Assembly (NCBI GenBank): GCA_013285465.1
Contig: CP053449.1
Span: forward strand, 2,504,735 to 2,568,734
Source of the DNA: Pseudomonadota bacterium
GTDB taxonomy: Bacteria > Pseudomonadota > Alphaproteobacteria > Micavibrionales > CSBR16-224
DNA: 64,000 bases
Direction of reading: 5' to 3'
The notes below the pieces were generated by a model. The model was not told the origin of the DNA. It made no database searches and saw only the letters and a program-made list of their open reading frames with translations. The position numbers and the translations under genes are program-made. Of this stretch, positions 1-64,000 are shown in pieces. Every line of letters begins with the position of its first letter. Position 1 is the first letter of the stretch.

Positions 1-1053
1 TCGGCATGGGAGGAGAAACTGCTGGCTTTCTATGACGCCAATCCCGATTTTATTCTGCCGCCCTCCCGCCGGAATGAAGTCGTCAGTTTTGTCAAAGGCG
101 GGCTGCGCGATTTGTCGATCAGCCGCACAACCTTTGACTGGGGTGTGAAAGTCCCCGGTGATGAGAAACATGTCATGTATGTCTGGGTTGACGCGCTGAC
201 CAATTATATCAGCGCCCTCGGCTATCCCGATACAGCGGCAGAGGATTTTCAAAAATTCTGGCCTGCCGATCTGCATATGGTCGGCAAGGATATTCTGCGT
301 TTTCACGCGGTTTACTGGCCGGCCTTTTTAATGTCTGCAGGTATTGAATTGCCCAAGCGTATTTTTGCCCATGGCTGGTGGACGGCGGAAGGCAAGAAAA
401 TGTCGAAATCCGTCGGCAATGTCATCGTCCCCGCCGAAGCGGTGGAAAAATACGGGCTGGATCAGCTGCGTTATTTCATCCTGCGTGAAGTGCCGTTCGG
501 CAATGACGGTGATTTTTCCCATGATGCGATGGTCGGACGCATGAACAGCGATCTTGCCAATAATCTCGGCAATCTCGCCCAGCGCAGCCTGTCGATGATC
601 GCCAAAAACTGCGACGGTAAAATCCCCGCAGCAGGCGCTTTCACAGACGAAGACACCGCTCTGCTGAAAGCCTGCGGCACGGAATTACTGGATGCACTGC
701 GCAAGGAGCTTGACGGACAAATGTTCCACAAAGCGCTGGAAACGGTCTGGCGTGTATTGAATGATGCCAATGCCTATATTGACGCGCAGGCGCCATGGAC
801 ATTAAAAAAGACCGACCCCGCGCGGATGGCAACCGTGCTTTATGTTGTTGCTGAAACCGTGCGCAATATCGGTATTCTGCTGCAGCCGGTGATGCCGGAA
901 AGCACGGCGAAACTTCTCGACCTGCTCGCGCTGTCTGAAAATGAACGCAGCTTCGCCTTTATCGGCGCAGATCACGCGCTGAAAACAGGCACGGAACTCC
1001 CGACCCCGCAGGGCGTGTTCCCGCGCTATGTCGAAGAGACCGAAGCCGCGTAA
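1..1053 (+). CDS. metG: Methionyl-tRNA synthetase, C-terminal part (5' end outside window)
   Basis: Charges tRNA-Met with methionine in the cytoplasm. The frame is open from base 1 without a start, so the N-terminal catalytic half with the HIGH motif lies upstream of the window. Visible are the class I KMSKS signature (bases 397-411), preceded by the usual segment with HGWW, and then the alpha-helical anticodon-binding domain containing the family motif LANNLGNLAQR. The protein ends at EEAA with TAA, without the C-terminal tRNA-binding (EMAP/Trbp111-like) extension that some MetRS carry. Roughly 350 of an expected 510-520 residues are present. The downstream gene is convergent. The family call is secure. 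Confidence 0.96.
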   Translation, partial: SAWEEKLLAFYDANPDFILPPSRRNEVVSFVKGGLRDLSISRTTFDWGVKVPGDEKHVMYVWVDALTNYISALGYPDTAAEDFQKFWPADLHMVGKDILRFHAVYWPAFLMSAGIELPKRIFAHGWWTAEGKKMSKSVGNVIVPAEAVEKYGLDQLRYFILREVPFGNDGDFSHDAMVGRMNSDLANNLGNLAQRSLSMIAKNCDGKIPAAGAFTDEDTALLKACGTELLDALRKELDGQMFHKALETVWRVLNDANAYIDAQAPWTLKKTDPARMATVLYVVAETVRNIGILLQPVMPESTAKLLDLLALSENERSFAFIGADHALKTGTELPTPQGVFPRYVEETEAA

Positions 1054-1070
1054 CAGCATCATAAAGTAAA

Positions 1071-1388
1071 TCAGGCGCTTGATATTTTCATCAGAACAAG
1101 CCCCGACACAATAAGAACAGCCGCAAGGATTCTCACAATATTCACAGGCTCGGCCAGTAAAGCGATCCCGACAAGGAAAGCGCCGACAGCTCCAATTCCC
1201 GTCCAGATCGTATAAGCCGTGCCCAGCGGAATACTGCGCATTGCCATCGCCAGCAGCGTGAAACTGCCCAGCATTGTCACCAATGTAATAAATGTCGGCA
1301 TAGGCCGGCTGAAACCGTAGGACTGCTTCATCGCATAAGCCCAGACAACCTCAAGAATACCGGCAATAATAAGATAGAACCAGGACAT
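1071..1388 (-). CDS. gdx: Small multidrug resistance family guanidinium exporter (Gdx/SugE)
   Basis: Four-helix inner-membrane antiporter that exports guanidinium in exchange for protons, working as an antiparallel dimer. The 105-residue protein has four hydrophobic helices, the essential membrane Glu at position 13 and the Gdx-type W16 and later PLGTAYTIWTGIGAVG segment, which separate Gdx/SugE from EmrE-type drug pumps. I chose the ATG at 1388 because GGAGGGG lies just ahead (bases 1391-1397) and homology starts there; a longer reading frame to 1439 would translate the riboswitch. The gene is single, convergent with metG. Regulation by guanidine is supported by the leader hairpins at 1412-1460. 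Confidence 0.93.
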   Translation of the reverse strand: MSWFYLIIAGILEVVWAYAMKQSYGFSRPMPTFITLVTMLGSFTLLAMAMRSIPLGTAYTIWTGIGAVGAFLVGIALLAEPVNIVRILAAVLIVSGLVLMKISSA

Positions 1389-1411
1389 AACCCCTCCATC
1401 ATTCAACAAGA

Positions 1412-1460
1412 TCAGGTCGTCCTGAAAATGGCTGCCCAAAACGGGGGAGGTCGTCCCCCT
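1412..1460 (-). promoter_or_regulatory. Guanidine-II (mini-ykkC) riboswitch upstream of gdx
   Basis: On the minus strand there are two short hairpins, each with an ACGA tetraloop flanked by GG and CC. The distal one (1443-1459) has G-rich and C-rich arms with one bulged U; the proximal one (1412-1425) is a perfect TCAGG-ACGA-CCTGA. Two GG-ACGR-CC hairpins separated by a short linker is the defining architecture of the guanidine-II riboswitch, known to sit before sugE/gdx genes and to act on translation initiation. The proximal hairpin ends 14 bases before the Shine-Dalgarno sequence. Motif and gene context support each other. Confidence 0.9.
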
Positions 1461-1512
1461 TTTAAAGAAAATACGCTAGCGCAAATGATGCGTTTGAACA
1501 ATTAATTATCGC

Positions 1513-1983
1513 TCAGGATTTCACAGGCACAAACATCACAATATCCGCGGTCTGCACCGGATCGCCGTTCTGGTTTTTGGTGGTGTTCAGCATTTTGACA
1601 ACACCCAGATGCGGTTTCGATTTTGACGGTGTCACATCTTTGACCAGACATTCCACCGTCAATTTGTCATCGGGATAAACGGGGCGCGGCCAGCTGAGAT
1701 TTTCAATCGTCCGCCCGATCATGCCGCCGTAGATGTTCGGGCAGGCCATGGTAAAAAGACGCATCGACAGGCTGGCGGTATGCCAGCCGCTGGCAACCAA
1801 TGTGCCAAAAACGGAGTCCTTTGCCGCCTCCTCATCCAGATGGAAAAATTGCGGGTCATATTGCGCGGCATATTCCTTGATCGCCGCGCGTGACACATCG
1901 ACGGGACCTGCCGTAAAAATCTGCCCCGCTTTAAAATCATCCAGATAATAATAATCCGTGTTTTTATTTTCAACCTGTTCCAT
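1513..1983 (-). CDS. MaoC-like hot-dog (R)-hydratase family protein
   Basis: Predicted to hydrate or dehydrate an acyl-CoA substrate by a hot-dog fold; the actual substrate is not evident. The 156-residue length matches single-domain MaoC proteins. The hydratase signature is visible as D43-x4-H48 followed by A-F-G-x-L-V-A-S-G-W-H, with catalytic Asp and His retained. The C-terminal strand block with PHLGVVKM and VQTADIVMFVPV fits the fold. I placed the start at the ATG with AAGGAAAG upstream; an in-frame ATG 39 bases earlier (2022) is possible but has a weaker ribosome site. It stands alone on the minus strand, divergent from the OmpA-like gene. Confidence 0.85.
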   Translation of the reverse strand: MEQVENKNTDYYYLDDFKAGQIFTAGPVDVSRAAIKEYAAQYDPQFFHLDEEAAKDSVFGTLVASGWHTASLSMRLFTMACPNIYGGMIGRTIENLSWPRPVYPDDKLTVECLVKDVTPSKSKPHLGVVKMLNTTKNQNGDPVQTADIVMFVPVKS

Positions 1984-2180
1984 ATCCGCGTTCTTTCCTT
2001 GATTTTCCTGCCTTCTTTGCATGTTTGACGCATCATATAAGAATATTTTAGCTGTTGCAATTTATCAGATAAGGCTTTAAAAACATGAGGGTATGGAAAA
2101 ATTACGCTAAATATTTCTATCTTGGCCCCATTTGGAACAAACTGAAGTCCTAAAAAGAGTTTTCTTACAAGGAGTATAAC

Positions 2181-3101
2181 ATGACGAGGTTACACAAACT
2201 GCTTTCCGTTACCGCGGTTCTGCTGCTTGCAGCATGTTCAGGCGGCATGCCGGGTTTCTCGACCATCAAGGTCGGCAACGAGCTCGAAGCCCTGAACAAC
2301 GCCCAGGCAATCGGATCGCCTTTCACAAAGCATCTGACCGGCGAATACCGCGATTACGCAAATCAGGAATTCACCGAATATGATCATGCTGATTCGCTGC
2401 ATTTCGCCCGCAAAGGTCTGGCAACGGCCGCAGGTGAAACCGTCATGCCCGAAGTTCTGGATGACTGGGATCTGGATCGTCCGCATATCGTCGAAATGAG
2501 CTCCGCCCGCGCACAGCTGGTTGACGTTCTTGAAAACGGCGGCCGTGATATCGCGGCACAGCTGGCAGCCACCGCACAGGCACGTTTCGACTGCTGGGTG
2601 GAAGAGCAGGAAGAAGACTGGCAGACGGAAGTCACCCATTGCCGCAACGAATTTTACAACGCTCTGCGCGAATTGCAGTCGCTGGTCGAGCCCGAGCCTT
2701 ATGTCGAGCCCGCACCTGCACCTGTGACGGTTGCGGAAGAGCCGGTTCGCACACCGGTTCCGCTGGAACAGGCTTTGTTCCTCGTCTTCTTTGACTGGGA
2801 TAAGAGCGATATCACAGATAGCGCAACGGATGTTATCGACGCCATCGTCAAAGAGGTTATGAGCCGTGACGACGTCAATAAAATCAAAATCAACGGCCAC
2901 ACCGATAGCTCGGGTAGTGACCGCTATAACGACAAATTGTCCAAGAAACGTGCCGAAGCCATCCGTGATGCGCTGGTTGCACGCGGCATTGACCCGACCA
3001 TGGTCTCTGTCGAATCAAGCGGTGAAAAAGACCTCTTGGTTAAAACAGCCGACAATGTGCGTGAACCGGCAAACCGCCGCGCACAAATCAGTCTGGAATA
3101 A
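2181..3101 (+). CDS. OmpA-family peptidoglycan-binding outer-membrane lipoprotein
   Basis: A lipoprotein anchored in the outer membrane and likely tethering it to peptidoglycan. A signal peptide ends in the lipobox LLAAC, so Cys19 should be lipidated. Residues about 25-175 form an acidic helical region rich in Glu and Gln with Cys residues, followed by a Pro-rich linker (about 176-195). The last ~110 residues are an OmpA_C domain, with FDWDKSDIT and the binding segment INGHTDSSG then LS-x-x-RA. The start has AAGGAG nine bases upstream. A strong terminator follows directly, so it is probably monocistronic. The N-terminal region matches no family I can name. Confidence 0.88.
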   Translation: MTRLHKLLSVTAVLLLAACSGGMPGFSTIKVGNELEALNNAQAIGSPFTKHLTGEYRDYANQEFTEYDHADSLHFARKGLATAAGETVMPEVLDDWDLDRPHIVEMSSARAQLVDVLENGGRDIAAQLAATAQARFDCWVEEQEEDWQTEVTHCRNEFYNALRELQSLVEPEPYVEPAPAPVTVAEEPVRTPVPLEQALFLVFFDWDKSDITDSATDVIDAIVKEVMSRDDVNKIKINGHTDSSGSDRYNDKLSKKRAEAIRDALVARGIDPTMVSVESSGEKDLLVKTADNVREPANRRAQISLE

Positions 3102-3126
3102 TATTACCCGATTGATCTGAAATTTT

Positions 3127-3163
3127 GGAAAAGGCGCTTCGGTATTTCGAGGCGCCTTTTTCA
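3127..3163 (+). terminator. Rho-independent terminator after the OmpA-like gene
   Basis: The arms AAAAGGCGC (3129-3137) and GCGCCTTTT (3152-3160) form a nine-pair stem, with a T-run following. It lies 26 bases after the stop codon. Confidence 0.88.
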
Positions 3164-3403
3164 TTTTTGCACGTTTTTTCCTGTAAAAATTTTTATATTT
3201 TTCCCGCGTAAACGTCATTTTTACCCCGCTATGGTAAAATGATATATAAGGAAATTTTCAGTAATCACCATTGAAATCCGTTATGCAATTTTACTTTCGG
3301 GAAATAAGTTTCGGTGAGTGCTTGAAATGCTTGCATAAGTTTTTCGTCAAGAAAAAAATTTGCATTTTTTAATGATTTTTTAGTATTTGGTACGTAGACG
3401 GAG

Positions 3404-3451
3404 GCACAATATCTGGTATGCTTATAGTCAGACAGTTACTACACATAGTAA
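3404..3451 (+). promoter_or_regulatory. Tandem NrdR boxes
   Basis: The 16-base sites at 3404-3419 (core ACAATATCTGGT) and 3436-3451 (core ACTACACATAGT) resemble the NrdR consensus. Their centres are 32 bases apart, about three helical turns, which is the usual NrdR pair spacing. The second is a perfect inverted repeat with arms GTTACTA and TAGTAAC. NrdR is the repressor of ribonucleotide reductase genes, which fits the nrdAB genes downstream. The first box is the weaker match. Confidence 0.75.
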
Positions 3452-3462
3452 CAACATCGAAG

Positions 3463-3496
3463 TTATCCACAGAATTATGTAGTCCCTTGTGGATAA
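3463..3496 (+). promoter_or_regulatory. Two inverted consensus DnaA boxes ahead of nrdA
   Basis: TTATCCACA at 3463-3471 and its inverse TGTGGATAA at 3488-3496 are both exact matches to the strongest DnaA box. DnaA control of nrdAB is established in Escherichia coli, so a regulatory role here is likely. They lie 17 bases apart between the NrdR pair and the nrdA start. Confidence 0.8.
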
Positions 3497-3560
3497 TTCC
3501 AAAAAAGAAAAAAAGAAGAAGACGATAGCCGTGACGAAGATAGAAAGGGAGACGTGCCTC

Positions 3561-5405
3561 ATGTTTGATATTGCCCAGATTGAGAAGGGAACAACCGTTA
3601 AGGTCGACCGCAGCCGTGACGAATTTTTGACGGAATTCGGCAAGGCGACGCTGGAAGACCGTTATCTGATGCCCGGCGAAGATTTTCAGGATCTTTTTGC
3701 ACGTGTTGCGACTTATTACGGTGATGATTCCGCCCATGCGCAGCGTCTTTACGACTATGCATCCAAATTATGGTTCATGCCCGCCACCCCTATCCTGAGC
3801 AATGGCGGCCTTGACCGCGGCTTGCCGATCTCCTGCTTTCTGAATGAATGCGATGACAGCCTGCACGGCATTGTCGATTTGTGGAATGAAAATGTCTGGC
3901 TTGCCTCGCGCGGCGGCGGCATCGGCTCTTATTGGGGCAATCTGCGCGCCATCGGCGAAAAAGTCGGCACCAACGGAAAAACATCCGGCATCGTTCCCTT
4001 TATCCGCGTACAGGATTCCATGACGCTGGCGATCAGCCAGGGCAGTCTGCGCCGCGGCTCTGCCGCCGCTTATCTGCCGGTGCATCACCCTGAAATCGAG
4101 GAATTCCTTGAAATGCGCCGTCCGACCGGCGGTGACCCGAACCGGAAAGCCCTGAACCTGCATCACGGTATTCTAATTACCGACGCCTTTATGCGTGCAG
4201 TCGAACGTGACGAGGACTGGGCATTACTGAGCCCGAAAGATAACAGCGTGCAGGATCGTGTCCGCGCCCGTGATTTGTGGATCCGCATCCTGACGGCACG
4301 GATTGAAACCGGCGAACCGTATCTGGTCTTTATCGATCATGTCAACCGCGCCATTCCCGACCATCATAAAATGGCCGGTCTGGAAGTAAAAATGTCGAAT
4401 CTGTGCAGCGAAATCACGCTGCCGACGGGTATCGACAGCGACGGACAAAACCGGACGGCGGTCTGCTGCCTGTCCTCCCTGAATCTTGAGAAATACGACG
4501 AGTGGGAAAACGACCCGCGCTTTATCGAAGACATCATGCGCATGCTGGACAATGTGCTGGAAGATTTCATCAAAAAAGCGCCCGACCAGATGATGCGCGC
4601 AAAATATTCCGCAATGCGCGAGCGCTCGGTCGGACTCGGCGTCATGGGCTTCCACTCCTTCCTGCAGGCCAAGATGATGCCGTTTGAAGGCGTGATGGCA
4701 AAAGTCTGGAACAAGCGTATGTTCAAACATATCCGCAGCCAAGCCGATGCCGCTTCCATCAAACTGGCGAAAGAACGCGGTGCCTGCCCGGATGCGAAGG
4801 AATACGGTATCGAGGAGCGTTTCTCCAACAAGATGGCCGTTGCCCCGACAGCGTCAATTTCGATCATCTGCGGCGGAACCTCGCCGGGGATCGAGCCGAT
4901 TGCCGCCAATGCCTTCACGCATAAAACCCTGTCCGGTTCCTTCCCCGTAAAGAACCGCCATCTGGAAATGATTCTGGAGGAAAAAGGCATGAATAACGAA
5001 GATGTCTGGAATGATATCTTCACCCATGAAGGCTCGGTACAGCATCTCGACTTCCTGTCCGATGACGAAAAAGACGTCTTTAAAACCGCTTTTGAACTCG
5101 ATCAGCGCTGGGTGATCGAACATGCCGCCGACCGTGCGCCTTTCATCTGTCAGGCACAGTCGCTGAATGTCTTCCTGCCCGGTAATGTTCACAAACGTGA
5201 TCTGCACCAGATTCACTGGATGGCGTGGAAAAAAGGCGTGAAAAGCCTCTATTACTGCCGCTCGAAATCCATCCAGCGCGCGGAAACGGCGCATAGCGTG
5301 CAGGGCGAGGAACGGCTGCTGGAAGTGCTTGCCGAAGAAGCCGGCGCGATTGCACCACCGCAAAGTAGCGGGCCTGATTACGAGGAATGTCTTTCCTGCC
5401 AGTAA
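3561..5405 (+). CDS. nrdA: Class Ia ribonucleoside-diphosphate reductase, alpha subunit
   Basis: Reduces NDPs to dNDPs together with NrdB. From the ATG at 3561 (AGGGAG nine bases upstream) the protein has 614 residues. Catalytic residues are visible: C92 and one of C302/C303 as the redox pair, N280-x-C282-x-E284 as the thiyl-radical triad, and the C-terminal CLSC shuttle pair. The N-terminus is short and lacks an ATP-cone, so dATP inhibition through this subunit is not expected. Frames open to a GTG at 3489, inside the DnaA box; I rejected that start. nrdB follows 65 bases later in the same operon. The upstream NrdR and DnaA boxes suggest control by nucleotide state and replication initiation. 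Confidence 0.96.
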   Translation: MFDIAQIEKGTTVKVDRSRDEFLTEFGKATLEDRYLMPGEDFQDLFARVATYYGDDSAHAQRLYDYASKLWFMPATPILSNGGLDRGLPISCFLNECDDSLHGIVDLWNENVWLASRGGGIGSYWGNLRAIGEKVGTNGKTSGIVPFIRVQDSMTLAISQGSLRRGSAAAYLPVHHPEIEEFLEMRRPTGGDPNRKALNLHHGILITDAFMRAVERDEDWALLSPKDNSVQDRVRARDLWIRILTARIETGEPYLVFIDHVNRAIPDHHKMAGLEVKMSNLCSEITLPTGIDSDGQNRTAVCCLSSLNLEKYDEWENDPRFIEDIMRMLDNVLEDFIKKAPDQMMRAKYSAMRERSVGLGVMGFHSFLQAKMMPFEGVMAKVWNKRMFKHIRSQADAASIKLAKERGACPDAKEYGIEERFSNKMAVAPTASISIICGGTSPGIEPIAANAFTHKTLSGSFPVKNRHLEMILEEKGMNNEDVWNDIFTHEGSVQHLDFLSDDEKDVFKTAFELDQRWVIEHAADRAPFICQAQSLNVFLPGNVHKRDLHQIHWMAWKKGVKSLYYCRSKSIQRAETAHSVQGEERLLEVLAEEAGAIAPPQSSGPDYEECLSCQ

Positions 5406-5470
5406 AAAGACCTGCATAATAACAATACGACATCACTTTTAACGATAAGACACACAAGGAGCAAAATTCC

Positions 5471-6454
5471 ATGTCAAGACTGCTGACGGAAAATCACGTC
5501 TATAAACCCTTCCATTACCCATGGGCCTATGAGGCATGGCTGATGCAGCAGCGTCTGCACTGGCTGCCCGAGGAAGTGCCGCTGGCCGAAGACGTGCGTG
5601 ACTGGAAAAACAAGCTGACAGCTGCGGAGCGCAACCTGCTGACGCAGATTTTCCGCTTTTTCACGCAAGCCGATGTCGAGGTCAATAACTGCTATATGCA
5701 ATATTACAGTCAGGTCTTCAAACCGACGGAAATCCGGATGATGATCGCGGCGTTCTCGAACATCGAAACCGTTCATATCGCAGCTTACAGTCACCTTTTG
5801 GACACCATCGGAATGCCGGAAACCGAATATTCCGCCTTTATGAAATATAAGGAAATGAAGGACAAATACGACTATATGCAGAACTTTAATATGGATTCCA
5901 AGGAAGATATCGCCCTGACAATGGCGGTCTTCGGTGCTTTCACGGAAGGATTACAGCTCTTTGCCTCATTCGCCATTTTGATGAATTTCCCGCGCTTTAA
6001 CAAAATGAAGGGCATGGGGCAGATCATCACATGGTCGGTGCGGGATGAAACCCTGCACACGCTGTCGGTCATCAGGCTGTTTAAAACCTTCATTGATGAA
6101 AATCCGGAAATCTGGACAGAAAAACTGCAAAACCAGATTTACGATGCCTGCAAAACCATTGTCACGCATGAAGACGCCTTCATCGACCTTGCTTTCGAGC
6201 AGGGCGGCATCGAAGGTCTGGAAGCAGCGGAGGTGAAACAATATATCCGCTATATCGGTGACCGCCGTCTGACGCAGCTTGGCCTGAAAGCAATCTATCA
6301 CATCGAGAAAAATCCGCTGCCCTGGATGGATGCGATTCTAAACGGCGTGGAACACACCAATTTCTTTGAAAACCGCGCCACCGAATATTCCAAAGCCTCC
6401 ACCGAAGGCAGCTGGGAAGAGGCTTTCGAGGATAAGGTTTTCCAAACCGCATAA
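5471..6454 (+). CDS. nrdB: Class Ia ribonucleoside-diphosphate reductase, beta subunit
   Basis: Houses the di-iron centre and tyrosyl radical used by NrdA. The 327-residue length is normal for an R2 without extra domains. Visible metal ligands are D68, E99 and H102 (ETVHIAAYSH), the second E-containing helix at EGLQLF, and RDETLH for the last Glu/His pair. Tyr106, four residues after H102, is at the radical position, so this is a Tyr-radical enzyme. The start has AAGGAG nine to ten bases upstream. It is co-transcribed with nrdA and followed by a terminator. Confidence 0.96.
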   Translation: MSRLLTENHVYKPFHYPWAYEAWLMQQRLHWLPEEVPLAEDVRDWKNKLTAAERNLLTQIFRFFTQADVEVNNCYMQYYSQVFKPTEIRMMIAAFSNIETVHIAAYSHLLDTIGMPETEYSAFMKYKEMKDKYDYMQNFNMDSKEDIALTMAVFGAFTEGLQLFASFAILMNFPRFNKMKGMGQIITWSVRDETLHTLSVIRLFKTFIDENPEIWTEKLQNQIYDACKTIVTHEDAFIDLAFEQGGIEGLEAAEVKQYIRYIGDRRLTQLGLKAIYHIEKNPLPWMDAILNGVEHTNFFENRATEYSKASTEGSWEEAFEDKVFQTA

Positions 6455-6488
6455 AAATTCAAAGAAAAACAGTTCGGTAACACATTTT

Positions 6489-6530
6489 TAAAACTCTCCT
6501 CCGATAATGATGACGGGGGAGAGTTTTTCT
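6489..6530 (+). terminator. Terminator after nrdB, overlapping the next ribosome site
   Basis: The arms ACTCTCC (6493-6499) and GGAGAGT (6518-6524) are followed by a T-run. The 3' arm also contains the GGGGGAG that best serves as Shine-Dalgarno for the TTG start at 6531. Confidence 0.75.
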
Positions 6531-8273
<1,743 letters not shown>

Positions 8274-8300
8274 TAACCGCATAAAATAAGGAAGGCAGAT

Positions 8301-8876
8301 ATGACGGTATTCTGGATTGTTTCGGCAGTTATTGCAGCGGCGGCGGTTTATTATTTCAACCGTCTGGTCGGACAAGTGCAACGCGTCAATGAGGGCTGGA
8401 GCGGTATCGACGTGCAGCTGAAACGCCGCGCCGATCTGATTCCGGCACTTGTGGAAACCGTCAAAGGCTACGCAAAACACGAGGAAGGCTTATTGACCCG
8501 CGTCACCGAACTCCGCGCAAAAGCCGTTGCCGAACAGCAGGACAGCGACCTCACAGCCCGCAATGCGGCGGAAAGCGGGTTATCCAGCTCCATCGGCAAG
8601 CTTTTCGCCGTCATCGAAAATTACCCCGAACTGAAAGCCGATAATAATTTCCGCGAATTGCAGAATTCTCTGGTGGATATAGAAGACCAGCTGCAATTCG
8701 CGCGGCGTTATTACAACGGCACAGTGCGCGATATGAATATTCTGGCCAATTCCTTCCCCGGCAATATCGTTGCCAAACTCGGAAAATTCGGCAATGCACA
8801 GTTTTTCGAAATCGACAACCCGCTGGAACAATATGCACCGAAAGTCGATCTGGAGACGGATAAAAAAGACGCATGA
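8301..8876 (+). CDS. lemA: LemA family protein
   Basis: A LemA-type protein of 191 residues: one N-terminal membrane helix (about 3-19), then a helical bundle. Family motifs are visible as LKRRADLIPALVETVKGY and the later YNGTVRDMN with NSFPGN. The function of LemA is not settled, though genes for it commonly neighbour DUF2207 or TPM-domain membrane proteins, as here. A good ribosome site (AAGGAAGG) precedes the ATG. The stop overlaps the start of the next gene by four bases (ATGA), which points to translational coupling with the second DUF2207 protein. Confidence 0.93.
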   Translation: MTVFWIVSAVIAAAAVYYFNRLVGQVQRVNEGWSGIDVQLKRRADLIPALVETVKGYAKHEEGLLTRVTELRAKAVAEQQDSDLTARNAAESGLSSSIGKLFAVIENYPELKADNNFRELQNSLVDIEDQLQFARRYYNGTVRDMNILANSFPGNIVAKLGKFGNAQFFEIDNPLEQYAPKVDLETDKKDA

Positions 8877-10618
8877 AGCATTTACGCACCGCATCTCTCC
8901 TGTTTCTTCTGACCGTCTTTTCTTTCACAGGCAAGGCTTTTGCCTATGAAGGCATTCTGTCTTATGAAAGCGATATCCGCATCCGCAGTGACGGCTCTTT
9001 ACTTGTAACGGACAGGCTCCGCATTCATGCTCTGGGTCAGGATATTCTGCACGGCATCTACCGTGATATTCCGCTGCGTTACCGCGATGATGACGGCAAC
9101 CGCCGTCATCTGGGTTTCCGCCTGATCGGCGTCTATCGTGACGGCCGGCCGGAAAGCTACCGCCTGAGCAATCGCGGGTCGGGGAAACATTTATCCATCG
9201 GCGCGGAAGACCGTCTTCTCGCTGCCGGAACACACGACTATATCATCACCTACACCCTGCGGCGTGCCGTGAATTTTGATGATGCGCACGACCATCTGCA
9301 CTGGAACGTCACCGGCAATGGCTGGACATTCCCGATCAGACAGGCCGTCATCCGTATTCACCCGCCGAACGGCGCCGTGTTTCAGGATTATGATGCCGCC
9401 ACCGGCAGGGACGGCGCAGAAGAAAAAAATTTCCAGGCCGCAACAGATGAAAACGGTGTCCTGACCTTCCGGACAACGGCCGCTTTAAAAGCCGGGGACG
9501 GTATAACGGTTTTTATCGCATGGCCGAAAGGGTTTATCTCGCCGCCCTCCGCTATCGGCAATTTTGCCGCTTATATTGAAGAAAATTTCCGGCTGTTTGT
9601 TGCGCTGGTTGCCGCCGGATTTGGCATCCCCTTGTTTTTTATCATCTGGTGGCTGGTCGGACGCGATCCGCCGCGCGGCACAATCATTCCCGAATTCGCC
9701 CCCCCTGAAAACTTCTCTCCCGCCCTTGCCGCCTATGTCGCAGGGCAGGGATCGGGGGATCACACGCTGCGCCGCGCCTTTTGCGCCGCAATTGCCGATC
9801 TTGCCATCAAGGGATTTATTAAAATCACGCTCCACGGCAAAGATCATTACGCCCTTGACCTTATCAAACCGCGCCTGCGCATGAACAGCCTTCCCGCCGC
9901 AGAACGGGTGCTGGCAAAATGCCTGTTTGCGGGACGCACAAGCCGCTTCATGTTCAGCGCCCAGAAAGACCTGCGTTTCGACATCATTCTCAGCGGCTTC
10001 AGCAACAGCCTGAGACGTCAAAGCAACGGCATTTATTTTTCCGGGAATGAAAATTACGTGCTGGCCTCCACCCTTTTTACGCTGGTTTTATCTCTCTGGC
10101 TGTTTACAGGCATGTACTATGACCATATTCTTTTAGTGCAGGGTTGGAGCATGATTATCGGATTGCTGTTTTTGAATCTTGTCTATTATTTTCTGATGAA
10201 GGCGCCAACCTTGCGCGGACGCCGGAAAATGGATCGTCTGGAAGGATTCAAAATGTATATGAGTGTTGCGGAAGACGGCCGGATGGATTTTCTCAATCCG
10301 CCGCCCATGTCGCCCCGCATGTTTGAAACGCTGCTACCTTACGCCATTGCTTTCGGTGTCGAGAAAAACTGGGCGGAAAAATTTAAGAAATCCGTCCCGA
10401 AAACGGTTTACGATGATTACAGGCCGGACTGGTTTGTCAGTGAACTGGCCAAAATGCAACTGCCGAAAATCTGCCTCGTCATTGGCACGGCCATGCAAAA
10501 AGTACTGGCCAGCGCCGCACAGCTGCCCGGACAATTAACCACCGGCAAAGCGATGAAAAAAGCCGCCATGATGAAAGTCGGAAAAGGGCTTGGCGGCGGC
10601 GCAGGCGGTGGATGGTAA
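8873..10618 (+). CDS. DUF2207 family membrane protein (second paralogue)
   Basis: The 581-residue paralogue has the same plan as its neighbours: signal peptide ending near AFA, exported domain with HGIYRDIPLRYRDD, membrane helix near 240-260, GRDPPRGTIIPEFAPP motif, a helix pair, then KMDRLEGFKMYM and LPYAIAFGVEKNW. The C-terminal tail is shorter and Lys/Ala-rich before ending GGGAGGGW, so the Gly-Trp end is kept while the long glycine run is not. The start overlaps the lemA stop (ATGA). Divergence from the other copies is substantial, so it is not a recent duplication. The function is unknown. Confidence 0.85.
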   Translation: MKHLRTASLLFLLTVFSFTGKAFAYEGILSYESDIRIRSDGSLLVTDRLRIHALGQDILHGIYRDIPLRYRDDDGNRRHLGFRLIGVYRDGRPESYRLSNRGSGKHLSIGAEDRLLAAGTHDYIITYTLRRAVNFDDAHDHLHWNVTGNGWTFPIRQAVIRIHPPNGAVFQDYDAATGRDGAEEKNFQAATDENGVLTFRTTAALKAGDGITVFIAWPKGFISPPSAIGNFAAYIEENFRLFVALVAAGFGIPLFFIIWWLVGRDPPRGTIIPEFAPPENFSPALAAYVAGQGSGDHTLRRAFCAAIADLAIKGFIKITLHGKDHYALDLIKPRLRMNSLPAAERVLAKCLFAGRTSRFMFSAQKDLRFDIILSGFSNSLRRQSNGIYFSGNENYVLASTLFTLVLSLWLFTGMYYDHILLVQGWSMIIGLLFLNLVYYFLMKAPTLRGRRKMDRLEGFKMYMSVAEDGRMDFLNPPPMSPRMFETLLPYAIAFGVEKNWAEKFKKSVPKTVYDDYRPDWFVSELAKMQLPKICLVIGTAMQKVLASAAQLPGQLTTGKAMKKAAMMKVGKGLGGGAGGGW

Positions 10619-10663
10619 CTACGGCATGTAACCGCGAATAGTAACGAATGGGGATGTAAAGAA

Positions 10664-12403
10664 ATGAAACGCCTGTTTTACCTGATGGCTCTGTTTTGCT
10701 GTTTTGCGTTGTTTGCAAAACCCGCCCTGGCTGCTGAGGAGATCATACGCTTTCACAGCGATATCCGCATTCAAAAGGATTCCTCCGTTCTGGTCACGGA
10801 AAATATCACCGTTCAGGCAGAGGGAGAAAAAATAAAGCGCGGTATTTACCGTGATTTTCCGGTCCGTTACAAAGATGATGACGGGCGGCATTTCCGTATC
10901 GGTTTTCGCCTTCTTGCCGTCAGCCGTGACGGCCATGCCGAACCCTATCACATCGTCAACAGCCAGAATGGCAAACGCATCTATATCGGCGATAAAGATA
11001 CTTTTATCCCGCACGGAATTCACCGGTACCAGCTGACCTATCAGACCCACCGCGTTGTCAGTTTTCTCGGCGATATGGACGAGCTTTACTGGAACGTCAC
11101 CGGCAATGACTGGGATTTCCCGATACGCGAAGCCTCTGCCGCCTTATATCTGCCCGATGGCGCCAGCATCAGCCGCCATCGTGTCTATACCGGTTATAAA
11201 GGCAGTCGGGAGCGCAGCTACAGCGCTTATTGGGACCCCGTATCCAGCGCATTATCGGTACAGGCCTCACGGCCTTTGGCAGCACGGGAGGGGCTGACAG
11301 TGGCCGCCGGTTTCCCGAAGGGCCTTGTCACCCAACCGGATGTCTGGCAGCAGCTGAGACTGCGTATTGCCGAAAATCCGCTTTTCGCCGCAACGGTTCT
11401 TTATGTCGTGCTGCTGTTTTGCTACCTGTTCACACTCTGGGTGATGATCGGGCGCGATCCCGACGGCGGAACGATTATTCCCGAATTTGTGCCGCCGGAT
11501 AATTTCTCCCCCGCGCTGATCAGCTATATCCGTAATATGGGGATGGGGCATTCCGACAAGCGCGAAGCCTTTTCCGCCGCCATCATCAATCTGGCCGTGA
11601 AAGGCGTTTTAAAAATCGAGCAAAGCAAGAAAAACCATTACAAGCTGGTAAAGGACAAAGGCGAAATCCCCGGCCTGCCGCCGGGTGAGGCCTATATCGC
11701 CTACCGCATGTTCCGCCATAACAACAGTTTTACGATCAGTAAAAAATACAATTCCAAATTCGTGAGTATTCTGGAAGGTTTTGCCGATGCGATTGAGGGA
11801 GAATACGCCCATACATATTTCCTGAAAAACAGCAAATATGTCACAATTTCTTTCCTTGTCTCGGCGCTTGCCATGATGCTGATGGGTTATCACGCCGTAA
11901 GTGATCCGGCGCTCGCCCCGCAAAGTTTCGGACTGATCGGCGCCACTGTTCTTCTGCATTTGATGTTCTATTATCTGATGAAAGCCCCGACCATGTACGG
12001 GCGCGAGAAAATGGACCGTATCGAGGGCTTCCGCCTTTACCTGAAAACGGCGGAAAAATCGCGGCTGGACTTCCTGCATCCGCCGGAAATGACCCCCGAA
12101 CTTTTTGAAAAATACCTGCCCTATGCCGTTGTGCTGGGCGTGGAAAACAAATGGGTAAAATATTTCAAAAAATCCCTGCCGCGGGCGGAGCAGGACAGCT
12201 ATCATCCGCGCTGGTACAATAGCAGCTATGGCGACAAACACCCTTCCGTTTCGCAAATCAGCAGCAATCTCAGCAAAGGTCTGTCTTCCACACTCAGCCA
12301 TGCGGCGCAGGCTCCAAGCTCCTCCGGCAGTAGCGGCGGTTTCTCGGGCGGCGGCGGTTTTTCCGGCGGCGGATTCGGCGGCGGTGGCGGCGGCGGCTGG
12401 TAA
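10664..12403 (+). CDS. DUF2207 family membrane protein (third paralogue)
   Basis: A 579-residue protein: signal peptide ending near ALAAEE, exported DUF2207 domain with KRGIYRDFPVRYKDD, membrane helix near 240-265, GRDPDGGTIIPEFVPP, a helix pair, then the cytoplasmic block with KMDRIEGFRLYL and DFLHPPEMTPELF, and a Ser/Gly-rich tail ending in a Gly run plus Trp. It is closer to the first copy than to the second in the DFLHPPEM and VENKW segments. GGGGATG precedes the ATG. It closes the operon, with 45 bases between it and the second copy. The function is unknown. Confidence 0.85.
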   Translation: MKRLFYLMALFCCFALFAKPALAAEEIIRFHSDIRIQKDSSVLVTENITVQAEGEKIKRGIYRDFPVRYKDDDGRHFRIGFRLLAVSRDGHAEPYHIVNSQNGKRIYIGDKDTFIPHGIHRYQLTYQTHRVVSFLGDMDELYWNVTGNDWDFPIREASAALYLPDGASISRHRVYTGYKGSRERSYSAYWDPVSSALSVQASRPLAAREGLTVAAGFPKGLVTQPDVWQQLRLRIAENPLFAATVLYVVLLFCYLFTLWVMIGRDPDGGTIIPEFVPPDNFSPALISYIRNMGMGHSDKREAFSAAIINLAVKGVLKIEQSKKNHYKLVKDKGEIPGLPPGEAYIAYRMFRHNNSFTISKKYNSKFVSILEGFADAIEGEYAHTYFLKNSKYVTISFLVSALAMMLMGYHAVSDPALAPQSFGLIGATVLLHLMFYYLMKAPTMYGREKMDRIEGFRLYLKTAEKSRLDFLHPPEMTPELFEKYLPYAVVLGVENKWVKYFKKSLPRAEQDSYHPRWYNSSYGDKHPSVSQISSNLSKGLSSTLSHAAQAPSSSGSSGGFSGGGGFSGGGFGGGGGGGW

Positions 12404-12550
12404 AAGCCTTTTTCCGCCTTGACCGTTTTTCATTATTTCTCCTGTTTTTCAGAAACATAAGCTGCATTCGCTTGCATAAATATTATTATTATGTTAATGT
12501 TTCCGCTATTATTACAACAGAATCATTTTTAAGACGGAAAAGGTGTGAAA

Positions 12551-13561
12551 ATGGCGGATTCGGAATTGAAAGACATCATGGCGCAAAGCCGCGATGCATT
12601 GGCTGGAAAAGATACAAATTTCAAAACCACAACGGGGGAGAAAATCCTGTCGGCAGCCTTTAACGTGGCCGCCGGTGCAGGCGCGGCCTGGGCAGCGAAA
12701 GCGGTTGCCGCTTCGGTCTTTGCGACATGTCTTCCCGCGGTCGGAACAATTGCCCTGACCTCCGTCGCTGTTGGTGCAGCCGTTGCCACGGCAACATGGT
12801 TCAACAAAAAACGTCAGGCGAAAAAACGCGGATTGGATGCGCCGAAATTCTGGACAAAAGAAACAGGCAAAACCTTCCTGATTTCCTCCGCCTTTGCAGG
12901 TGTCGGTGGTGCCCTCTTTGCTTATTTCACGGGCGGATTTGATTCCTGCCTCACAACCGCCGCCAATGATGCCGCTGTTAATACCGTCCCCGCGCCGGTC
13001 GAAACAGCCGTTATTCCCCAGACAACGGGCAGTGAAACACTGGTTGCACCGATTGATACATCCGCCGTTACGAGCGCTGCGGAAATCGTGCCCGCGATTG
13101 TTCCCGAAGTTGTGCCCGAAGTTGTAACTGAAACCGTCAATACCGCCGCAACGGAAACAGTTGTACAAACGGCTGCCGCCGTGCCGGCTTTCTCCTGCGG
13201 CGATGTGACACAAAGCTTTAACAGCTGGACAGCCGGCGGCGAGACATCCTCCCGCGTAGCCGAATCGCTTTCCCGCGCCGGAAACGGCAGCGCACAAGGT
13301 GTGAAAGATCTTGGCTATTTCCTGTTCAACGGCTTTGACGGCGTTGCGGAAAACAAGGAACTGGCCGTCGAATTCTTCAAATGCGCCGCAGAGCAGGGTA
13401 ATGTGCAGGCACAGGTTGATCTGGCCTATGCACAATATCACGGCCTCGGCACCGCAGCACAGCCCGAACAGGCGCTGAATGCGATGAAAGAAATCGGCTC
13501 CAAAAAAGCGGAATGGTTCGTCCAGCAATGGGGCGGAAAAGCCGCCGTGGCCAAGCTTTAA
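12551..13561 (+). CDS. Membrane protein with C-terminal Sel1-like repeats
   Basis: No named family covers the whole protein. Of 336 residues, about 30-80 are Ala-rich and hydrophobic, probably one or two membrane segments, followed by a basic patch (KKRQAKKR) and another hydrophobic stretch near 105-130. A Val/Pro/Thr/Glu-rich linker (about 140-215) leads to a C-terminal pair of Sel1-like helices (GVKDLGYFLFNGF and AQVDLAYAQYHGLG), usually protein-binding. I chose the ATG at 12551 over a GTG six bases upstream because AAAAGG fits it better. An AT-rich stretch just ahead suits a promoter. It is followed by another unknown gene in the same direction. Confidence 0.75.
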   Translation: MADSELKDIMAQSRDALAGKDTNFKTTTGEKILSAAFNVAAGAGAAWAAKAVAASVFATCLPAVGTIALTSVAVGAAVATATWFNKKRQAKKRGLDAPKFWTKETGKTFLISSAFAGVGGALFAYFTGGFDSCLTTAANDAAVNTVPAPVETAVIPQTTGSETLVAPIDTSAVTSAAEIVPAIVPEVVPEVVTETVNTAATETVVQTAAAVPAFSCGDVTQSFNSWTAGGETSSRVAESLSRAGNGSAQGVKDLGYFLFNGFDGVAENKELAVEFFKCAAEQGNVQAQVDLAYAQYHGLGTAAQPEQALNAMKEIGSKKAEWFVQQWGGKAAVAKL

Positions 13562-13606
13562 CTATAAAGCCCGGCTTTTATTTCACTTTAACAGGAGGCA
13601 CGCCGC

Positions 13607-14023
13607 ATGGCGTCTGATGATCCCGCACATGCCAAGGCAGAAGAACGCTTTCAAAAGCTTTCTGCGGCAATGACGGATTTTTCCGCATGGGCGCATCACG
13701 GAAAAGGGCAGGAAATTCTGTCCGCCGCCATGAAGGACAAAGACCTCCTCGGAACTTCCACCATGGCCGGCGCTTTACTGGTTCTCACAGATCAAACCCG
13801 CAAAAAACTCTGGGATGATACGGTTTTTCTTTTCGGAAAGCTGGTCGATACGGTTCTGCCGCATCTTGATGACCCCGCCGCGCAAATTCCCTCATCCTGC
13901 CTGACGGCAGAACTCGCACCGCTTTATAAATTGATCGGCATCACAGCTATGGCGGAAATCTGCCCGCAAAAAACACCTTCCGCAAATCCGCACCCAAAGC
14001 GGCACAAAGGCAACAGCCTGTAA
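13607..14023 (+). CDS. Conserved-looking hypothetical protein
   Basis: I do not recognise this 138-residue protein. It is mostly helical by composition, without signal peptide or clear membrane segment; the middle (KKLWDDTVFLFGKLVDTVLPHLDD) looks amphipathic, and the C-terminus is basic and Pro-rich. AGGAGG lies nine bases before the ATG, and codon use matches the neighbours, so it is likely a real gene. It follows the Sel1-like gene by 45 bases and may share its transcript. It ends four bases from the convergent membrane-protein gene. Confidence 0.65.
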   Translation: MASDDPAHAKAEERFQKLSAAMTDFSAWAHHGKGQEILSAAMKDKDLLGTSTMAGALLVLTDQTRKKLWDDTVFLFGKLVDTVLPHLDDPAAQIPSSCLTAELAPLYKLIGITAMAEICPQKTPSANPHPKRHKGNSL

Positions 14024-14027
14024 AAGA

Positions 14028-15038
14028 TCACGGCGCAGCTTCTTTTTCAGGAATGCGATCGCTTTTCTGCAACACGGCTTGCGCCTGTAAAGCGGCAATA
14101 CGCTTCAGACGGGCGTCATCCGCTCTGCCTGCCACAACACCCAGATAAAAAATCAGCGCCATACCGACAACGAACATCCACATAACCGTTCCAAACCGCC
14201 ATCCTTGCTGTTCCTGTAAATCAGATGTTTGCGGTTTATTTGCCCAGAAAGTTACATATATGAGAATAGCAAACAGCAGCACCCCTATATCCAGATAAAG
14301 AAGCAGGAAAATAAGTGATGCAAAGAAACTGCCCCTGACCACCGATTCAAGAGACAGTTTCCACCCGCGTGCCAATTGCATCGTAACGCTAAAAGCACCG
14401 ACCAGAAGAAATAAGACAACAAGGCTGAATTTTTGTGCAGCAACGGCATAAGCGCTCAACAGAGAAACTGTAAGATAGCCCGCTATATAATAAAATAACC
14501 TCTTACCCGTTGGCGTTATGCCGCGTCGCTTGATTTCCATCACCAGAGCGGAAACAGCACTTAGGGCAAGCGCAAACAAAGGCCCGACACTGCCGGATAT
14601 GCCATACAAAGCCGCAAAAAAAGCTGTGAATAATGTCACGGTCATAAGTGGTATAGATAAGCTGTCGCAGTCAGTATGTGACTGATATTTTCCGCCTGCA
14701 TGGCCGATATTCGCCGCCGAGAGCAGCATCAAAAAAACGCAAAACACCCCTCCGTTTTTTTCCAACAGAAAAAACGCCCAAAGAAACAAGGCAGCGTTCG
14801 CAATCTGGCTAAGCAGCGGCATTATGTTATCGGGCTTTTCCAGCTCCCGTAACGATGCCGCATAGAAAAACAATGCTGTGGGCAGGATAACAATGATACC
14901 GCCGGGATTCACCGGTAACATCAGAACACCCATACAAAGGATCAGCGCATTCAGAAAATAAAGCTGCAGACAAAACAGCTTTTGTACTGTTCCGGCAGGA
15001 TACGCCTTACTCCGGTCATTTTCAATTTTTCTAGACAA
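14028..15038 (-). CDS. Multi-pass membrane protein of unknown function
   Basis: A 336-residue protein with about nine to ten predicted hydrophobic helices spread over its length, Arg/Lys-rich cytoplasmic loops, and a soluble C-terminal tail (about 300-336, RLKRIAALQAQAVLQKSDRIPEKEAAP). There is no transporter signature I can name. Met, Phe and Leu richness and lack of charged residues in the helices support an integral membrane protein. The gene is slightly more AT-rich than its neighbours. It is divergent from the FAD monooxygenase, with 166 bases between them. Confidence 0.7.
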   Translation of the reverse strand: MSRKIENDRSKAYPAGTVQKLFCLQLYFLNALILCMGVLMLPVNPGGIIVILPTALFFYAASLRELEKPDNIMPLLSQIANAALFLWAFFLLEKNGGVFCVFLMLLSAANIGHAGGKYQSHTDCDSLSIPLMTVTLFTAFFAALYGISGSVGPLFALALSAVSALVMEIKRRGITPTGKRLFYYIAGYLTVSLLSAYAVAAQKFSLVVLFLLVGAFSVTMQLARGWKLSLESVVRGSFFASLIFLLLYLDIGVLLFAILIYVTFWANKPQTSDLQEQQGWRFGTVMWMFVVGMALIFYLGVVAGRADDARLKRIAALQAQAVLQKSDRIPEKEAAP

Positions 15039-15204
15039 AACACCTCCCCGCTAGAGAGTAGGTCTTAGTATTCTTCATATTGTGGCATGAAAAGGGTAAA
15101 AAATTGGATAAGCTTTGGTGACGCATAAATAAAAAGCCCTTTGAAATCATTCCGCACCGCAGTACAATAATTTCTTCATCACCCTATGAGAAAGGCGTGA
15201 ACCC

Positions 15205-16305
15205 GTGTCTTCATCGAAGGAGCCGAAAAAGGTTCTCATCGTCGGCGCCGGCACCACCGGTCTGACGTCAGCTTTCGAGCTGGCGCGGCAGGGTATCGTG
15301 CCGAAAGTCATCGATGCCAAGACGTGCATTTCCCCCACCAGCCGCGCCACGGGTCTTAGCGTCAAGTCGCTGGAGCTACTGGAGGCATCGGATGTGACGC
15401 CGCGCCTTGCCGCCACCGGCATTAAGGTTAATAATGCCAAGATCATGCAGGAAAAGGGCAAAAGCATCACGCTCGATTTTAACGAGCTGGCGCATAAATA
15501 TAATTTCCTGCTCTGTCTGCCGCAAAACCACACCGAACTCATCATGCAGGAACGGTTTGAGGAACTGGGCGGGAATGTCGAATACAATACGCGCCTTGTC
15601 AGCCTGACGCGGAAAAAGGACGGCACGGTCGAGGCCGTGATGGAGAAAAACGGCAAGCGCCTGACCGAGACCTTCAACGCCGTTATCGGCGCAGACGGCG
15701 TCAACAGCACGGTGCGCGATCAGGCGGGCATCAAATTCAAAGAAAAAATCTATCCCGGCAAGTGGAGCGCCGCCGAATTTGACAGCAAGAACTGGCCGCA
15801 CAAGCAGGATGAAATCCAGTACTTCATCGGCAAGGACGGTAAATTCGCGGTCGTCGTACCGCTGGGCGGCAACCGCTACCGCGCTGTGGCCAATACGGAT
15901 GACGCGATGTCTTGCCTTTTCGGCGAGCACAGCATCGACAAGCTGCATTTCAATGACTCCTTCGATGTCAGTGTGCGCCACGTCAAAACCTATCAAAAGG
16001 GCAATATCTTTCTGGCAGGCGACGCGGCACATACCTATGCGCCCGCGGGTGTGCAGGGCGGCATGAATCTCGGCATCAGGGACGCCTGCTCCCTCGCCCG
16101 CCGCATCGCCACAGGCGACACCAAAGGATATACGCGCGAACGCAAGGCCGATGGCGCCGCCACTATCCGCGACAGCAGTCTTGCCGTGCGCGTGGCGGGA
16201 TACAGCAACATTTTCATGAAGGCCGCCCGCAATATGGGTGTCGGCGCAGCCATGCACATCAAGACACTCCGGCAGAAGGTTCTCAAAAAATCGCTGGGAG
16301 CGTAA
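15205..16305 (+). CDS. FAD-dependent monooxygenase (PHBH fold)
   Basis: Flavoprotein hydroxylase of the p-hydroxybenzoate hydroxylase / UbiH-like superfamily; substrate unknown. The 366 residues begin with a Rossmann motif GAGTTG (about 14-19), then the mid-protein DG motif (IGADGVNSTVRD) and the second FAD-binding GD motif, GDAAHTYAPAGVQGGMNLGIRDA (positions about 272-294). A C-terminal helical extension follows. The start is GTG, with GAGAAAGG upstream. It is a single gene next to tRNA-Thr; no aromatic-catabolism genes surround it, so the pathway is left open. Confidence 0.87.
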   Translation: MSSSKEPKKVLIVGAGTTGLTSAFELARQGIVPKVIDAKTCISPTSRATGLSVKSLELLEASDVTPRLAATGIKVNNAKIMQEKGKSITLDFNELAHKYNFLLCLPQNHTELIMQERFEELGGNVEYNTRLVSLTRKKDGTVEAVMEKNGKRLTETFNAVIGADGVNSTVRDQAGIKFKEKIYPGKWSAAEFDSKNWPHKQDEIQYFIGKDGKFAVVVPLGGNRYRAVANTDDAMSCLFGEHSIDKLHFNDSFDVSVRHVKTYQKGNIFLAGDAAHTYAPAGVQGGMNLGIRDACSLARRIATGDTKGYTRERKADGAATIRDSSLAVRVAGYSNIFMKAARNMGVGAAMHIKTLRQKVLKKSLGA

Positions 16306-16338
16306 AGGGTGGGTTTACAGTAGGGAAGCCTTGAAAAA

Positions 16339-16413
16339 TGGTGCCGGAAGAGGGATTTGAACCCCCGACCTTCGGTTTACAAAACCGCTGCACTACCACT
16401 GTGCTATTCCGGC
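16339..16413 (-). tRNA. tRNA-Thr (anticodon TGT)
   Basis: The minus strand folds as a 75-nt tRNA with acceptor arm GCCGGAA pairing TTCCGGC, discriminator A and an encoded CCA. The D arm is GCAC/GTGC. The anticodon loop TTTGTAA carries TGT, reading Thr ACA codons. The T loop is TTCAAAT. The outermost anticodon-stem pair (27-43) is a G-A mismatch. Confidence 0.97.
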
Positions 16414-16599
16414 ATATCGCATTTCTTGGAAATCTGCCCGAAGATACACCAGATTCAAAATGTTTTTCAATACATTTTTTACCCCTTTCTGCTATCATGG
16501 ATTTGAAATCTGCGAATGTCGCGGATAAAATAACAGCAGGAAGATTTGCACACACCCTGTCGGGACGTGCGCTCTATTTATTGATCAAGGTAATAAACC

Positions 16600-17760
16600 A
16601 TGTCATATCAAAAGGATAAAGATGACGGCATGACCCTGTTATGGGTCTTTCTGGCCTTTGTCGCTATTTTTTCCTTTCTTATCTGGACGGTCTTCCAGAA
16701 CGAGTTAAAAAGCGGGCTGCGCTGGGTGCGGGTTGCGGAACTGAAAGTCGCCATGCTGATTCACGATCCGAAACATCAGGTTGTCCACCCGCAATACGGG
16801 CCGCAACGCCTTGATACATGGTATAATTTCCTGCGCCGCGCCAATCCGAAAAGCATCACCAAGCGGGAAATTGAGGCAATGACCTTCATTTCCATGCACA
16901 GTATCAAAATGCCTCTGATTGTTCTGATGTGCCTGTTCGGATTATGGGCGATTATCAAAGGCCCCGGCACAAAATATAAACGGCGCATGAATCTGGAGGG
17001 GATTCTAACGGAACATGCCAAAAATTTCCCCGTCATCGCGCCTTTTGTCAAATTCAACCCGAGCAAAATGAAGTCGCGCGTCCCCGGTGATCCCGTACCG
17101 GAGAATTTGCCGCTTTTTGCCGAGGCTTTAAGCCCCGAAGAATGGATCGCCTATCACAATATTCCCTATATCAACAAAAAGCTGGACCGTGACAAAGCCT
17201 TCCATGCCCTGACCGAACAGCTGGGGCAGCGCTGGCGCGGGCCGGAAAACCTGCCTTTGCACATCAAGGCGCTTTATGCCGCTTTCTGTCTGAAGGCCAT
17301 CCGCAAAAGAAAAGAAAGTGACCAGCTGATGAACGAGCTGTCACTGGCATGGAGCCATGATAAAGGCCTGCGCATTCCCGGCAAGCTGAAGCGGGAGATC
17401 AACCGCATTATCGCTGACCCCAAAGCGCAGGATGCCGTAACGAAATATGCGAATAAACACGCCTTTGTCACAACCGCCATGCTCCGCGCCCTTGCCCGCG
17501 CCCGCGATGAAGGCGGGGTTTTGTCACCGTCACAATTCCTGTGGCTGCGCGGCTATGACCGCACGCTGTGGTATCCGCTGAACAATCTCGGGCGCAAGGC
17601 CTACCATGCCGAGGCTATGGGCGCGACAACACATTACACTTATGAACTGATTGCAGGGCAGAAAATCCCGACCCCGAAATTCGACGATGCCATCCGTACC
17701 GTAGAGGAATATGTCGGCGGTCCGGCCGGGCGTCCCATCCCGAAACGGGCCAAGGGGTAA
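16600..17760 (+). CDS. dotM: DotM/IcmP type IVB secretion coupling protein
   Basis: Inner-membrane partner of DotL in the type IVB (Dot/Icm, IncI Trb) coupling complex, which recruits effectors or plasmid DNA. The 386 residues have two N-terminal membrane helices (about 12-32 and 102-119) and a cytoplasmic domain. The family block FLWLRGYDRTLWYPLNNLGR and the following YHAEAMGATTHY (about 313-346) are well kept. The start has AAGG upstream. It is followed by a small membrane protein and then DotL, the same DotM-to-DotL order as in Legionella and IncI plasmids with one gene inserted. No other dot/icm genes are seen in the window. Confidence 0.9.
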   Translation: MSYQKDKDDGMTLLWVFLAFVAIFSFLIWTVFQNELKSGLRWVRVAELKVAMLIHDPKHQVVHPQYGPQRLDTWYNFLRRANPKSITKREIEAMTFISMHSIKMPLIVLMCLFGLWAIIKGPGTKYKRRMNLEGILTEHAKNFPVIAPFVKFNPSKMKSRVPGDPVPENLPLFAEALSPEEWIAYHNIPYINKKLDRDKAFHALTEQLGQRWRGPENLPLHIKALYAAFCLKAIRKRKESDQLMNELSLAWSHDKGLRIPGKLKREINRIIADPKAQDAVTKYANKHAFVTTAMLRALARARDEGGVLSPSQFLWLRGYDRTLWYPLNNLGRKAYHAEAMGATTHYTYELIAGQKIPTPKFDDAIRTVEEYVGGPAGRPIPKRAKG

Positions 17761-17840
17761 AAAATTTCTCACCTGCAGGCGGTTAACAAAATAATGATAT
17801 TTAACGGTTAGAATAAAGAAAGACAGAGGAGTTTATTAAT

Positions 17841-18314
17841 ATGTCCGGAAAAACAACGGCGAAAGTCATGGGCGATGCACTTGTCATGGATTTCGGTTCC
17901 GCAGAACCGAAGGCCATCTGGCGTTGCAGTATGGACAGCCTTTCACAGGCCGGTTTCGCTCTGAAGGGCAAAAATAAAAAATATATTCTGGTGCTGAAAA
18001 CACCGGAAAAAGAGGAGGAAATCGCAATCTTCCCCGATCAGGACGAAGCCGAAACGGCTCTGACCGTTATTACGGGCGTTTTCCTGTCTTATCAGCCTCT
18101 CAGCGCCAAAAAGCCTTTTTACAAACGCGCATGGTTTTACATTTTCCTTTTTCTGATGTTTATGGTGCTGTTCTACGGTATTTCCACACCCACCACGCAA
18201 CAGCAGATACAATATAATATGGATCCGGGCAGCACGCCGCCGATTGTCGGCCAGGATAATCAACCGATCAAACAGGGTGTTCCGACATCCGCAGATGACC
18301 TTTTCGGAGAATAA
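17841..18314 (+). CDS. Small single-pass membrane protein between dotM and dotL
   Basis: I do not recognise this 157-residue protein. Residues 1-95 are a soluble alpha/beta-like domain with alternating strands (KYILVLKTPEKEEEIAIFPD), one strong membrane helix lies at about 97-114, and the last 43 residues are Gln/Pro/Asp-rich. AGAGGAG lies upstream of the ATG. It is not DotN (no zinc-binding Cys set). Its position between the two coupling proteins, in one direction with short gaps, suggests a partner of the coupling complex; that is inference from location alone. Confidence 0.7.
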   Translation: MSGKTTAKVMGDALVMDFGSAEPKAIWRCSMDSLSQAGFALKGKNKKYILVLKTPEKEEEIAIFPDQDEAETALTVITGVFLSYQPLSAKKPFYKRAWFYIFLFLMFMVLFYGISTPTTQQQIQYNMDPGSTPPIVGQDNQPIKQGVPTSADDLFGE

Positions 18315-18357
18315 TTCCCCGCAAAACAGGATCAGATAATAACGGAGATGATGGCGC

Positions 18358-21105
18358 ATGGCCATTAAGATGAAATATCAGCGGAAAAGGGAGGACATCC
18401 TCAGGGATGCCCGCCCGCTTTCCACGCGCATCGGCGAGAATATGCGCAAAGGCGGCACCGCCTCCACGATTTTCATCGGTTCCGCCTATCTTATTTATGC
18501 CGATCCGGTGGCTGTCATGGCCACGGATGTCATCTTTCTGTTTAATCTGTGTTATTTCCTGTGGCTGGTTTCACAAAAGACGGTTCTGCCGTTCAAACTG
18601 CCGAAATCCGCAAAAATAAAAGATCAGAACAATGTCCGCCCCGACGGTAAATACGGTCAGGCCGACGGTATTCTTTATCTTGGCAATGAAATGGATACGG
18701 GCGAGGAAGTCTGGTTCACCAACTCCGATGCGCGGACGCATATTCTTTATCTCGGTACGACGGGCTCCGGTAAAACCGAGGGGCTGAAAGCCCTCTCCAC
18801 CAACGCCCTCTGCTGGGGATCGGGCTTCATCTATGTCGATGGTAAAGCCGATACCGATTTGTGGAGCAGTATCTCCGCAATGGCGCGCCGCTTTGGCCGC
18901 GATGATGATCTGCTGGTGATGAACTATATGACCGGTAGCGCCAGCGGGCGTGTTGCCTCCAATACGCTGAACCCGTTTTCCAGCGGCTCCGCCTCCTACC
19001 TGACCAATATGCTCGTCAGTCTGATGCCGGATGCCGAAGGCGATAACGCCATGTGGAAAGAGCGTGCGGTCGCGCTTGCCTCCTCCCTGATGCCTTGTCT
19101 GGTCTGGCGGCGCGAGAATTTGAATATCCCGCTGAATGTCAGCGTCATTCGTAAACATCTGGAATTCGGCGAGGTGATCCGCCTGTCACGCGATCAGGCC
19201 GTACCGGAAAATCTGCGTATTGCGATTGTCGGCTATCTGAACGAGCTTCCCGGCTATGTCGATGACGCTTTCGATGATGAGGGGAAAGAAAAACCGATGC
19301 CCCCCGATGCGCCGATGGTCGACACCTCCGTCCCGCGCCAGCAGCACGGTTACCTGTCAATGCAGTTTACCCGCTCCCTGCAGTCTCTGGGGGATGACTA
19401 CGCCTATATCTTTGATACCCAGGCCGCTGATGTCGATATGATGGACTGCGTCTTGAACCGCCGCATCCTGATTACCCTGATTCCGGCACTGGAAAAATCA
19501 AGTGACGAGGTCGCTAACCTCGGTAAAATTATCGCCTCGACCCTGAAAGGTATGATGGGTGCAACGCTGGGTTCGACGGTGGAAGGCTCCTCCGAAACCG
19601 CGATTGAAAACAAACCGACGCGTTCCGAAACGCCTTTCATGGCCATCTTTGATGAGGTTGGTTACTATACTGCCGCCGGTATGGCGGTGATGGCCGCTCA
19701 GGCCCGTTCTCTGGGTTTCTGCCTTGTCTATGCGGCACAGGATTTACCGGCGCTGGAAAAACGCGTCAAGGAAGAAGCGCGTTCCATCACGGCCAACTGT
19801 AACATCAAGCTGTTCGGGAAGCTTGAGGATCCGACGCAAACAAAAGACTTTTTCGAGAAAACCGTCGGTAGCGCCTATGTGGCGGAGGTCTCCTCCTTCA
19901 CCCGAGATGCCGGATCGCTCAGCGGCTCTTATAATGATACCAACCAGGCCAGCATCCATGCCCGCGCCCGTGCCGATTATGATGAGCTGCGCGCCTTCCG
20001 CGAAGGCCGCGCCGTCTGCGCCTTTGGTGAGCGTGTTGCCGAATTGCAGGTCTATTACGCCAATCCCGGTATGGCCAAAGCCATGCGCGTCCAGCGTTTC
20101 CTGCCGATTATTCCGCCGGGCGAAGAGGTTATGGAAGGGATGCGCCGCGTCAGCGATATCCTCAAACGCCTGCGCAGCAAACGCTGGGACCCCGAGGCGC
20201 AGCAGCCCGTCACCGATACTTACGAAGATGTGGCCGCAATTGCCGGCGGCTTTGCCCTTGGTAAACAGAATGGCGAGGATTCCGTTATATCCGCCACAAT
20301 GGCCGTTGCAGCACTTGCCGAACATCATAACCTGATTTCCGTGGAGATGGTTCAGGCCGAGCGCGCTGACAAACAGGAAAATGACCAGATTACCGAGGAA
20401 ATTTCCGTCATGACCAACGGCAATGCGCCGCTGGCATGGAATGATATTATCGGCGGCGAGGATGCCGGTAAACTCGAAGACCAGATGGTACAGGATCTTG
20501 CCGCTGATCTGGGCGAAGAGGCCGCACCGCAGAAACAACCGCAGACCGCCGCAAATATCGCGGCGGATGATCCGATGTATGCGGTACAGCAGCAATCATC
20601 CTCTGCGCCGCCGTCTCAAGCTCCGGCAGCGCCGCCGACACCGCTACCGCCGGAAGCCGCACAGGAAGAAGACGCGCAAAACATGAAACCGCTGACATGG
20701 ATGGATGTCATCGGCGGCGATGCCGAAACCATGCCGTCCACACCGCCGCCGATGCCTCCGGCAGCGGATTCGAAATTGCTCAAAACAACACTGCCGCCTC
20801 CGGTGCCGCAACCGGTGCCGGAAAAAACACCGGAAGAAGCGGCACAGGAAATTCCGCCCGAAGCCGAAGATTTACCCGTCATGTCATGGGCGGATATTAT
20901 CGGCCAAAGCGAAGAAGCCGCAATACCGGCCGCACCGCCGGTACCGGAACCGGCAACAGCGCCGCCGCCTGCCGCACCGCCTGAAACGGCTGCCGCACCG
21001 GAGCCCGAGGAAGAGAAAACACTGTCATGGGCGGATATTATCGGCACGGATGACGAGAAACCGGAAGATGACAGCAGCCGCGTCTTCTCCGATAAAACGG
21101 GATAA
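18358..21105 (+). CDS. dotL: DotL/IcmO type IVB coupling ATPase with repeat-bearing tail
   Basis: The AAA+ ATPase of the type IVB coupling complex, binding substrates and chaperones for export. Of 915 residues, about 34-72 are two membrane helices, then the ATPase with Walker A GTTGSGKT (133-140) and Walker B with D432-E433 in FMAIFDEVGYY. The core ends near 640. The remaining ~220 residues are Pro/Ala/Glu-rich and contain four motifs: LAWNDIIGG (692-700), LTWMDVIGG (779-787), MSWADIIGQ (842-850) and LSWADIIGT (889-897). Legionella DotL, about 783 residues, uses its C-terminal tail to hold DotN, IcmSW and LvgA; this tail is longer and repetitive. The start has GGAG upstream. Downstream lies a structured non-coding region. 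Confidence 0.92.
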   Translation: MAIKMKYQRKREDILRDARPLSTRIGENMRKGGTASTIFIGSAYLIYADPVAVMATDVIFLFNLCYFLWLVSQKTVLPFKLPKSAKIKDQNNVRPDGKYGQADGILYLGNEMDTGEEVWFTNSDARTHILYLGTTGSGKTEGLKALSTNALCWGSGFIYVDGKADTDLWSSISAMARRFGRDDDLLVMNYMTGSASGRVASNTLNPFSSGSASYLTNMLVSLMPDAEGDNAMWKERAVALASSLMPCLVWRRENLNIPLNVSVIRKHLEFGEVIRLSRDQAVPENLRIAIVGYLNELPGYVDDAFDDEGKEKPMPPDAPMVDTSVPRQQHGYLSMQFTRSLQSLGDDYAYIFDTQAADVDMMDCVLNRRILITLIPALEKSSDEVANLGKIIASTLKGMMGATLGSTVEGSSETAIENKPTRSETPFMAIFDEVGYYTAAGMAVMAAQARSLGFCLVYAAQDLPALEKRVKEEARSITANCNIKLFGKLEDPTQTKDFFEKTVGSAYVAEVSSFTRDAGSLSGSYNDTNQASIHARARADYDELRAFREGRAVCAFGERVAELQVYYANPGMAKAMRVQRFLPIIPPGEEVMEGMRRVSDILKRLRSKRWDPEAQQPVTDTYEDVAAIAGGFALGKQNGEDSVISATMAVAALAEHHNLISVEMVQAERADKQENDQITEEISVMTNGNAPLAWNDIIGGEDAGKLEDQMVQDLAADLGEEAAPQKQPQTAANIAADDPMYAVQQQSSSAPPSQAPAAPPTPLPPEAAQEEDAQNMKPLTWMDVIGGDAETMPSTPPPMPPAADSKLLKTTLPPPVPQPVPEKTPEEAAQEIPPEAEDLPVMSWADIIGQSEEAAIPAAPPVPEPATAPPPAAPPETAAAPEPEEEKTLSWADIIGTDDEKPEDDSSRVFSDKTG

Positions 21106-21208
21106 GGTTGACAAAAGCCGAAAAACCGCCCAAAGATAACATTAAAACGTGCAAAGAACATGCTGAATAGAGTTTTTATCGTCGTTTTTAAAATTGTTGC
21201 AGAAAGCA

Positions 21209-21270
21209 AACGACGATAACACGCCGCGACTGCGGCGCGCCCTTTGGGCGAAGCCTGCGTGGCGTCGTGA
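21209..21270. other. GC-rich structured element after dotL
   Basis: Nested complementary arms can be drawn: ACGACG (21210-21215) against CGTCGT (21263-21268), enclosing CGCCGC-GACT-GCGGCG (21222-21237) and a GCCC/GGGC hairpin just after. Composition is far more GC-rich than the flanks. It could be a small structured RNA or a dispersed palindromic element; nothing here decides which. Confidence 0.45.
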
Positions 21271-21274
21271 ACGC

Positions 21275-21304
21275 GTACAATAAAAATCACATTTTTTATT
21301 GTAC
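21275..21304. promoter_or_regulatory. 12-bp perfect AT-rich inverted repeat upstream of hpf
   Basis: Arms GTACAATAAAAA (21275-21286) and TTTTTATTGTAC (21293-21304) are exact inverses around six bases. It ends 42 bases before the hpf start, so an operator for that gene is plausible. It lacks the GC-rich stem of a terminator. Confidence 0.5.
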
Positions 21305-21346
21305 AATGAATTAAGAGTGGTGGCATCAATTTGAAGGAGAAACAAA

Positions 21347-21922
21347 ATGCGCCTGACAGTAGAAGGTAAACAATTGGATGTTGGTGACGCCCTGCGCGAA
21401 CATGTGCGGTCAAACCTTGTCGAAACTGCGGAAAAATATTTCCCGAACCCGATCGAGGCCACCGTCGTTTTCTCGAAGGAAGGCGGGCATCTGTTCAAGG
21501 CGGATATTTCCATCCATGTCGGTAAAGGCATTGTCCTGCAGGCACAGCATGCGGCCTCTGACCCGTATCCGGCCTTTGACACGGCTTCCGACCGTTTGGC
21601 AAAACGCCTGCGCCGTTACAAAAACAAACTGAAAGATCACCATAAAGAGCTTCCCGAAGCCGCCAATACCGACGCCGCCTATTACACGATCAGCGGCGGT
21701 CTGGATGAGGACGATGTTGAGGAAGTGCAGGGTGACGAACCCGCCGTTATCGCGGAAATGGCGACGGCCATCCAGACGATGAGCGTCAGCGACGCCGTTA
21801 TGCGTCTTGATCTGGCGGATGATGCGGCGCTGCTGTTCCGCCATCCGACAAGCAAACGCCTGAACATGGTCTATCGCCGCAAAGACGGCAATATCGGCTG
21901 GGTCGACCCCAAAGACGCGTAA
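21347..21922 (+). CDS. hpf: Ribosome hibernation promoting factor, long form
   Basis: Binds the ribosome in stationary phase; long forms dimerise 70S into 100S particles. The 191 residues show the N-terminal HPF/RaiA domain (about 1-100, beta-alpha-beta start with a basic C-terminal helix LAKRLRRYKNKLKDHHKE), an acidic linker, and the C-terminal HPF_C domain (about 135-188, ending RKDGNIGWVDPKDA). The ATG is preceded by AAGGAGA. An inverted repeat and a structured stretch lie upstream, and a strong terminator follows the stop. It is a single-gene unit. Family and long-form status are clear. Confidence 0.94.
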   Translation: MRLTVEGKQLDVGDALREHVRSNLVETAEKYFPNPIEATVVFSKEGGHLFKADISIHVGKGIVLQAQHAASDPYPAFDTASDRLAKRLRRYKNKLKDHHKELPEAANTDAAYYTISGGLDEDDVEEVQGDEPAVIAEMATAIQTMSVSDAVMRLDLADDAALLFRHPTSKRLNMVYRRKDGNIGWVDPKDA

Positions 21923-21944
21923 GCGCCCAAAACCATAAAATTTT

Positions 21945-21979
21945 AAAAGCCCGTCTGATTTATCAGCGGGCTTTTTTTA
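21945..21979 (+). terminator. Rho-independent terminator after hpf
   Basis: AAAAGCCCG and CGGGCTTTT arms around a TCTGATTTATCAG loop, followed by a run of T. It lies 22 bases after the hpf stop. Confidence 0.9.
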
Positions 21980-21988
21980 TATCCCACA

Positions 21989-22017
21989 CCGTCACTCCCG
22001 CGAAAGCGGGAGTCCAT
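21989..22017. repeat. REP-like palindrome, CCGTCAC...GTCCA type
   Basis: An eight-pair hairpin ACTCCCGC-GAAA-GCGGGAGT (21994-22013) sits between CCGTC and CCA. The same CGTCAC and GTCCA edges, around a different palindrome, recur at 32119-32146, which suggests one dispersed element family. Confidence 0.7.
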
Positions 22018-22053
22018 TTGTTGTTAATGTCCGAAGATATAAAAAGAACATTC

Positions 22054-22470
22054 TCACAGAACACGCCTTTCCAGCCGTCCTTCCAGCCATGAAAATGTCG
22101 TGACAAAAGCCGCCGTTGCCGGAATCGATGTGACAACCATCAACGCCCAAAGCGGTGGCATGATGATGAAGGTTATCCCTCCCGCAGCGCTGCACCAAAA
22201 ACCTGTCCGTATATAAGTTTTCAGACTTCTTTCACCGCCAGACCACATCATCAGAAAGACAATATAAAAAAGAATGATTGCCCCCATTGCCAAACCTGTG
22301 CCGACCGCTGCGGCGCTTGCAATCAAACTGACCCAGTTATCACCGCCGTGGAAGAGTTTTTCAGAGCCGAGAACATGCAGTAAAATTCCGCCCCCCATCA
22401 AAAAGGCCGAAAAATATGAGACAATCAGTAACAAAACAAATGCGCGTAGAGCCTGGAAAAACTTTTTCAC
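22054..22470 (-). CDS. Four-helix membrane protein of unknown function
   Basis: No family recognised. The 138 residues give four clear membrane helices at about 8-33, 46-75, 88-108 and 109-128, and short polar loops; both termini appear cytoplasmic by the positive-inside rule (KKFFQALR at the start, EGRLERRVL at the end). It lies 28 bases downstream of the hydrolase gene on the same strand, so it may be the last gene of that unit. Its reading frame is well kept and the amino-acid composition is typical of a real membrane protein. Confidence 0.65.
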   Translation of the reverse strand: MKKFFQALRAFVLLLIVSYFSAFLMGGGILLHVLGSEKLFHGGDNWVSLIASAAAVGTGLAMGAIILFYIVFLMMWSGGERSLKTYIRTGFWCSAAGGITFIIMPPLWALMVVTSIPATAAFVTTFSWLEGRLERRVL

Positions 22471-22498
22471 AAAAGAAAAACCGAAGAGTTAAAGTAAC

Positions 22499-23623
22499 TT
22501 AAATGCCGAAACGGCGGTTATTGAAAGAAGAAGAGGGTTTGTCATCACCGCCATTGTCCTGTCCCTGACCGGGCAGGCTGTCATCTTCGATATGACGGGG
22601 GCGCGGACCGTGCGGTGTCGGCGGATGTGCGCCTTTCCAGTCTTCGTTCTTACGGGCGTTCTTGTCGAAATCACGCGCCAGTTTTTTTTTGTTATCAAAT
22701 TGCGTCAGGAATGTATCGCATTTAGCGAGCCAGTCACTGCGGATATCATCCGTTTCCATCCAGATTTCGTGACGGGCATCGGGAAAGCTTACCTGTGTGC
22801 AGCGCGGCAGCATTTTTGCAGCGCGGTCCTGCGGCGGCACGTCAACGGTTTCGTCCTGTCCGGCACTGGCCAGCAGGATCGGCGTATCAATCGACCGCAG
22901 ATAGGATTCGTCATTCACGATATCCATGGATTTAAAGGCTTCATGCACCCAGCGATAGGTCGGATCACCTGTCTGCAAATGCACATTGTTTTTCATGATA
23001 TCCTGCCCCAGATTATGGCGCGTTTCATCATGGGTCAGCTTGTTATCGGCAAAAGCGGTTTCCTGCCAGTCTTTGCCGCCGGGAATATATTTCTCGCCCT
23101 TACCGCTGGAAACGGCATGTTTCGCCAAAGTGCGGGCAATATGTTTCGGAAGCGCGCCGGTTTTAATATCCAGCATTGGTGCCGTTAACATGGCGCCGTC
23201 AATCATTCCGGGATGTTCTTTTAGATAACGCAGGGACAGATGCGCCCCCATCGAATGCGCCGCCAAAAGCAGCGGCTTGTCCTTCACAGGTTTCACCACC
23301 TTACTGATGAAATGGTCAAGATCGCGCACCTGCGCGTCAAATCCTTCACTATGCGATTTTTGCGGATCATGCGGCAGATAATGGTCGGAACCACCCTGCC
23401 CGCGCCAATCCATCACATAAACGGAATAGCCGCGGTCGAGAAAATCCTGCACTGTTTCGTGGTATTTTTCCGCTGTTTCGCGAAAGCCCGGCAGAATGGC
23501 AACCGTGCCTTTGATATCTTTTTTATCTTTGGGAGAAACATGGCCATAGCGAACCGCCGCACCATCCTCATTTGTAAAGGTGCTCCATTGAAAACCATCC
23601 GGTTCTTTCCAACGCTGACTCAA
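22499..23623 (-). CDS. Alpha/beta hydrolase, lysophospholipase (PldB) type
   Basis: A serine hydrolase, probably on acyl-glycerols or lysophospholipids. The fold is seen in GTVAILPGFRETAEKY, MDWRGQGGSD, the nucleophile elbow AAHSMGAH (G-x-S-x-G variant H-S-M-G-A), and late catalytic Asp (AGQDETVD) and His (DARHEIW). The C-terminus has a charged, low-complexity tail of about 70 residues. I put the start at TTG 23623, where homology with the paralogue downstream begins and GGAG is ten bases ahead; a GTG at 23740 would add 39 residues with no family support. It pairs with the similar gene at 23781-24821 on the same strand. Confidence 0.85.
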   Translation of the reverse strand: MSQRWKEPDGFQWSTFTNEDGAAVRYGHVSPKDKKDIKGTVAILPGFRETAEKYHETVQDFLDRGYSVYVMDWRGQGGSDHYLPHDPQKSHSEGFDAQVRDLDHFISKVVKPVKDKPLLLAAHSMGAHLSLRYLKEHPGMIDGAMLTAPMLDIKTGALPKHIARTLAKHAVSSGKGEKYIPGGKDWQETAFADNKLTHDETRHNLGQDIMKNNVHLQTGDPTYRWVHEAFKSMDIVNDESYLRSIDTPILLASAGQDETVDVPPQDRAAKMLPRCTQVSFPDARHEIWMETDDIRSDWLAKCDTFLTQFDNKKKLARDFDKNARKNEDWKGAHPPTPHGPRPRHIEDDSLPGQGQDNGGDDKPSSSFNNRRFGI

Positions 23624-23780
23624 CGGCTTGTGTCTCCGTCTTTTCTGTATGACGAGATATAGTATCTCATAACGATTCCACCCTGCAAAGGACAAAAAGA
23701 ATTTTTTGCCCGCTTTTTGTTTTCTTTGCCCAAAAAGCACAACTTATGAAAAACTATATTTCCGTAAGTTTGTAATATTG

Positions 23781-24821
23781 TTATTTTTTAGGGGAATTTT
23801 GTTTCGGGCGCACCTGTTTCACTGCGGGGGCGGCAGGGTTATTCGCCTTCTTATTATCATTTTCAGCCGCAGGTTTTCGTTGTTTTTCAATCCCTTCGAT
23901 AAAAGAATCAATACGGGCAAACCACTGGTCACGAATCTTCTGCCTTTCGGTCCATAGCCCGTGATAACCGTCTTTGATCTCGATCAGCTCACCTTTCGGC
24001 AGCAAATCCGCGGCGCGACGGATGGCGTCATTATTGACCAGACGGTCTTTTTCGCAGATTGCCATCAGCACAGGCGTGTCGATGGATTTCAAAACCTTCT
24101 CGCTGCGCATCACATCGGCGCGGCGGGTCATATTGCGAATCCACAGAAAAGTCGGATCGCCGAGTTTCAATCCCGGATTTAAATCCGCAAAATACTGGTG
24201 CAGACGCATCCGCACCGGCTCATCGGTTTTTAAAACCTCGCGCTCCTTTTTAATGCGGCGCACGATATTTTTACGGGTCATCCGCTTATGTCCCAGCCCC
24301 AGTTTGCAGGCCGCTTCCATAAAGGCGCGCGACAAAAAGCCTTTAACCGGCGGCATTTTCACCGTATCGACAAAAGGCGTCGCCAGCATCGCCCCGTCAA
24401 AATCGCCGGGATGTTCGCGCAGATAATGCAACGCCATCTGCCCGCCCATGGAATGGCTGGCCAGAAAAACCGGCTTATCCTTTTCAGGTTTCACAATCTC
24501 GTGCAGAAATTGATGCAGATCGCGGATATTGTGATACGGTCCCTCAGGGCTCGGAATGCGCGGGTTCTCGTAATAACGCTCGGACCCGCCCTGCCCCTGC
24601 CAATCCATCATATGGACGGTAAAGCCGCGATCAATGAAATCCTGAATTGTTTCAAAATAGGTCTCGGTAAAATCGGCATAGCCTGTTGTCAGCACAACCG
24701 TACCGCGGCTTTTACCTTGCGGCTGCGCCGTGCCATAGCGGATCTGTTTTCCATCCTCATTGGTAAAAAATTTGGGAAAGTCGAAACCATCCGGCTTTAA
24801 AAAACGTTTCGGAAGAGTCAT
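23781..24821 (-). CDS. Alpha/beta hydrolase, lysophospholipase type (paralogue)
   Basis: Paralogue of the preceding hydrolase, sharing the opening KPDGFDFPKFFTNEDG and the same core order: GTVVLTTGYADFTETY, MDWQGQGGSER, nucleophile ASHSMGGQ (H-S-M-G-G), acid ICEKDRLV, and histidine KDGYHGLW. It has 346 residues and a short Lys/Ala/Pro-rich tail. ATG at 24821 is in the divergent region with the HD gene; its ribosome site is weak. The two genes are tandem copies, 158 bases apart, upstream of the downstream copy. Lipid hydrolysis is inferred from family; the substrate is not known. Confidence 0.86.
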   Translation of the reverse strand: MTLPKRFLKPDGFDFPKFFTNEDGKQIRYGTAQPQGKSRGTVVLTTGYADFTETYFETIQDFIDRGFTVHMMDWQGQGGSERYYENPRIPSPEGPYHNIRDLHQFLHEIVKPEKDKPVFLASHSMGGQMALHYLREHPGDFDGAMLATPFVDTVKMPPVKGFLSRAFMEAACKLGLGHKRMTRKNIVRRIKKEREVLKTDEPVRMRLHQYFADLNPGLKLGDPTFLWIRNMTRRADVMRSEKVLKSIDTPVLMAICEKDRLVNNDAIRRAADLLPKGELIEIKDGYHGLWTERQKIRDQWFARIDSFIEGIEKQRKPAAENDNKKANNPAAPAVKQVRPKQNSPKK

Positions 24822-24934
24822 ATGCGCTGTGCCGCCCGTCTCTTTAATATTTCAATAACGGCTTGCACCTTACCATTATTCAATGGTAAAAGCCATGCCT
24901 TGGCGGTACAAAATCCTGAAGGGACTGTTTCACA

Positions 24935-25579
24935 ATGCAAAACTGGCAACAAATTTTTGAAAACTGGTGGCATGACAATGCCGCTGATGATGCCGCGCAT
25001 GATCTCGGTCATTTCCGCCGCGTTTATAAAATCGCGCTACATATCGCCACACAGGAAAGTGAAAAAAGCGACCCGCTGGTGCTGCTGGCCGCCGCCTATT
25101 TCCATGATGTCGTCAACCCGCCGAAAAACAGCGATCTCCGCAGCAAAGCCTCCACACTCTCTGCTGAAAAAGCCGCTGAAATTCTGGCAGAGATGACTTT
25201 CCCGCAAGAGAAAATTCCGGATGTTCAGCACGCCATTGCCGCACATAGTTTTTCCGCCAATATTCCGGCGGAAACGATTGAGGCCAAAATCATTCAGGAT
25301 GCCGACCGTATGGAATCGCTGGGGGCAATGGGCGTTGCCCGCACCATGTATGTGTCGGGCAGGCTGGGGCGCTCGCTATTTCATCCCGATGACCCGCTGG
25401 CGGAAAGCGCCCGCCCCCTTGATGACAAGGAATACGGGCTGGACCATTTCGCACTGAAACTGATGAAATTGCCCGCCATGATGCAAACGGAATCAGGCCG
25501 TAGACTCGCTACAGAACGCGCCGCTTATCTGGAAGATTTCCGCGCGCAACTCGCCAAAGAAATCAGCGCCGATTTTTAA
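24935..25579 (+). CDS. HD-domain phosphohydrolase (YpgQ/YedJ-like)
   Basis: A metal-dependent phosphohydrolase of the HD superfamily, 214 residues, cytosolic. Ligands are visible: H26 in the helix AHDLGHFRRV, H57-D58 in AAYFHDVV, and D122/D124 in IIQDADRMESLGAMG. The later FHPDDPLAESARPLD and LDHFALKL segments are typical of the YpgQ/YedJ group, known to act on nucleotides. The start has no obvious strong ribosome site (AGGG about 18 bases upstream). The gene is single and divergent from the hydrolases. Confidence 0.87.
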   Translation: MQNWQQIFENWWHDNAADDAAHDLGHFRRVYKIALHIATQESEKSDPLVLLAAAYFHDVVNPPKNSDLRSKASTLSAEKAAEILAEMTFPQEKIPDVQHAIAAHSFSANIPAETIEAKIIQDADRMESLGAMGVARTMYVSGRLGRSLFHPDDPLAESARPLDDKEYGLDHFALKLMKLPAMMQTESGRRLATERAAYLEDFRAQLAKEISADF

Positions 25580-25589
25580 TCCGAAAGAT

Positions 25590-25618
25590 TTGACATTTTC
25601 CGTAAAAAAGCGTATTGT
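25590..25618 (+). promoter_or_regulatory. Sigma-70 type promoter for the 95-residue protein gene
   Basis: TTGACA (25590-25595), 17-base spacer, TATTGT (25613-25618), about 65 bases ahead of the ATG at 25684. Confidence 0.65.
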
Positions 25619-25683
25619 CCGTAACCTTTTTTAAAGGGAAAGATACGGAATATAATTTCATGAATTTCAGAAGGGAATAAAAC

Positions 25684-25971
25684 ATGGCCAGAAGTAAGTT
25701 AGAAAAAGGCATTCTCGCCGGGCTTTTCGCCGCCACAATCGGCGTTGCCGGTGTGAACCTTGTCGGACTGGAAGACCAGGACGGCGCAAGAGCAGCGTTG
25801 CAAAATGACGGGCGTTTCACACAAATCGACGTCGGTGGCCGCGATTCTTTCAGCTGCGGCAAGGGTGATCTGTACCGCACGCATTTCACAGCTTTGAACC
25901 AGAATAATAAAAAGGTTGAAGGTACGGTCTGCGCCGGTATTTTCAAAGGCAGCACCATCCGTCTGGACTAA
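25684..25971 (+). CDS. Small exported or membrane-anchored hypothetical protein
   Basis: Ninety-five residues: an N-terminal hydrophobic helix (about 9-27) as signal or anchor, then a compact domain with two Cys (SFSCGKGDLYRTHF and EGTVCAGIFKGSTIRL) that could form a disulphide in the periplasm. I cannot name the family, although the pattern of conserved Gly and Cys looks like a structured domain. AAGGG lies upstream of the ATG and a good promoter precedes it, so it is probably expressed on its own. It is convergent with ligA. Confidence 0.7.
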   Translation: MARSKLEKGILAGLFAATIGVAGVNLVGLEDQDGARAALQNDGRFTQIDVGGRDSFSCGKGDLYRTHFTALNQNNKKVEGTVCAGIFKGSTIRLD

Positions 25972-25990
25972 TAGACAATATCAGACAAAA

Positions 25991-29748
<3,758 letters not shown>

Positions 29749-29777
29749 GGCTTTTCACCGGTTAGAATATTTTTTCA

Positions 29778-30671
29778 TTAAAATATTTTTCCAAGCGTGC
29801 GGTCGTAAAAAGTCGGTTTCACTTCCAGCTCTTCACCGGGGATTTCACCTTTCAACAGCCGGTAACTATCGCGATACCAGATACTGTCGGGGAAGTTATG
29901 ACCCAAAACCGCCGCTGACTTTCTGGCCTCGGACGGAATTCCCAGCGCAAGATAGGTTTCCACAAGACGGTGTAAAGCCTCCGGCACATGGGTCGTGGTC
30001 TGGAAATCGTCAACAACGCGCTGGAAACGTGCGACCGCCGCATGATATTGCTGCCCGCGCAGATAAAAACGTCCGATTTCCATTTCTTTTCCGGCAAGGT
30101 GGTCCAGCGTCAAATCCATTTTCAACTGCGCATCCCGCGCATAGATGCTGTCGGCATAACGGTCAACAACGCTTTGCAGATTTTCCAGCGCCAGCACGGT
30201 CATTTTCTGGTCACGGCGCACATCTGAAATCTGCTCATAGTAACACAGCGCCCGCAGATAATAGGCATAAGCGATATTCTTGTCACCGGGGTGAAGCTGG
30301 ATAAAACGATCCAGCGCCAACACGGATTCATCATATTTCAAATCACGGTAATGCGCATAGGCCGCCATCAACTGCGCCCGCGTTGCCCATTGTGAATAAG
30401 GATATTGCCGCTCGACCTCGTCAAATTCCGCGGCAGCGGCCTGATAACTGCCTTTATCCAGCAGCGATGCCGCGCCGCGGTAAAGTTTTTCCACAGGCGT
30501 CGGCTGATCCGGCTTTGCCGCTTTCGGTGTTTCGGGCGCGGCAATACGTCCGTCAGGCGTGACTTTGACGGCCTCTACCTTGTTTTTACCCGTACAACCC
30601 GCCGGCAGCAACAGCGCAAAAGCCAGCGCAATGTAAAGACAGGTTAAAATTCCGCGCTTCATACCGCTCAT
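29778..30671 (-). CDS. bamD: Outer membrane protein assembly factor BamD
   Basis: Essential lipoprotein of the beta-barrel assembly machine. The signal peptide ends in LLPAGC with lipid attachment at C26; a Pro-rich linker (about 30-60) precedes TPR-like helices (VEKLYRGAASLLDKGSYQAA onwards) through the full 297-residue protein. Length and domain order match the family, including the conserved YPYSQWATRAQLMAAYAHYRD block. It is the first gene of the unit with recN and ligA. Two in-frame Mets lie at the start (1 and 4); the signal peptide suits either. Confidence 0.95.
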   Translation of the reverse strand: MSGMKRGILTCLYIALAFALLLPAGCTGKNKVEAVKVTPDGRIAAPETPKAAKPDQPTPVEKLYRGAASLLDKGSYQAAAAEFDEVERQYPYSQWATRAQLMAAYAHYRDLKYDESVLALDRFIQLHPGDKNIAYAYYLRALCYYEQISDVRRDQKMTVLALENLQSVVDRYADSIYARDAQLKMDLTLDHLAGKEMEIGRFYLRGQQYHAAVARFQRVVDDFQTTTHVPEALHRLVETYLALGIPSEARKSAAVLGHNFPDSIWYRDSYRLLKGEIPGEELEVKPTFYDRTLGKIF

Positions 30672-30792
30672 CCCGTTATTGTCCCTGAAAGATTATTTGT
30701 CTTTTACCTTATAGCATGTTTTTCGCGGCGGAAACAAGAATCCCCCGCGGTTTTACAGGGGAGGATTTTCACGGGTTTTTCCCGAATTCTTA

Positions 30793-30821
30793 TTGACGGC
30801 GGATAAAGTTGTCGCAATAAT
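30793..30821 (+). promoter_or_regulatory. Sigma-70 type promoter ahead of the HExxH gene
   Basis: TTGACG (30793-30798), 17-base spacer, AATAAT (30816-30821), 41 bases upstream of the ATG at 30863. Confidence 0.55.
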
Positions 30822-30862
30822 ATTTTACAGGACACACAGGAAACGAAACATAGTTTTAACAT

Positions 30863-31828
30863 ATGCCGCGCAAGCGCAAGAACATATCTAAAAACACCCC
30901 TCTCAGCTTTGATTTTCACAAAGCTGCGGCGAAAGCGGTTGCAGATCATCCCGCTCTGGAAAAAGACACGATTTTCATCAATGCCAAAACCGGCAAGCAG
31001 CTTGCGCATCCCGATGTGCTGGAACAGCTATATGATGACGATGATGCGCTGGAAGATGTAAAAGACACGATGCGTGAGGCGAAAAAGGGCAAAACCTCTT
31101 TCTTTCAACCCATCGATACGGGAAGTAAAAAACTGCGTAGCATTGTCTTCCACAGCGACCGCCACCGTCTTTATGACCCGAAAGACCGCGATATTGATGA
31201 TGCTGCAACTTTTGATCATGAAACGGGGCATGCGCTTGTGCCGACGGCACATGGCACATTGGGCGAGAACACCGCCGATGCCTATGCGCTGCTGAAACAT
31301 TTGCAGCGCCGCAAAGGCGATGCGGGCGATATTGATTATTGCGGCTTCAAACGCGCAGCGATCGCCGTATTTAGCGGCACAAGCTCGCATGTCACAAGTT
31401 TCACCGTTGATAAAATCCTGATGGATAATGACAGCGGTGATTTCCTGTCGCTGTCGCCGAAAGAAACTGTCGCGCTGGCAAAAAAATACGCCAAAACCCA
31501 TACCCGCAATGCCAGGGATTTGAAACGCCTGCGCGATGCCTTCAAACCGCTGAAAGGCAAAAAACCGACTGCCGCCAGTTTCCGCAAAATCGCCGCAATT
31601 ACTTTAAAGGCGAAAACGGACAGCGATGTGTTTTATATCGGCGCGCGGGTTTTGATGACCCCGCTATCGCAAAGCAGCGTCATGCTGGATGGTGAGAAAA
31701 TCACACTAAAAGGAAAAGAATGGGATAAAATCCGCAGCGCGCTGGAGGAAAAAATCAGTACCCTGCCGAAAAACCACCCCCTGCACAAAACCGCCGTACC
31801 GCGTAATAACAGGTCATTCCGGCTTTAA
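30863..31828 (+). CDS. Putative HExxH metallopeptidase, family unknown
   Basis: I cannot assign this 321-residue protein to a named family. It contains H119-E120-T-G-H123 followed eleven residues on by E135 in GENTADAYALL, which is the layout of a gluzincin-type zinc site: two His, catalytic Glu and a third Glu ligand. There is no signal peptide or membrane helix. The N-terminus is very basic (PRKRKNISK) and Lys is abundant throughout, with the C-terminus also basic. No metallopeptidase partners are nearby; the 76-residue gene follows by 24 bases. The zinc peptidase role is inference from the motif. Confidence 0.65.
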   Translation: MPRKRKNISKNTPLSFDFHKAAAKAVADHPALEKDTIFINAKTGKQLAHPDVLEQLYDDDDALEDVKDTMREAKKGKTSFFQPIDTGSKKLRSIVFHSDRHRLYDPKDRDIDDAATFDHETGHALVPTAHGTLGENTADAYALLKHLQRRKGDAGDIDYCGFKRAAIAVFSGTSSHVTSFTVDKILMDNDSGDFLSLSPKETVALAKKYAKTHTRNARDLKRLRDAFKPLKGKKPTAASFRKIAAITLKAKTDSDVFYIGARVLMTPLSQSSVMLDGEKITLKGKEWDKIRSALEEKISTLPKNHPLHKTAVPRNNRSFRL

Positions 31829-31852
31829 CCTCAGACCATAGGTCTCAAGATA

Positions 31853-32083
31853 ATGTCAGAAACTAAAGTAAATTTTTATCACACAATACATGTTAATGAA
31901 GAAAAAAGACTTTTAACGATCCATCGAGTATTTCACGATGGATCTCAGCAACTATTTACATCGGTTGAACTGCCAAGTAAGACCATCTCAGAAGATGAGA
32001 AAAGTTTTAGGAATTTTGCCCAAATGCTTGGTGAAAACCTACTTATGGATTCCCCAATAGTAAGAAAACTTTTAGGCTTATAG
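31853..32083 (+). CDS. Small AT-rich hypothetical gene
   Basis: Seventy-six residues with no recognised family. It is a mixed beta/alpha composition (VNFYHTIHVNEEKRLLTIHRVF, then a helical C-terminus SPIVRKLLGL), with no signal peptide. Its base composition is more AT-rich than the flanks, and the ribosome site is weak (AGGT 13 bases ahead), which may mean recent acquisition. Coding is likely but not certain. Confidence 0.5.
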   Translation: MSETKVNFYHTIHVNEEKRLLTIHRVFHDGSQQLFTSVELPSKTISEDEKSFRNFAQMLGENLLMDSPIVRKLLGL

Positions 32084-32117
32084 AATACGCCGTGGAGGCA
32101 TAGAGTACTTCAAAAAT

Positions 32118-32211
32118 CCGTCACCCTGAACTTGGTTCAGGGTCCACGTCTCCTATAGGCTCACACCGCGCAAGTTGAGGAGTGGATTCCAAAACGAGTT
32201 TGTAATGACGG
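32118..32211. repeat. Composite REP/MITE-like palindromic element
   Basis: The left half has CCGTCA then the hairpin CCCTGAAC-TTG-GTTCAGGG (32124-32142) and TCCA. The right half, read on the other strand, is CGTCATTACAAACTCG...GGAATCCA, so the two halves face each other and the ends form CCGTCA / TGACGG inverted repeats. The segment is 94 bases, non-coding, between the 76-residue gene and priA. The left half resembles the element at 21989-22017. Confidence 0.65.
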
Positions 32212-32235
32212 TGGGGAGGGTTGCGGCAAAACGCC

Positions 32236-34479
32236 CTAAAAAAAGCTATAGGGATCAATATCCACCTTCAACCTGACGGCTGACGGAATTTTAACGCGGG
32301 ACAGCCAGTCGGAAAGCAGCTTTTGCAGATTGGTATTGCGCGGTGCCTTGACCAGGAAACGGCGGCGGTGCTGGCCGCGGATCATTGCAATCGGTGCGGG
32401 CGCAGGGCCCAGCACGAACACATCTTCATAACGCGGCGCGGCACGCGCTAAGTCGCGGCAGAAACCATCCAGCGCCGCTTCGCTTTTTCCGGCAATCACC
32501 AGCCCCGCCAACCGTCCGAAGGGCGGCATTTTGCTGCGCTCCCGCATATCAATTTCCGCAGCAAAAAATGCGTCACGCGTTCCTTCCAGCAAGGCCGTCA
32601 TCACCGGATTTTCAGGCTGATAGCTTTGCAGAAAAACATGACCCGGCTTTTCCGCCCGCCCCGCACGGCCTGCGACCTGATGCAGTAATTGATAAGTGCG
32701 CTCCGCCGCACGCAGATCACCGCCCTCCAGCCCCAGATCGGCATCAACAACGCCAACCAGCGTCAGCAACGGGAAATGGTGGCCTTTCGCGACGAGCTGT
32801 GTGCCGATGACGACATCCACCTCATGGGCATGAATTTTATCCAGCGCCGCTGATAATGCGGCCTCGGATGTCAGCACATCGCTTGATAGAACCAATGTCC
32901 GCGCCTCCGGCATCAAACGCCTGACTTCCTCCTCGATCCGCTCCACCCCCGGGCCGCAAAAGGCAAAGCTGTCTTCATCCTCACATTCAGGGCATTTCTT
33001 CGGCAACGGCGACTGATAACCGCAGTGATGACATTGCAGCCGGTCGAATTTACGGTGTTTCACCAGCCATGCCGTACAGGACGGGCATTCCAGACGATGT
33101 CCGCAAGTACGGCACAGGGTCAGCGGCGCATAGCCGCGGCGGTTCAGAAACAGCAGCGACTGTTCCGCCGCCGCAAAATTTTCCAGCAATGCCGTGCGCA
33201 GCGGTTGTGACAAAAAGCTCGCACGTTCCGGCGGCGGGTTTTCACGCATATCAATCATATGCACCTCCGGCAGGGCGGCCGCGCCGAAACGCCCTTGCAG
33301 CTCCACCACCGCATATTTTCCCTGCCGCACATTCACCATCGTTTCCAGCGACGGCGTTGCCGACACCAGCATCACGGGACAATCCTCAATCTTGCCACGC
33401 ACCACCGCCATATCGCGGGCATGGTAAATCGGGCCGCCATCCTCCTGTTTGTAGGAGGCATCATGTTCCTCATCCAGCACAATCAGGCCAAGATTCTGAA
33501 ACGGCAGAAACAGCGCGGAACGCGCACCGACAACCACGCGGGTTTTCCCCTCTGCCACACCGCGCCAGATTTTGCGGCGCTGCGCCTGCCCGACGGAGGA
33601 ATGCCACAAGGCGGGTGCTTCCCCGAATCGGCTGTTAAAACGGTCGATAAACTGGTTGGATAAGGCAATCTCGGGCAGCAGCACCAACACCTGCGCCGCC
33701 GGATCATTTTCCAGCACTTGCGCCAGCGCCTCGAAATAGACTTCGGTTTTCCCCGCCCCCGTCACACCATCCAGCAAGGTCACGCTATGCGTTTCCGCCG
33801 CGCAGATTTCCTTCACCGCATCCGCCGCTTTTTGCTGTTCCGGCGATAAATCCACACCGCGATAAACAGGCGACATACAGGGAGCATCCGCCGCGCGTTC
33901 TACAATCTCCAGCATATTCTTATCCGCCATACCGCGAATAACCGCCGTGCCGCAGCCGGCTTTTTCCGCCAATTCTGCTGCAGCATAAACACCGCCCTGC
34001 TGCACAATTTCCAGCACCCTGCGCCGCGCCGCCGACAGCTTCCCCGCAGGGGCTTCGGCGCTTACTCTATAATATATTTCACTTTTTTCAGGTGACAGCG
34101 CATCAGGCACTGACAGCGCCATTTTCAAAACCAACCCGGCAGGGGACAGCGTATATTGCGCAACCCAATCCAGAAAGCGCATCATCCCGGGTGTCAAAAC
34201 AGGGGCGTCTTTCAGTTTTTCCGTGACAGGTTTCAGCTTGTGAACGGGAATCTCTTCGCCTGATGTTTCACGCTTCCAGACCACGCCGCAGACTTTGCGC
34301 GGGCCGAAAGACACCCGTACAATCTCGCCCGCCGCCAGCGGCATATCGTCAGGAATAAGGTAATCATAGGTTTTCTCGACCGGCAGCGGCAATAAAACCG
34401 CAGCACGGCGCGCCGTTTCCGCGCCGGAGGAGGAGGAGGGAAAAAGATTTTCCGCTTGCGTTTTGGACGGTTGTTGCAT
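32236..34479 (-). CDS. priA: Primosomal protein N' (PriA helicase)
   Basis: Restarts stalled replication forks by unwinding the lagging arm and loading DnaB. The 747-residue protein has the N-terminal DNA-binding domain (RRAAVLLPLPVEKTYDYLIP), helicase Walker A GVTGAGKTEVY, the DEEHDASYKQ box, the cysteine-rich zinc region (CRTCGH ... CPSC ... CHHCG ... CPEC), and C-terminal helicase motifs (GTQLVAKGHHFP, RAAERTYQLLHQVAGRAGR). Length is normal. It is divergent from the transaldolase gene, an arrangement seen in alphaproteobacteria. Confidence 0.97.
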   Translation of the reverse strand: MQQPSKTQAENLFPSSSSGAETARRAAVLLPLPVEKTYDYLIPDDMPLAAGEIVRVSFGPRKVCGVVWKRETSGEEIPVHKLKPVTEKLKDAPVLTPGMMRFLDWVAQYTLSPAGLVLKMALSVPDALSPEKSEIYYRVSAEAPAGKLSAARRRVLEIVQQGGVYAAAELAEKAGCGTAVIRGMADKNMLEIVERAADAPCMSPVYRGVDLSPEQQKAADAVKEICAAETHSVTLLDGVTGAGKTEVYFEALAQVLENDPAAQVLVLLPEIALSNQFIDRFNSRFGEAPALWHSSVGQAQRRKIWRGVAEGKTRVVVGARSALFLPFQNLGLIVLDEEHDASYKQEDGGPIYHARDMAVVRGKIEDCPVMLVSATPSLETMVNVRQGKYAVVELQGRFGAAALPEVHMIDMRENPPPERASFLSQPLRTALLENFAAAEQSLLFLNRRGYAPLTLCRTCGHRLECPSCTAWLVKHRKFDRLQCHHCGYQSPLPKKCPECEDEDSFAFCGPGVERIEEEVRRLMPEARTLVLSSDVLTSEAALSAALDKIHAHEVDVVIGTQLVAKGHHFPLLTLVGVVDADLGLEGGDLRAAERTYQLLHQVAGRAGRAEKPGHVFLQSYQPENPVMTALLEGTRDAFFAAEIDMRERSKMPPFGRLAGLVIAGKSEAALDGFCRDLARAAPRYEDVFVLGPAPAPIAMIRGQHRRRFLVKAPRNTNLQKLLSDWLSRVKIPSAVRLKVDIDPYSFF

Positions 34480-34535
34480 AATTTCACAAATATATCACGA
34501 GCGTCATGCGAAACAAAACAGGAAGGGCTAATACT

Positions 34536-35201
34536 ATGAAATTTTTTGTCGATACGGCGGATTTTGACGATATCAAGGAATTGCAGGAAACGGGGTTGAT
34601 TGACGGAGTCACGACCAACCCGTCGCTGATCGCCAAAAGCGGCCGCGAATTCCTGCCGCTGATCAAGGAAATCTGCGAAATTGTTGACGGCCCGGTTTCT
34701 GCCGAAGTTGCCGCCACCGATTACGAAACCATGTTGAAAGAGGGCAGAAAACTCGCCGCCATCGCGCCGAATGTCGCCGTCAAAGTTCCGCTGACGCCCG
34801 ACGGGCTGCGCGCCTGTAAGGCGCTGTCCGATGACGGCACCATGGTCAATGTCACTTTGTGCTTCTCGGCATCGCAAGCCATTCTTGCCGCGAAAGCCGG
34901 TGCAGCCTTTATCTCTCCCTTCGTCGGCCGCCTTGATGATCTGTCGCAGGACGGCTTGCAGCTGATCGAGGATATCGTCGAAATTTACGACAATTATCCG
35001 GCATTCACGACCGAAGTTCTGGTTGCCTCCATCCGTAACCCGAACCATATCGTTGAATCCGCCAAGATGGGCGCACATGTTGCCACCATCCCGCCGCAGG
35101 TTATCCGCCAGCTTTACAAACACCCGCTGACGGATAAAGGTCTGGCTGATTTCGTTGCCGACTGGCAGAAAACCGGACAATCAATTCTGGATGCGGCTTA
35201 A
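34536..35201 (+). CDS. tal: Transaldolase (TalC/FSA subfamily)
   Basis: Small transaldolase-type enzyme of the MipB/TalC group: transfers a dihydroxyacetone unit, or splits fructose 6-phosphate in FSA members. The 221-residue TIM barrel begins [13 protein letters not shown]; the Schiff-base lysine is K83 in VAVKVPLT, with NPSLIAKSG and [10 protein letters not shown] strands. The start is the ATG at 34536 with AAGGG upstream; a longer frame to 34506 would add residues with no family support. A terminator follows. It is divergent from priA. Telling transaldolase from aldolase needs an alignment of active-site residues. Confidence 0.93.
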
Positions 35202-35227
35202 ATAAAGCCGTAACCTGATAAAAAGCA

Positions 35228-35258
35228 AAGCGCCGGAAAATCTCCGGCGTTTTCTTTG
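35228..35258 (+). terminator. Terminator after the transaldolase gene
   Basis: CGCCGGA (35231-35237) and TCCGGCG (35243-35249) arms with a five-base loop, then TTTTCTTT. Confidence 0.85.
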
Positions 35259-35389
35259 CCTTGCCGATTGCCCCGCCGCGTGTTTTACGGCATACTGGAG
35301 GAAGCAAAATTCTTTGCCCTCTATTAATTCCGGATCAAAAAGCCGCCGCCATGACAGCCTCACCGACCGCCGCCCCGCGAGAAAAAAAC

Positions 35390-36061
35390 ATGAATGAAAA
35401 AGATGTGATCGCCTATTTAAAAACGCATCCGGAGTTTTTGCAAAAACATCCCGAGCTGCTGGATCATTTAAACCTTCCCGCCGCCGATCTGGGCAAAGGT
35501 GTTGCGGATTTCCAGAAATTTATGGTCGATAAGCTGAAGAAGGACCGCGATGAAGCCGTTGACGTGCAAAACCAGTTAATCAGCGTCACCCGCGCCAATC
35601 TTGACATTTACGACCGCGTGCAAGCCGCCGTTCTGGGCGCGCTGGAGGCACGCAGTTTTGAAGAATTCATCGAAATCGTCACCCATGATTTCGCCGTCAT
35701 TATGGATGTTGATGTTGTCTCGCTGGTCATCGAAGCCAACGAGCCGGGCATCCATAATGTGCATTTGAAAGGCGTCCGCGTCGTGTCCCCCCGGCACAAT
35801 CAAAAAATGGCTGCGTGACGGTGACGGGCTACTGCAGGGTCATATCCGCGGATCGGAGGAAATTTTCGGCCCCGCCGCAGGGCTTGTCCATTCGCAGGCA
35901 CTTATTCAAATGCAGGTCGGCTCAAACACGCCGCTGGGCATTATCGCCTTCGGGTCGCGCAATCCCGATATGTTCCATCACGATCAGGCCATCGACCATG
36001 TCGGTTTTCTGGCCGAAGTCGTAGAAAGATGCATCCGGCTATGGCTTCAAATTCCGGTGTA
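35390..36061 (+). pseudogene. DUF484 family gene broken by a +1 frameshift
   Basis: A DUF484 (GAF-like) protein of unknown function, usually paired with xerC as here. The first part runs MNEKDVIAYLKTHPEFLQKHPELL to VVSP (about 133 residues). The frame then shifts in a run of six C at 35787-35792 and hits TGA at 35816. Dropping one C restores PGTIKKWLRDGDGLLQ and the rest to WLQIPV at 36061, for about 223 residues in all. So either the gene carries a real mutation or the base count in the C run is wrong. An ATG 39 bases upstream (35351) is an alternative start. xerC begins inside the restored 3' end. Confidence 0.85.
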
Positions 36062-37063
36062 ACAATCCCCCCCGAAGGCTTTTACAAAGGCACGGCCAGC
36101 CTTGCCGCCGGTGATCTTGAAGATAAAATCCTGAAATGGCGGACATATCTGGCGATAGAAAAACGCATGTCACAGCATAGTTTGCGCGCCTATTTCAAGG
36201 ATCTGCGCGATTTTCTGCTTTTTGTCACCGATCATCGCGGGCAGCCGCCGTCGCTGGATACATTCGGAGATTTGAAAATTACCGATTTCCGCTCATGGCT
36301 GGCGAAAAAAACAATGGCCGGCAACGCCGCCTCTTCCCGTGCAAGGGCGCTCGCCTCCATCCGCAGTTTTTTCCGCTGGCTGGATGTGCAGGGCTATCTG
36401 CATAACCCCGCCATCCAATATGTGCGCACCCCGAAACGCCCGCAAAAACTGGCAAAGGTGCTGACGCAAAATCAGGCCAAAACCGCGATGGACGGTGCGG
36501 ATCAATTGATTAAACCCGAAGATGACTGGATCAAGGCACGGGATAAGGCGCTGCTGTTCCTTCTATACGGAACGGGCCTGCGTGTTGCCGAGGCCGCCGA
36601 TGTAAATGCGGGAGATATCCCTCCCTTTGACCCGTCCAAAAAGGCTCTGCCGCTGCGCGTCACCGGTAAAGGCGGCAAACAGCGAGATGTCCCTGTTATT
36701 CCCGTGGTCTGGCAGGCTTTGGACTATTACCGTGACAGCTGTCCCTTTTTGCCTGCCGATAAGAATGAGCCTTTTTTCTACGGCACGCGCGGCGGGCGGC
36801 TGCATCCCGGCATCGTACGCCAGCGTATGAAACTGCTGCGCCGCCAGCTTGGCCTGCCCGAACATATGACCCCGCACAGCCTGCGCCACAGCTTTGCCAC
36901 CCATCTTTTGGAAGAGGGCGCGAATTTGCGTATCATTCAGGAACTGCTCGGCCATGCCTCGCTGAAAACCACCCAGCGCTATACCGAACTCAGCGATGAA
37001 GCATTGCTGAAAGTCTATCAAAACTGCCACCCGCGCGCCCGCATCAAAGATGTCCCGGACTAG
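36029..37063 (+). CDS. xerC: Tyrosine recombinase XerC
   Basis: Resolves chromosome dimers at dif with XerD. The 344 residues have the N-terminal SAM-like core-binding domain (about 35-125) and the catalytic domain with all active-site residues: R185 (GTGLRVAEA), K214 (TGKGGKQRD), H283-x-x-R286 (HSLRHSFATHLL), H309 (LLGHASLKTTQRY) and Tyr318. The start at 36029 overlaps the end of the DUF484 frame; an ATG at 36041 is also possible. The neighbour DUF484-xerC pairing is typical, supporting housekeeping XerC rather than a phage integrase. Confidence 0.95.
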   Translation: MHPAMASNSGVTIPPEGFYKGTASLAAGDLEDKILKWRTYLAIEKRMSQHSLRAYFKDLRDFLLFVTDHRGQPPSLDTFGDLKITDFRSWLAKKTMAGNAASSRARALASIRSFFRWLDVQGYLHNPAIQYVRTPKRPQKLAKVLTQNQAKTAMDGADQLIKPEDDWIKARDKALLFLLYGTGLRVAEAADVNAGDIPPFDPSKKALPLRVTGKGGKQRDVPVIPVVWQALDYYRDSCPFLPADKNEPFFYGTRGGRLHPGIVRQRMKLLRRQLGLPEHMTPHSLRHSFATHLLEEGANLRIIQELLGHASLKTTQRYTELSDEALLKVYQNCHPRARIKDVPD

Positions 37064-37072
37064 GGTCTCATT

Positions 37073-37393
37073 CTAAATAGAATCGTCATCATATCCCAGT
37101 TCAAGCGCTGCATTCAGATATTTAACAACACCGTAAAGCCAGACAGCAAAGCCAGCCCCGATTGTCATCAACCCTTCGGTGATAAACCGGATCGGCCCAT
37201 CCTGCCCTTCACTCATAAAGACTGTTGTACAGTAAAGAACAATCCCTATCATAGCGATAATCGTTCCCCCACATATAATGGTCTTGCCCTGACGAAGTCT
37301 CGCAATGGCGGGAACCGGTTTTTTCTCCTGTCTCTCACGAACCATTTCGTAAGGTACAACAACATCTTTTTCTGTATTTTGTATATCAGTCAT
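37073..37393 (-). CDS. Small two-helix membrane protein linked to the TDT transporter
   Basis: The 106-residue protein has two membrane helices (about 38-60 and 70-92) and a polar N-terminal tail of 36 residues; it ends in the acidic DDDSI. The start overlaps the TDT stop by four bases (ATGA), so it is translationally coupled to the transporter and probably assists it. No family is recognised. Confidence 0.75.
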   Translation of the reverse strand: MTDIQNTEKDVVVPYEMVRERQEKKPVPAIARLRQGKTIICGGTIIAMIGIVLYCTTVFMSEGQDGPIRFITEGLMTIGAGFAVWLYGVVKYLNAALELGYDDDSI

Positions 37394-38520
37394 ATTTTTT
37401 CTCTCCTTTTATTTTGGCCGGATTCTGTAATTTTACAGTCTGACCGGCATGATTTGATAAAAAGCAGTAAGGCATAGAGTGGACGTTTCAACATACTCAT
37501 AAAAGTCAGTGACCACGCGGCAAGCCCTGCGGTCAGAAAAATTCGCGCAATCAGATATAACGGCGTCAGATCAAAAATTTTCCCCATTTTATAGGTACAG
37601 ACCGCATACATACCGAGGGGGAAGACCAAACCCCAGTAAAGCGGGTCATAAGTAAAGGCAAATTTACGGATACCGTGACGCCAGATTCCCAAAATCAGCA
37701 ACATCGGGATCCACCATGTCGCTGTTGCCCAGTAAAGCGCAGTAAAGCCTTTTATAAAAGGCAGCATATCCTGCATATGACCGGTCTCACCGACGGCAAA
37801 AATAAAATTTGCCCCTGCCAGAGTCGAAATCGCTACCGACCCCATATTAATCCAATATGGCGGTATCAGATCGGATGGAGCAAAACGAAAGAACATATAA
37901 CGGTAAAAAATCAGCGAGATAATCCAGATATATAGCATCCCGCCAAATAGCCAGAAGGATAAAAGCATCATCATCATAAAGGCTTCTCCGCCGGGTATAG
38001 CAGGTAAAATCATCGCTCCAAGGACACAAACAGATTGCGTCGCAACAACTGCGACCAGCCAGCCGCCATTAATCCCTTCTTCTATCTGGGGTTTTTTCTC
38101 CTGCACGGCCAATAGCACGAAAAGACTATAGGTACACAGCACCCACAATCCGACTCCCAGCCACCAGAATAGTAATGCGGCCTCCCGGTCTCCGGCCAAC
38201 AGCCAGAACTGTGATCCCAGAACATTGGTGGCAGCAACCATCGTAAAGAAGCCAAAACCGCGTTTATGAGACAACCAGTCCCCTAGAAACTGCTTTGGGA
38301 ACATGACCAGCCGTGTCGTATAAAGTCCCCATAAAACAGCATAACTGATGATATTGATGACAAAAAGAATGCTCGCCAGTATATCCATACCAAAAAGATG
38401 ACAGGCGATTGAAACAATTCCGGTCGCCATAACCATAGCAAAATAGGCGGGGTGCAGATTTTCAATCCGTTTGCGGAGGAAGCCTCTTGTTCTATCTTTT
38501 AATACATTCGTATCATCCAT
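37390..38520 (-). CDS. TDT family (TehA/SLAC1-like) membrane transporter
   Basis: An integral membrane protein of the tellurite-resistance/dicarboxylate transporter family. The 376 residues span about ten helices, starting with the family block HPAYFAMVMATGIVSIACHL. Members export dicarboxylates, sulfite or tellurite-related anions; the substrate here is not evident. A perfect TATAAT lies just upstream on the minus strand (38528-38533). The two-component genes lie next upstream on the same strand and may control it, which is inference from position. Confidence 0.85.
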   Translation of the reverse strand: MDDTNVLKDRTRGFLRKRIENLHPAYFAMVMATGIVSIACHLFGMDILASILFVINIISYAVLWGLYTTRLVMFPKQFLGDWLSHKRGFGFFTMVAATNVLGSQFWLLAGDREAALLFWWLGVGLWVLCTYSLFVLLAVQEKKPQIEEGINGGWLVAVVATQSVCVLGAMILPAIPGGEAFMMMMLLSFWLFGGMLYIWIISLIFYRYMFFRFAPSDLIPPYWINMGSVAISTLAGANFIFAVGETGHMQDMLPFIKGFTALYWATATWWIPMLLILGIWRHGIRKFAFTYDPLYWGLVFPLGMYAVCTYKMGKIFDLTPLYLIARIFLTAGLAAWSLTFMSMLKRPLYALLLFIKSCRSDCKITESGQNKRREKI

Positions 38521-38635
38521 AACTTCTATTATAAGCTATAGATGGCATGATCCGTTATCGGCAGATCACGCTTTTTTCTGTCGGAAAAGGCGGAAATCCG
38601 CGTCAGAAAAGACTGACAAGACCCTGATAAAAATC

Positions 38636-39268
38636 TCAGGCCAGACCATTCTGTACGGCGTAGCGGATTAAATCGGCATTCGAATTCATATCCATTTTTT
38701 CAAGGATTCGCGTCCGGTAGGTACTAACAGTTTTGACGCTGATTGCCAATCTATCGGCAATTTCAGTCATAGCAACACCCGCGGCGATCATTAAAAATAC
38801 TTCATGTTCACGAGCCGATAAACGCGCATGCGGTACTGTTTCACCCTCTTGCCCTGATGAGAGATAATCAGCCAGGCTTTCCGTCATCAGCGGCGTAATA
38901 TATTTCTTCCCCGATAAAATCGTATGAACAGCCTTAATCAATTCTTCGGGAGCATGTTCTTTCGTTAAATAACCGTCAGCACCGCCACGCAATGCTTGCA
39001 AAACAAACTGCCGGTCATTATACATGCTGAGAATTAGAATCGGCGCTGCGGCTTTCTTTTCTTTAAGACGCGGCAGGATATTCAGGCTGTTTTTATCACC
39101 CATTGCCACATCCAGAATAATGATATTCCAGTCTTGCTTGCTGTTTTTTTTCAATACTTCCGCGCAGGACTCCGCCTCCTCGATAACAGCTTCCGGAAAT
39201 TCCTCTTCCAGAATATGCCGCAAACCCGAGCGAAACATGGCATGATCATCCGCCAGAAGTATATCCAT
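38636..39268 (-). CDS. NarL/FixJ-family response regulator
   Basis: The 210-residue regulator has a receiver domain (phospho-acceptor D53 in IIILDVAMGD, with the acidic DD at 7-8 and Lys in TKEHAPEEL) and a C-terminal LuxR-type helix-turn-helix (LSAREHEVFLMIAAGVAMTEIADRL and VSTYRTRILEKM). It ends VQNGLA. The partner kinase begins 16 bases upstream on the same strand; the pair is one operon. Targets are unknown, but the TDT transporter gene immediately downstream is the obvious candidate. Confidence 0.93.
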   Translation of the reverse strand: MDILLADDHAMFRSGLRHILEEEFPEAVIEEAESCAEVLKKNSKQDWNIIILDVAMGDKNSLNILPRLKEKKAAAPILILSMYNDRQFVLQALRGGADGYLTKEHAPEELIKAVHTILSGKKYITPLMTESLADYLSSGQEGETVPHARLSAREHEVFLMIAAGVAMTEIADRLAISVKTVSTYRTRILEKMDMNSNADLIRYAVQNGLA

Positions 39269-39283
39269 TTCTTTCTCCTTGTC

Positions 39284-41047
39284 CTAAAGCCTGTCTTCTG
39301 TATGCGATACAGCAACAGAAACAACCGTCCCGTTACCGGGGCTGCTTTCAATCGAAAATGTCCCGCCGACAAGATGCGCCCTTTCCTTCATACCGGCAAT
39401 CCCTAATGCCTCCTGCCGGATTGCCGCCATATCAAAACCGCAACCGTCATCCCGTATCATCAAAAGCGTTTTTCCATCTGCCCGCGATATATCTATTGTT
39501 ATGAGGCGCGCACCGGCATAGCGTACGGCATTGGTCAGCGCCTCTTGCGTAATCCTGTACAGCGCTGTCGCCGCAACCCAGTCAAGACCTTCTGCACAAT
39601 TTTCATCCGTATTCACCTCAATGGCCGGACCATTATCTTTCTCAATTTCTGCGGCCAGAATTTTCACAGCTGCAGCAAATCCCACCTTATCCAGCACCGG
39701 AGGGCGCAAATCTGATGCAATACGGCGAATAAAATCGACAGAAGCGTCAATTTTTCCACATACTGACAGGATTGTTTGATCAAAAGATTTCTTTGACTGC
39801 TTTTCAAAAGAACAGGCTTGGCATATTTTCTTAAAACCGGTGATATCGATTTTCAGACTTGTCAGCACCTGACCGACTTCATCATGGAGGTCACGTGCAA
39901 TTCTTTTCGCTTCTTCCTCGCGTGCGAAATGCAGGCGGCGCGTCAACAGATCAAGGCGATCATAAGCCAATTGCAGCTCCTTATGGCGCGCCGTCAGCGA
40001 TTCTGCCATATGGTTAAAAGTACGCGCCATTTCCTGCAATTCCCCCTGCCCCATTGGAACAGGCGCCCGCGCCCCGGCTTTCCCCTTACCGAACTGGCGC
40101 ATTGCTACAGATAGCCCCCGTAAATAGCGGATCAATGCAACTTCTTCAAAAAGCAGTACCAGAAAAACTGTAAAAACGGTAAAGAGTGACAACCAGCCGA
40201 TCAGACGATAAAAAACCCGGTTGGCTTTTTGATATATCTGGCGGTAAGGAATACCGAAAGCGACCGACAGTCCCGGCAATCCTTCCATCTCCGCCAAAAC
40301 AAGCGGCTGACTACTTTGACCGATCACAACCGGAATTGTGGTTTTATTCTTACGATTTTCTTCTGAAAGCGCGGGAATCAGCATTCCCGGCAAAACAGTT
40401 ATGCGGTCAGGCTGCGCCGAACCGGCAAGAACGCGCCCCTCCCTATCCACAATAAAAAGCAGGTAATCCGTTTCAAATTCGATAATATTCGTCAAACGGT
40501 TAAACCACTGCAAATCAATCGCGACAAAAATAATTTTTTGCACCTCTTCCTCCGCATTGCGGACGGCATAGGCCAGATGCAGGATCGGTTTTTTTACAAT
40601 CGGGCCGATCACATAAAGCCCCGTCTCGATCTCGCGGGACAGTAAAGCTCTTTGAATGGCGTCATAATTCCCCATATTCAAGGATTCCGGCAACGGATGC
40701 GCGCTATTCAGAACATTCCCTTCGGGCGACAGAACCGCAATATTGGCAAGCTGCGGGTATCCTGCCAGCAATGCGGCAAGAAATGCGGAATCTTCGGCAC
40801 CTTCTCCCAGATTTAGGCGGTCAACCAGCCATAGTAACAACGTCTTCGCGCCGGAAATCTGATAAAAATGTTCGCGTGAGACTAGCTTGACCATATGGCG
40901 CGCATCTTCTTCCATCCGTTGCAGAGCGGCGTTCCGTTCATTATTGGCGATGTAGAGTGTAAATAAAATTGCAGGCAATGTTGCCAGAAAAACCAACATT
41001 ACAAGACGGCCGCGCAAAGACAATGCAATCGAAAGAACTCTTCCCAT
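39284..41047 (-). CDS. Sensor histidine kinase, HisKA_3/NarX-like type
   Basis: Membrane kinase of 587 residues for the regulator just downstream. An N-terminal helix (about 12-34) starts a large periplasmic sensor domain of dCache type (about 35-275), followed by a second membrane helix (about 283-300), a HAMP region with helical linker, and the HisKA_3-type dimerisation helix with phospho-acceptor H388 in RIARDLHDEVGQ. The catalytic domain has the N-box (ITQEALTNAVRYA) and DDGCGFD. A CQAC motif lies between the H box and the ATPase domain, unusual for this group. The sensed signal is unknown. Confidence 0.92.
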   Translation of the reverse strand: MGRVLSIALSLRGRLVMLVFLATLPAILFTLYIANNERNAALQRMEEDARHMVKLVSREHFYQISGAKTLLLWLVDRLNLGEGAEDSAFLAALLAGYPQLANIAVLSPEGNVLNSAHPLPESLNMGNYDAIQRALLSREIETGLYVIGPIVKKPILHLAYAVRNAEEEVQKIIFVAIDLQWFNRLTNIIEFETDYLLFIVDREGRVLAGSAQPDRITVLPGMLIPALSEENRKNKTTIPVVIGQSSQPLVLAEMEGLPGLSVAFGIPYRQIYQKANRVFYRLIGWLSLFTVFTVFLVLLFEEVALIRYLRGLSVAMRQFGKGKAGARAPVPMGQGELQEMARTFNHMAESLTARHKELQLAYDRLDLLTRRLHFAREEEAKRIARDLHDEVGQVLTSLKIDITGFKKICQACSFEKQSKKSFDQTILSVCGKIDASVDFIRRIASDLRPPVLDKVGFAAAVKILAAEIEKDNGPAIEVNTDENCAEGLDWVAATALYRITQEALTNAVRYAGARLITIDISRADGKTLLMIRDDGCGFDMAAIRQEALGIAGMKERAHLVGGTFSIESSPGNGTVVSVAVSHTEDRL

Positions 41048-41115
41048 TTAAGAGGAATAACATACAACAAGACAACGCAGATTGATTTGGATCAATCAGC
41101 ACGCCCATAACACAC

Positions 41116-41144
41116 TTGACAGAATCCGCGAATCGGACTTACAC
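41116..41144 (+). promoter_or_regulatory. Sigma-70 promoter for the leader ORF and FAD-protein operon
   Basis: TTGACA (41116-41121), 17-base spacer, TTACAC (41139-41144). Transcription would start near 41150, so the leader ORF at 41152 would be nearly leaderless. Confidence 0.7.
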
Positions 41145-41151
41145 TGAAAAC

Positions 41152-41214
41152 ATGACAAATGCGAGACAATCATTCCGCGCCATGATGCGCATGATGACCC
41201 CCGGCAGGGCTTAA
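41152..41214 (+). CDS. Met-rich 20-residue leader peptide
   Basis: A short ORF that begins right after the promoter and ends with a TAA inside the loop of a strong hairpin. Codons 11-15 encode MMRMM, four Met in five residues. The layout (short ORF with repeated codons, overlapping hairpin, then terminator) is that of an amino-acid attenuator, here perhaps sensing methionine or charged tRNA-Met. Expression as a peptide is inferred only from architecture. Confidence 0.55.
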   Translation: MTNARQSFRAMMRMMTPGRA

Positions 41215-41252
41215 CCCTCTGCCGGCAAAGCGGATGTCGCGCTTTTTTTCAC
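41201..41252 (+). terminator. Hairpin plus rho-independent terminator in the leader
   Basis: Hairpin one pairs CCGGCAGGG (41201-41209) with CCCTCTGCCGG (41215-41225), with a two-base bulge. Hairpin two pairs AAAGCG (41227-41232) with CGCTTT (41240-41245), followed by a run of T. The second is a plausible terminator inside the leader of the downstream operon, 95 bases before the FAD-protein start. Confidence 0.65.
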
Positions 41253-41346
41253 CCAGCACATTCCAAAAATCAAAAAATTTAAACCGTTGAAACAGGGCTT
41301 TTGACAGCTTTTGCGATGTTTCGATTTTTATTTGGGATGTGAAAAA

Positions 41347-42840
41347 ATGTCACGACAAGACAATACAAAAACAATCACGATTATCGGCGGCGGGCTTTCC
41401 GGCCTGACCGTTTTTTATGAACAGGTGAAAGCCTATCAATCCGCGCCGCAGGATGCGCCGGATTTGCACATCAACTGGATTGAAAAATCCGGAAATTTCG
41501 GCGCAGGTATTGCCTATAATGCCGATGATGATGTCTTTCTTTTGAACCAGCCCGCCAAGCTGATGTCGCCTTTTGCGGATGACCCGCAGCATTTCACGCG
41601 CTGGCTGGAGAAGAACGATCCCGGCAGTGACGAGGACAGTTTCGTGCCGCGCCGCCTGTATCGCCGCTATCTGGATGAGTTATTGAATGACGCGCTGGAA
41701 ACAGCGAAACAAAGCGGCGGCAAGCTGAAAACAAGCTTGATCTCCGCCGCCGCCGATGACCTCACCCCGCAACAAAACGGCAGCTACCGCATCACGCTCA
41801 AAAGCGGGCTAACGCTTGGCAGTGACGCCGTCATTCTGGCCACAGGTCATTTGCTAAACCGTGACTGGCAGCATTTGCGAGGGGCACCGCATTATCAGCA
41901 ATCCCCTTTTCACAAGGCCGATATCGCGCGCGAAGTTAACACCGCCACAGGCAATATCGGCATTATCGGCACGGGGCAAAGCATGATGGATTGTCTCGCC
42001 GCGCTGGAGGCAATCGGCACAAAGGAGAAAATCTATCTATTCTCCCGCGATAATATTCTTCCCTGGGAATTTGATCCGAAAAAATTCGGCGATGATACAC
42101 CGCGTTATGAACTGCAATATCTGACACCGGAAAATATCAGCGCGGACAGCGATTTTAATGTCTTAAAAAACAACTTTGCCAAGGAAATCAAAAATGCCGC
42201 AGCAGGCGGTTTCACCCTCGGCCATGTGCTGACGGGGTTTGATAAACAGGGGTTTTTAAAAGCCGCCGCGCATCACCCCAAAGGCGGGGACATCCGCAAA
42301 TTCACCGGATTGATTGATAAATATTACGCCAATCCGACCACGCCGGAACGCTTCCGCCTGTTCCAAAAATTACAGAAGAACGGACAGGTCGAAATCATCC
42401 GGCAGGAGATCAATGCCGACAGTTTGCGGCAGGATGCGGATGGCGGTTTTACTATCGGCGGCAAGGTGAAAATCGCGCATCTGTTCAATTCCGCCGCGCT
42501 GGGGCGCAGCGCCTTTGATAAAAACGGGTTGCCTGTCGATAAACTCGCCCGCGCCGCCGACAGCGCGGGGGCATTGGCGCGGCACCCGAAAGACAAGGCC
42601 TCGATCCGCCCCGGTCTGCAAAACCGCGCCGGATTATACGTCACCGGCCCACAAACCAACGCCACAAGATGGGGCGTTGAAACCTTCCGCGAACACAGCC
42701 GCGATGCGGCGCGGGAGGCGCTCTCTTACGTCTTAACTTTACCCGCAACAACAAATAACCAAAGCAATAACCAAGAAAACAGAAAGGAAAACAACCATGT
42801 CAAAGATCGAAAAATTTCAGCAGGAACGCACGGAATATAA
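41347..42840 (+). CDS. FAD/NAD(P)-binding protein (NAD_binding_9 type)
   Basis: A flavoprotein of 497 residues with dinucleotide motif IIGGGLSGL (about 12-20), a second GIIGTGQSMMD site, and the GAGIAYNADDDVFLLNQPA stretch typical of this group. It is probably an oxidoreductase; the substrate is unknown. The ATG at 41347 with GGGATG upstream is preferred over a start at 41311. Its last 44 bases overlap the start of the next gene. It lies behind a leader ORF and terminator, so attenuation is possible. Confidence 0.8.
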   Translation: MSRQDNTKTITIIGGGLSGLTVFYEQVKAYQSAPQDAPDLHINWIEKSGNFGAGIAYNADDDVFLLNQPAKLMSPFADDPQHFTRWLEKNDPGSDEDSFVPRRLYRRYLDELLNDALETAKQSGGKLKTSLISAAADDLTPQQNGSYRITLKSGLTLGSDAVILATGHLLNRDWQHLRGAPHYQQSPFHKADIAREVNTATGNIGIIGTGQSMMDCLAALEAIGTKEKIYLFSRDNILPWEFDPKKFGDDTPRYELQYLTPENISADSDFNVLKNNFAKEIKNAAAGGFTLGHVLTGFDKQGFLKAAAHHPKGGDIRKFTGLIDKYYANPTTPERFRLFQKLQKNGQVEIIRQEINADSLRQDADGGFTIGGKVKIAHLFNSAALGRSAFDKNGLPVDKLARAADSAGALARHPKDKASIRPGLQNRAGLYVTGPQTNATRWGVETFREHSRDAAREALSYVLTLPATTNNQSNNQENRKENNHVKDRKISAGTHGI

Positions 42841-43159
42841 CGAAATTCTGGCGAAATACGCCAATTCCAGCCAGAAGCGTTTTTACGGGCTGGATGCCAA
42901 AACCTATGAGCAAGGCGCTCTGGATAAAAAAACCAAAGAACTGCTGGGCTTCACCGCCTCGCTGGTTTTGCGCTGTGATGACTGCATTCTTTACCATTTG
43001 ATCGAATGCCACAAGGCAGGCGTGACATCTGAGGAACTCGCCGATGCCGTCTCGATCGGGCTGCTGGTCGGCGGCTCCATCACCATCCCGCATGTCCGCC
43101 GCGCCATGGCGGTCTGGGATAAAGAACTGGCACTGGTGGAAAACAGCGCGGCGGCATAA
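42797..43159 (+). CDS. AhpD-like carboxymuconolactone decarboxylase family protein
   Basis: A 120-residue CMD-family protein. The AhpD-type redox signature is C60-D-D-C63 followed by H67 (RCDDCILYH), placing it with peroxidase-type members rather than true decarboxylases. AAAGGA precedes the ATG, which lies inside the 3' end of the FAD-protein gene, so the two are one operon. Together they may handle oxidants, with the flavoprotein as reductant; that link is inference. Confidence 0.88.
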   Translation: MSKIEKFQQERTEYNEILAKYANSSQKRFYGLDAKTYEQGALDKKTKELLGFTASLVLRCDDCILYHLIECHKAGVTSEELADAVSIGLLVGGSITIPHVRRAMAVWDKELALVENSAAA

Positions 43160-43202
43160 AACCCGCCCACTTCCTCCCCCACGGAAAAGCGGCAGATTCA
43201 TT

Positions 43203-43230
43203 TTGACAATATCGCCTGTTGCGGTATATG
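43203..43230 (+). promoter_or_regulatory. Probable promoter upstream of tRNA-Cys
   Basis: TTGACA (43203-43208), 16-base spacer, TATATG (43225-43230), ahead of the tRNA by about 125 bases. Confidence 0.5.
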
Positions 43231-43357
43231 TTACGCAATCTGTCTTGAATTTTAAAACAGACAGTCTTTTTATACGGCAAGGCGCAAGGAGTGCCGTGTA
43301 CAAATCGTACACAAACGACGCAGCAACGATGTCCGTATGAAAAGAATGCTTTGTTTT

Positions 43358-43431
43358 GGCGCGGTGGCAGAGTGGTCATGCAGAGGACTGCAAATCCTCG
43401 TACGCCGGTTCGATTCCGGCCCGTGCCTCCA
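43358..43431 (+). tRNA. tRNA-Cys (anticodon GCA)
   Basis: A 74-nt tRNA with acceptor GGCGCGG pairing CCGTGCC, the discriminator T expected of Cys, and encoded CCA. The anticodon loop carries GCA. The T arm has the TTCGATT loop. A DpnI-like gene starts 41 bases downstream. Confidence 0.97.
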
Positions 43432-43471
43432 ACAAACAAAACACCTCTTAAATGTTTGGTACTTTTCCTAA

Positions 43472-43924
43472 ATGGCTACAGATAAACAGAAACTCGGACA
43501 ATTTGGAGAAAAACGTGTTGTCAGTAAATGTTTCTGCCCGAAGTGTAAAAACGCATCTACCTTAAAGCTACTACCAACCAATTTTAAATGTGCTGATATA
43601 ATTTGTGATTTTTGTGGATACTTGGCACAAGTTAAAACCAGCCAAGTTAATGATGTTTCTATACTACCTAAAAAGATTTTAGGAGCAGCGTGGAAACCCC
43701 AAAAAGAACGCATGACGGCAGGAATATATTTCCCCCTTTTTCTTGTGCTGGTAAATAAAACCAACCATAAAGACGCCGCGATTTACTACTTGTCCGCAGA
43801 CTTACAAAGCCCAGAAATTTTTGTTCCTAGAAAAAAACTCAGTGAACAGGCAAAAAGAGCCGGCTGGCAAGGCTTTTTATATGATACTGAAACCGTATCC
43901 GAAAGCTTCGTTCGATTATTTTGA
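43472..43924 (+). CDS. DpnI-like PD-(D/E)xK nuclease domain protein
   Basis: The 150 residues resemble the catalytic half of DpnI: two CxxC pairs, C22/C25 (CPKC) and C45/C48 (CDFC), with D42 in ADIICDFC, then Q53-V-K55 at the position of the E-L-K active-site pair, and the RAGWQG block near 129-134 corresponding to RAGWIG in DpnI. The winged-helix DNA-reading domain of DpnI is absent, and the catalytic Glu is Gln. Base composition is AT-rich against its neighbours, it directly follows tRNA-Cys, and it lacks an obvious ribosome site, which fits recent acquisition. Restriction activity is uncertain. Confidence 0.68.
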   Translation: MATDKQKLGQFGEKRVVSKCFCPKCKNASTLKLLPTNFKCADIICDFCGYLAQVKTSQVNDVSILPKKILGAAWKPQKERMTAGIYFPLFLVLVNKTNHKDAAIYYLSADLQSPEIFVPRKKLSEQAKRAGWQGFLYDTETVSESFVRLF

Positions 43925-43998
43925 CACCTAATATACTTTCTGTTTTTTCCCACTCATGCTAGCCTAAAGACCTACTTCAGCACTTTTAGGAAACGCCT

Positions 43999-44889
43999 TT
44001 GGTCAAAATCATCGGACATCGCGGGCAGCGGCATGACAAAACCACGGATGACAATTCGCTGGCGGCTTTCGAAACCGCGTTCAAAAACTGTGACGGGATT
44101 GAAACCGATGTTTCCGTTTCCGCTGACGGTACGCCGTTTTTAATCCATGATATCGGGCGGCTGAAAATTCCGAAACTGTATGACCGCACCGTCAATATGC
44201 TGAAATACTGCCTTGACCGCGCCTCCGCCAAAACCTTAAAAGGCCGCCGTATTGACCAGATCAATGATGCCGCAATCAGCGTGCTGCGCCTGAAAAAAGG
44301 CGCAAAAATTCCGCGCCTGTCGGAGCTCTTCGCGCTGGCGGCGAAATATCCCGGTAAAGAGATTGATATTGAACTGAAAGGCGCGGATGCGCTGCGCCCC
44401 GTTTTAAAGGAAATTGACAAAGCCGTCAAAAAAGGACAAATCAAACGCAGTCAGATTACGCTGACCTCCTTTGACATTCACGCCATTGCAGAGGCCGCAC
44501 AGCTTGCCCCCGACATCCGCCGCGGCGTGATTTTCTCCGGCAAGGGGAAAGGCAGTACAGAGATTTACCCGTGGAAAAAGGACAAAACACGCTGCTATAC
44601 CTCCTTTAACAATACCGCCGTCAAAAGCCCCGCCATGCAGGCCGCCGCCCCCGATGTCGCCGTGATGCATGCCTCCGCCATTAGCGCAAAGAAAATCAAA
44701 ATGCTGAAAGACCGGTTCCCTTCCATAAAAATCGCCATATGGGAATCGGCAAAAAAACCGCCCGCCAGGAATAAAGCGTTGAAAAAGGTTTTATCCGACC
44801 AGAAAACCGCGCCGCATATCAGCGCCGTTATCACCGACCATCCAAAAGAACTGGCAAAAATAACGGCGCAAAACCGCAGAAAACCTTAA
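43999..44889 (+). CDS. Glycerophosphodiester phosphodiesterase family protein
   Basis: Hydrolyses glycerophosphodiesters to glycerol 3-phosphate. The 296-residue TIM-barrel protein has the catalytic motifs H7-R8-G at the start, E35-x-D37 in GIETDVSVSADG, and H50 in LIHDIG. The second half shows repeated beta/alpha units and a Lys-rich C-terminus. No signal peptide, so cytosolic. The start is TTG, with AGGAAA upstream. It is a single gene ahead of the DUF4173 operon. Confidence 0.87.
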   Translation: MVKIIGHRGQRHDKTTDDNSLAAFETAFKNCDGIETDVSVSADGTPFLIHDIGRLKIPKLYDRTVNMLKYCLDRASAKTLKGRRIDQINDAAISVLRLKKGAKIPRLSELFALAAKYPGKEIDIELKGADALRPVLKEIDKAVKKGQIKRSQITLTSFDIHAIAEAAQLAPDIRRGVIFSGKGKGSTEIYPWKKDKTRCYTSFNNTAVKSPAMQAAAPDVAVMHASAISAKKIKMLKDRFPSIKIAIWESAKKPPARNKALKKVLSDQKTAPHISAVITDHPKELAKITAQNRRKP

Positions 44890-44971
44890 CCGCGCCTCCT
44901 GCACAAAATTTGCACAAAATTACCTTATACGTGTCACACCGATGCCACATCATTCTGGCATTCTCGTAGAC

Positions 44972-45205
44972 ATGAACGCGATTGATTTGAAAAATATTTG
45001 TTGCTCCTTTCTGACCCATGAACCCTTTACGGGTTTCAGCATGGCGCTGACGGTTCTGGGTATCCTGACGGGCGAGGTCTATTTGCGCCGCACCCGCCTG
45101 CAGGAAAAGGAGATGTTTCAGGATTTTTGTGCCTTGCTTTATGTCTTGGCTATTTTGGTGCATAACCGTCCCCCCATGGATGGCGAGGTAAAGCATGACG
45201 CATAG
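44972..45205 (+). CDS. Short single-helix membrane protein
   Basis: From ATG 44972 it has 77 residues with one hydrophobic helix near 20-40 and a second weaker one near 55-65; unrecognised. An upstream ATG at 44942 adds ten residues. The end overlaps the DUF4173 gene start by 11 bases, suggesting translational coupling and a shared function. No clear ribosome site is seen for either start. Confidence 0.5.
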   Translation: MNAIDLKNICCSFLTHEPFTGFSMALTVLGILTGEVYLRRTRLQEKEMFQDFCALLYVLAILVHNRPPMDGEVKHDA

Positions 45206-46679
45206 CCTCGCCATCCGTTCGGTTTCTTTAAAATTTGTTTTATGCCTTTTTACGATTGTCTTGGCGGATTTTCTGTTCTTCCGCCAACCCGCGGGGTGGA
45301 CCGCCGGGTTGTTCGCTGCCACTGTGTTACTCCTGACGCTATCGGCACATCTGCAAATCCTGCGAACACCCGGCGGAAAGCCTCTGCTTTTTTTAACCGC
45401 GCTATTGCTGCCCGCCATGATCTACCGGCCGGGGATATTGCCGCTATTCATGTTTCTTCTCGGGCTTGGCTCACTCTTAATTCTTGCCAAACGGGGGCGG
45501 ATTCACGATGCCGCCGCATGGCTGCGTGATTTGCGTTATATGGCGCTGCGTTTTTTTACACGCTGGTATCGTGACAGCCGTGTTCTGGCCGCCATCCGCC
45601 GCAAACGCGGCACGCGGCTGTGGCAGGGCATTTCCTATTGCCTGATGCCTGCCGTTTTTACGATTGCCTTTCTTTGGCTTTTTACCAAAGCCAATCCTGT
45701 CTTTGCCGCTTTTTTCGATCACCTCAATCTGCGCCTCTCTCTGCTCTCCCAACCCTTCGGGCGCTGGTTTTTCTGGGGTCTGACGGGAAGCGCGGTCTGG
45801 AGTCTTTTGCGCCCGAAACTGCCGAAAACCAAACCTCCTTCCTTCGCGCAAAAGGCAGATGAGGGAAACCGGACCGGGAGTCTTGATGAGAACAAATGGG
45901 CCACCCCCCGCTCTCTGTCGGTTTCCCTCATCATTTTTAACACATTATTCGCATTGCAAAATACCAGCGATATCGCCTATCTGTGGCGCGGCATCAAACT
46001 GCCCGACGGTATGAGCTATGCGCAATATGCCCATGCCGGCGCTTATCCGCTGATTGTCACCGCCCTGCTGGCTGCCGGATATATTCTGATCTGTTTCAAT
46101 GATACAAAACGCCGCGGCAAATTCAACGCGGCGGAAAAACTGGTACTGCTGTGGATTGCGCAAAATATCTTTCTGGTTTTCTCGGCAATGAACAGGCTGC
46201 TTCAATATATTGATGCCTATTCGCTGACCTCTTTGCGCATCGCCGCGCTGATCTGGATGCTGCTGGTCGCAGGCGGGCTGGCGCTGATCACCATCCGCGT
46301 CTTTTGCGGTAAACGTAATCAATGGCTGGTCAATATGAATGTCATCGCCCTGCTGGCGGTTTTATACGGCAGCTGTTTTGTCAATTTTGACCGCATCATC
46401 GCGCAATATAATGTGCATCATGCCCGCGAAATTACCGGCAATACCGAAAAATCATATTTTGATTTTTACTATATGAACCGTCTGGGCGCGGAATCAATCG
46501 CCGCATTGGAATGGTTTCAGTATAACGCCAATTTAACACCCGGTAACCGCCGCTTGCTGCAGGATAATCTTTCCTATCAGAAAACCCGTCTAAAAAATGA
46601 TGTCCAAAACTGGCGGTCATGGACATTGCAGAAACATCTTTTGGCGCAAAAACACGGATTGATAAACGCCGCTTATTGA
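45195..46679 (+). CDS. DUF4173 family membrane protein
   Basis: A 494-residue membrane protein of unknown function with about ten helices, and a hydrophobic block with LWLFTKANPVFAAFF typical of DUF4173. A soluble, charged loop near 215-240 interrupts it and a C-terminal domain (about 410-494, FDRIIAQYNVHHAR and further) is outside the membrane. The start overlaps the small protein before it. Two-component genes follow 64 bases later in the same direction, so it may share their regulation, as with envelope-stress systems. Confidence 0.8.
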   Translation: MTHSLAIRSVSLKFVLCLFTIVLADFLFFRQPAGWTAGLFAATVLLLTLSAHLQILRTPGGKPLLFLTALLLPAMIYRPGILPLFMFLLGLGSLLILAKRGRIHDAAAWLRDLRYMALRFFTRWYRDSRVLAAIRRKRGTRLWQGISYCLMPAVFTIAFLWLFTKANPVFAAFFDHLNLRLSLLSQPFGRWFFWGLTGSAVWSLLRPKLPKTKPPSFAQKADEGNRTGSLDENKWATPRSLSVSLIIFNTLFALQNTSDIAYLWRGIKLPDGMSYAQYAHAGAYPLIVTALLAAGYILICFNDTKRRGKFNAAEKLVLLWIAQNIFLVFSAMNRLLQYIDAYSLTSLRIAALIWMLLVAGGLALITIRVFCGKRNQWLVNMNVIALLAVLYGSCFVNFDRIIAQYNVHHAREITGNTEKSYFDFYYMNRLGAESIAALEWFQYNANLTPGNRRLLQDNLSYQKTRLKNDVQNWRSWTLQKHLLAQKHGLINAAY

Positions 46680-46742
46680 CCGCAAGCCGCGCCGCGCCTA
46701 TGATACCGCCGTATAACGGAGCATGAAAGACTGTAAACAATC

Positions 46743-47438
46743 ATGGCAAAAACGATTCTTGTTGTTGATGACGATCCCCATATCCGCGATGTTGTGGTTT
46801 TCGCGCTGGAAAAGGCCGGCATGAAAACCCTGTCCGCCGCCAACGGGACGGAGGCGCTTTCCTGCGCCGCCGCGCAAAAACCCGACCTGATCGTGCTGGA
46901 TATTTCCATGCCGGAAATGGACGGGCTGGATGTCTGCCGCCAGATTCGCAAAACCAGCGATATGCCTGTGCTTTTTCTATCCTCCCGCGATGAGGAAATC
47001 GACAAAATCATCGGGCTTGAAATCGGCGGCGATGACTACGTTACAAAGCCTTTCAGCCCGCGTGAGCTGGTTGCCCGCGTCAATGTTATTCTGAAACGCA
47101 CAATGCCGTCCGGGCAATCCGCCGCCGATGATCCACCGCAATTCACCCGCGGTGCCGTGTCTTTAAACACGCAGAATTATACCGCCACGGCAAAGAGCAG
47201 CCATATCGCCCTGACGGCAACGGAATTCCAGCTATTGGCGGCCCTTCTGAAACATCCCGAAAAAATCTTTACCCGTGACGAATTGATGGATCATGCCTAT
47301 GGCGTCAATATGATTGTCAGCGATCGCACCATCGATAGCCATATTCGCCGCATCCGGCAAAAATTCGCCGCATCCGGTCTGGCGGATGTGATTGCCACCA
47401 GTCACGGCATCGGCTACAAGCTTGGCTCATGTCTTTAG
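46743..47438 (+). CDS. OmpR-family response regulator
   Basis: 231 residues: receiver domain with D53 (LIVLDISMPEMDG), acidic DDD at 9-11 and Lys in VTKPFSPRELVARV, then an OmpR-type winged helix (LTATEFQLLAALLKHPEKIFTRDELMDHAYG, and DSHIRRIRQKF). The end overlaps the kinase by ten bases. It follows the DUF4173 gene in the same direction. Confidence 0.94.
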   Translation: MAKTILVVDDDPHIRDVVVFALEKAGMKTLSAANGTEALSCAAAQKPDLIVLDISMPEMDGLDVCRQIRKTSDMPVLFLSSRDEEIDKIIGLEIGGDDYVTKPFSPRELVARVNVILKRTMPSGQSAADDPPQFTRGAVSLNTQNYTATAKSSHIALTATEFQLLAALLKHPEKIFTRDELMDHAYGVNMIVSDRTIDSHIRRIRQKFAASGLADVIATSHGIGYKLGSCL

Positions 47439-49000
47439 AACCGCAAAAAAGAACCGTTTTCCGCCTGCACACCGTCTTCGGGGCGATTCTGCTTTTCGTG
47501 TTATTACTGCCGCTCAGCGGTGCCTATCTGTTCCGCATTTACGAAAATGATCTTGTCCGCCAGACGGAAAGCGAGCTGATTGCGCAAGCCGTTTATATCG
47601 CGGCAACCTACAAGGCATTATTACAGGAGGAACGCCTTCCGGGACATTACGGCCTGCCTGTCCCCGAAAACAAGATCGAAGATGATCCGGAACTCCGTCC
47701 GGTTTTGCCGCAGCTTGATCTGCGCCATGCCCGCATCCTGCCTCCGCGCGAAGACGGTAAACAGCCTGACACGGCAGTGCAGGCTTTTGAACACCGCGCC
47801 GGAAAAAAACTGGCGCCGATTCTGCATGAAGCCCAAGCGCATGTCCTGTCCAGCACCCGCGTTTTAAATCCGCAGGGTATTGTGATCTCCGGCACGGCGG
47901 AAATTGGCGTGTCGCTCGCCCATCCCGCAGAGGTGCAGGCCGCGTTAAAAGGAAATTACAGCAGTGTTATCCGCCGCCGCATTTCTGACGAACCGCCGCC
48001 GCCCGTCGCCTCTCTCAGCCGCGGCACACATATCCGCGTTTTTACCGCCATGCCCGTTATTCTGGAGAACAGGCTGGTGGCTGTCGTTTACCTGTCGCGC
48101 TCCCCCCGCAATGTTCTTAAAGCCCTTTACGAAGAAAAGGACAGCGTCTTCTGGGCAGGGTTGTTTGTTCTGACTTTGACGGGAATGATCGCCTGGCTGC
48201 TCAGTCAGGCCATCGGCAAACCTCTCAAAGCCTTGAACCTGCGGGCGCAATCCTTGATCCGCGGAGAAAAACAGGTCAAGAAACTGCCGACGGCGCGCAT
48301 TGCCGAGCTTTCCGAGCTGATGGATAATTTTGAAAAAATGTCCGCCGCCATTGAAACACGCTCCGACTATATCCGCAGCCTGTCCATGCATCTGGCGCAT
48401 GAGTTTAAAACGCCGCTGGCCTCCATTCAGGGCGCGATCGAGCTGATGCGCGACCACAAGGATATGCCGCCCGACCAGCATACGCGCTTCATGGAAAACA
48501 TTACCCATGACACCGACAGGCTCAAACGCATGGTCACCCGCCTGCTGGAACTGGCGCGCGCCGATGTGATGCAGCCCGCACCGGAAGAAACCGCCATCAC
48601 GCCCCTGCTGAAAGACTTGCGGGCGCAATTCCCGCAAAAAATCATACTGAATTTACCCTCCGAAGACATCACGGCGCAAATCGGCGCCGATATTCTTGAA
48701 AGCGTCTTGACCAATGTCATCGAAAACAGCTTCCAGAACGGGGCGAAAAACGTCACCATCCGCCCCCGCGCGGAACAGGACAGTCTTATCATTGACATTA
48801 CCGATGACGGCCCCGGCATTTCCGCAGGCAATCGTGATAAAATCTTTACACCGTTTTTCACAACACGCCGCGAAAGCGGCGGCACAGGGCTGGGGCTTGT
48901 GATCTGCCGCTCACTGCTAAGCGCATCAGGGGCAAGCATTGATGTCCTGCCCGCCGCAAAAGGCGCACATATCAGATTGCGGCTGGCAACAACGGCCTGA
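47429..49000 (+). CDS. Sensor histidine kinase (CreC/ChvG-like layout)
   Basis: The 523 residues start with a cytosolic stretch and a membrane helix (about 17-36), a periplasmic region (about 37-240), a second helix (about 241-260), HAMP, and a HisKA domain with phospho-acceptor H324 in LAHEFKTPLASIQGA. The catalytic domain has NVIENSFQNGA, DDGPGIS and GGTGLGLVI. The start overlaps the regulator gene. The layout resembles CreC, but the periplasmic domain matches nothing I can name, and no creA or creD is present. It likely forms one signalling unit with the DUF4173 protein. Confidence 0.92.
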   Translation: MSLEPQKRTVFRLHTVFGAILLFVLLLPLSGAYLFRIYENDLVRQTESELIAQAVYIAATYKALLQEERLPGHYGLPVPENKIEDDPELRPVLPQLDLRHARILPPREDGKQPDTAVQAFEHRAGKKLAPILHEAQAHVLSSTRVLNPQGIVISGTAEIGVSLAHPAEVQAALKGNYSSVIRRRISDEPPPPVASLSRGTHIRVFTAMPVILENRLVAVVYLSRSPRNVLKALYEEKDSVFWAGLFVLTLTGMIAWLLSQAIGKPLKALNLRAQSLIRGEKQVKKLPTARIAELSELMDNFEKMSAAIETRSDYIRSLSMHLAHEFKTPLASIQGAIELMRDHKDMPPDQHTRFMENITHDTDRLKRMVTRLLELARADVMQPAPEETAITPLLKDLRAQFPQKIILNLPSEDITAQIGADILESVLTNVIENSFQNGAKNVTIRPRAEQDSLIIDITDDGPGISAGNRDKIFTPFFTTRRESGGTGLGLVICRSLLSASGASIDVLPAAKGAHIRLRLATTA

Positions 49001-49091
49001 CACGCCCCGCATTAATACGGTGATTTCCGTATCACAGCGTTAAAAAACCTGCTATAAAATGAGAAACAGCATAAATTTAGGAGACCCGCCA

Positions 49092-49655
49092 ATGGCCGAG
49101 CCCCGCCCGAACAAACTGACCGCAAAATCACAAGCCCGCCCTTATGCGAAGGCCGCTTATGATTACGCAAAGGAAAATAAAACCGTGTTTGATTGGGAGG
49201 AAAAACTCTCCTTACTGGCCGAGGTCGTTGCATCTCAGGAAAAACAACTGCTGCGCAACCCCGCCATTACCGTGGAAAAAACCCGCGATATCATGGAAAC
49301 CGTCATGGATAAGATGGAAATGTCCGCGCCGGAGAAAAACTTCATCAATCTTCTGATTGATAACAAAAAGCTCTCGCTGTTGCCTTACGTCTATGATGAC
49401 TTTGTCGCCAGACGCAAAAAAGACGGCAATATCATTGATGTCACCATCACCTCCGCCCGCGAGCTGACAGAGAAACAGCTGGATGACCTGACAAAATCCA
49501 TCGAAAAGAAATTTAACGCCAAAGCCGCGCCGACGGTGAAAATAGACGAAAAACTGATCGGCGGCGTAAAAATTCAGGTCGGCGATCAAGTCTATGACGG
49601 CAGCCTGCGCAGCAAACTCGACGCCTTGCGCAAACACTTAAAGAATGGTCGTTAA
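49092..49655 (+). CDS. atpH: F1 ATP synthase delta subunit
   Basis: Peripheral-stalk subunit that links F1 to the membrane sector. The 187-residue protein starts at ATG 49092, with AGGAGA nine bases upstream; an earlier in-frame ATG at 49059 is less well supported. The delta signature is kept at the end: LIGGVKIQVGDQVYDGSLRSKLDALRKHL. The N-terminal helical domain begins ARPYAKAAYDYAKE. No atpA follows, unlike the usual atpHAGDC order, so the rest of the operon must be elsewhere. The sequence reads as a normal, intact gene. Confidence 0.9.
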   Translation: MAEPRPNKLTAKSQARPYAKAAYDYAKENKTVFDWEEKLSLLAEVVASQEKQLLRNPAITVEKTRDIMETVMDKMEMSAPEKNFINLLIDNKKLSLLPYVYDDFVARRKKDGNIIDVTITSARELTEKQLDDLTKSIEKKFNAKAAPTVKIDEKLIGGVKIQVGDQVYDGSLRSKLDALRKHLKNGR

Positions 49656-49694
49656 CAACACAGCAAGGCGCATTTCATGCCTTCCTAAATCAGA

Positions 49695-50099
49695 TCAAAG
49701 ATCCAGCCATCTCTTAGCTTTAGCTGTTGCAATCTCAACACCTGGCGTATTCGCAGGCCAGCAGTTCTCAACACTCATATGCGTATTCTTACATTTGACC
49801 GCAAGCTGCAAAACCTTTGATATTTTATCGGCATCCTGAAAAGAAATTCCGGAAGGATAGGTAAATCTGACAACCGTTTTGCCCGCCTCTTCTTTTGAGA
49901 TATGACGTGATGTGTAAATGCTTTTGGCCAGTGCCTTTTGCGCCGCTGTCATTGTCATTTGGTGAAAGCCGTATCTGACTTTCGTCAGTACCGCATGAGA
50001 GTCGTTTTGAAGCGGTTCCTTTATAAGGATTTGGCAAAGACGTTTTGCGCTGGCCGCTTTCGCTGTAAAAACACTCTTGATAGATTTCTTAAAAAACAT
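49695..50099 (-). CDS. Hypothetical basic protein
   Basis: The 134 residues match nothing I know. Lys and Arg are frequent; there is no signal peptide, and the centre has GKTVVRFTYPSGISF. AGGA lies ten bases before the ATG at 50099. Composition is AT-rich against its neighbours, suggesting it could be acquired. Coding is probable rather than certain. Confidence 0.5.
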   Translation of the reverse strand: MFFKKSIKSVFTAKAASAKRLCQILIKEPLQNDSHAVLTKVRYGFHQMTMTAAQKALAKSIYTSRHISKEEAGKTVVRFTYPSGISFQDADKISKVLQLAVKCKNTHMSVENCWPANTPGVEIATAKAKRWLDL

Positions 50100-50276
50100 T
50101 TTATTTATATCCTATTACATGAAAAAATATCTGCCTGCCATAGGCAGCTTCGTTTCAATGTGTGTATTATGTTAATATATACACAGCTTTCTGTCAGCAT
50201 GCATTTTCGCAGATAAAATTCGCAGAATTGCAGTTTCCAGAATAATCCCCGTCAATCGCGTCATCGTTAACAACTG

Positions 50277-50305
50277 TTGACAGTGGATTTTATTTCCCAT
50301 ATAAT
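50277..50305 (+). promoter_or_regulatory. Near-perfect sigma-70 promoter
   Basis: TTGACA (50277-50282), 17-base spacer, TATAAT (50300-50305): both hexamers exact. The gene starts at 50347, about 40 bases downstream, implying strong expression. Confidence 0.8.
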
Positions 50306-50346
50306 CTTCACACTACATAAACAGGCCTAGAAAAACGGGTAATCAA

Positions 50347-50679
50347 ATGAGCAAAGAAAACTGGTACATCATCACAAAAGATAAAGAAGGTCTCTCCGGT
50401 CTTTGGCGTAAACTAACCAAAGACCCTTCATATCAGGAATTCAATGCGGATATTACCTCACTGCGCGGCGATTCGGATTTTGAAAAAGATGTCGTCCCCC
50501 TCGTAGGCTCTTTAAACGGCGGCAACAAAACTTCCTTTGTTATTCAGGCGCAGGATTCTAATGCCGCCGTCATGAGCGCGTATTTCGCCCGATTCATCAA
50601 CGCGGGGCAGCGCGAGAGCCTGTTCAAAAAAATAAAGCCTGCGCCGAAAAAAAGCCGCAACAACAAGCGGCGGCCGTAA
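50347..50679 (+). CDS. Hypothetical protein behind a consensus promoter
   Basis: The 110 residues are unrecognised: alpha/beta mixed start (MSKENWYIITKDKEGLSGLWRKL), then a Gly- and Ser-rich middle and a very basic end (KKIKPAPKKSRNNKRRP). No signal peptide or helix. CGGG lies upstream; the promoter above is exact consensus. It is a single gene ahead of tRNA-Asn. The basic tail could bind nucleic acid, which is only a guess. Confidence 0.65.
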   Translation: MSKENWYIITKDKEGLSGLWRKLTKDPSYQEFNADITSLRGDSDFEKDVVPLVGSLNGGNKTSFVIQAQDSNAAVMSAYFARFINAGQRESLFKKIKPAPKKSRNNKRRP

Positions 50680-50739
50680 AAAAGCCATAAAAAGAGATGG
50701 GTAAAGAAATAAAACTCACCTGAAATGCTGATTTTCCGC

Positions 50740-50768
50740 TTGTGACTCCTGCAAAAATTGATTATAAC
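50740..50768 (+). promoter_or_regulatory. Promoter for tRNA-Asn
   Basis: TTGTGA (50740-50745), 17-base spacer, TATAAC (50763-50768), 14 bases before the tRNA 5' end. Confidence 0.6.
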
Positions 50769-50781
50769 ATTTTTCTAGTGT

Positions 50782-50856
<75 letters not shown>

Positions 50857-50933
50857 TTTTCTCCCATCATCAAAATCAACGAACAGATTAAACGGTGCTT
50901 TTAAGGAATACCGTAGCTTTGAGCTTTCCAATT

Positions 50934-51593
50934 CTAAGATAGCCCTTCACCTAAATGCCAAAAATACATATCTACTAACTTCATAAGGGGATATTCTTTC
51001 GTTTTTGATACAACAGTTTGGACTTCATAGAATTCTTTTGAATTTTTTCTACAAAACTCCACCATCTTCTTAAAATTAAATTCTTTTAGCTCTGAATAAG
51101 GTAAATTGTGATTTCTTAAACCCTTTATGAAATAACGGTCATAGGCAGGGATACACCCCAATGTCCCCAGCAGTATTTTTGTTACCAGAGTATCTGTCAC
51201 ATTCGCTGCTTTTCTGGGAGTGTCGCCAACACCCTCGTAACACATTTTTACCTTATGAATTAAATCAAATAATTTTTCTGACCCATTATTATTATCATCA
51301 AAAAAATAATCAAAACTCGCGTTATTTAAAGGCTTGTACTCCTCCTTTAAAATCTCTTCTACAGCAGGCCTATGAATTAAATAATCTTTTTGAAGCAGGA
51401 AACTTGAACCGCGATACATTCCCCAACTAGCAAGATAAAAACCTAAATGTAAACAAGCCTTATCTACATCAAGATTATCGCTCTGGAAATATCTATAGCA
51501 ATGCTCCCATGACTTAAAGCGATGATGCGGGTCGTCTTGCATTTTGTTATAGAAGCAAACCACTTCAGATTTAATCGCATTTTTTACTACCAT
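50934..51593 (-). CDS. AT-rich hypothetical protein next to tRNA-Asn
   Basis: 219 residues of no family I can name, with a recurring theme ACLHLGFYLASWGMYRGSSFLL seen in scattered genomic-island proteins. No signal peptide; rich in Lys, Asn, Tyr and Phe. The DNA is clearly more AT-rich than the neighbouring genes. Its position just downstream of tRNA-Asn suggests insertion by an element that used the tRNA 3' end, but no integrase or repeat of the tRNA end was noticed. The function is unknown. Confidence 0.7.
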   Translation of the reverse strand: MVVKNAIKSEVVCFYNKMQDDPHHRFKSWEHCYRYFQSDNLDVDKACLHLGFYLASWGMYRGSSFLLQKDYLIHRPAVEEILKEEYKPLNNASFDYFFDDNNNGSEKLFDLIHKVKMCYEGVGDTPRKAANVTDTLVTKILLGTLGCIPAYDRYFIKGLRNHNLPYSELKEFNFKKMVEFCRKNSKEFYEVQTVVSKTKEYPLMKLVDMYFWHLGEGLS

Positions 51594-51645
51594 CTATTCA
51601 CCACCCGATAAAAATTTGATTTGGTTTATAGATAATATCCGCGAT

Positions 51646-52089
51646 TCAATGACTAAATTGAATCGGGTCGCCATTTCTATCAAAGGCCATAAAATTGGAG
51701 AGACTTCCTCCTTTTTCTATCGTCTGAACCATCATCTTCAGTGGTTGCGTCGCGTCATCAGATGTCGGAGCAATGCCATTCTTGCCGGCAAGACACGCAA
51801 CCAAGACAATGTGCCAGTTTTTTTCGATACGCTCGGATTCCGCGACTAAGTCAGCGAAACTACCAAGTTCTTCCAATGCTTTATCAACACACATAATTGC
51901 TTCTAATTCGCCGCCCCCGCCGAAATCGGTATCCCTCTCCTCCGCATCTTCACGGCCTTCCGGTTTGTATATTTTTAAGAAAACGAAGAGCAAACGCTGC
52001 GGCTCCGCCTGTTCTCTTGCTACTGATAATAGGGAGTTATAATCGGTGATATGAATTGTCTTTTCCTTTAAAAAAAGTAATCCGTGCAC
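51646..52089 (-). CDS. Conserved hypothetical protein (often mislabelled RNR alpha)
   Basis: The 147-residue protein matches the general pattern of a widespread family I recall as mis-annotated ribonucleotide reductase subunit alpha: EPQRLLFVF, an internal CVDK, a stretch of LVACLAGKNG, then APTSDDA, and a final FDRNGDPIQF. It has no RNR catalytic residues. Function unknown; likely cytosolic. The gene lies six bases from the TPR/GT41 gene on the same strand, so the two may be co-transcribed. Confidence 0.65.
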   Translation of the reverse strand: MHGLLFLKEKTIHITDYNSLLSVAREQAEPQRLLFVFLKIYKPEGREDAEERDTDFGGGGELEAIMCVDKALEELGSFADLVAESERIEKNWHIVLVACLAGKNGIAPTSDDATQPLKMMVQTIEKGGSLSNFMAFDRNGDPIQFSH

Positions 52090-52095
52090 AACGCA

Positions 52096-54816
52096 TCAGG
52101 AATTTTGAGATACAACATCAAAGTCCTCCGGCTCTTCGCCGTCCTGATGTCTCTGCCAGATTGTTTTATAGGCCGATTCCAGATTTTTGGTGAAGCTTTT
52201 AGTATCAAATAATGCTGCCGTTTCACGATTCGCAATAACTTTCTCCCGCAATGCGGCAAGTTTTTCAGGCGCGCGCGCAAGATCAAGCGCCAGTTTCTCG
52301 TAATCATCCGGATTTTCCGTGATTAGTTCCGGCAAATCATGGGCATAAAGCAAACTGGCCGCCACGCGTCCGGCAAATGTATTGCCTGTACAGGTAATCA
52401 GCGGCAACCCGACCCAAAGCGCATCCGAAGCCGTGGTATGGGCGTTACAGGGGATATTATCCAGAAACAGATCGGCACATTTCTGCCGCGCCAGATGTTC
52501 TTCCAGTTTCATTTTCGGTGCAAAGACCAGCCTTGCGGGATCGACATCCCGTTTCTTTGCCTCACGGCGCAGATTATCGGCCACACCGTCATTACCTTCA
52601 AACAGCCAGAGCACGCTGCCCTCTACCTCTTGCAAAAGCCGCATCCAGATATCGAAAATTTCCGGCATGATTTTATAGGTGTTATTGAAGGAACAGAAAA
52701 CAAACGCCTCTTCCGGCAATCCGTAATCCGCCCTGTCAGGCGTGTCTTCAGGCAAAAAGCGTTGATCGTCATTCACCTGATAACTGCCGGGCATATAAAT
52801 GATTTTCTCGGAAAAGAAAGACGCAATCTCGGGCGTAACCGTGCGGTGATCGCCGACAAAATAATCCATATAAGGCGCCGCCATCGTACCGGGATAACCC
52901 AGATAGCTGACCTGAACGGGCGCAGGGCGGCGCGCGACGATATTGATACGGCTGTTATTGGTGTAACCTTTCAAATCGACCAGAATGTCGATTTCCTTTT
53001 CAAAGATTTTCTGCGCGATCTCCTCGTCACTGACGCCCGCCACATCAAAAAATCCGGTGAAGGAGGATTCAAGCCGCGCCCGCAATGCGCTGTGATCGTT
53101 CGGACCAAAGGAAAAGGCATAGGTTTCAAACTTGTCCCTGTCATGCTGTTCAAAAAGTCCCGCAATCAGATAAGAGGTCGCATGGCGGTGAAAATCCGCC
53201 GACAGATAAGCGACGCGGATTTTGTCGTGACTGTATGTCTCGCCATTCCAGAGCGGCGGCAATGGCGGATATTTTTCCTCCATATATCTCTTTGCGCAAA
53301 TCATCTGGTCTTCCGGTGTGGAGGGCAGACCGATCAGCGTAAAGGGCGGCGTTTCCGCTTCACCTGTGCGTATTTTCTCTAAAAAACCGTCAATCTCGTC
53401 ACAAGCCGACCAGTCGCACAGCATCATCTTGGTATGCAGACGCACACCGGCAAGATTCTTATGATCGGGATTAATCGCATAGGCGCGGTCATAATCAGCG
53501 CAGGCCTCTTTCTGACGATGCATATAAGACAAAGTCTGGCCGCGGTTATACAGAATAGACACATTGCGCGGATCAATCTTAAAGGCGCGGTCATAGCTGT
53601 CGACAGCCGCCTGATACTGCCCCTGTTCCTGAAAGGCGTTGCCCAGATTGGTCAGGGCGGCAATATTCTGCGGGTCAAGTTCAACCGCACGTTTATAACT
53701 GTCAAAGGCCTCATCATAGCGTTTCAATGCCCTCAAAACACCGGCGCGGTTAATATGCGCCTGCACAAATCCCGGCCAAAGCGTAATCGCGCGGTCATAA
53801 CTGCCCAGCGCATCGCGCCGGCGGTTCATTTTTTCCAGCAGCGATGCACGGTAAGCCCATGTATGGGCGTTTGATCCGTCCAGTTTCAGTGAACGGTCAA
53901 ATTCCGACAGCGCCTCATCATACTGCCCCGTATCCGCCAGTACGCGCGCATTCGCACAAACCGTCGCCGCATCATCATTATGCAGTTTCAGCGCCGCATT
54001 CATGCTTTTCATTGCCTCGTCATTCCGTCCCATTTGCAGCAACAGAATACCGCGCAAACAGAAAGCATCCGTGGATGTGGCATGGTGTTTCACCGCCAGA
54101 TCAAAACAGTCCAGCGCCTCATCCAGCCGCTCTTCCTCTTTCAAGGCTTTCCCTTTATTGATCAGCGCATCGACATGATTGGGGGCGATCGTCAAAGCCT
54201 GATCGTAACAGGACACGGCCTCCTCGTATTTCCCGATATCTTTTAGCGTATTGCCTTTATTAATATAGGCATTCACATTCTCCGGCTGGGATGAAACGGC
54301 ATGGTTAAAACAGTCCAGCGCCTCGTCAAAACGCCCAAGGTCACGCAAGGCCGCACCTTTATTATTATAAAGATTCATATCTTTATCTTGCAGCTTCTCG
54401 GCATTCTCGTAACTTTCCAGCGCCTCTTCAGGGCGTGCGAGAAGCTGCAGCACATTTCCCTTTTTAAAATGCGCCTGATAAAAATCGGGTTGCAGCGCAA
54501 TGGCGCGGTCGTAACTGGTCAGCGCCGCCTGCGGCTTATCCAGCGCTTCCTGAATACTGCCGAGATTACTATGCGCCGCTGCGGAAGAACCATCTATCTT
54601 CAATGCCCGTTTAATCAGCCGCAAAGCCTGATCTGCCAGCCCCTGCTGGAAAAGCGCAACACCCGTCAAATGGTTTAAATCAAAGCTCTTGGGATTAACT
54701 TTCAACAACCCTTTATAAATGACCAGCGCCTCATCCAGACGCCCGGATTGGTGCAAAGATACGGCCTGTTTCATCAAGGCTCGCGGATCATGATTTGTTT
54801 TTAGATTGCCCGCCAT
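52096..54816 (-). CDS. TPR protein with GT41 O-GlcNAc-transferase-like domain
   Basis: A glycosyltransferase of 906 residues. Residues up to about 465 are some thirteen tandem TPRs, repeating the pattern ...AL..YDRAI.L.P....AH...; the C-terminal half is GT41, with IRVAYLSADFHRHATSYLIAGLFEQHD, VQVSYLGYPGTMAAPYMDYFVGD, CSFNNTYKI, and DLFLDNIPCNAHTTASDALWVGLPLIT. This matches OGT-like enzymes that add a sugar to Ser/Thr of proteins. The target is unknown, and the partner GT2-type gene lies upstream. No signal peptide: cytoplasmic. Confidence 0.92.
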   Translation of the reverse strand: MAGNLKTNHDPRALMKQAVSLHQSGRLDEALVIYKGLLKVNPKSFDLNHLTGVALFQQGLADQALRLIKRALKIDGSSAAAHSNLGSIQEALDKPQAALTSYDRAIALQPDFYQAHFKKGNVLQLLARPEEALESYENAEKLQDKDMNLYNNKGAALRDLGRFDEALDCFNHAVSSQPENVNAYINKGNTLKDIGKYEEAVSCYDQALTIAPNHVDALINKGKALKEEERLDEALDCFDLAVKHHATSTDAFCLRGILLLQMGRNDEAMKSMNAALKLHNDDAATVCANARVLADTGQYDEALSEFDRSLKLDGSNAHTWAYRASLLEKMNRRRDALGSYDRAITLWPGFVQAHINRAGVLRALKRYDEAFDSYKRAVELDPQNIAALTNLGNAFQEQGQYQAAVDSYDRAFKIDPRNVSILYNRGQTLSYMHRQKEACADYDRAYAINPDHKNLAGVRLHTKMMLCDWSACDEIDGFLEKIRTGEAETPPFTLIGLPSTPEDQMICAKRYMEEKYPPLPPLWNGETYSHDKIRVAYLSADFHRHATSYLIAGLFEQHDRDKFETYAFSFGPNDHSALRARLESSFTGFFDVAGVSDEEIAQKIFEKEIDILVDLKGYTNNSRINIVARRPAPVQVSYLGYPGTMAAPYMDYFVGDHRTVTPEIASFFSEKIIYMPGSYQVNDDQRFLPEDTPDRADYGLPEEAFVFCSFNNTYKIMPEIFDIWMRLLQEVEGSVLWLFEGNDGVADNLRREAKKRDVDPARLVFAPKMKLEEHLARQKCADLFLDNIPCNAHTTASDALWVGLPLITCTGNTFAGRVAASLLYAHDLPELITENPDDYEKLALDLARAPEKLAALREKVIANRETAALFDTKSFTKNLESAYKTIWQRHQDGEEPEDFDVVSQNS

Positions 54817-54828
54817 CTTTTTCTCCCC

Positions 54829-55896
54829 TTATATCGCTTCCTGCAGCGGCGCGAACACGCCCCATTCATCGCCGATGGCTTCCTGATAGAATGTCTTATA
54901 ATCCGCCGCCAGACCCGGCTTTACCGCGTCCAGAATTTCCGCAAAAACAGAGAAAATCGACGGAATGGAATCATTACCGACAAGCTTTTGCGAAATTTTT
55001 TCGATCTTGGCGGAATTCGTATGTGCGGTATTGCGCGGCAGGTTCTTCAGATAATTCTTGATGTAAAGGTCAAGGCAGAACGCCCCTGTCACAAAGCGTT
55101 CCTGCGGCGATACGGGGGAATCTTTCCGGTTGACGAAAATAAAGGAATCCACCGCATTGAAAATACGGGAATAGGCGCTGGAACCTTTCGGTAACCCTGT
55201 CTTCGTATAGGCACGCTCTACCTGTTCTTCGATCTGTTTGGCGCCGCCGGCCCAATTTTGCAAATTGTAAAAATAGCTGCTGCCCGGCTCGGACATCACC
55301 CGCCCGGAAGACACAAAGCCGTTCATCACCGCCCAGTCACAATAAGTCCCCCGCGTCGGGTGCGGACCCAGCCACAGATCCATAATGGATTTAAAAACAT
55401 CGCGCCGCCAGAAGGTAAAGATACCGATATTCGACCCGTTTGATGTCGTCAGATGCTCGGCAATACGCTCGGACGCATTCTTTGAGGTAATCTGGCCGGT
55501 ATTCACACAGATAATCCCCTTCAAATCGGCATAACCGAAAACCCCGGGGCGGATCCCGACAATATCCGCCGGAATATTGTCAAAAGACGGAGACGGCCCG
55601 AAACCGAAAATCGTGTCATCGTCCCCCATCATCAAAACGAAATCATAGCCTTCCGTTGCGTCAAAAGCCGTTGACCAGTTCGTCATCATATCCGTCGGCG
55701 GTGTCTCGATATAATTCATATTGTCATCCGCCATCATCTCGCGCAACTTCTCCGCCTTGACCGCGTCGCCGGAATTATCCGAGACGACAAGGTGATAGCC
55801 GCTTTTCCGGCAGAAATTCACCGCACTTTCAATGGAGTCCCGACAACTGTCAAAATCCCGGTTTGATGGGATGCCGATGGCGAGTTTCTTTTTCAT
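54829..55896 (-). CDS. Glycosyltransferase family 2-like protein
   Basis: The 355 residues start MKKKLAIGIPSNRDFDSCRDSIESAVNF and run a GT-A-like fold with VVSDNSGD and the metal-site D92-D93-D94 in LMMGDDDTIF. I chose ATG 55896 (AGGAGA seven bases ahead) over a much longer frame to 56010, which adds unsupported residues. It lies 12 bases upstream of the TPR/GT41 gene in the same unit. The acceptor is unknown. Confidence 0.8.
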   Translation of the reverse strand: MKKKLAIGIPSNRDFDSCRDSIESAVNFCRKSGYHLVVSDNSGDAVKAEKLREMMADDNMNYIETPPTDMMTNWSTAFDATEGYDFVLMMGDDDTIFGFGPSPSFDNIPADIVGIRPGVFGYADLKGIICVNTGQITSKNASERIAEHLTTSNGSNIGIFTFWRRDVFKSIMDLWLGPHPTRGTYCDWAVMNGFVSSGRVMSEPGSSYFYNLQNWAGGAKQIEEQVERAYTKTGLPKGSSAYSRIFNAVDSFIFVNRKDSPVSPQERFVTGAFCLDLYIKNYLKNLPRNTAHTNSAKIEKISQKLVGNDSIPSIFSVFAEILDAVKPGLAADYKTFYQEAIGDEWGVFAPLQEAI

Positions 55897-56062
55897 GGTG
55901 TCTCTCCTGCGCAGCGAATAAAAAGTCTTTTTTATGATAGTATCGGGCAGGCAATATATCAACTGCGGGAAGGTTTTTTCCTTTTCCATGATAAATTGTG
56001 ACGGAGGCATTCCTGTTGTGCTATAAAATGCAAAAGCGGTTATTAGAAAAATCGGTCACGAC

Positions 56063-57037
56063 ATGAAAAAATTTCTGGGAACATTTCTGATACTGGCAGG
56101 GCTGGGTGCCGCATTCTTTTTTGCGTGGAAACATTACCTGTACAAAGCCCCGCCGCTGACGGTAACGCCGCAGCGCGGCGCGATTGTGCAGGCGGTTTAC
56201 GCAACAGGCGAGGTCGAGCCCGTACACTGGGCAAAAGTCTCTACACAAGTGCCGGGACGCATCGAAAGCGTTTTGGTCGAAGAAGGCGATAACGTCACCG
56301 CAGGACAACCGCTCGCCGAAATCGAAAACCATGTCGAACGCGCCCGCATCGCGGAATTCGAAGCACGGTTGCAATATCTTGAAAAAGAGAAAAAACGCAC
56401 GGCGGAATTGATGAAAAAAGGCTTCGCCAGCAAAAGCACTTATGACGCGCTGGTCAGTGACTATGACGCCGTCAAGGCACAGCTGGAATCGCAACATCAC
56501 GTTCTGCACCGCCTCACCGTTACCACACCGCTGGACGGTACTGTCTTGAAACGCGATATTGAGCCCGGCGAAACCGCGACAATGGTCGATATCCTGTTCT
56601 GGATCGGCGATACCGAAAATTTGCGCATCACGGCCGCAGTGGATGAGGAAGATATCGCCCTTGTCCGTACCGGACAAAATGTCCTGATCAAAGCCGACGC
56701 TTTCCCCGATCAGGTGCTGGAAGGTATCGTCACCGAAACCACTCCGAAAGGCGATCCCGTTGATAAGAATTTCCGCCTGCGCGTCAGCCTGCCGGAGGAT
56801 TCACCGCTGATGATTGGTATGACCGTCGAAATCAATATTGTGACAAAACAGGAGGAGAACGCCCTGCTGGTTCCCGCCGGCAGCGTCAAAAACAATCAAA
56901 TCTGGGTCATGGAAAACGGTACAGCCGTCCCCGTCACCGTCAAAACAGGAATCAGCGATACAAGCCGTATCCAGATTCTTGACGGGTTAAAAGGTGATGA
57001 GAATATTCTGGCAACCGTACCTGCAAACGGGGGGTAA
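56063..57037 (+). CDS. Periplasmic adaptor subunit (MacA/HlyD family)
   Basis: The adaptor of a MacAB-type ABC exporter. The 324 residues have an N-terminal helix anchor (about 4-21), a barrel-sandwich domain with VPGRIESVLVEEGDNVTAGQPLAEIE, a short coiled-coil hairpin (about 95-145), and the C-terminal barrel (LRITAAVDEEDIALVRTGQNV). It starts the three-gene operon with permease and ATPase, and is divergent from the GT2 gene. Exported substrate unknown. Confidence 0.9.
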   Translation: MKKFLGTFLILAGLGAAFFFAWKHYLYKAPPLTVTPQRGAIVQAVYATGEVEPVHWAKVSTQVPGRIESVLVEEGDNVTAGQPLAEIENHVERARIAEFEARLQYLEKEKKRTAELMKKGFASKSTYDALVSDYDAVKAQLESQHHVLHRLTVTTPLDGTVLKRDIEPGETATMVDILFWIGDTENLRITAAVDEEDIALVRTGQNVLIKADAFPDQVLEGIVTETTPKGDPVDKNFRLRVSLPEDSPLMIGMTVEINIVTKQEENALLVPAGSVKNNQIWVMENGTAVPVTVKTGISDTSRIQILDGLKGDENILATVPANGG

Positions 57038-57040
57038 GCG

Positions 57041-58297
57041 ATGAATACGGTTCTTGTCATCGGCTGGGAATATTTGAAAAACCGCCGTCGCCAGACTGTG
57101 TTATCCATCGTCGGCGTTATGCTGGGCGTCTCCTTTTTTATCGGCATCGCCAGTATGATGAAAGGCATGCATGATTATTTCATCGAAAAACTGATTGATG
57201 TCGCCCCGCATGTCAAAATCATGGATGAATTCCGCAATCCGCAGCAGCAGCCTGTTTACCAACGTTTTCCCGATGCGGCGGTCGAGCTGCGCGGCATAAA
57301 ACCGCGGGAGGAAATCCGCGGTATTCACTCCGCCCGTTCCATTCTGGAGCGGCTTACGGCGATGGACGGCCTTGCCGTTTCCCCCGTTTTGCAAGGTCAG
57401 GTTTTTTTGCGTTACGGCGGCAAGGATGTTGCGGCAGCGTTAACCGGAATCCGGCCGGAAATGGAACGCCATGCCAGCAATCTGGAACGCGATATGACGC
57501 AGGGCGATTTAAATGCGCTTTTAACCAACAGCAACGGCATTATTATCGGGGAGGAACTCGCCCATAAACTCGGTGCAAGGCTGGGGGCGAAAATTTCCGC
57601 CATTTCCCCTGCCGGCAATACGCGCACAATGAAACTTGTCGGGCTGTTCAATACCGGCGTCACCGAAGTGGACGGCAGCACCGGCTATGCCATGCTGAAA
57701 AAGGTGCAAATTCTGCAAGACAGGGAAAACCGCATCAATCAGATCAATATCCGGCTGCAAAATGTCGATGACGCCACATCTCTTGCCGCTGATCTTGAAA
57801 AACGTTACGGCTACCGCACGGAAAGCTGGCAGGAAACCTTTGCCAATATTTTCGAAATGTTCGTCATTGAAAACATCATCATGTATTCCACGGTCGGCGT
57901 TATTATCATCGTGTCCAGCTTCGGGATTTTCAACATTATCTCGACATCGGTGAATGAAAAAAGTCGCGATATCGCCATTTTAAAATCCATCGGTTTTTCC
58001 GAAGGCGATATCAGAAAAGTGTTCCTGTTTCAGGGTATCGTAATCGGATTGATCGGCTCGATTTTCGGCTGGGTTCTCGGCGCCATGCTGGTGGAAATGC
58101 TGGCCTCCTTCCGTATTGATCTGGGCGAAGAGGTCAATATGCCGATTAAATTCGAAGGCATGCCCGTCTTCCGTTCCGTCTGGCTGTATATCGGCGGCGC
58201 GGTCATGGCAACATTATCCTCCGTCATTTCCGCCTATATTCCGGCGCGAAAAGCCGCCGCGCTTTACCCCGTCGATATTATCCGCGGAGCGGCATAA
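57041..58297 (+). CDS. ABC exporter permease (MacB/FtsX-like)
   Basis: 418 residues: an N-terminal helix (about 18-38), a large periplasmic domain (about 39-280, NLERDMTQGDLNALLTNSNG), and three C-terminal helices with the FtsX signature (EKSRDIAILKSIGFSEGDIRKVFLFQG). It overlaps the ATPase start by one base. This layout is that of MacB-type permeases. Confidence 0.92.
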   Translation: MNTVLVIGWEYLKNRRRQTVLSIVGVMLGVSFFIGIASMMKGMHDYFIEKLIDVAPHVKIMDEFRNPQQQPVYQRFPDAAVELRGIKPREEIRGIHSARSILERLTAMDGLAVSPVLQGQVFLRYGGKDVAAALTGIRPEMERHASNLERDMTQGDLNALLTNSNGIIIGEELAHKLGARLGAKISAISPAGNTRTMKLVGLFNTGVTEVDGSTGYAMLKKVQILQDRENRINQINIRLQNVDDATSLAADLEKRYGYRTESWQETFANIFEMFVIENIIMYSTVGVIIIVSSFGIFNIISTSVNEKSRDIAILKSIGFSEGDIRKVFLFQGIVIGLIGSIFGWVLGAMLVEMLASFRIDLGEEVNMPIKFEGMPVFRSVWLYIGGAVMATLSSVISAYIPARKAAALYPVDIIRGAA

Positions 58298-59007
58298 TGA
58301 CAAAACCCGCTTCCGCATCTCCGGCGATCGAACTCAGGAACGTCACCCGCATTCTGACGCGGGAAGTCATCCCCGTCACTTTGGTCAAAGACATCAACTG
58401 CCGTATCGAAGCGGGGGAATTCGTGTCCGTCACCGGCCCGTCCGGCTCAGGAAAATCCTCTCTGATGTATCTGATCGGCCTGCTTGACAAACCGACGGAG
58501 GGACAGGTCTTTATTGACGGCTTCGACACCTCGACTGCCAACAAAAAACAGCTGGAAAAAATCCGCTTGGAAAAAATCGGTTTCGTCTTTCAGTTTCACT
58601 TCCTGCTGGAGGAATTTACGGTGCTGGAGAATATCATGCTGCCGATGCGCAAATTGGGGAAATTATCCGCCGCGGCAATGAAGGAACGGGCGGAAATGCT
58701 GCTGGCCCATTTCGGGCTGGAAGGCGCAGGGCGTAAAAAACCCGGACAACTATCGGGGGGAGAACGCCAGCGCGTTGCCGTCGCCCGCGCCATGGCAAAT
58801 GACCCGCTGATTATTCTGGCAGATGAACCCTCGGGGAATCTGGACACCAAAAACGCCGATATTGTTTTCAAGCTGTTTGAAAAACTGGTGAAGGAGGAAA
58901 ATAAAACCGTCCTGACCATCACCCATGACCCCGCACTTGCCGCACGCGCACAGCGGCGCATCCATATCGTCGACGGAAAAATCACCACGGAAAAATCATC
59001 ACCGTGA
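58297..59007 (+). CDS. ABC exporter ATPase (LolD/MacB-like)
   Basis: The 236-residue ATPase has Walker A GPSGSGKS (47-54), Q-loop region (FVFQFHFLLEEFTVLEN), signature QLSGGERQRVAVARAM, Walker B LIILADEPSGNLD and the H-loop THDPALAA. It powers the adaptor-permease pair upstream. The end overlaps the convergent acyltransferase gene by nine bases. Confidence 0.94.
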   Translation: MTKPASASPAIELRNVTRILTREVIPVTLVKDINCRIEAGEFVSVTGPSGSGKSSLMYLIGLLDKPTEGQVFIDGFDTSTANKKQLEKIRLEKIGFVFQFHFLLEEFTVLENIMLPMRKLGKLSAAAMKERAEMLLAHFGLEGAGRKKPGQLSGGERQRVAVARAMANDPLIILADEPSGNLDTKNADIVFKLFEKLVKEENKTVLTITHDPALAARAQRRIHIVDGKITTEKSSP

Positions 59008-60099
59008 AAAAGTAAGCTTTCCGGCAGAAAAAACCCGCCTGAACCAGCCCAGCCGCCGTTCGGAAATTTCCGCCGCGGCAAAACACAACAGCAGCACCGC
59101 AAACAATAACCCGCCCTGCCGCGCATATTTTTCCATCTCCTCCGGAAGCAGCGCATCAAAAAACTGCAGCGCCGGATAATGCAGGATATAAATCGTAAAT
59201 GTCGCCCCCGCACACCATTTCACTATAACTGCCGTACGCGCACCGATATTATAATCTTTCCGCTGCGCCAATGCCGCCACACCGATCAGATGCAGTGCCA
59301 CAAAAGCCCCGATCAGCATATTCCACAAAAATTCATCGGAAAATCCGAACAAGGCTTTCACAATAACTTGCCCGAAAACAGCCTCCGTTCCCGCCAGCAG
59401 AATATGCGGCAGTCCCGCCCAAAGACAGCCGGCATAAAGCAGCACCGGCACAATTACCGCCGCCCATGCCTGCGACACTGTCAGCGGCACATCCTGTTTT
59501 ATCAGTTTGTAAACCGCCATTCCCAGCAGCCAGACCGGAAAAAGCAACAGCACGGAAATACCCGCCACAAAACAGAATAAAACCAGCAACCCCGCGCGCA
59601 AGCCGCCGCGCAGATAAAAGGCCGCCCCGAAAATCAGATAATAGGCGGCTTCATAGCTTAGTGACCAATAAGGCCCGTTTGTACCGATTCTGAACCCCAG
59701 CAGCCCCCATTCATTACTGAATGTCCAGCCGCGCAGTAATTGCTGCCAGACCGGCGCAGGATTATACCACCAGCCGTCATAAACAGCCGGCGCAATAGAG
59801 CTGCCAAAGCGATCCATCAAAACCGTCAGCATCAGTGCCGGAATAACAACGGAATAAAGCCGCGTTGCACGGCTGAAAGCATATTGCCGCAGCGTTTTAT
59901 CCTTCACTTCCGCCGTATAGGAAATCACCAGACCCGACAGCACAAAAAAGAACACCACCGCATCACTGCCCAGATTCAAGTCACGGATAAAAAGATAATC
60001 ACCATCGGTAAAACGCGGATAGGCAAAATGTGACACCAGCACCAGCAATGCGGCAAGAAAACGGAGCAGATCAAGATAAAGGGAAAAGAAACGCGTCAT
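58999..60099 (-). CDS. Acyltransferase 3 family protein (OafA-like)
   Basis: The 366-residue membrane protein has about ten helices and the family start FFSLYLDLLRFLAALLVLVSHFAYPRF, with catalytic-type His (SHFAYP) and the RATRLYSVVIPAL block. Members add acetyl or other acyl groups to surface polysaccharides or peptidoglycan. The stop of the hydroxylase gene upstream overlaps the start by ATGA, so they form a pair. The acceptor is unknown. Confidence 0.89.
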   Translation of the reverse strand: MTRFFSLYLDLLRFLAALLVLVSHFAYPRFTDGDYLFIRDLNLGSDAVVFFFVLSGLVISYTAEVKDKTLRQYAFSRATRLYSVVIPALMLTVLMDRFGSSIAPAVYDGWWYNPAPVWQQLLRGWTFSNEWGLLGFRIGTNGPYWSLSYEAAYYLIFGAAFYLRGGLRAGLLVLFCFVAGISVLLLFPVWLLGMAVYKLIKQDVPLTVSQAWAAVIVPVLLYAGCLWAGLPHILLAGTEAVFGQVIVKALFGFSDEFLWNMLIGAFVALHLIGVAALAQRKDYNIGARTAVIVKWCAGATFTIYILHYPALQFFDALLPEEMEKYARQGGLLFAVLLLCFAAAEISERRLGWFRRVFSAGKLTFSR

Positions 60100-61073
60100 T
60101 TTTTCTTTCTCCGCCGTTTCAGCGCTTTCCAGCTATCACGGAACGGCACCAGCAAAGCCGTTTTCAATGTCGGATGCGGCTGCGCAATTCTTTCATTCGA
60201 CGTACTGCTTTTGGAAATGCCGAATTGCAGATCCTCACGTCCGGCAGGAATATAGATCGTCCCGAAAATCCAGTCCCAAAGGGCGAAAATTTCGCCGTAA
60301 TTTTTATTATGATGCCGCGGTTCCAGCGAATGATGGATTTGATGTTGTGCGGGGGAAATAAAAATTTTCTCCCAAAACGGCCCATAGCTGAACCAGATAT
60401 GGCTGTGCCGGAAATTCGACCCCAGCGCATTAAACAGAAAATAAAAGATATTCACACCGGCAATCAGCGTCAACTGTATTTGCCCAACCAGAAACACCAG
60501 CGCCAGACCGGAAAAAATACCGACAAAGATATTTTTTACAAAGCTTGAAATCAGATCATAAACCGGATGTTTGCGATACACCGTCACCGGTGTCATCACC
60601 TCTGCGCTGTGATGTACGGCATGGAACGGCCAGAACACCGGCAGCTCGTGATGCAAACGATGCACCCAGTAAACGCAAAAATCACGAATAAGGGTAATCA
60701 CAATTGTCACCAGCAACACCCGCCCGACTGTCAAAGGCTTTGCCGAAACCTCGCCGCCGACCGCCAGAATCGTCAACCCCGCAAACAGCGTCATCACCAC
60801 GATCATATTAAAGGCTTTCGCCGCCGTCAGAACCTGTCCCAGCAGAAATAATTTAATATCGGTGATATGCGAGGGGTGAAAATAAACATCTTTGGGAAAC
60901 AGCCATTTGAAAAACCCCTGCCCGTCATGCAGACCGCGCCGCCTGTGATAAAGATAAAGCAAAAACGCCATCACAAAAAACGGCAAAAGGTAAAGCGGAT
61001 GAAAGCGCAAATCAGGGTCGATCAGCGCGGATAAAAATGACAGGAAATGGTCAAGCGGGCTTTGCTGTTCCAT
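60096..61073 (-). CDS. Sterol desaturase / fatty acid hydroxylase family protein
   Basis: An iron-dependent membrane oxygenase. The 325 residues carry the His clusters of the family: HRLHH and HAVHHS in the middle, and HQIHHS further on, with several membrane helices (about 28-42, 68-140, and others). The likely target is a lipid acyl chain. It is coupled by ATGA to the acyltransferase gene and divergent from the dikinase-like gene. No exact substrate can be named. Confidence 0.9.
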   Translation of the reverse strand: MEQQSPLDHFLSFLSALIDPDLRFHPLYLLPFFVMAFLLYLYHRRRGLHDGQGFFKWLFPKDVYFHPSHITDIKLFLLGQVLTAAKAFNMIVVMTLFAGLTILAVGGEVSAKPLTVGRVLLVTIVITLIRDFCVYWVHRLHHELPVFWPFHAVHHSAEVMTPVTVYRKHPVYDLISSFVKNIFVGIFSGLALVFLVGQIQLTLIAGVNIFYFLFNALGSNFRHSHIWFSYGPFWEKIFISPAQHQIHHSLEPRHHNKNYGEIFALWDWIFGTIYIPAGREDLQFGISKSSTSNERIAQPHPTLKTALLVPFRDSWKALKRRRKKK

Positions 61074-61137
61074 CCTGTTATTTTAACATGAAAACTTTAA
61101 GAAAGACCTGTAAATAAATCCCGTGTAAAATATTCCC

Positions 61138-63084
61138 ATGACGATATCCGCAGGAAAGAAACCGTTTTTTATCTTCATCATCACGGCGCTTTTTTGTGCC
61201 GGGTTTCTTTCCGTCGCCCCCGTTTATGCCGAAGCCGCAGAATCTGAAGACCCCGTCTATCTTTCCCGTCTGGAGACGGAGGCACAATGGCTGTCAATCG
61301 CCGCGCGGCCAAAAACCAGCATGGCGGCACGCACGGAAACCATCAAATTTATTTTCACCCGCGACAGCTGGAAACTCTATCTGACCAATACCAAAAAATG
61401 GGATATCCATTACCGTTTTGTCCGCGCCAATATTGATCCGGAATATCCGCATAAGCTGTTCAATAGCCGCGAATATGAATCGCCCGACCGCCGTTATATC
61501 ATGGGCTCTATCAGCCATTATCTGGACGGTGATTTCTGGGCGATGGAAATCGCCCCCAGCGATAATATGTCCGCCGCATTCATCGAAAAAGCCTATCACA
61601 GCCTTGTCAAACGCACCTATTTCGGCAAAAAAATGCGGTTTCACCCGCAATCCCCGACCCATCTTCAGCGCGTGGAAGAGCTGGGCGGCGCAATCCCCGT
61701 CTGGACGATGGATGATTTCCAATCCGCCATTCAATACCAGCCGCTGACGCTGGCAACGGGATACGGCTATCTGCGTTTTCTGCGCGGCAGAATTGACCCC
61801 GCAAGCATCCGCCCCGACCAGATTCTGGTGACGGAATTCGTCCCTGATGATCTGCCTGTCTGTGCGGGGCTGATCACATCACAGCTGCAAGCGCCGCTGG
61901 CGCATATCTCCCTGCTGATGGAGGGGCGGCGCACCGCGAATATGGCTTTGCGCGGCGCGATTGATAATCAGGCCTTGCGGGCGCTGGAAGGCAAATTGGT
62001 CAAACTCACTGTTGACGGGCAGGATTACAGCATCACACCCGCAACGCGGGACGAGGCCAATAGCTGGTGGGCGCAAAACCGCCCGCCGGTGACTGTCACA
62101 CCGCAGCTGATTTCCGCTGATATCGGCCTGCCTGATTTATGCGATACGGGCTTTTCCGATATCGGCGCAATCGGCGGCAAAGCCGCCTATCTTGGCGAGC
62201 TGTGCCAATTGCATGATAAAGGCATTACCATTCCCGGCGGTTTTGTGATCCCCGTCCATCATTATATAAGCCATATGCAGGCAACGGGGATTGATACCCT
62301 CATCAACGGCTTGATCAAATCCGAGGGGCTGCGTTATGCCCGCCCGGCGGAGGTACAGCTTTATAATATCCAATCCGCCATCAAAACCATGCCCGTCTCG
62401 CAAAAACTGCTGCGTGATATTCAGACGCGGATGCGTGCTTTCGGCGCGAAAAAAGTTATTCTGCGCTCCAGCGCCAATGCCGAGGATATTCAAGGCTTCA
62501 CAGGTGCAGGGCTGTACCGTTCAAAAGTCATTTCCGCCGATGCGGATGAAAAACAGATCGCCGCCGCTCTCCGCGCCGTTTGGGGCAGTCTCTGGAATAT
62601 CCGCGCCTATCGCGAACGCGTCTGGTACCGCATTGATAATGACGCCACGGCGATGGCGGTGATCGTCCAGCCTTTTGTCAGTGATGTTGTTGCCAATGGC
62701 GTTGCCGTCACCGCCAACCCGTTCCACCACCGCAGACCGGGGCATTTTATCAATGCCCAGACCATGGCGGGCAATATCACAGGCGCAACCGGCACGGCAA
62801 CACCGGAATCACTCATTGTTTATACTTTCACCGATGAACTTGAAACCGTACTGTTTTCCCGCAGCTCCCTCAATGGCGGCAAACCGATCTTGTCGGAACA
62901 AAATCTGGAAACCCTGACCGGCCATCTGGAGGACATCCATAAATTCTTCATCCCCACCCGCAAAGGCAGCGGCGACCCGCGCGCCATGGATGTGGAATTT
63001 CTGCTGCACAAAGACGGGCATTTCACCTTTCTGCAAGCCCGCCCCTATACCGTAGATTTCCGCTCGAAGGAGGAAGAAGAATGA
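61138..63084 (+). CDS. Exported glucan-water-dikinase / PEP synthase-like protein
   Basis: The 648 residues start with a signal peptide (cut near A31, VYA-EA). A unique N-terminal part leads to a swivelling phospho-His domain with H256 (APLAHISLLMEGRRTANMAL), then a C-terminal ATP-grasp domain (about 345-640) with VILRSSANAEDIQGFTGAGLY and LQARP near the end. His domain before ATP-grasp, and the RSSxNxED-x-x-G-[FY]-x-GAGLY stretch, match glucan water dikinases rather than PEP synthase. Export is odd, since ATP is scarce outside the cytoplasm. The next gene overlaps by ATGA. The substrate is unknown. Confidence 0.8.
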   Translation: MTISAGKKPFFIFIITALFCAGFLSVAPVYAEAAESEDPVYLSRLETEAQWLSIAARPKTSMAARTETIKFIFTRDSWKLYLTNTKKWDIHYRFVRANIDPEYPHKLFNSREYESPDRRYIMGSISHYLDGDFWAMEIAPSDNMSAAFIEKAYHSLVKRTYFGKKMRFHPQSPTHLQRVEELGGAIPVWTMDDFQSAIQYQPLTLATGYGYLRFLRGRIDPASIRPDQILVTEFVPDDLPVCAGLITSQLQAPLAHISLLMEGRRTANMALRGAIDNQALRALEGKLVKLTVDGQDYSITPATRDEANSWWAQNRPPVTVTPQLISADIGLPDLCDTGFSDIGAIGGKAAYLGELCQLHDKGITIPGGFVIPVHHYISHMQATGIDTLINGLIKSEGLRYARPAEVQLYNIQSAIKTMPVSQKLLRDIQTRMRAFGAKKVILRSSANAEDIQGFTGAGLYRSKVISADADEKQIAAALRAVWGSLWNIRAYRERVWYRIDNDATAMAVIVQPFVSDVVANGVAVTANPFHHRRPGHFINAQTMAGNITGATGTATPESLIVYTFTDELETVLFSRSSLNGGKPILSEQNLETLTGHLEDIHKFFIPTRKGSGDPRAMDVEFLLHKDGHFTFLQARPYTVDFRSKEEEE

Positions 63085-63461
63085 ACAGTGAAGATAATAA
63101 AGAAATTCCCAGACTTGCAGGCGGCTATATCGGAACGGAGATTGATGAAAAATGGTGGCGCCGCTATAAAGAAAACGGTTTTTTTATGCGCGGCAACGGC
63201 GAGGGAGAATTGACAGAGGATGGATTATCCTTTCGCCGCTATCTGACAAAAGACCCGCTTATCATCCCTTATAAAAATATAACAGGCATTACATTCGGCA
63301 AATGGCATGCGGGTAAATGGCTTGCAGGCAAACCCGTTTTGAAACTGCATTGGACTGCGGAAGGTGACGCGCGAAAGCTCTGCGCGGGTTTTTATTTCAA
63401 ACTATCCGAAAATCAATTGCAGCGGCTGGTTGAAACCATAAAGAAAAAGGCCAATATATAA
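63081..63461 (+). CDS. Hypothetical protein coupled to the dikinase-like gene
   Basis: 126 residues without a known family; a beta-rich, possibly PH/GRAM-like domain (GEGELTEDGLSFRRYL, then IPYKNITGITFGKWHAGKW) ending in a basic helix. The start overlaps the dikinase-like stop (ATGA), so it is translationally coupled. No signal peptide. Confidence 0.7.
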   Translation: MNSEDNKEIPRLAGGYIGTEIDEKWWRRYKENGFFMRGNGEGELTEDGLSFRRYLTKDPLIIPYKNITGITFGKWHAGKWLAGKPVLKLHWTAEGDARKLCAGFYFKLSENQLQRLVETIKKKANI

Positions 63462-63467
63462 AAACGG

Positions 63468-63755
63468 TTATCGATAAAAAGCGACGGAAAAGCTGACCTC
63501 GCCCAACGGCTTCACATGATGCAGCACCTGCGGTTCGACAACGCCGTTATAACCGGAGCGCAGAATATGTTTTTCAGACGTGCCGATCACATATTCCAGT
63601 TCCCCGTCCACAACTTCAATCACACCCCAAACACCCTCCTTTGTCCGGTGATTTTTTAAAAAACCGGGCGGGAGCGTTTTCTCCGTATAAACAGGCGTTC
63701 GACTGTAAAATGTCACATTATCCGGAAGGTCCCTCATCACTCCCCCCATTTTCAC
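63468..63755 (-). CDS. DUF1971 (cupin-like) domain protein
   Basis: 95 residues with the family layout: a beta-barrel including LPPGFLKNHRTKEGVWGVIEVVDGELEYV and VVEPQVLHHVKPLG, ending SFSVAFYR. Related domains occur with TehB-type tellurite methyltransferases; alone, the function is unknown. It is convergent with the gene before it. In-frame Met residues lie at 1, 3 and 7, so the exact start is open. Confidence 0.8.
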   Translation of the reverse strand: MKMGGVMRDLPDNVTFYSRTPVYTEKTLPPGFLKNHRTKEGVWGVIEVVDGELEYVIGTSEKHILRSGYNGVVEPQVLHHVKPLGEVSFSVAFYR

Positions 63756-64000
63756 CGCACCTTTCCTACTATAACAATTTTTATTTAATTTTTAGATAAT
63801 AGGTTGTATTTTTTAAGCGTGAGAGCTTTGCTTTGCCGTGATACGACATTCACTTAAAAGCCGCGCTATAAAACTATGGTAGCGTTTTTACGCTTCATTA
63901 CCAAATCTTTTTTGCGACCGGAACCTTATCGCAGCCTAAAATAAAATACTCTCATTATGGGAGTGTTTTCTGTGATAGGAGGGTGGGATTATTTTGCGGC
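63756..64000. other. Window end: AT-rich, no gene seen
   Basis: No credible ORF or RNA gene is seen. A hairpin with arms AAAATACTC (63943-63951) and GAGTGTTTT (63961-63969), flanked by A and T runs, could end a transcript from either side. A gene may begin beyond the window. Confidence 0.5.

Follow-up and report, generated by a model that had tools for sequence, protein, structure and literature searches.

We found that the C-terminal tail of a DotL/IcmO-like type IV coupling ATPase, from a bacterium of the order Micavibrionales, carries four near-identical tryptophan peptides of the form W-x-D-[IV]-I-G, a conserved array that likely makes this tail a multivalent docking scaffold. The ATPase (915 aa) is encoded on the forward strand at positions 18358..21105 of the window, i.e., the whole 64,000-nucleotide stretch of DNA analyzed here, and was recognized by Pfam, NCBIfam and PDB homology. 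Its open reading frame is laid out as a TM region, an ATPase domain, helices resembling those that bind DotN (up to residue ~673), and a disordered-looking tail (residues ~675-915). It matched the Pfam family PF12696 (TraG-D_C) and the NCBIfam family NF041447 (TrbC_conju; E 1.8e-117, under the curated cut-off), and on such homology it is placed in the IncI TrbC/DotL branch of TraG/VirD4-type coupling proteins. IncI TrbC and plasmid-borne DotL-like proteins share this branch (NF041447), and 4059 plasmid records matched the ATPase part; however, none aligned over more than 80% of the query, and the best 15 of the 4059 stopped at residue 601-631, with the tail array not seen.

The sole PDB relative found was Legionella DotL (6sz9_A, E 6.1e-143, residues 13-595). 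In two reports, the tail of Legionella DotL is described as starting at residue 572, with residues 590-659 binding DotN and residues 656-783 binding IcmSW/LvgA (PMC7280309, PMC7251119). The protein studied here resembles Legionella DotL/IcmO (6SZ9) in having a homologous ATPase, a DotN-binding-type segment and a long tail beyond it. Specifically, its post-ATPase helical segment (residues ~590-672; 20125..20374, forward strand) is homologous to the Legionella stretch that holds the DotN-binding helices (590-659), and a profile of 30 DotL homologues (A3) matched 6sz9_A through chain residue 674. That the profile alignment ends at this residue indicates that the DotN-binding-like segment is kept and that homology ceases to be detectable about where the IcmSW-binding part begins; beyond this point, no homology to the Legionella IcmSW/LvgA segment (656-783) was detectable. 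The DotN-binding part and DotN itself are retained, the divergence lying in the part that binds IcmSW in Legionella. Whereas the Legionella tail acts as a scaffold for DotN, IcmSW and LvgA, the corresponding region here is a Pro/Ala/Glu linker bearing repeated, near-identical short motifs, and the accessible portions of the two Legionella reports make no mention of a repeated linear motif in DotL (PMC7280309, PMC7251119). Our searches of the open-access literature likewise found no repeated DotL tail motifs, in line with the initial annotation, to which no described repeat of this type in DotL was known.

Translation of 18358-21105 confirmed the four motifs listed in that annotation: LAWNDIIGG (W694; 20431..20457), LTWMDVIGG (W781; 20692..20718), MSWADIIGQ (W844; 20881..20907) and LSWADIIGT (W891; 21022..21048), all on the forward strand and sharing the form [LM]-[STA]-W-x-D-[IV]-I-G. 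The acidic flanks that had been noted were also borne out, as acidic residues follow all four motifs and also precede the third and the fourth. So was their placement in probably unstructured sequence, the disordered-looking tail coming directly after the DotN-binding-like segment. Tail disorder was deduced from composition and alignment; AlphaFold modeling of full-length DotL with 30 sequences gave a mean pLDDT of 48, too poor to judge docking or disorder.

The strict W-x-D-[IV]-I-G pattern, searched at the DNA level, had four matches in the 2,673,443-base genome, all of them in the DotL tail, and the reversed control pattern had no match in the same 2,673,443 bases. Shuffling the DotL tail yielded on average ~0.0004-0.001 motifs, as opposed to the four observed. 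When D or E was allowed, clustered matches in the motif-bearing genomes were still confined to DotL; the non-DotL matches that could be placed were single and lay mainly in folded-looking proteins and otherwise in other ORFs. Proteins with a single match, named from their sequences, included an alanine racemase, a penicillin-binding protein, an outer-membrane efflux protein and an SMP-30-like protein. We therefore rejected the idea that the W motif is a proteome-wide docking code, since matches outside DotL are single and mostly in folded-looking enzymes. The codons that encode the motif differ among copies and among genomes, indicating that the W motifs are not recent DNA repeats.

We further examined the motif across the order, using anonymous labels for its families (f1-f7, f1 being the window's family and f3 the largest) and for genomes (G000 being the window's genome); the set includes metagenome-assembled genomes, which may be incomplete. 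DotL was present in 132 of 142 genomes, with all 54 genera represented. In f1, all seven genomes bore the motif, six of them with three to five copies and the remaining one (G002) with two strict copies and a degenerate one. In f6, which is the sister of f1 in the DotL tree (support 100/100), the motif was found in 13/13 complete tails, with a strict count of 1-4 and at least two copies each under a broader pattern. A total of 67 motif instances gave the consensus P-[LMI]-[STN]-W-x-[DEQ]-[VI]-I-[GS]-[GA]. Thus, rather than being absent from close homologues, the motif is kept, and kept in repeated form, in close and distant homologues of DotL.

The pattern of substitution within the tail points the same way. 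Between G000 and G003, a close relative, the motif codons showed 0/32 amino-acid changes (with five synonymous ones) and the linker codons 37/223 (Fisher p 0.007); between G000 and G004, the corresponding values were 6/32 and 114/213 (p 2e-4), both comparisons resting on few sites. In these sequences the linkers evolve fast, with the motif codons resisting amino-acid change, i.e., being selected relative to the linkers. Between f1 and f6 the linkers are hardly alignable, yet the motifs persist. Moreover, within each family the first copy lies at a near-constant offset from the folded part, the last copy sits 10-44 residues before the C-terminus, and the spacing between copies is variable, an arrangement that linear motifs carried by a flexible linker would be expected to show. 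Low-complexity drift, in which repeats expanding within a neutral tail would have given rise to the W motifs, would accord with the tail's Pro/Ala/Glu-rich composition and its fast changes in length. However, it fits poorly with the persistence of the motifs in two families across such linkers, with the far smaller number of amino-acid changes in motifs than in linkers, with the rarity of motifs in shuffled tails and with the differing codons. We consider this explanation extremely improbable, and drift or chance as the origin of the motifs was rejected on the basis of the shuffles, the selection pattern and the order-wide survey.

When the motif was sought in a broader form, [STNAKE]-W-x-[DEQRKSAN]-[ILMVF]-[ILVMF], in a table of tails from which G002 is absent, at least one copy was found in f1 (6/6), f6 (13/13), f2 (1/1), f4 (2/2), f5 (5/7), f7 (1/2) and f3 (24/93 tails), amounting to 52 genomes in all, as compared to ~1 predicted by shuffling. 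In the five families other than f1 and f6 the copies are weaker, and the f2 tail has W/F variants of the form FS[WF]GD[IM]M.

The array lies where the tails of relatives end differently. A C-terminal helix-like element, LPxEIxxIIxxA....LF, was found in f5 (7/7), f7 (2/2), f2 (1/1), f3 (62/93) and several outgroup families, and in none of the f1 (0/6), f6 (0/13) and f4 (0/2) tails. Most f3 tails and several outgroup tails have this helix-like end together with no W motif or a single weak one; f3 DotL proteins are ~50-66% identical to that of the window, and outgroup alphaproteobacterial ones 43-55% (long matches). Other f3 tails carry repeats of their own: KP[AST]IF in L038, L035, L087 and L071 (up to 12 times, in L038), and an NPM[AGS]FF-type motif in one to three copies in L028, L030, L034, L053 and others (with the maximum of three in L028). 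Within f3, the helix was found in 0/9 tails with KPxIF arrays as compared to 62/80, a mere hint given that a divergent helix is present in some of those tails, and for this reason we did not uphold the view that a tail with KPxIF arrays cannot also have the C-terminal helix. The simplest reading of these tail sequences would be that the helix is ancestral, with repeated motifs taking its place or being added to it in several lineages. Repeated or single motifs of other kinds were also observed, namely a PPPWAxG-like motif repeated in the Pro-rich DotL tail of an outgroup locus (L189), and single PPW peptides in eight f6 tails.

The W array could conceivably act, instead of docking an adaptor, as a localization or clustering signal, e.g., one that places coupling complexes at the pole or drives their condensation. 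Aromatic stickers in a Pro/Ala/Glu linker do resemble sticker-spacer arrays, as do the 12 KPxIF repeats of the f3 tail mentioned above, yet W-x-D-[IV]-I-G is more specific than a generic sticker, and we regard a localization role as very unlikely.

The initial annotation had put forward the small protein encoded just upstream of dotL as a candidate partner of the tail. This protein, which we term protein X (157 aa; 17841..18314, forward strand), belongs to an unnamed family conserved between dotM and dotL. Among 77 loci, dotM was two genes upstream of dotL in 67 and the X gene one gene upstream in 63, the order dotM-X-dotL being common to the window and most f3 loci; by profile, protein X was found in 120/129 fetched loci of the order and in 5/11 outgroup loci. 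It matched no Pfam or NCBIfam family. Its model consists of a beta domain of six strands and one helix (pLDDT mostly 94-98), followed by a TM helix and then by a tail with a strongly conserved GVPxSADD[LF][FL] motif at its end (alignment A2). By the positive-inside rule the beta domain is predicted to be cytoplasmic, and the C-terminal motif is probably periplasmic. Fold searches (Foldseek, VIA-align) returned mostly PH/PTB/FERM-F3 domains, many of them peptide-binding, as weak matches.

These features raise the possibility that protein X is the receptor, a special case of the docking array in which a PTB-like groove would bind the tail peptides and X and the tail would co-evolve, with the peptide class differing by family. 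Besides the position of its gene in most loci, its fold matches and its predicted cytoplasmic domain, the NPM[GSA]FF repeats of some f3 tails faintly resemble the NPxF peptides bound by PTB domains. Nevertheless, the best fold scores (Foldseek E 0.14; Z 5.9, 3.6 A over 75 residues) lie in the range of common arrangements, and X occurs in five outgroup loci and in lineages that lack W arrays. Its order-wide and outgroup presence leaves the notion of a motif-specific receptor unsupported by co-occurrence, and overall we deem this version unlikely. Protein X is plausibly a new subunit of the coupling complex and a candidate receptor that is more widely distributed than the W motif. A more general view is that DotL tails across the order would be interchangeable docking arrays (one C-terminal helix in some lineages, four W-x-D-[IV]-I-G peptides in others, and up to a dozen KPxIF or a few NPMxFF peptides in yet others) that do the same multivalent job of holding an adaptor, possibly a new one, with the membrane-anchored and possibly PTB-like X as a candidate receptor; this we consider rather unlikely.

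Among the genes for type IVB secretion (T4BSS), a DotM/IcmP gene, encoding a coupling complex partner, adjoins the dotL region in the window (16600..17760, forward strand; PF23127, 5.5e-50; NF033890, 3e-49, below the curated cut-off), and the genome holds other T4BSS core genes, including a DotF/G/H/I cluster in which DotG and DotH were assigned by their position beside DotI, and DotF by a weak match to NF038218. The genome also has six genes with a DotI/IcmL domain (C1:1566809, 1044519, 2138084, 2010275, 1031362 and 876819), five of which do not lie with the DotF/G/H cluster, as compared to one to three copies in the four relatives searched. DotN is encoded at G000:C1:319128 and was found in 126/135 genomes of the order, including all those of f1. 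The small ORFs scanned next to T4BSS genes, few in number and covering little of the genome, gave no NCBIfam match to IcmS/IcmW; NF038223, NF038224 and NF038225 were rejected as IcmS/IcmW models, as they represent IcmN/DotK, an OmpA-like family and IcmX. Elsewhere in the order, ankyrin-repeat proteins, possible effectors, lie beside T4BSS genes in an f6 genome (G123; L202:6693-7685 and neighbors), and tandem near-identical copies of a 129-aa small membrane protein lie beside DotN in genome G121 (L205:2060-3597).

No gene was found that tracks the W motif, X and DotN being equally present in f3, whose tails are mostly motif-free. Alternatively, the motifs might be intramolecular or inter-subunit latches on the ATPase domain of DotL or on DotM, which would tether the tail and regulate hexamer assembly or gating instead of recruiting an adaptor. 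Given that clusters of the motif are confined to DotL, the receptor does not have to be a distinct adaptor; both the ATPase domain and DotM accompany the motif wherever it is found, and multiple copies could touch neighboring subunits. On the other hand, the ATPase domain is about equally conserved in f3, where most tails are without the motif, and no receptor surface specific to f1 and f6 was identified, so that we consider latches quite unlikely.

Returning to the docking scaffold, we propose that beyond the DotN-binding-like helices a flexible Pro/Ala/Glu-rich linker would present the four W peptides, each of which would insert into a hydrophobic pocket on a cytosolic partner in the coupling complex, be it an adaptor for substrates, a further subunit of the complex or protein X. 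With several copies per DotL and an expected six DotLs, the array may bind with high avidity or recruit more than one partner molecule simultaneously. The binding of the peptides, a single shared partner and avidity are thus what we infer, and, if the Legionella tail is taken as a precedent, the array may be linked to substrate recruitment. Similar principles operate elsewhere: the C-terminal tail of F-plasmid TraD binds TraM, and eukaryotic proteins carry motif arrays such as NPF/DPW and LIR ([WFY]xx[ILV] with acidic flanks). All of these are short partner-docking peptides in flexible tails, TraD doing so with one peptide. The LIR-like form of the W motif is taken to be a coincidence, since this tail resides within a bacterium.

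Coupling complexes decide what type IV secretion systems export, and Micavibrio-like bacteria include predators. No description of a Micavibrionales IVB system was found in the open-access literature. Our findings bear on predation in that DotL and DotN are near-universal in the genomes searched, whereas the 2011 genome paper on Micavibrio aeruginosavorus ARL-13, a strain outside the set examined, stated that evidence for a type IV secretion system was lacking (PMC3189940). The partner could be sought by means of single W-to-A substitutions and short peptides. In Legionella, whose IVB coupling complex is the best studied, the adaptor platform is made of tail segments dedicated to it, and a tail of repeated peptides would be a second way to build one.
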